Below are positions 1 to 14,294 of a stretch of 14,294 nucleotides of DNA, one piece after another (position 1 is the first letter of the stretch; every line of letters starts with the position of its first letter). The notes under the pieces were generated by a model. The model searched no databases. It was not told where the DNA came from and worked only from the letters and a program-made list of their open reading frames with translations. Made by a program: the position numbers and the translations under genes. Source of the stretch: Burkholderiaceae bacterium (GTDB lineage Bacteria; Pseudomonadota; Gammaproteobacteria; Burkholderiales; Burkholderiaceae_C); contig JAGOBT010000025.1 of assembly GCA_017999135.1 (NCBI GenBank), forward strand, positions 1 to 14,294, given 5' to 3'.

Positions 1-1678
1 AGTAGCCCTGGCCCTTCTGGCTCTGCAGCGCTTGCAGCACCTGCGCCTGGCCGGGCGTCTCGATGCCCTCAGCCACCGTGCCCATGCCCAGGCTCTGCGC
101 CACTTCCACCGTGGCCTTCACCAGCGCGCGGTGGTGGGCGCTGGTCTCCAGCTGGCTGACGAACGACCGGTCGATCTTCACCAGATCCACCGGCAACTGG
201 TGCAGGCTGGACAGCGAGGAGTAGCCGGTGCCGAAGTCGTCGAGCGCCAAGCTCAGGCCCAGCGCCTTCAGGGCCTGCAGGCGGTCGCGCACCGTGTCGT
301 CCTGCGCGGCCAGGCTCTCGGTCACTTCCAGCTGCAGGGCTGTGGCCGGCATGGCACTGGCCCGCAGGGCCCGCTGCACCTGGGCCACCAGTTGCGGGTC
401 GGCCAGTTGCGCGCGCGACAGGTTCACCGACAGGCCCTGCGGCGCCAGCGCCCCCAGCGCCTGCCGCCATTGCATGAACTGCCGGCAGGCCGTCTCCAGC
501 ACGAACACGCCCAGCGCACCGATCAGCCCGGTCTGCTCGGCGATGTCGATGAACGCCAGCGGTGGCACCATGCCCCGCAGCCGGTGCTGCCAGCGCACCA
601 GCGCTTCCACCCCCACGGCGCTGCCGCCTCCGAGGGCGACGATGGGCTGGTAGACCACGAACAGCTCGCCCTGGTCGAGTGCCTGGCGCAGTTCGGTTTC
701 CACCAGGCCGCGGTAGGTGGCCCGCACTTTCATGGCGGGGTCGAACACCGCATGCCGGCCACCGCCGGCGCGCTTGGCTTCGCGCATGGCGATGCCGGCG
801 TCCTGCAGCACACTGTCGGCGTCGGCATCGGGCGCCGAGCCGCCCAGGCTGATGCCCACGCTGACTCCCAGGTGGAGCACCAGACCATCGATGTCGTACG
901 GCCGCGACAGCGCGTCGACCAGGCGCCTGGCGATGCGCTGCGCGTCGTCGGCGCCGCGCAGGCCTTCGAGCACCACCACGAATTCATCGCCGCCCAGGCG
1001 TGCCGCCGTCGACGCCGGCGGCACTGCCCGGCCCACCGCGTCGCCCGGGCGCAGCGTGGCGCCCAGGCGCTGGGCCATCTGCCGCAGCACGGCATCACCC
1101 TGCGCAGCGCCGTGGGCCAGGTTGACCTGGTTGAAGCGGTCGATGTTGATGAACAGCACGGCCATGGAGAGGTCGGGCTTGTCCTGCTGCAGTGCCAGCA
1201 TGCGGGCAATGTGCTCGCGCACCACGGCCCGGTTGGGCAGCGCGGTCAGCGCGTCGGTGCGGCCCAGGTCGCGCCGCTGGGCGGCCAGGCGGTGCTGCTC
1301 CTCGCGCACGGCGTGACTGACGTCGCTCAGGCTGCACATCAGGGTGGCATCGTCGAGGCGGGTGATGCTCAGCGCCAGCGTCTGCGGGGGCCGCCCCGCC
1401 GCCGCGGGCAGCGGCAGGCGCAGGGCGTCGCACACCACACTGCCCGGCGTGGTGTGCTGTGCCGCCAGCGCCCGCAGCCCCGGGGCCACCGGGGCCAGCA
1501 CATCGAACAGGTTGCCCAGGTCACCGGTGGGCACCAGCGGCATCAGCAGCTGCGCCGACATCGGGTTGATCATCGTCACCTCGCCGTCGGGCCGCGCCTG
1601 CAGCAGGCCGATGGGCGCACGGTAGAGAAACTCGATCAAGGCCTCGTAGGCCACCTGCTCCGGTGCCGGTGCTTGCAT
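1..1678 (-). CDS. PAS-GGDEF-EAL c-di-GMP signalling protein (3' end cut by window edge)
   Basis: Probable bifunctional c-di-GMP enzyme, making the messenger from GTP (GGDEF) and/or hydrolysing it (EAL). The 559 visible residues stay open to the left edge, where the last part of the EAL domain is lost. An N-terminal PAS domain (about 10-130) nearly copies that of the upstream gene. The GGDEF domain (about 145-310) has an intact GGDEF at 229-233. The EAL domain starts near 325, with E358-A-L at 358-360, SVNLSR, LEVTES, the DDFGTGYSS motif (D480, D481), KIDRSFV and AEGIET, so all usual metal and catalytic positions are present. The inhibitory RxxD (R210-D213) lies 15 residues before GGDEF instead of 5. 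No signal peptide or membrane segment is seen, so it should be cytosolic. The ATG lies 6 bases after the upstream stop; no clear Shine-Dalgarno is visible, which suggests translational coupling. Which activity dominates cannot be read from sequence. Confidence 0.93.
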   Translation of the reverse strand, partial: MQAPAPEQVAYEALIEFLYRAPIGLLQARPDGEVTMINPMSAQLLMPLVPTGDLGNLFDVLAPVAPGLRALAAQHTTPGSVVCDALRLPLPAAAGRPPQTLALSITRLDDATLMCSLSDVSHAVREEQHRLAAQRRDLGRTDALTALPNRAVVREHIARMLALQQDKPDLSMAVLFINIDRFNQVNLAHGAAQGDAVLRQMAQRLGATLRPGDAVGRAVPPASTAARLGGDEFVVVLEGLRGADDAQRIARRLVDALSRPYDIDGLVLHLGVSVGISLGGSAPDADADSVLQDAGIAMREAKRAGGGRHAVFDPAMKVRATYRGLVETELRQALDQGELFVVYQPIVALGGGSAVGVEALVRWQHRLRGMVPPLAFIDIAEQTGLIGALGVFVLETACRQFMQWRQALGALAPQGLSVNLSRAQLADPQLVAQVQRALRASAMPATALQLEVTESLAAQDDTVRDRLQALKALGLSLALDDFGTGYSSLSSLHQLPVDLVKIDRSFVSQLETSAHHRALVKATVEVAQSLGMGTVAEGIETPGQAQVLQALQSQKGQGY

Positions 1679-1684
1679 GGGCCG

Positions 1685-3007
1685 TCAGCCAGCGAGGGCG
1701 GCATGGGCGGCATGCTGCAGCCCGGGCTGCCAGCATTCCACACGGTTGCGGCCCAGGGCCTTGGCCTGGTAGAGCGCCAGGTCGGCCCGCTGCATCAGCA
1801 TGGCCAGGCTGTCCACGTCGCCATCCATCGCGGCCACGCCAGCGCTCAGGGTGCAGCGGATCGGCAGGCCGTCCACCTGCACCGCCCGGTCGGCCATGGT
1901 CTGGCACAAGCGCCGGGCGGCTGCCACCGCGCCGTCCAGGGTGGTGCCGGGCAGCAGCACCAGAAACTCTTCGCCGCCGCTGCGGGCCACCAGGTCCAGG
2001 TTGCGGAAGGTGGCACCCAGGCCGGCGGCCAGGTGGCGCAGCACCGCGTCGCCCGCCGCATGGCCGTGGCGGTCGTTGATCTGCTTGAAGTGGTCGGCGT
2101 CGAAGGCCACCAGCGCCAGCGGCCGGGGCTGGCGCTGCCAGCGGTGCAGTTCCAGCTCGGCGGCTTCGAAGAAGGCACGCCGGTTGGCCAGGCCGGTGAG
2201 GTGGTCGCACAGCACCGACCGGCGCAGCGCCTCGTTGGCCTCGCGCCGCTCGGTGATGTCGCGAATGATCAGGCTGTAGGCGCGGTCCGCCGGCCGGTCG
2301 TCGCCCGGCGCATGCAGCGGCGCAATCAGACAGCTGCCCCAGAAGCAGCTGCCATCGGCGCGGCAGCGCCAGCCTTCGTCCAGCGTCCAGCCGTGCAGGT
2401 CGGCTTCGTGCAGGCGGTCGGCCAGGCGCTGTGCGGGCATCTGGCCGTCCGGGTAGAACAGGGCCATCGACTGGCCGAGAACAGCGGCGCTGTCGTGCCC
2501 GCTCAGCCGCTCGACGCTGGCGTTCCAGGCCGTGACCTGCCCGGCAGCGTCCAGCGACAGCAGGGCGTAGTCATGGATGCTGCTGGCGATGGAGTGGATC
2601 CACGCCTGGCTGTGGCGCAGGGCGCGGTCGCGCTGCACGGACTGCGTCACGTCGCTGAGCACGGCCATCAGCCGGTCGCTGTCGAGCTTGAGCAGGGTGA
2701 GCGACAGCACCTGCGATCCGGTGTTCGGCCCGCCGGCGCCGCCGATGTGCAGGTGCACCCCCTCGCACACCATCCCGTGGCTGCCGGCGAAGCTGGCGGC
2801 GCGGTGTGCCAGGTCGGGTGCCACCGCCTGCAGGGCGGTGAACAGGTTGTCCAGTGCGCCGTCGGGCACCAGCGGCATCAGCAGCTGGGCGCACAGCGGG
2901 TTGACCATCAGGATCTCGCCGTCAGGCCGGGCCTGCACCAGGCCGATCGGCGCCATGTACAAGAACTGGAGCAGCGCCTCGTGCTCCTGTGCGGCCTGGT
3001 CGTCCAT
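1685..3007 (-). CDS. PAS-PAS-GGDEF diguanylate cyclase
   Basis: Predicted cytosolic diguanylate cyclase of 440 aa (2 GTP to c-di-GMP). PAS 1 covers about residues 8-125 and contains APIG and ARPDGE. PAS 2 with its C-terminal PAC part covers about 135-255 and ends in RDITERREANEAL, the usual linker into a GGDEF domain. The GGDEF domain (about 262-425) carries DHLTGLANRR, the metal and substrate segment FDADHFKQIND, the active variant GGEEF at 344-348, and the inhibitory-site RxxD (R335-D338) exactly 5 residues before it. It should therefore be active and product-inhibited. No transmembrane or haem/flavin signature is evident, so the PAS ligand is unknown. It sits 8 bases after the PYP-like gene and 6 bases before the GGDEF-EAL gene, which indicates one operon. 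Its first PAS shares about 35 of 48 aligned residues with that of the downstream protein. Confidence 0.94.
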   Translation of the reverse strand: MDDQAAQEHEALLQFLYMAPIGLVQARPDGEILMVNPLCAQLLMPLVPDGALDNLFTALQAVAPDLAHRAASFAGSHGMVCEGVHLHIGGAGGPNTGSQVLSLTLLKLDSDRLMAVLSDVTQSVQRDRALRHSQAWIHSIASSIHDYALLSLDAAGQVTAWNASVERLSGHDSAAVLGQSMALFYPDGQMPAQRLADRLHEADLHGWTLDEGWRCRADGSCFWGSCLIAPLHAPGDDRPADRAYSLIIRDITERREANEALRRSVLCDHLTGLANRRAFFEAAELELHRWQRQPRPLALVAFDADHFKQINDRHGHAAGDAVLRHLAAGLGATFRNLDLVARSGGEEFLVLLPGTTLDGAVAAARRLCQTMADRAVQVDGLPIRCTLSAGVAAMDGDVDSLAMLMQRADLALYQAKALGRNRVECWQPGLQHAAHAALAG

Positions 3008-3015
3008 CGCGTCGG

Positions 3016-3408
3016 TCAGGACGGGCGCTGCACCAGCACATAGCGCATGCCTTCACCGGGCTGCGACAGCAGCCGCAGCTGGACCTTGACCGGCCGCATG
3101 CGCAGCGTCAGCACGTAGTCGATGGTCATGTCCAGCGGCAGCGCCTGGGTGGCAGCGTCGGCGAAGCGTTGTGCCACCATGAAATTGTTCATGCACGGCG
3201 CCACCACGGTGAACAGCGGGTGGCCCAGCACCCGTTGCGGCGACAGGCCCGCCATGCGCGATTCCCACGTGTTGTAGCGCCGCACCAGGCCAGCGGCGTC
3301 GATGCCGATCACGCCGAATTCCAGTGCGTCCAGGTCGGCGTCGGACAACTGCTGCAACGCCGGCAGCAAGGCGGCATCGGTGAAGTGCGAGGCTTGCAGA
3401 ATGGTCAT
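3016..3408 (-). CDS. PYP-like single-domain PAS protein
   Basis: A 130-aa protein that aligns without gaps to photoactive yellow protein (PYP) through its core, at a constant offset of +3. The segment LDALEFGVIGIDAAG matches PYP LDGLAFGAIQLDGDG, and VAPC matches the PYP chromophore segment. C72 is at the position of PYP Cys69, which binds p-coumarate, Y45 at Tyr42 and E49 at Glu46. The positions of Thr50 and Arg52 are A53 and L55, so the chromophore pocket differs. The end (MRYVLVQR) matches the last PYP strand. I infer a small cytosolic sensor, first gene of a c-di-GMP operon. Whether it binds a chromophore is not shown, and no tyrosine ammonia-lyase or p-coumaroyl-CoA ligase gene lies in the window; it could be a non-photoactive PAS relative. 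An in-frame TGA lies 6 bases before the ATG, fixing the start. No Shine-Dalgarno is obvious. Confidence 0.85.
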   Translation of the reverse strand: MTILQASHFTDAALLPALQQLSDADLDALEFGVIGIDAAGLVRRYNTWESRMAGLSPQRVLGHPLFTVVAPCMNNFMVAQRFADAATQALPLDMTIDYVLTLRMRPVKVQLRLLSQPGEGMRYVLVQRPS

Positions 3409-3427
3409 GGCGGGTCAGGCTGGCAGT

Positions 3428-3447
3428 CGGCCTGCGGATGCAGGCCG
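3428..3447 (-). other. Hairpin in the leader of the PYP-like gene
   Basis: Perfect 8-bp stem with a 4-base loop, ending 20 bases before the PYP-like start codon. The arms are CGGCCTGC and GCAGGCCG. There is no T-run on either strand, so it is not a normal terminator. It shares the motif CCTGCATC with the neighbouring hairpin. Confidence 0.6.
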
Positions 3448-3474
3448 GTGGAGGTGCGGACGAGGTGCTGCTGC

Positions 3475-3499
3475 CCCTGCATCCAGCTGCGATGCAGGG
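3475..3499 (-). other. Second hairpin in the leader of the PYP-like gene
   Basis: Perfect 9-bp stem (CCCTGCATC / GATGCAGGG) with a 7-base loop, just after the predicted transcription start of the sigma-28-like promoter. It lacks a T-run, so a leader structure or a protein or RNA binding site is more likely than termination. The possibility that it is the weak 3' end of the DUF169 transcript remains. Confidence 0.6.
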
Positions 3500-3510
3500 A
3501 CCTCACCTTT

Positions 3511-3537
3511 CTATCGGCAGACTGGCACCAAACCTGA
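3511..3537 (-). promoter_or_regulatory. Sigma-28 (FliA)-like promoter for the PYP-like/GGDEF operon
   Basis: Minus-strand sequence TCAGGTTT, 11 bases, GCCGATAG. The enterobacterial sigma-28 consensus is TAAAGTTT-N11-GCCGATAA, so the match is 6/8 and 7/8 at the exact spacing. It lies in the intergenic gap and points into the PYP-like gene. Transcription would start near 3504, giving a leader of about 95 bases with both hairpins. I find no convincing sigma-70 promoter in this gap. Experimental support is absent. Confidence 0.6.
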
Positions 3538-3554
3538 AGCCCCGATCAGCGGAA

Positions 3555-4334
3555 TCAGCGCGCGCCGTAGCTGGCGGCCATGCCGGCGCGCACGTCGTTC
3601 TGCACGCCATAGGGCGGAATCGGGTAGCGCAGACCGTTGGCCGACAGGCGCTTCAAGCCTTCGACAGCCTGGGCCAGCTGCGCGGGCTTCAACGCCATCA
3701 GCAGTTCTTCATCGGGCACGCCGCCATAGCGCCGCTCAGGGAAGCACGGCAGCGCGAGGCTGGGCTCTCCGGTGGCCAGCGCCCGGCCCCAGCTGTCGGC
3801 ACAGGCCGATTCGCCCACCGCGCCCCATTCCAGCTTCTTGTAGCCCGCCCACTGCAGGCCGTTGATCAGCAGGATCATCTGCGCCGGGTTGGCGTAGACC
3901 AGGGCGATGTCGGGCGCCGGCAGCCGGCCGGCGGCCAGTGGCGACACCGCCATCGCGGTGTAGCGGCCGTGCGGCACGCAGGTCATCGCCTGCTGGTGGG
4001 CGGCGGCATCGGCCGGGGTGGCAAACCACACGCCGGTGAAGGCCTGGCCGGCCTGGAAGGTGGCGTCCTGCGGGGCCAGGCCGATCACCGCGCCGCACTG
4101 CTGGCCCACCAGGTCATCGACCGTGATGCCGACGGTGAAGCCCAGGCGGGCGGCCTGACCCACGATCTGGTCGGTGGTGTGCACCGTGCCCTTGGGTCGG
4201 CGGATCCTGGGCACGGCCAGCATGTCGTCCACCCGCTCGAACAACTGCATGGCGATGGGCGTGGTCTTGAGCCGCAGCAGGCGGAACAGGTCGTCGACCA
4301 GCGTGGCCAGATCCAGGGTGGGTGTGTCGGGCAT
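3555..4334 (-). CDS. DUF169 family protein, function unknown
   Basis: A 259-aa protein that I recognise as DUF169 (COG2043), a family without an established role. It starts with a helical segment (DLATLVDDLFRLLRLKTTPIAM). Family-like segments are CVPHGRYTAMAVSPLAAG (119-136), VYANPAQMILLINGLQW (146-162) and LPCFPERRYGGVPDEELLMALKP (195-217). Cysteines lie at 80, 119, 178 and 197. There is no signal peptide or membrane segment. The frame stays open upstream to 4475, but that would run through the tRNA terminator; ATG 4334 follows AGGTG after a 4-base gap and begins the conserved region, so I choose it. It stands alone between the tRNA terminator and the sensor operon. I see no clear promoter in 4335-4429. 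I cannot assign a substrate or pathway. Confidence 0.85.
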   Translation of the reverse strand: MPDTPTLDLATLVDDLFRLLRLKTTPIAMQLFERVDDMLAVPRIRRPKGTVHTTDQIVGQAARLGFTVGITVDDLVGQQCGAVIGLAPQDATFQAGQAFTGVWFATPADAAAHQQAMTCVPHGRYTAMAVSPLAAGRLPAPDIALVYANPAQMILLINGLQWAGYKKLEWGAVGESACADSWGRALATGEPSLALPCFPERRYGGVPDEELLMALKPAQLAQAVEGLKRLSANGLRYPIPPYGVQNDVRAGMAASYGAR

Positions 4335-4429
4335 GGGGCACCTGCGGGCAGTGATGGAGCCCCCATCATCCAGGCCCGCGCACGCGGCGATAGCCCGCTG
4401 GCGACAACTGCCGTGCCGCTGCCAACAAC

Positions 4430-4454
4430 AAAAAAGAGCACCGAAGTGCTCTTT
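4430..4454 (-). terminator. Rho-independent terminator after tRNA-Glu
   Basis: On the minus strand a 9-bp stem (AAAGAGCAC / GTGCTCTTT) closes a TTCG tetraloop and runs into six T residues (three of them in the stem), then G and TT. It lies 35 bases beyond the CCA end of tRNA-Glu and closes the tRNA transcript. Confidence 0.9.
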
Positions 4455-4489
4455 GCTTGCCACCGCCGCATGCATGCGGGCAGTGAATC

Positions 4490-4565
4490 TGGCGTCCCCT
4501 AGGGGATTCGAACCCCTGTAATCACCGTGAAAGGGTGGTGTCCTAGGCCTCTAGACGAAGGGGAC
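4490..4565 (-). tRNA. tRNA-Glu (anticodon UUC)
   Basis: 76 nt including an encoded CCA. It begins GTCCCCTTCGTCTAGAGG and folds as a cloverleaf, with anticodon stem-loop CACCC-TTTCACG-GTG carrying TTC at the anticodon, T-loop GGTTCGAATC and acceptor 3' strand GGGGAC-G-CCA. It closely matches the Escherichia coli tRNA-Glu sequence as I recall it. It lies 45 bases after tRNA-Ala on the same strand, just downstream of the gene for its own synthetase, gltX. Confidence 0.97.
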
Positions 4566-4583
4566 TGGTATTCACGACATCGT

Positions 4584-4698
<115 letters not shown>

Positions 4699-4709
4699 GC
4701 GAGTCCATG

Positions 4710-4739
4710 ACTATAGCACAGGCCTCAGACGTGCTGCAA
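4710..4739 (-). promoter_or_regulatory. Sigma-70 promoter for the tRNA pair
   Basis: The minus strand reads TTGCAG, 18 bases, then TATAGT preceded by TGC (an extended -10 element). The -35 lies inside the last codons of gltX. Transcription would begin near 4703, about 17 bases before tRNA-Ala. There is no terminator between gltX and the tRNAs, so read-through from gltX is also possible. Confidence 0.65.
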
Positions 4740-6122
4740 GCGTGCCAGAGCGGTGGTGCGGTCAAACAGCGCCACCACCGCGTCGACCGACGGCGTTTGC
4801 GTGCGCCCGCACAGCAGCGCACGCAGCGGCATGGCCAGCAACGGCATCTTCAGCTTGTGCTCCGCCAGGGTGTCCTTCAGGGCCAGCGCGATGCCGGCCT
4901 TGTCCCAGGGGCAGGCGGCCAGCCGGTCGCGCAGGCTGACCAGCGCCGGGCGCACCATGTCAGTCAGGTGGGCGGCCAAGTCTTCGGCCGTTGGCGTGAC
5001 CGGCGCAAAGTACATCTGCAGCCAATCGGCCAGATCGACCGTGGTGTTGCAGCGGTCCTTGAACAGCGCACACATCGCGGCCAGCCGGTCGTCTGCCGCC
5101 ACGGCCAGCCCGCGGCCGGCCAGCTGCGCTGCCACCAGGCCGGCCAGGCGCGCGTCGTCGGCCTGCTTGATGTAGTGGGCGTTCACCCAGGTGAGCTTGG
5201 CCGCGTCCCACTGTGCCGGGCTCTTGCTGAGGTGGCTGCCGTCGAACCAGGCCACCATCTGCGACAGGCTGAACAGTTCGTCGTCGCCGTGGCTCCAGCC
5301 CAGGCGGGCCAGGTAGTTCAGCATGGCCTCGGGCAGGTAGCCGTTCTCCTCGTAGGCCGTCACGCTGACGGCGCCGCGGCGCTTGCTCAGCTTCTGGCCG
5401 TCCTCGCCCAGGATCACCGGGCAGTGGCCGAACTGCGGCAGCGGCGCGCCCAGGGCGTTGAAGATGTTGATCTGCCAGGGCGTGTTGTTGATGTGCTCGT
5501 CACCCCGGAAGACATGGGTGATGCCCATGTCCCAGTCGTCGACCACCACGGCGAAGTTGTAGGTCGGCACGCCATCGGGCCGCAGGATGATCAGATCGTC
5601 GATCTCGGTGTTGCTGATGCTGATTGGGCCCTTGACCAGGTCGTTCCAGGTCACCACGCCGTCGGGCGGGTTGGCGAAGCGCACCACCGGCTGCACGCCA
5701 TCGGGCACTGCCGGCAGCAGCTTGCCCGGCGCCGGGCGCCAGCGGCCGTCGTAGCCGGTCTTTTCGCCGCGGGCCTTCTGGGCCTCGCGCATCGCGTCCA
5801 GCTCGGCGGGCGTGCACCAGCAGCGGTAGGCGGTGCCGGCGGCGATCATCTGCTCGACCACCGCGTGGTAGCGCGCCAGGCGCTGCATCTGGTAGACCGG
5901 GCCCTCGTCGTAGGTGAGCCCCAGCCAGCGCATCGACGCCAGGATCTGGTCCACCGAATCCTGCGTGCTGCGGGCCACGTCGGTGTCTTCGATGCGCAGC
6001 ACGAACTGGCCGCCATGGTGGCGCGCATAGGCCCAGGAATACAGCGCGGTGCGGGCGGTGCCCAGGTGCAGGAAGCCGGTGGGCGACGGGGCAATGCGGG
6101 TGCGGACGGTGGGAGTGGTCAT
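4725..6122 (-). CDS. gltX: Glutamyl-tRNA synthetase
   Basis: Cytosolic class I aminoacyl-tRNA synthetase that charges tRNA-Glu with glutamate using ATP. At 465 aa it has the usual family length. The ATP-binding HIGH-type motif is HLGT in [13 protein letters not shown] (residues 13-25), followed by RIEDTD (43-48). The second signature KLSKR is at 244-248. The catalytic core and the C-terminal anticodon-binding helical domain both look complete. C101-W-C103 corresponds to the first half of the zinc site of the E. coli enzyme, but the second half (Cys and His after YDGR) is replaced by W128-R-P, so zinc is probably not bound. The frame is open 33 codons further upstream into metZ; ATG 6122, 10 bases after the metZ stop and just before the conserved N-terminus, is the real start. 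No strong Shine-Dalgarno is present, in line with coupling to metZ. Its cognate tRNA-Glu lies just downstream. Confidence 0.97.
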
Positions 6123-6132
6123 GGAAGAGGTT

Positions 6133-7371
6133 TCAACAGAGGCCCAGGCCGCGCTGCAGGTCGTCGGTGATGTCGTCCACATGCTCCAGGCCGACGGCCA
6201 GACGCACCAGCCCCTGGCCAATGCCGGCGGCCTGGCGCTGCGCCTCGGTGAGGCGGCCGTGCGACGTGGTGGCCGGGTGGGTGATGATGGACTTGGTGTC
6301 GCCCAGGTTGGTGGCGATGCTCAGCACCCGGGTGCTGTCGATGACGCGGAAGGCCGCAGCGCGGGCGGCCTCCGGCGAATCGGCCCGCACGTCGAACGAC
6401 ACCACCGCGCCGCCCAGGCCGCTTTGCTGCGCCATGGCCAGCGCATGCTGCGGGTGCGAGGGCAGCCCGGGGTAGTGCACGCGGGTGACGGCAGGGTGCG
6501 CCTCCAGCCAGCGCGCCACTGCCAGCGCGCCTTCGCTCTGCGCCTTCATGCGCAGGTTCAGCGTCTCCATGCCCTTGAGCACCACCCAGGCGTTGAACGG
6601 CGCGAGCGTCATGCCGACGGTGCGCAGGGTCGGCGCGAACACGTCGACGATCAGCTTCTTCGGCCCGGCCAGCGCGCCCGCCATCACCCGGCCCTGCCCG
6701 TCCAGGTACTTGGTGGCGGCATGCATCACCAGATCGGCGCCCAGGGCCAGCGGCCGCTGCAGTGCCGGCGAGCAGAAGGTGTTGTCCACCGTGAGCAACG
6801 CGCCATGGCCATGGGCAATGCCGGCCAGCGCCGCGATGTCGCACACCTCGGTCAGCGGGTTGGTGGGTGTCTCAGCGAACAGCAGCTTGGTGGTGGGCTT
6901 CAGCGCCTCACGCCACTCGGCCAGGTCAGTCTGTGAGACAAAGGTGGTCTCGACGCCGAACTTGGCGAACTCCTTGCCCAGCAGGCCGATGGTGGAGCCG
7001 AACACCGAGCGCGAGCACACGACATGGTCACCCGCCTTCAGCAGCCCCATCACCAGCAGCAGGATGGCGCTCATGCCGGTGGACGTGGCGATCGCCGCCT
7101 CGGCGCCTTCCATCGCCGCCAGCCGCGCCTCGAAGCTGCGGGTCGTCGGATTGCTGGTACGGCCGTAGGTGAAATCCTCGTTGTTGGCGAAGCGCCTGGC
7201 CGACGTCTCGGAATCGGGCTGGATGAAGGCGGTGCTGAGGAACAGCGCCTCGGAATTCTCGCCGTGCTGGCTGGGCGCCATGGCGGTGCGCACCGCCAGC
7301 GTCTCGGGTCGCAAGCCATCAGGCAGCCGAGCGCGGGCGATGCGGGCGGCTTCGGGGTCGTGGTCGCTCAT
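6133..7371 (-). CDS. metZ: O-succinylhomoserine sulfhydrylase
   Basis: PLP enzyme of the Cys/Met metabolism family, 412 aa. It makes homocysteine from O-succinylhomoserine and sulfide in direct-sulfhydrylation methionine synthesis. Visible motifs are TYGRTSNPT (68-76, phosphate contact from the neighbouring subunit), VDNTF (195-199) and the Schiff-base lysine K221 in [12 protein letters not shown], then the C-terminal [16 protein letters not shown] after the lysine favours metZ over metB or metC, although the exact substrate (succinyl or acetyl ester) is not certain from sequence. The same frame is open far back into purF, but ATG 7371 lies 14 bases after the purF stop and gives the family length. 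Its position after purF is widely conserved in Betaproteobacteria. It reads directly into gltX with a 10-base gap. Confidence 0.94.
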
Positions 7372-7385
7372 GTTGAAAGGCAGGC

Positions 7386-8924
7386 TCAGGGCGCCTCGGC
7401 GCGGCTCTGCAGCGTCAGGCGGGTGCGGGCGTGGCTGTCTTCGTCGTCCTGGCGGGCGGCAGTGCGCTGGGCTTCGATGGCAGCGAAGTCGGCCACGCTG
7501 ACATCGCCGGTGATGTATTCGCCGTCGAAGCAGCTGGCCTCGAAACCGGCAATGGCCGGGTTCAACGCGCCCACCACCCGCTTCATCGCGTCCACGTCCT
7601 GGTAGATCAGTGCGTCGGCACCGATGAACTGGCGGATCTCCTCCAGGGTGCGGTTGTGGGCGATCAGTTCTTCCGACGTGGGCATGTCGATGCCGTAGAC
7701 ATTGGGATAACGCACCGGCGGTGCGGCCGACGCCATGTAGACCTTGCGTGCGCCGGCCTCGCGGGCCATCTGCACGATTTCCTTGCTGGTGGTGCCGCGC
7801 ACGATGCTGTCGTCCACGAGCAGCACGTTGCGGCCCTTGAACTCCACGCCGATGGCATTGAGCTTCTGGCGCACGCTCTTCTTGCGCGCCTGCTGGCCCG
7901 GCATGATGAAGGTGCGGCCCACGTAGCGGTTCTTCACGAACCCCTCGCGGTAAGGCTTGCCGATCTTCTGTGCCAGCTGCATGGCGCTGGGCCGGCTGCT
8001 TTCGGGGATGGGGATCACCACGTCGATGTCGCTGGGCGGCATGGTGTTGATCACCCGCTGGGCCAGCGTCTCGCCCAGGTTCAGCCGCGCCTGGTAGACC
8101 GAGATGCCGTCGATCACCGAATCGGGCCGGGCCAGGTACACGTACTCGAACATGCAGGGGTGCAGCTGCGGCGCGTCGGCGCACTGCTGGGCATGCACCT
8201 GGCCGGCCATGTCGATGAACAGCGCCTCACCGGGTGCCACGTCACGCACGGTGGTGTGGCCGGTGCCCTCGAGCGCCACGGTCTCGCTGGCGATCATGAT
8301 CTCCCGGCCACCGCCTTCGGCCGCCGGCAGGTCGGCCACACCGTAGACAAGCGGCCGGATGCCGTACGGATCCCGAAAGGCCAGCAGCCCGTAGCCGGCG
8401 ATCAGCGCGATGACTGCATACGAGCCGCGGATGCGCTTGTGCACCGCCCGCACGGCGCGGAACACCAACTCGGGGGTCAGCGGCACGTCGCGCCCGCTGC
8501 GCTCCATCTCGTGGGCCAGCACGTTGATCAGCACCTCGGTGTCGCTGCCGGTGTTGATGTGGCGGCGGTCGATGTCGAACAACTCGGTCTTCAGCGCGTG
8601 GGCGTTGGTCAGGTTGCCGTTGTGCACCAGCACGATGCCGTAGGGCGCGTTGACGTAGAACGGCTGGGCTTCTTCTTCATTGAAGGCGTTACCGGCCGTG
8701 GGGTAGCGCACCTGGCCCAGGCCCACCGGGCCGGGCAGCGCGCGCATGTTGCGGGTGCGGAACACGTCCTTCACCATGCCGCGGGCCTTGTGCATGAAGC
8801 ACTGCGTGCCCTGCATGGTGACGATGCCGGCCGCGTCCTGCCCACGGTGCTGCAGCAGCAGCAGCGCGTCGTAGATCAACTGGTTGACCGGCGCTTTGGA
8901 GATGACACCTACGATGCCGCACAT
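7386..8924 (-). CDS. purF: Amidophosphoribosyltransferase
   Basis: First committed step of purine synthesis: PRPP and glutamine give phosphoribosylamine. At 512 aa it is the E. coli-type length. The start MCGIVGV exposes Cys2, the glutaminase nucleophile, after Met removal; this and AGGA nine bases upstream fix the start, although the frame is open further back. [16 protein letters not shown] and NTGSDTE belong to the N-terminal glutaminase domain. The PRPP-binding motif [12 protein letters not shown] spans 367-378 in the C-terminal phosphoribosyltransferase domain. There is no N-terminal propeptide as in Fe-S-containing Bacillus-type enzymes. It lies after cvpA, the arrangement also seen in E. 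coli, and before metZ. I see no clear promoter in the 115-base gap upstream, so transcription probably comes from further up. Confidence 0.98.
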
Positions 8925-8963
8925 GGTGGAAAGTCCTGGAGGCTGAAGTAACGAACCCAAGCG

Positions 8964-9039
8964 AACGCCGCGGAACCGGCTTTGCCGGGCCGCTGGCGTT
9001 GCCCCCTTGAGGGGGCGCGCGCAGCGCGTAGGGGGAGGG
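8964..9039 (-). repeat. Intergenic G/C-rich palindromic repeat between cvpA and purF
   Basis: Two parts. At 9002-9035 lies a block with CCCCCTTGAGGGGG, a GCGC-rich palindrome and a final GGGGG. At 8964-9000 lies an imperfect hairpin (AACGCC-GCGG-CCGGC stem, TTT loop). The first part resembles the repeat between accD and folC in layout. Such elements are, to my knowledge, common between genes in Burkholderiales. It starts directly at the cvpA stop and may stabilise the upstream mRNA or attenuate read-through. Confidence 0.7.
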
Positions 9040-9546
9040 TCATAGGTATCGCGCCACCTCGGCCGGCAGCACCGGCTTGATGCCCTGCAGCGCCACCCGC
9101 AGCCAGGCTGCGCCCTGGCTATCCTGCCAGGGTTGGCTGCGCGCTGCCGGGGTGAAGGCCACCAGCGTGGCCAGCGCCAGCAGCAGCACGCCGCCGCGCG
9201 CCAGGCCGAAGGCGGCACCCAGCGTGCGGTCGATCAGGGTCAGCGGCGTGGCGTGCACCAGCAGCCGCACCAGGCGGGCCAGCAATGTCCAGCCGATCAG
9301 CACGCCGACGAAGGTGAGCGCAAATCCTGCGCCCAGGTTCAGCGCCGACCCCGGCAGCCCGATCGGCAGATGCGGCGCCACTTGCGCCGAGTACAACTGC
9401 GCGGCCACATAGGCCACCACCCAGCCCACCAGCGACATCAGCTCGAACACCAGGCCGCGCCACAGCCCCACCACCACCGACAGCGCCAGCACCGTCAGCA
9501 GAGTCCAGTCGACCCAGCCGAAGGTGGGCAGGGCGTTGTCGACCAT
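9040..9546 (-). CDS. cvpA: CvpA family inner-membrane protein
   Basis: A 168-aa protein with four predicted membrane segments (about 13-29, 32-53, 68-94, 107-132) and the family layout [21 protein letters not shown]...[11 protein letters not shown]. CvpA proteins are needed for colicin V production in E. coli and affect envelope stress tolerance; their molecular activity is unknown. The polar C-terminal tail should be cytoplasmic. A GTG directly before the ATG could serve as an alternative start, but ATG 9546 shares its A with the TGA of the SPOR gene (TGATG), a typical coupling signal. It lies directly before purF, as in many Proteobacteria. Confidence 0.92.
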
Positions 9547-10307
9547 CACAGCGTGAGGATGGCCACCGGCAGGCCGCTGGCCTTGATGCGGGCAGCCGCC
9601 TTGTCGGCCTCGGCCTTGGTGGCAAACGGGCCCACCCGCACCCGGGTGCGCTTGGTGCCGTCGACCTCCACCACCTGGGTGTAGGTCTTGAAGCCCAGCT
9701 GCTCGACCTTCTGGCGCGCTTCCTTCAACTTGGCGGGCTCGGTGTAGGCGCCCACCTGCACCACCATGCGGACGCTGCCGGCCGCGCTGGCCGGCTGGCC
9801 GTCGAGCAAGGCCTGGGCACGGGCGCCATCACTGGCTGGCGCCGGGGCGCTGGCGGCCACGGGCTTTGACCCGGCCGGCACTGGCTTGGGCGCGGCGGCC
9901 ACGGCCTCACGTGCCGGGGGCATTGCCGGGGCGGATGCCGGCGGCGGCACCTCGCGCCCGGCATCGGCAGCGCGCTCGGTGATTTCGGCCGGCTTGGTGG
10001 GCGGCATCTCGGCATCGGGCACCACCACCGCAGCCGACGCCGCCGACAGCACCGGGCTGGGCCCGGGCGGGGCCAGCGGCGGCGCGCCGTCCTTGCGCGG
10101 AATCTCGATCGGGATGTTGACCGGCACCGGCCGGGGCTGGGTTTCGAACAACAGCGGGAAGCCGATCACGCCGATGCCCAGCAGCACCGCCGCGCCGATC
10201 AGCCGGCGGCGGGCGCGGGTGCGGGCCGCCGCCACGGCATCGGGCTCGGCCGCCGGAGCGTCGCCCGCAGGGTCGGTTTGGCGTTGGAAGAGTGACAGCA
10301 GACCCAT
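9546..10307 (-). CDS. SPOR-domain cell-division protein (DedD-like)
   Basis: A 253-aa single-pass protein: an N-terminal cytoplasmic tail with a basic stretch (RTRARRR, 29-35), one transmembrane helix (about 36-54), a long Pro/Ala-rich periplasmic linker (about 56-175) and a C-terminal SPOR domain (about 178-253) with VVQVGAYTEPAKLKEARQKV and VRVGPF. SPOR domains bind denuded septal peptidoglycan and place division proteins at the septum. The position between folC and cvpA is that of dedD in E. coli, so a DedD role is likely; the sequence alone does not exclude another SPOR protein. There is no obvious Shine-Dalgarno before ATG 10307. The 70-base gap after folC holds only a short GGGGCCGGCCCC palindrome (10356-10367), not a terminator. 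Confidence 0.9.
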   Translation of the reverse strand: MGLLSLFQRQTDPAGDAPAAEPDAVAAARTRARRRLIGAAVLLGIGVIGFPLLFETQPRPVPVNIPIEIPRKDGAPPLAPPGPSPVLSAASAAVVVPDAEMPPTKPAEITERAADAGREVPPPASAPAMPPAREAVAAAPKPVPAGSKPVAASAPAPASDGARAQALLDGQPASAAGSVRMVVQVGAYTEPAKLKEARQKVEQLGFKTYTQVVEVDGTKRTRVRVGPFATKAEADKAAARIKASGLPVAILTL

Positions 10308-10377
10308 GCGGGCAGGGGCCGCAGCCGGTGGTGGTGAAAGGGTGTTGCGGCCGCCGGGGCCGGCCCCGAAGCTGCTG

Positions 10378-11688
10378 TCAGCCCAGATGCCGGGCCGCCA
10401 GACGGGGCAAGCCGTCTTTCAGCACACCGCCCACGGTGAAGAACGATCCGAAGACCACAATTCTATCAGCGGGGTCTGCTGCGGCCGCTGCGGCGCGCAG
10501 GGCGGCGTCGGGGCTGGGGTGGGTGTGGATGCCCACCGTGCGGCCGGCCGGCACTTCCTGCACCAGCGCCGCCTGCACCAGCCCCGCCAGTTCGTCGGCA
10601 CGGGCGGCGCGGGGCGTGGGCAGATCGGTCAGGTGCCAGTGGTCGACCAGCGGCGCCAGGTGCGGCAGCAGCGTGGCCAGATCCTTGTCGCGCATGGCGC
10701 CGAAGACGGCATGCGTGGCCGGGTAGAAGCCCATCTGGTCGAGGTTGAGCGCCAGCGCCGCCACCGACTGCGGGTTGTGCGCCACGTCCAGCACCAGCGT
10801 CGGCTGGCCCGGCACGATCTGGAAGCGCCCGGGCAGTTCCACCATCGCCAGGCCGTTGCGCACGGCCTGGGCATTGACCGGCAGCCGGTCGCGCAGCGCC
10901 TCGAACACCGCCAGCACACCGGCGGCATTGAGCAGCTGGTTGGCGCCGCGCAGCGCCGGGTAGGCCAGTCCGTTGAAGCGGGTGCTGCGGCCACGCCAGC
11001 CCCACTGCTGCTTGTCACCCTGGAAGTTGAAGTCCACGCCCAGCTGGCGCAGGTCGGCGCCCAGCTCGGTGGCGCGGGCCTGCAGGCTGACCGGCGGTTG
11101 CGGATCGCTGACCACCACTGGCTTCGCCGGGCGCATGATGCCGGCCTTCTCGCGGCCGATGGCCTCGCGGTTGTCACCCAGGAACTCGGTGTGGTCGAGC
11201 GCGATGCTGGTGATCAGCGCCACGTCGGCGTCGACCGCGTTCACCGCGTCCAGCCGGCCGCCCATGCCCACTTCCAGGATCACCAGGTCCAGCGGCGCCT
11301 GGGCCAGCGCCCGCATGATGACCAGGGTGGTGTATTCGAACCAGGTCAGCGTGATGCCGTCGCGCACCGCCTCCACCGCCTGGAAGTGTTCGAGCAGCAG
11401 CGCGTCGCTGGCCATCTCGCCGTTGATGCGGCAGCGCTCGTTGAAGTGCACCAGGTGCGGCTTGATGTACAGGCCGACGCGGTAGCCGGCCTGCAGGGCC
11501 ACCGCCTCCAGCATGGCGCAGGACGAGCCCTTGCCATTGGTGCCGGCCACCGCCACCACCGGCACGGTGAAGCGCAAGCCCAGCCGGTCGCAGAGCAGGC
11601 GCACCCGATCCAGCGTCATGTCGATGGTCTTGGGGTGCAGCTGCTCGCAGTGGGCGAGCCATTGGTCGAGCGTGGTCGGCAGGGTCAT
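10378..11688 (-). CDS. folC: Dihydrofolate synthase / folylpolyglutamate synthase
   Basis: Mur-ligase-type ATP enzyme that adds glutamate to dihydropteroate and then polyglutamate to folates in the cytosol. At 436 aa it has the family length. The ATP loop GTNGKGS is at 49-55, followed by KPHLVHFNERCRING, FEYTTLVIMRAL, LEVGMGGRLDAVN, SIALDHTEFLG and the C-terminal VLDVAHNPQS. The ATG at 11688 follows directly on a 9-bp inverted repeat whose last arm contains the only candidate ribosome site (GGAA), and one base after the stop of a possible 26-codon leader ORF. An upstream terminator closes accD, so folC probably has its own promoter or depends on read-through; I do not recognise a clear -10/-35. 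Confidence 0.96.
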   Translation of the reverse strand: MTLPTTLDQWLAHCEQLHPKTIDMTLDRVRLLCDRLGLRFTVPVVAVAGTNGKGSSCAMLEAVALQAGYRVGLYIKPHLVHFNERCRINGEMASDALLLEHFQAVEAVRDGITLTWFEYTTLVIMRALAQAPLDLVILEVGMGGRLDAVNAVDADVALITSIALDHTEFLGDNREAIGREKAGIMRPAKPVVVSDPQPPVSLQARATELGADLRQLGVDFNFQGDKQQWGWRGRSTRFNGLAYPALRGANQLLNAAGVLAVFEALRDRLPVNAQAVRNGLAMVELPGRFQIVPGQPTLVLDVAHNPQSVAALALNLDQMGFYPATHAVFGAMRDKDLATLLPHLAPLVDHWHLTDLPTPRAARADELAGLVQAALVQEVPAGRTVGIHTHPSPDAALRAAAAAADPADRIVVFGSFFTVGGVLKDGLPRLAARHLG

Positions 11689-11722
11689 GTCAGTTCCGCA
11701 CGGCCGCTCCGAAGGAACTGAC
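11689..11722 (-). promoter_or_regulatory. Hairpin abutting the folC start codon
   Basis: Perfect 9-bp inverted repeat (GTCAGTTCC / GGAACTGAC) with a 16-base loop. In the mRNA the 3' arm ends one base before the folC ATG and includes GGAA, the only visible ribosome-site candidate, so the structure could hide it. Confidence 0.6.
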
Positions 11723-11770
11723 GTCCCCCTCGGGGGGAAACGAGCGCAGCGAGTCAGGGGGTTGCTTCAT
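11690..11770 (-). CDS. Possible 26-aa leader peptide upstream of folC
   Basis: An ATG at 11770 opens a short frame starting MKQPPDSLRSFPPEG and ending at a TGA whose last base is one nucleotide before the folC ATG. Its codons run through the G/C repeat and the hairpin at the folC start. Only a poor ribosome site (GAGA) precedes it. The frame may simply be a by-product of the repeat; I list it because its end is so exactly placed. Confidence 0.25.
   Translation of the reverse strand: MKQPPDSLRSFPPEGDVSSFGAAVRN
11725..11761 (-). repeat. Intergenic G/C-rich palindromic repeat between accD and folC
   Basis: On the minus strand CCCCCTGACTCGCTGCGCTCG is followed by TTT, C-run and GAGGGGG. It has the same order of C-run, GCGC palindrome, C-run and G-run as the repeat between cvpA and purF, in the same orientation. 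It looks like another copy of a dispersed intergenic element. Confidence 0.65.
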
Positions 11771-11779
11771 GGCGGTCTC

Positions 11780-11809
11780 GGAAAAGAAAGCGGGCCCACG
11801 CAGGGCCCG
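11780..11809 (-). terminator. Rho-independent terminator after accD
   Basis: On the minus strand a 7-bp stem (CGGGCCC / GGGCCCG) with a 5-base loop is followed by CTTTCTTTTC. It lies 21 bases after the accD stop. The T-run is interrupted, so termination may be partial. Confidence 0.75.
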
Positions 11810-11830
11810 ATGGATGCGGTTCGGGGCCGC

Positions 11831-12703
11831 TCAGCTCACCGCGTCGGCGCTCTGTCGCTGCAGCATGGCCAGCATGCTGGCGATGGTGGGCCGCAACTGC
11901 CGGCGGTCGACGATCTGGTCGATCGCGCCCTTGGTGATCAGGAACTCGGCGCGCTGGAAGCCCTCGGGCAGCTTCTCGCGCACCGTGTTCTCGATCACCC
12001 GCGGGCCGGCAAAGCCGACCAGCGCCTTCGGCTCGGCGATCACCACGTCGCCCACGAAGGCGAAGCTGGCTGAAACGCCGCCCATGGTGGGATCGCACAG
12101 CACGCTGATGTAGGGCAGCTTGGCTTTCGCCAGCCGGCCCAGCGCGGCATTGGTCTTGGCCATCTGGAACAGGCTGAACAGGCCTTCCTGCATGCGCGCG
12201 CCGCCGGTGGCGGTGAAGCAGACGAACGGCACCTTCTGCTCGATGGCGGCATGCACGCCGCGCACGAAGCGCTCACCCACCACCGACCCCATCGACCCGC
12301 CCATGAAGTCGAACTCGAAGCAGGCGGCGACCAGCGGCACGCTCATCACCGCGCCGCCGAAGACCACCAGCGCATCGGTCTCGCCGGTGGTTTCCAGTGC
12401 GTCCTTCAGCCGCTCGGGGTACTTGCGGCTGTCCTTGAACTTCAGCGGGTCGACCGGCACCACCTCCTGGCCGATCTCCCAGCGGCCTTCGGCGTCCAGG
12501 AAGGCGTCCAGCCGCTCGCGCGCGCCGATGCGGTGGTGGTGGCCGCACTTGGGGCAGACATTGACGTTCTGCGCCAGGTCGGTGTTGTAGAGCACCGTTT
12601 CGCAGGCCGGGCACTTCACCCACAGGCCTTCGGGCACCGACCGGCGTTCGGTCGGGTCGGTCTGTTGGATCTTGGGTGGCAGCAGTTTTTCCAGCCAGCT
12701 CAT
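11831..12703 (-). CDS. accD: Acetyl-CoA carboxylase, carboxyltransferase beta subunit
   Basis: Beta subunit of the cytosolic acetyl-CoA carboxylase carboxyltransferase, which with AccA moves the carboxyl group from biotin to acetyl-CoA to make malonyl-CoA for fatty acid synthesis. It is 290 aa long. The N-terminal zinc ribbon has cysteines 31, 34, 50 and 53 (CPAC...CPKC). The crotonase-like core holds [24 protein letters not shown] and [11 protein letters not shown]. The frame opens 28 codons further upstream into trpA, but ATG 12703 begins the conserved [11 protein letters not shown] and follows GGAG by 8 bases, so it is the start. It lies 19 bases after trpA, the usual betaproteobacterial order, and ends in its own terminator. 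Confidence 0.97.
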
Positions 12704-12722
12704 CAGATGCTCTCCAGCAAGT

Positions 12723-13535
12723 TCACAAGGTGTCGATTGCGGCGCGGATCTCGGCCATGAAGGCCCTGGCAACCGCTTCGACCTCACCGGGCGGCGCTTC
12801 GTTCAAGAGTTGCACCAGGCGCGAGCCGATGACCACCGCATCCGCCACCGCGCCGACGGCCTGCGCCGTGGCGGCATCACGGATGCCGAAGCCTACCCCA
12901 ACCGGCACGTTGACATGCTGGCGGATGCGTGGCAGGGCTTCGGCGACCGCGCCCACATCGAGGTGACCGGCACCGGTCACGCCCTTGAGCGACACGTAGT
13001 ACACGTAACCGCTGGCGACCTTCGCCACGTCCTGGATGCGTTGGTCGGTGCTGGTGGGTGCCAGCAGGAAGATCAGGTCCATGCCGGCAGCCTGCAGATC
13101 GGCCGAGAACTGCACGCACTCCTCCGGCGGGTAGTCCACCACCAACAGGCCGTCGACGCCGGCCTCGGCCGCATCGCGGATGAAGCGGCCGGCGCCGTGC
13201 TTCTGGTCGTAGCGTTCCACCGGGTTGGCGTAGCCCATCAGCACCACCGGCGTGCTGGTGTTGCTGCGGCGGAAGTCGCGCACCGCGGCCAGCACCTGCA
13301 CCAGGCCGATGCCACGGGCCAGCGCCCGCTCTCCGGCCTGCTGGATCACCGGGCCATCGGCCGACGGATCGGAGAACGGCACTCCCAGTTCGATGATGTC
13401 GGCGCCGCCATCGGCCAGCGCCCGCATGATGCCGGGCGTGGCGTCGGCCGACGGATCGCCGGTGGTGACGTAGGGAATCAGCGCCCGGCGGCCCTGGGCC
13501 TTCAACGCGGCCAGCGTGCTGCCGATGCGGCTCAT
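12723..13535 (-). CDS. trpA: Tryptophan synthase alpha subunit
   Basis: Cleaves indole-3-glycerol phosphate to indole and glyceraldehyde 3-phosphate and channels indole to TrpB in the alpha2beta2 complex. It is 270 aa long, a TIM barrel. The catalytic pair E49 and D60 is visible in [14 protein letters not shown], at the same numbers as in the Salmonella enzyme. The phosphate-binding part is GVGFGIRD near the C-terminus. The ATG at 13535 overlaps the trpB stop (ATGA) and is preceded by GAGGTG in the trpB end, which indicates translational coupling and equal expression. Codons further upstream in this frame belong to trpB. Confidence 0.97.
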
Positions 13536-14294
13536 CGCAGCACCTCGATGCTTTGCACACCACCCTTGACCGACTGCCCCTTGCACGACGGCCGGCAGTA
13601 GAAGTCAGCGCCCGACAGGTCGGCCACGGTGCCGATGTCCTTGTCGCCACGGCCGCTCAGGTTCACCAGCAGGTGCTGGTCGGGCCGCATGGTGGCGGCC
13701 AGCTTCATCGCATAGGCCACCGCATGGCTGGATTCCAGCGCCGGGATGATGCCCTCGGTGCGGCACAGGCGGTGGAAGGCGGCCAGCGCCTCGTCGTCGG
13801 TGATGCCCACGTATTCAGCCCGGCCGATGTCCTTCAGGTAAGCATGCTCAGGGCCGACGCCAGGGTAGTCCAGGCCGGCCGAGATCGAATGCGTCTCGGT
13901 GATCTGGCCGTTGTCGTCCTGCAGCAGGTAGGTGCGGTTGCCGTGCAGCACGCCCGGGCTGCCGGCGCTCAGGCTGGCGGAATGCTTGCCCGAATCCAGC
14001 CCCAGGCCGGCGGCTTCCACGCCGATCAGGCGCACCTTGTCGTGCTGGATGTAGGGGTAGAAGATGCCCATGGCATTGCTGCCGCCGCCCACGCAGGCGA
14101 TCACGGCATCAGGCTGCTGGCCCGCGGGGCCACCGAGTTCGGCGATCTGCTGCGGCATCTGCACCAGGCATTCATCGCCGATCACCCGCTGGAAGTCGCG
14201 CACCATCATCGGATAGGGGTGCGGGCCGGCCACGGTGCCGATGATGTAGAAGGTGTTCTCCACATTCGTCACCCAGTCACGCAGGGCCTCGTTG
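13532..14294 (-). CDS. trpB: Tryptophan synthase beta subunit (5' end beyond window)
   Basis: PLP enzyme that condenses indole from TrpA with serine to tryptophan. Only the last 254 codons lie in the window; the N-terminal part with the PLP lysine is cut off by the right edge. Visible are [19 protein letters not shown] at the edge, AGPHPYP, the phosphate-binding loop [13 protein letters not shown], the [16 protein letters not shown] segment, ALESSHA and the C-terminal SGRGDKD. After GRGDKD the protein continues about 30 residues ([16 protein letters not shown] and on), somewhat longer than E. coli TrpB. An internal ATG at 14272 opens the same frame but cannot be the start, since conserved sequence continues upstream. 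Confidence 0.97.

Follow-up and report, generated by a model that had tools for sequence, protein, structure and literature searches.

A candidate light-to-c-di-GMP operon joining a clade C photoactive yellow protein to two enzymes with a shared PAS-fold domain in a Burkholderiaceae bacterium

The window, the whole stretch of 14,294 nucleotides that was analysed from a Burkholderiaceae bacterium (assembly GCA_017999135.1, contig JAGOBT010000025.1), carries an operon that is probably a clade C photoactive yellow protein (PYP) signalling module controlling c-di-GMP through enzymes with a shared N-terminal domain, named here as xPAS; its response to light and the contact between its proteins are proposed from gene content and conservation. 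The initial annotation had described a run of three genes with gaps of 8 and 6 bases, and the frame coordinates bore this out on the minus strand: the PYP homologue (3016–3408, 130 aa) is followed after 8 nt (3008–3015) by P2 (1685–3007, 440 aa), and this after 6 nt (1679–1684) by P3 (2–1678, 559 aa visible), which is cut by the contig end. This layout recurs in many genera, which is more than chance would give. The promoter candidate that had been placed only before the first gene did not hold up, as a consensus scan of positions 1–4800 found no sigma-70-like site (expected 0.4), including in the 146-nt gap upstream of PYP (3409–3554). A DUF169 gene (3555–4334, minus strand) ends at this gap on the same strand, and thus the transcript may begin before it, with DUF169 as its possible first gene. 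The DUF169 frame as a whole spans 3555–4475, and by inspection its second ATG is the likelier start. DUF169 was rejected as a component of the module because it was not seen beside the operon copy of the relative G009.

The 130-aa protein was identified as a PYP homologue from its profile score, its structural match and its residues. The best match in PDB was 1mzu, the PYP domain of Ppr (E 1.5e-20), followed by many chains of Halorhodospira halophila PYP. The score with TIGR02373 (photo_yellow) was 80.7 bits, below the curated cut-off of 143.05, and the protein is therefore not an equivalog by this model, which is reported to recover only about 20% of PYP homologues (PMC9664959). It carries the residues by which the family is recognised in that survey, the equivalents of Tyr42, Glu46 and Cys69 being Tyr45, Glu49 and Cys72 (Cys codon at 3193–3195). 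At the positions of Phe92, Phe96, Trp119 and Met100 it has Ile96, Leu100, Tyr123 and Met104, and the assignment to clade C was made from these residue marks, that is the loss of Phe92, Phe96 and Trp119 with Met100 kept. Conservation was counted in the best 80 of 206 related loci. The Tyr42, Glu46 and Cys69 equivalents are kept in 80/80, a count biased for the cysteine by its inclusion in one of the two patterns used to scan for loci. Met104 is likewise present in all 80, Phe occurs at position 100 in two, and Trp was not found at position 123 among the residues listed for these loci.

The two enzymes differ in their catalytic domains. P2 is an xPAS-PAS-GGDEF protein with xPAS at 2633–3007, an ordinary PAS domain (PAS_9/PAS_4) at 2249–2557 and a GGDEF domain at 1742–2209; the last scored 145.2 bits with PF00990 and contains the GGEEF motif of a diguanylate cyclase and, five residues before it, an RxxD I-site (RNLD). 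P3 is an xPAS-GGDEF-EAL protein with xPAS at 1289–1678, a GGDEF domain at 761–1258 and an EAL domain at 2–694, whose C-terminal end is off the contig; the full-length relative in the genome G008 has 599 aa. The EAL domain scored 234.8 bits with PF00563 and has the EALVRW and DDFGTG signatures of a phosphodiesterase. The GGDEF motif is present in P3, and no RxxD I-site was found at the usual spacing. In relatives, P2-type proteins have an intact GG[DE]EF in 61/61 and RxxD in 56/61, and P3-type open frames have the EAL signature in 68/68, a count that is partly selection as the motif helped to class these frames, an intact GG[DE]EF in 52/68 and RxxD in 6/68. Of the earlier claim of one dedicated cyclase and one dual enzyme, the dual nature of P3 is doubtful from the last two counts. 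A cyclase and phosphodiesterase pair is the better reading of these motifs, though P3 of the window still has its GGDEF.

The N-terminal domains of both enzymes had been read as PAS domains, and this reading was right. Structure prediction gave a PAS fold for xPAS of P2 (pLDDT 90.6), and xPAS of P3 is 50% identical to it, even though Pfam gave no match at E 0.01 in any of the 73 family members scanned. The xPAS profile had no match up to E 1 among PDB sequences and showed no significant similarity to the PYP profile. The domain is found at the front of cyclase, phosphodiesterase and kinase proteins, and from this it is read as the receiver of the PYP signal.

The association of PYP and xPAS was then followed in relatives. 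The gene right after PYP has an xPAS domain in 79 of the same 80 loci, the exception (L060) ending at the contig end, and where the sequence extends more than 3.6 kb 3' (74 loci), 57 have at least two xPAS matches within 2.8 kb. Co-occurrence of the genes, whose failure in relatives would have spoken against the proposal, was therefore upheld. When genomes were searched, with scoring limited to the top candidates from a first pass, strong (E <1e-20) matches to PYP and to xPAS fell in an identical set of 11 among 399 order-level genomes; in 195 family-level genomes PYP was present in 37 and xPAS in 38, with 37 in common; and in the phylum-level sample xPAS was present in 2/398 genomes, both with PYP. 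The xPAS domain lies 23–81 nt downstream of 40/41 strong PYP genes in the family sample, and 67 of its 74 xPAS domains have a PYP no more than 3.5 kb ahead of them. None of the 11 weaker, clade-A-like PYPs of this sample has xPAS directly 3' (coordinates read by eye). The pairing is near-exclusive: strong xPAS is almost absent from sampled genomes without a clade C PYP. PYPs without xPAS were also seen, namely G403:C1 (E 2.9e-24) and four weaker matches in G148. Isolates of Massilia, Duganella, Variovorax, Rhodoferax and Methyloversatilis carry PYP-xPAS loci. Within the window's genus no clear link to phototrophy emerged, as reaction-centre genes occur in 2/4 PYP-bearing and 4/17 other genomes.

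The input had been left as light or redox, and light is favoured by the ligase-like genes adjoining the operon in relatives and by the unchanged pocket, but no dedicated chromophore gene was found in the window's genome. In 27/80 loci the operon has a coumarate-ligase-like frame close by, in 23 of them (counted by hand) within 250 nt 5' of PYP, which makes p-coumarate the likely ligand of the family. These frames were detected by similarity to two ligases that themselves gave 318 and 321 bits against TIGR02372 (cut-off 334.7). It is unlikely, in our estimate, that the PYP-like protein instead senses a non-light cue, such as the redox or thiol state or a different small molecule bound at Cys72, and feeds the same xPAS enzymes. 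Such a sensor would fit the genomes in which a chromophore pathway was sought: no TIGR02372-type ligase passed the cut-off in the window's genome (71% complete; best 47 bits among 26 weak matches) or in the 99%-complete G008 (best 50 bits); the window's genome yielded no tyrosine ammonia-lyase, its sole PF00221 match being HutH over its own cut-off; the sole aromatic lyase found in G008 is also HutH by model; and 6/14 PYP-bearing genomes, including G052 and G277 (99% and 94% complete), gave no PF00221 lyase. The aromatic residues surrounding the pocket are also altered in clade C, as described in PMC9664959 too. Against this, the pocket residues are nearly identical whether or not a coumarate-ligase-like gene is nearby, and p-coumarate may be imported and activated by general CoA ligases. 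An acyl-CoA synthetase cluster behind the operon of G008 was considered as a source of chromophore genes and found no support, its ligase being nearest to a general acyl-CoA synthetase model (725 of 777 bits, below the cut-off).

Even with light as input, the genes could share an operon without contact between their products, xPAS binding its own ligand or only dimerising the enzymes and PYP reporting elsewhere, which we regard as quite unlikely. Mirror-tree correlations in 51 full operons are in keeping with it, at 0.74 and 0.76 for PYP with the two xPAS domains, 0.74 with GGDEF and 0.75 with EAL; no signal specific to PYP and xPAS emerged, all partners giving 0.74–0.76. No natural PYP-xPAS fusion was found among 1615 candidate longer proteins by a method requiring shared five-residue words, proteins with two xPAS domains exist that would suit a dimerising role, and two xPAS genes (G484 and G187:C41) are without PYP. 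The no-contact reading sits poorly with the near absence of strong xPAS from sampled genomes lacking a clade C PYP, and with the persistence of xPAS beside PYP when the output changes or the P3 gene moves. An xPAS-histidine kinase follows the second PYP of the window's genome, the second PYP of G008 and the PYPs of loci L065 and L096, such kinase-paired PYPs having enzyme-paired ones among their nearest relatives (quick tree; modest support, 0.76 for the tested group), and four genomes, all belonging to one genus, have the P3-type gene apart from the PYP-P2 pair. The single longer-protein match among the 1615 candidates was an AraC-PYP fusion on one contig. A decaying, functionless remnant in the window's strain is very improbable: in the sister genome G006, a member of the genus, the orthologous site retains only fragments, and PYP was found in 4/21 genomes of the genus, but all three frames of the window are open (P3 as far as the contig reaches), the catalytic motifs that were checked are kept, and G008 and G009 hold full copies.

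By its neighbourhood the operon is of an already known kind, as two surveys place such PYPs beside GGDEF genes. In the parts of these surveys drawn on here, clade C PYPs of Burkholderiales are described as often adjoining GGDEF genes, with a link from light to c-di-GMP proposed and no clade C PYP characterised at that date (Xing et al. 2022, PMC9664959), and GGDEF proteins are reported in 29 predicted pyp operons, downstream and often with EAL (Dohmen et al. 2025, PMC12826048), as in the window. The clade C PYPs of the former resemble that of the window in being single-domain, in having Tyr42, Glu46, Cys69 and Met100 without Phe92, Phe96 and Trp119, and in their GGDEF neighbours; the shared N-terminal PAS of the partners, the cyclase and phosphodiesterase pair and the near-exclusive pairing seen here go unmentioned in those parts. 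In the corresponding parts of the latter, operons are tallied by output domain and no receiver domain is described. PMC9664959 calls the onward signalling route of single-domain PYPs unknown, and PMC12826048 counts it as an important gap. The PYP of Idiomarina loihiensis is also separate and has a GGDEF neighbour, proposed as its partner, with a reported effect on biofilm in blue light (PMC9664959, PMC12826048), but it belongs to clade A. Ppd, a PYP-phytochrome-GGDEF-EAL fusion with a bilin domain (same sources), likewise joins PYP input to c-di-GMP output, in one fused chain, whereas the PYP of the window is a separate 130-aa frame and the Pfam scan found no phytochrome domain in PYP, P2 or P3. 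The split, non-fused gene set proposed in the initial annotation is supported by its conservation across relatives, with the shared N-terminal PAS as the likely receiver.

In the mechanism that we favour, Cys72 of PYP (Cys69 in H. halophila) would carry a p-coumaroyl thioester, the protein would change shape in blue light, and one of the two resulting states would dock on the xPAS domains of P2 and P3 made along with it. With P2 as a putative cyclase having the RxxD product-inhibition site and P3 as a putative phosphodiesterase, one light receptor would set the balance between making and breaking of c-di-GMP, with motility or attachment to surfaces as the probable process controlled. For the family at large, we lean slightly towards xPAS being a dedicated docking receiver for clade C PYP, by which one trans-acting light receptor addresses interchangeable outputs (cyclase, phosphodiesterase and hybrid histidine kinase), often as two opposed enzymes. 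The xPAS domain of about 125 residues offers a concrete small candidate partner for the signal of single-domain PYPs. If this is true, xPAS would be the missing step between free-standing PYPs and their effectors, and PYP-xPAS would provide tool builders with a portable docking pair under light control.

The 130-aa photoactive yellow protein (PYP) homologue of the window (3016–3408, minus strand) finds its closest PDB relatives in the Ppr PYP domain (E = 1.5e-20) and the PYP of H. halophila. Its TIGR02373 score of 80.7 bits is below the cut-off of 143.05, and this model detects just ~20% of PYP homologues, according to the main text of PMC9664959. The equivalents of Tyr42, Glu46 and Cys69 are retained at positions 45, 49 and 72 and that of Met100 at position 104, while Ile, Leu and Tyr occupy the places of Phe92, Phe96 and Trp119, respectively. 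The same source describes this set of retained and replaced residues as the clade C pattern, which the window PYP matches at the level of its residues. The Tyr42, Glu46 and Cys69 equivalents were found in all 80 related loci (the best 80 of 206 relatives), a count that is biased because one of the two scan patterns included that cysteine.

These loci came from a scan of genome contigs, and the co-occurrence of the PYP gene with the two enzyme genes, which the initial annotation had proposed to check in relatives, was borne out. The proteins encoded behind PYP, P2 (1685–3007, minus strand; xPAS-PAS-GGDEF) and P3 (2–1678, minus strand, open at the contig end; xPAS-GGDEF-EAL), share an unnamed N-terminal domain of predicted PAS fold, termed here xPAS. 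An xPAS match directly follows PYP on the same strand in 79 of the 80 loci, and the sole exception, L060, stops at its contig end. The distance between the profile matches is 3–90 nt in 78 loci and 271 nt in one. The most frequent order is xPAS-(PAS)-GGDEF followed by xPAS-(GGDEF)-EAL; where >3.6 kb of 3′ sequence is available (74 loci), 57 loci have at least two xPAS matches within 2.8 kb, and a strict filter left 51 loci with the full set. The hosts include Massilia, Duganella, Pseudoduganella, Variovorax, Rhodoferax, Methyloversatilis and Noviherbaspirillum, among others. One bin each carries the label Gemmatimonadaceae, Archangium or Pseudohongiella, and two bear that of Gammaproteobacteria, although bin labels may be wrong. 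Thus, the window operon is real and conserved but belongs to a known kind: clade C PYPs often adjoin GGDEF genes (PMC9664959, main text), and 29 pyp operons list GGDEF proteins in the accessible part of PMC12826048. An orthologous remnant, with a PYP lacking the cysteine region and a truncated P2, was seen in a sister genome of the same genus (L021, ~8440–9100, G006:C129). Upstream in the window, tRNA-Glu and tRNA-Ala genes (4490–4565 and 4611–4686) and then a terminator-like site (4454–4433, minus strand) precede the DUF169 gene; two such sites were found in window 1–4800 versus 1.4 expected by chance.

The catalytic motifs were counted in 140 xPAS open frames from the 80 best of the 206 relatives. 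In the GGDEF-only type, GG[DE]EF is intact in 61/61 frames and RxxD is present in 56/61. The EAL type has the EAL signature in 68/68, partly by selection because motifs served to class the frames, DDFGTG in 65/68, intact GG[DE]EF in 52/68 and RxxD in 6/68. Four further frames are kinases and seven (60–357 aa) were unclassed, being broken frames, contig ends and L106, which has no detected GGDEF. From these counts, the GGDEF-only gene therefore resembles a cyclase under product inhibition, and the EAL gene a phosphodiesterase that is losing its GGDEF in some lines. Of the proposed pair of one dedicated cyclase and one dual enzyme, the cyclase stands, but the dual enzyme is doubtful in view of the relatives, though GGDEF is still present in window P3.

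The output behind xPAS is not always a c-di-GMP enzyme. Second PYPs in the window's genome (G000:C550) and in its relative G008 (C20) are each followed by one long protein. In the former (L017, 1645–4862) it is a hybrid histidine kinase, xPAS-PAS-PAS-HisKA-HATPase-REC with a sub-threshold Hpt match, and its PYP retains the Tyr42, Glu46 and Cys69 equivalents, but the Pro68 position is taken by Gln (VAQC). The xPAS-kinases were also found in loci L065 and L096, and behind xPAS-GGDEF-EAL in L037 and L042. Two xPAS within one chain precede one output in P0002, P0003 and L078. The identity between the two xPAS of one operon is 47–48%, equal to that between operons, so the two copies are old. A separate arrangement, in which a clade C PYP forms the C-terminal part of an in-frame fusion with an AraC-type regulator (P0121), was seen on one contig with two member sequences.

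The exclusivity of the PYP–xPAS pairing was examined by genome searches that scored only the top candidates from an initial pass. Among 399 genomes of the order, strong matches (E < 1e-20) to PYP and to xPAS fall in one identical set of 11, which includes the window's genome (hand count). Of 24 strong xPAS matches, 22 sit within ~2.5 kb of a strong PYP; of the others, both in G187, one (C110) adjoins a partial PYP and one (C41) has no PYP nearby. The counter-examples are a strong PYP match (E 2.9e-24) on G403:C1, which looks clade-A-like by its low score, and four weaker matches in G148 (best 4.1e-17), all without adjoining xPAS. Among 195 genomes of one family, PYP was found in 37 and xPAS in 38, with 37 common to both. 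An xPAS is found 23–81 nt downstream of 40 of the 41 strong PYP genes, the remaining one (G496:C832) being at a contig end, and 67 of the 74 xPAS have a PYP ahead of them within 3.5 kb. Of the other seven, that of G486 is at a contig end, that of G506 adjoins a PYP fragment, that of G484 is an orphan, and four are P3-type genes located elsewhere in genomes of one genus (G433, G469, G490, G507), each of which also possesses a PYP–xPAS pair. In 398 genomes of the phylum, xPAS (E 1e-8) was found in two, the window's genome and G079, which both carry PYP and belong to the order sample as well. None of the 11 weaker family-sample PYPs (71–85 bits), which were taken as clade-A-like on score, is immediately followed by xPAS, as judged by eye from coordinates. 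Lower-scoring second PYPs of this sort are present in 11 of the 195 family genomes, all within the 37 with a clade C PYP (hypergeometric p 3e-9, not corrected for kinship).

The genes for chromophore supply were searched in 14 PYP-bearing genomes. A TIGR02372-type ligase scoring 266–322 bits was found in five, none reaching the cut-off of 334.7, and the other nine gave at most 108 bits. Four of these ligases adjoin the clade C operon divergently and the fifth (G403) adjoins a second PYP. A ligase-like frame (phmmer >150 bits to two of these ligases) was present in 27 of the best 80 of 206 loci, within 250 nt 5′ of PYP in 23 (hand count), and the pocket residues were much alike in loci with such a frame and in those lacking one. 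On these ligase and pocket findings, p-coumarate is therefore the best guess for the ligand of the family. The window's genome and G008 each have one aromatic lyase, which is HutH, and no PF00221 match was found in six of the 14 genomes. A second match exists in G292 and G403; the one in G292 scores under the HutH cut-off, and the model it comes closest to is one for tyrosine ammonia-lyase, whose cut-off it also misses by far. In the window's genus, p-coumarate may come from uptake with a general CoA ligase, genes may have been missed in an incomplete genome, or another ligand may be used. PYP-bearing G052 and G277, 94–99% complete, gave no aromatic amino acid lyase match. In L041 (2291–4496; order PYP, ligase, PYP, P2, P3), L038, L083 and L099, the near surroundings of the clade C operon include a clade-A-like second PYP adjoining a coumarate-ligase-like gene.

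A common receiver domain finds no mention in the main text of PMC9664959 or in the accessible part of PMC12826048, and the question is not treated in that of PMC6848086. As far as literature searches go, with subscription journals mostly outside them, xPAS appears undescribed before. The new element here is xPAS, a candidate site for signal transfer between free-standing PYP and its effectors.
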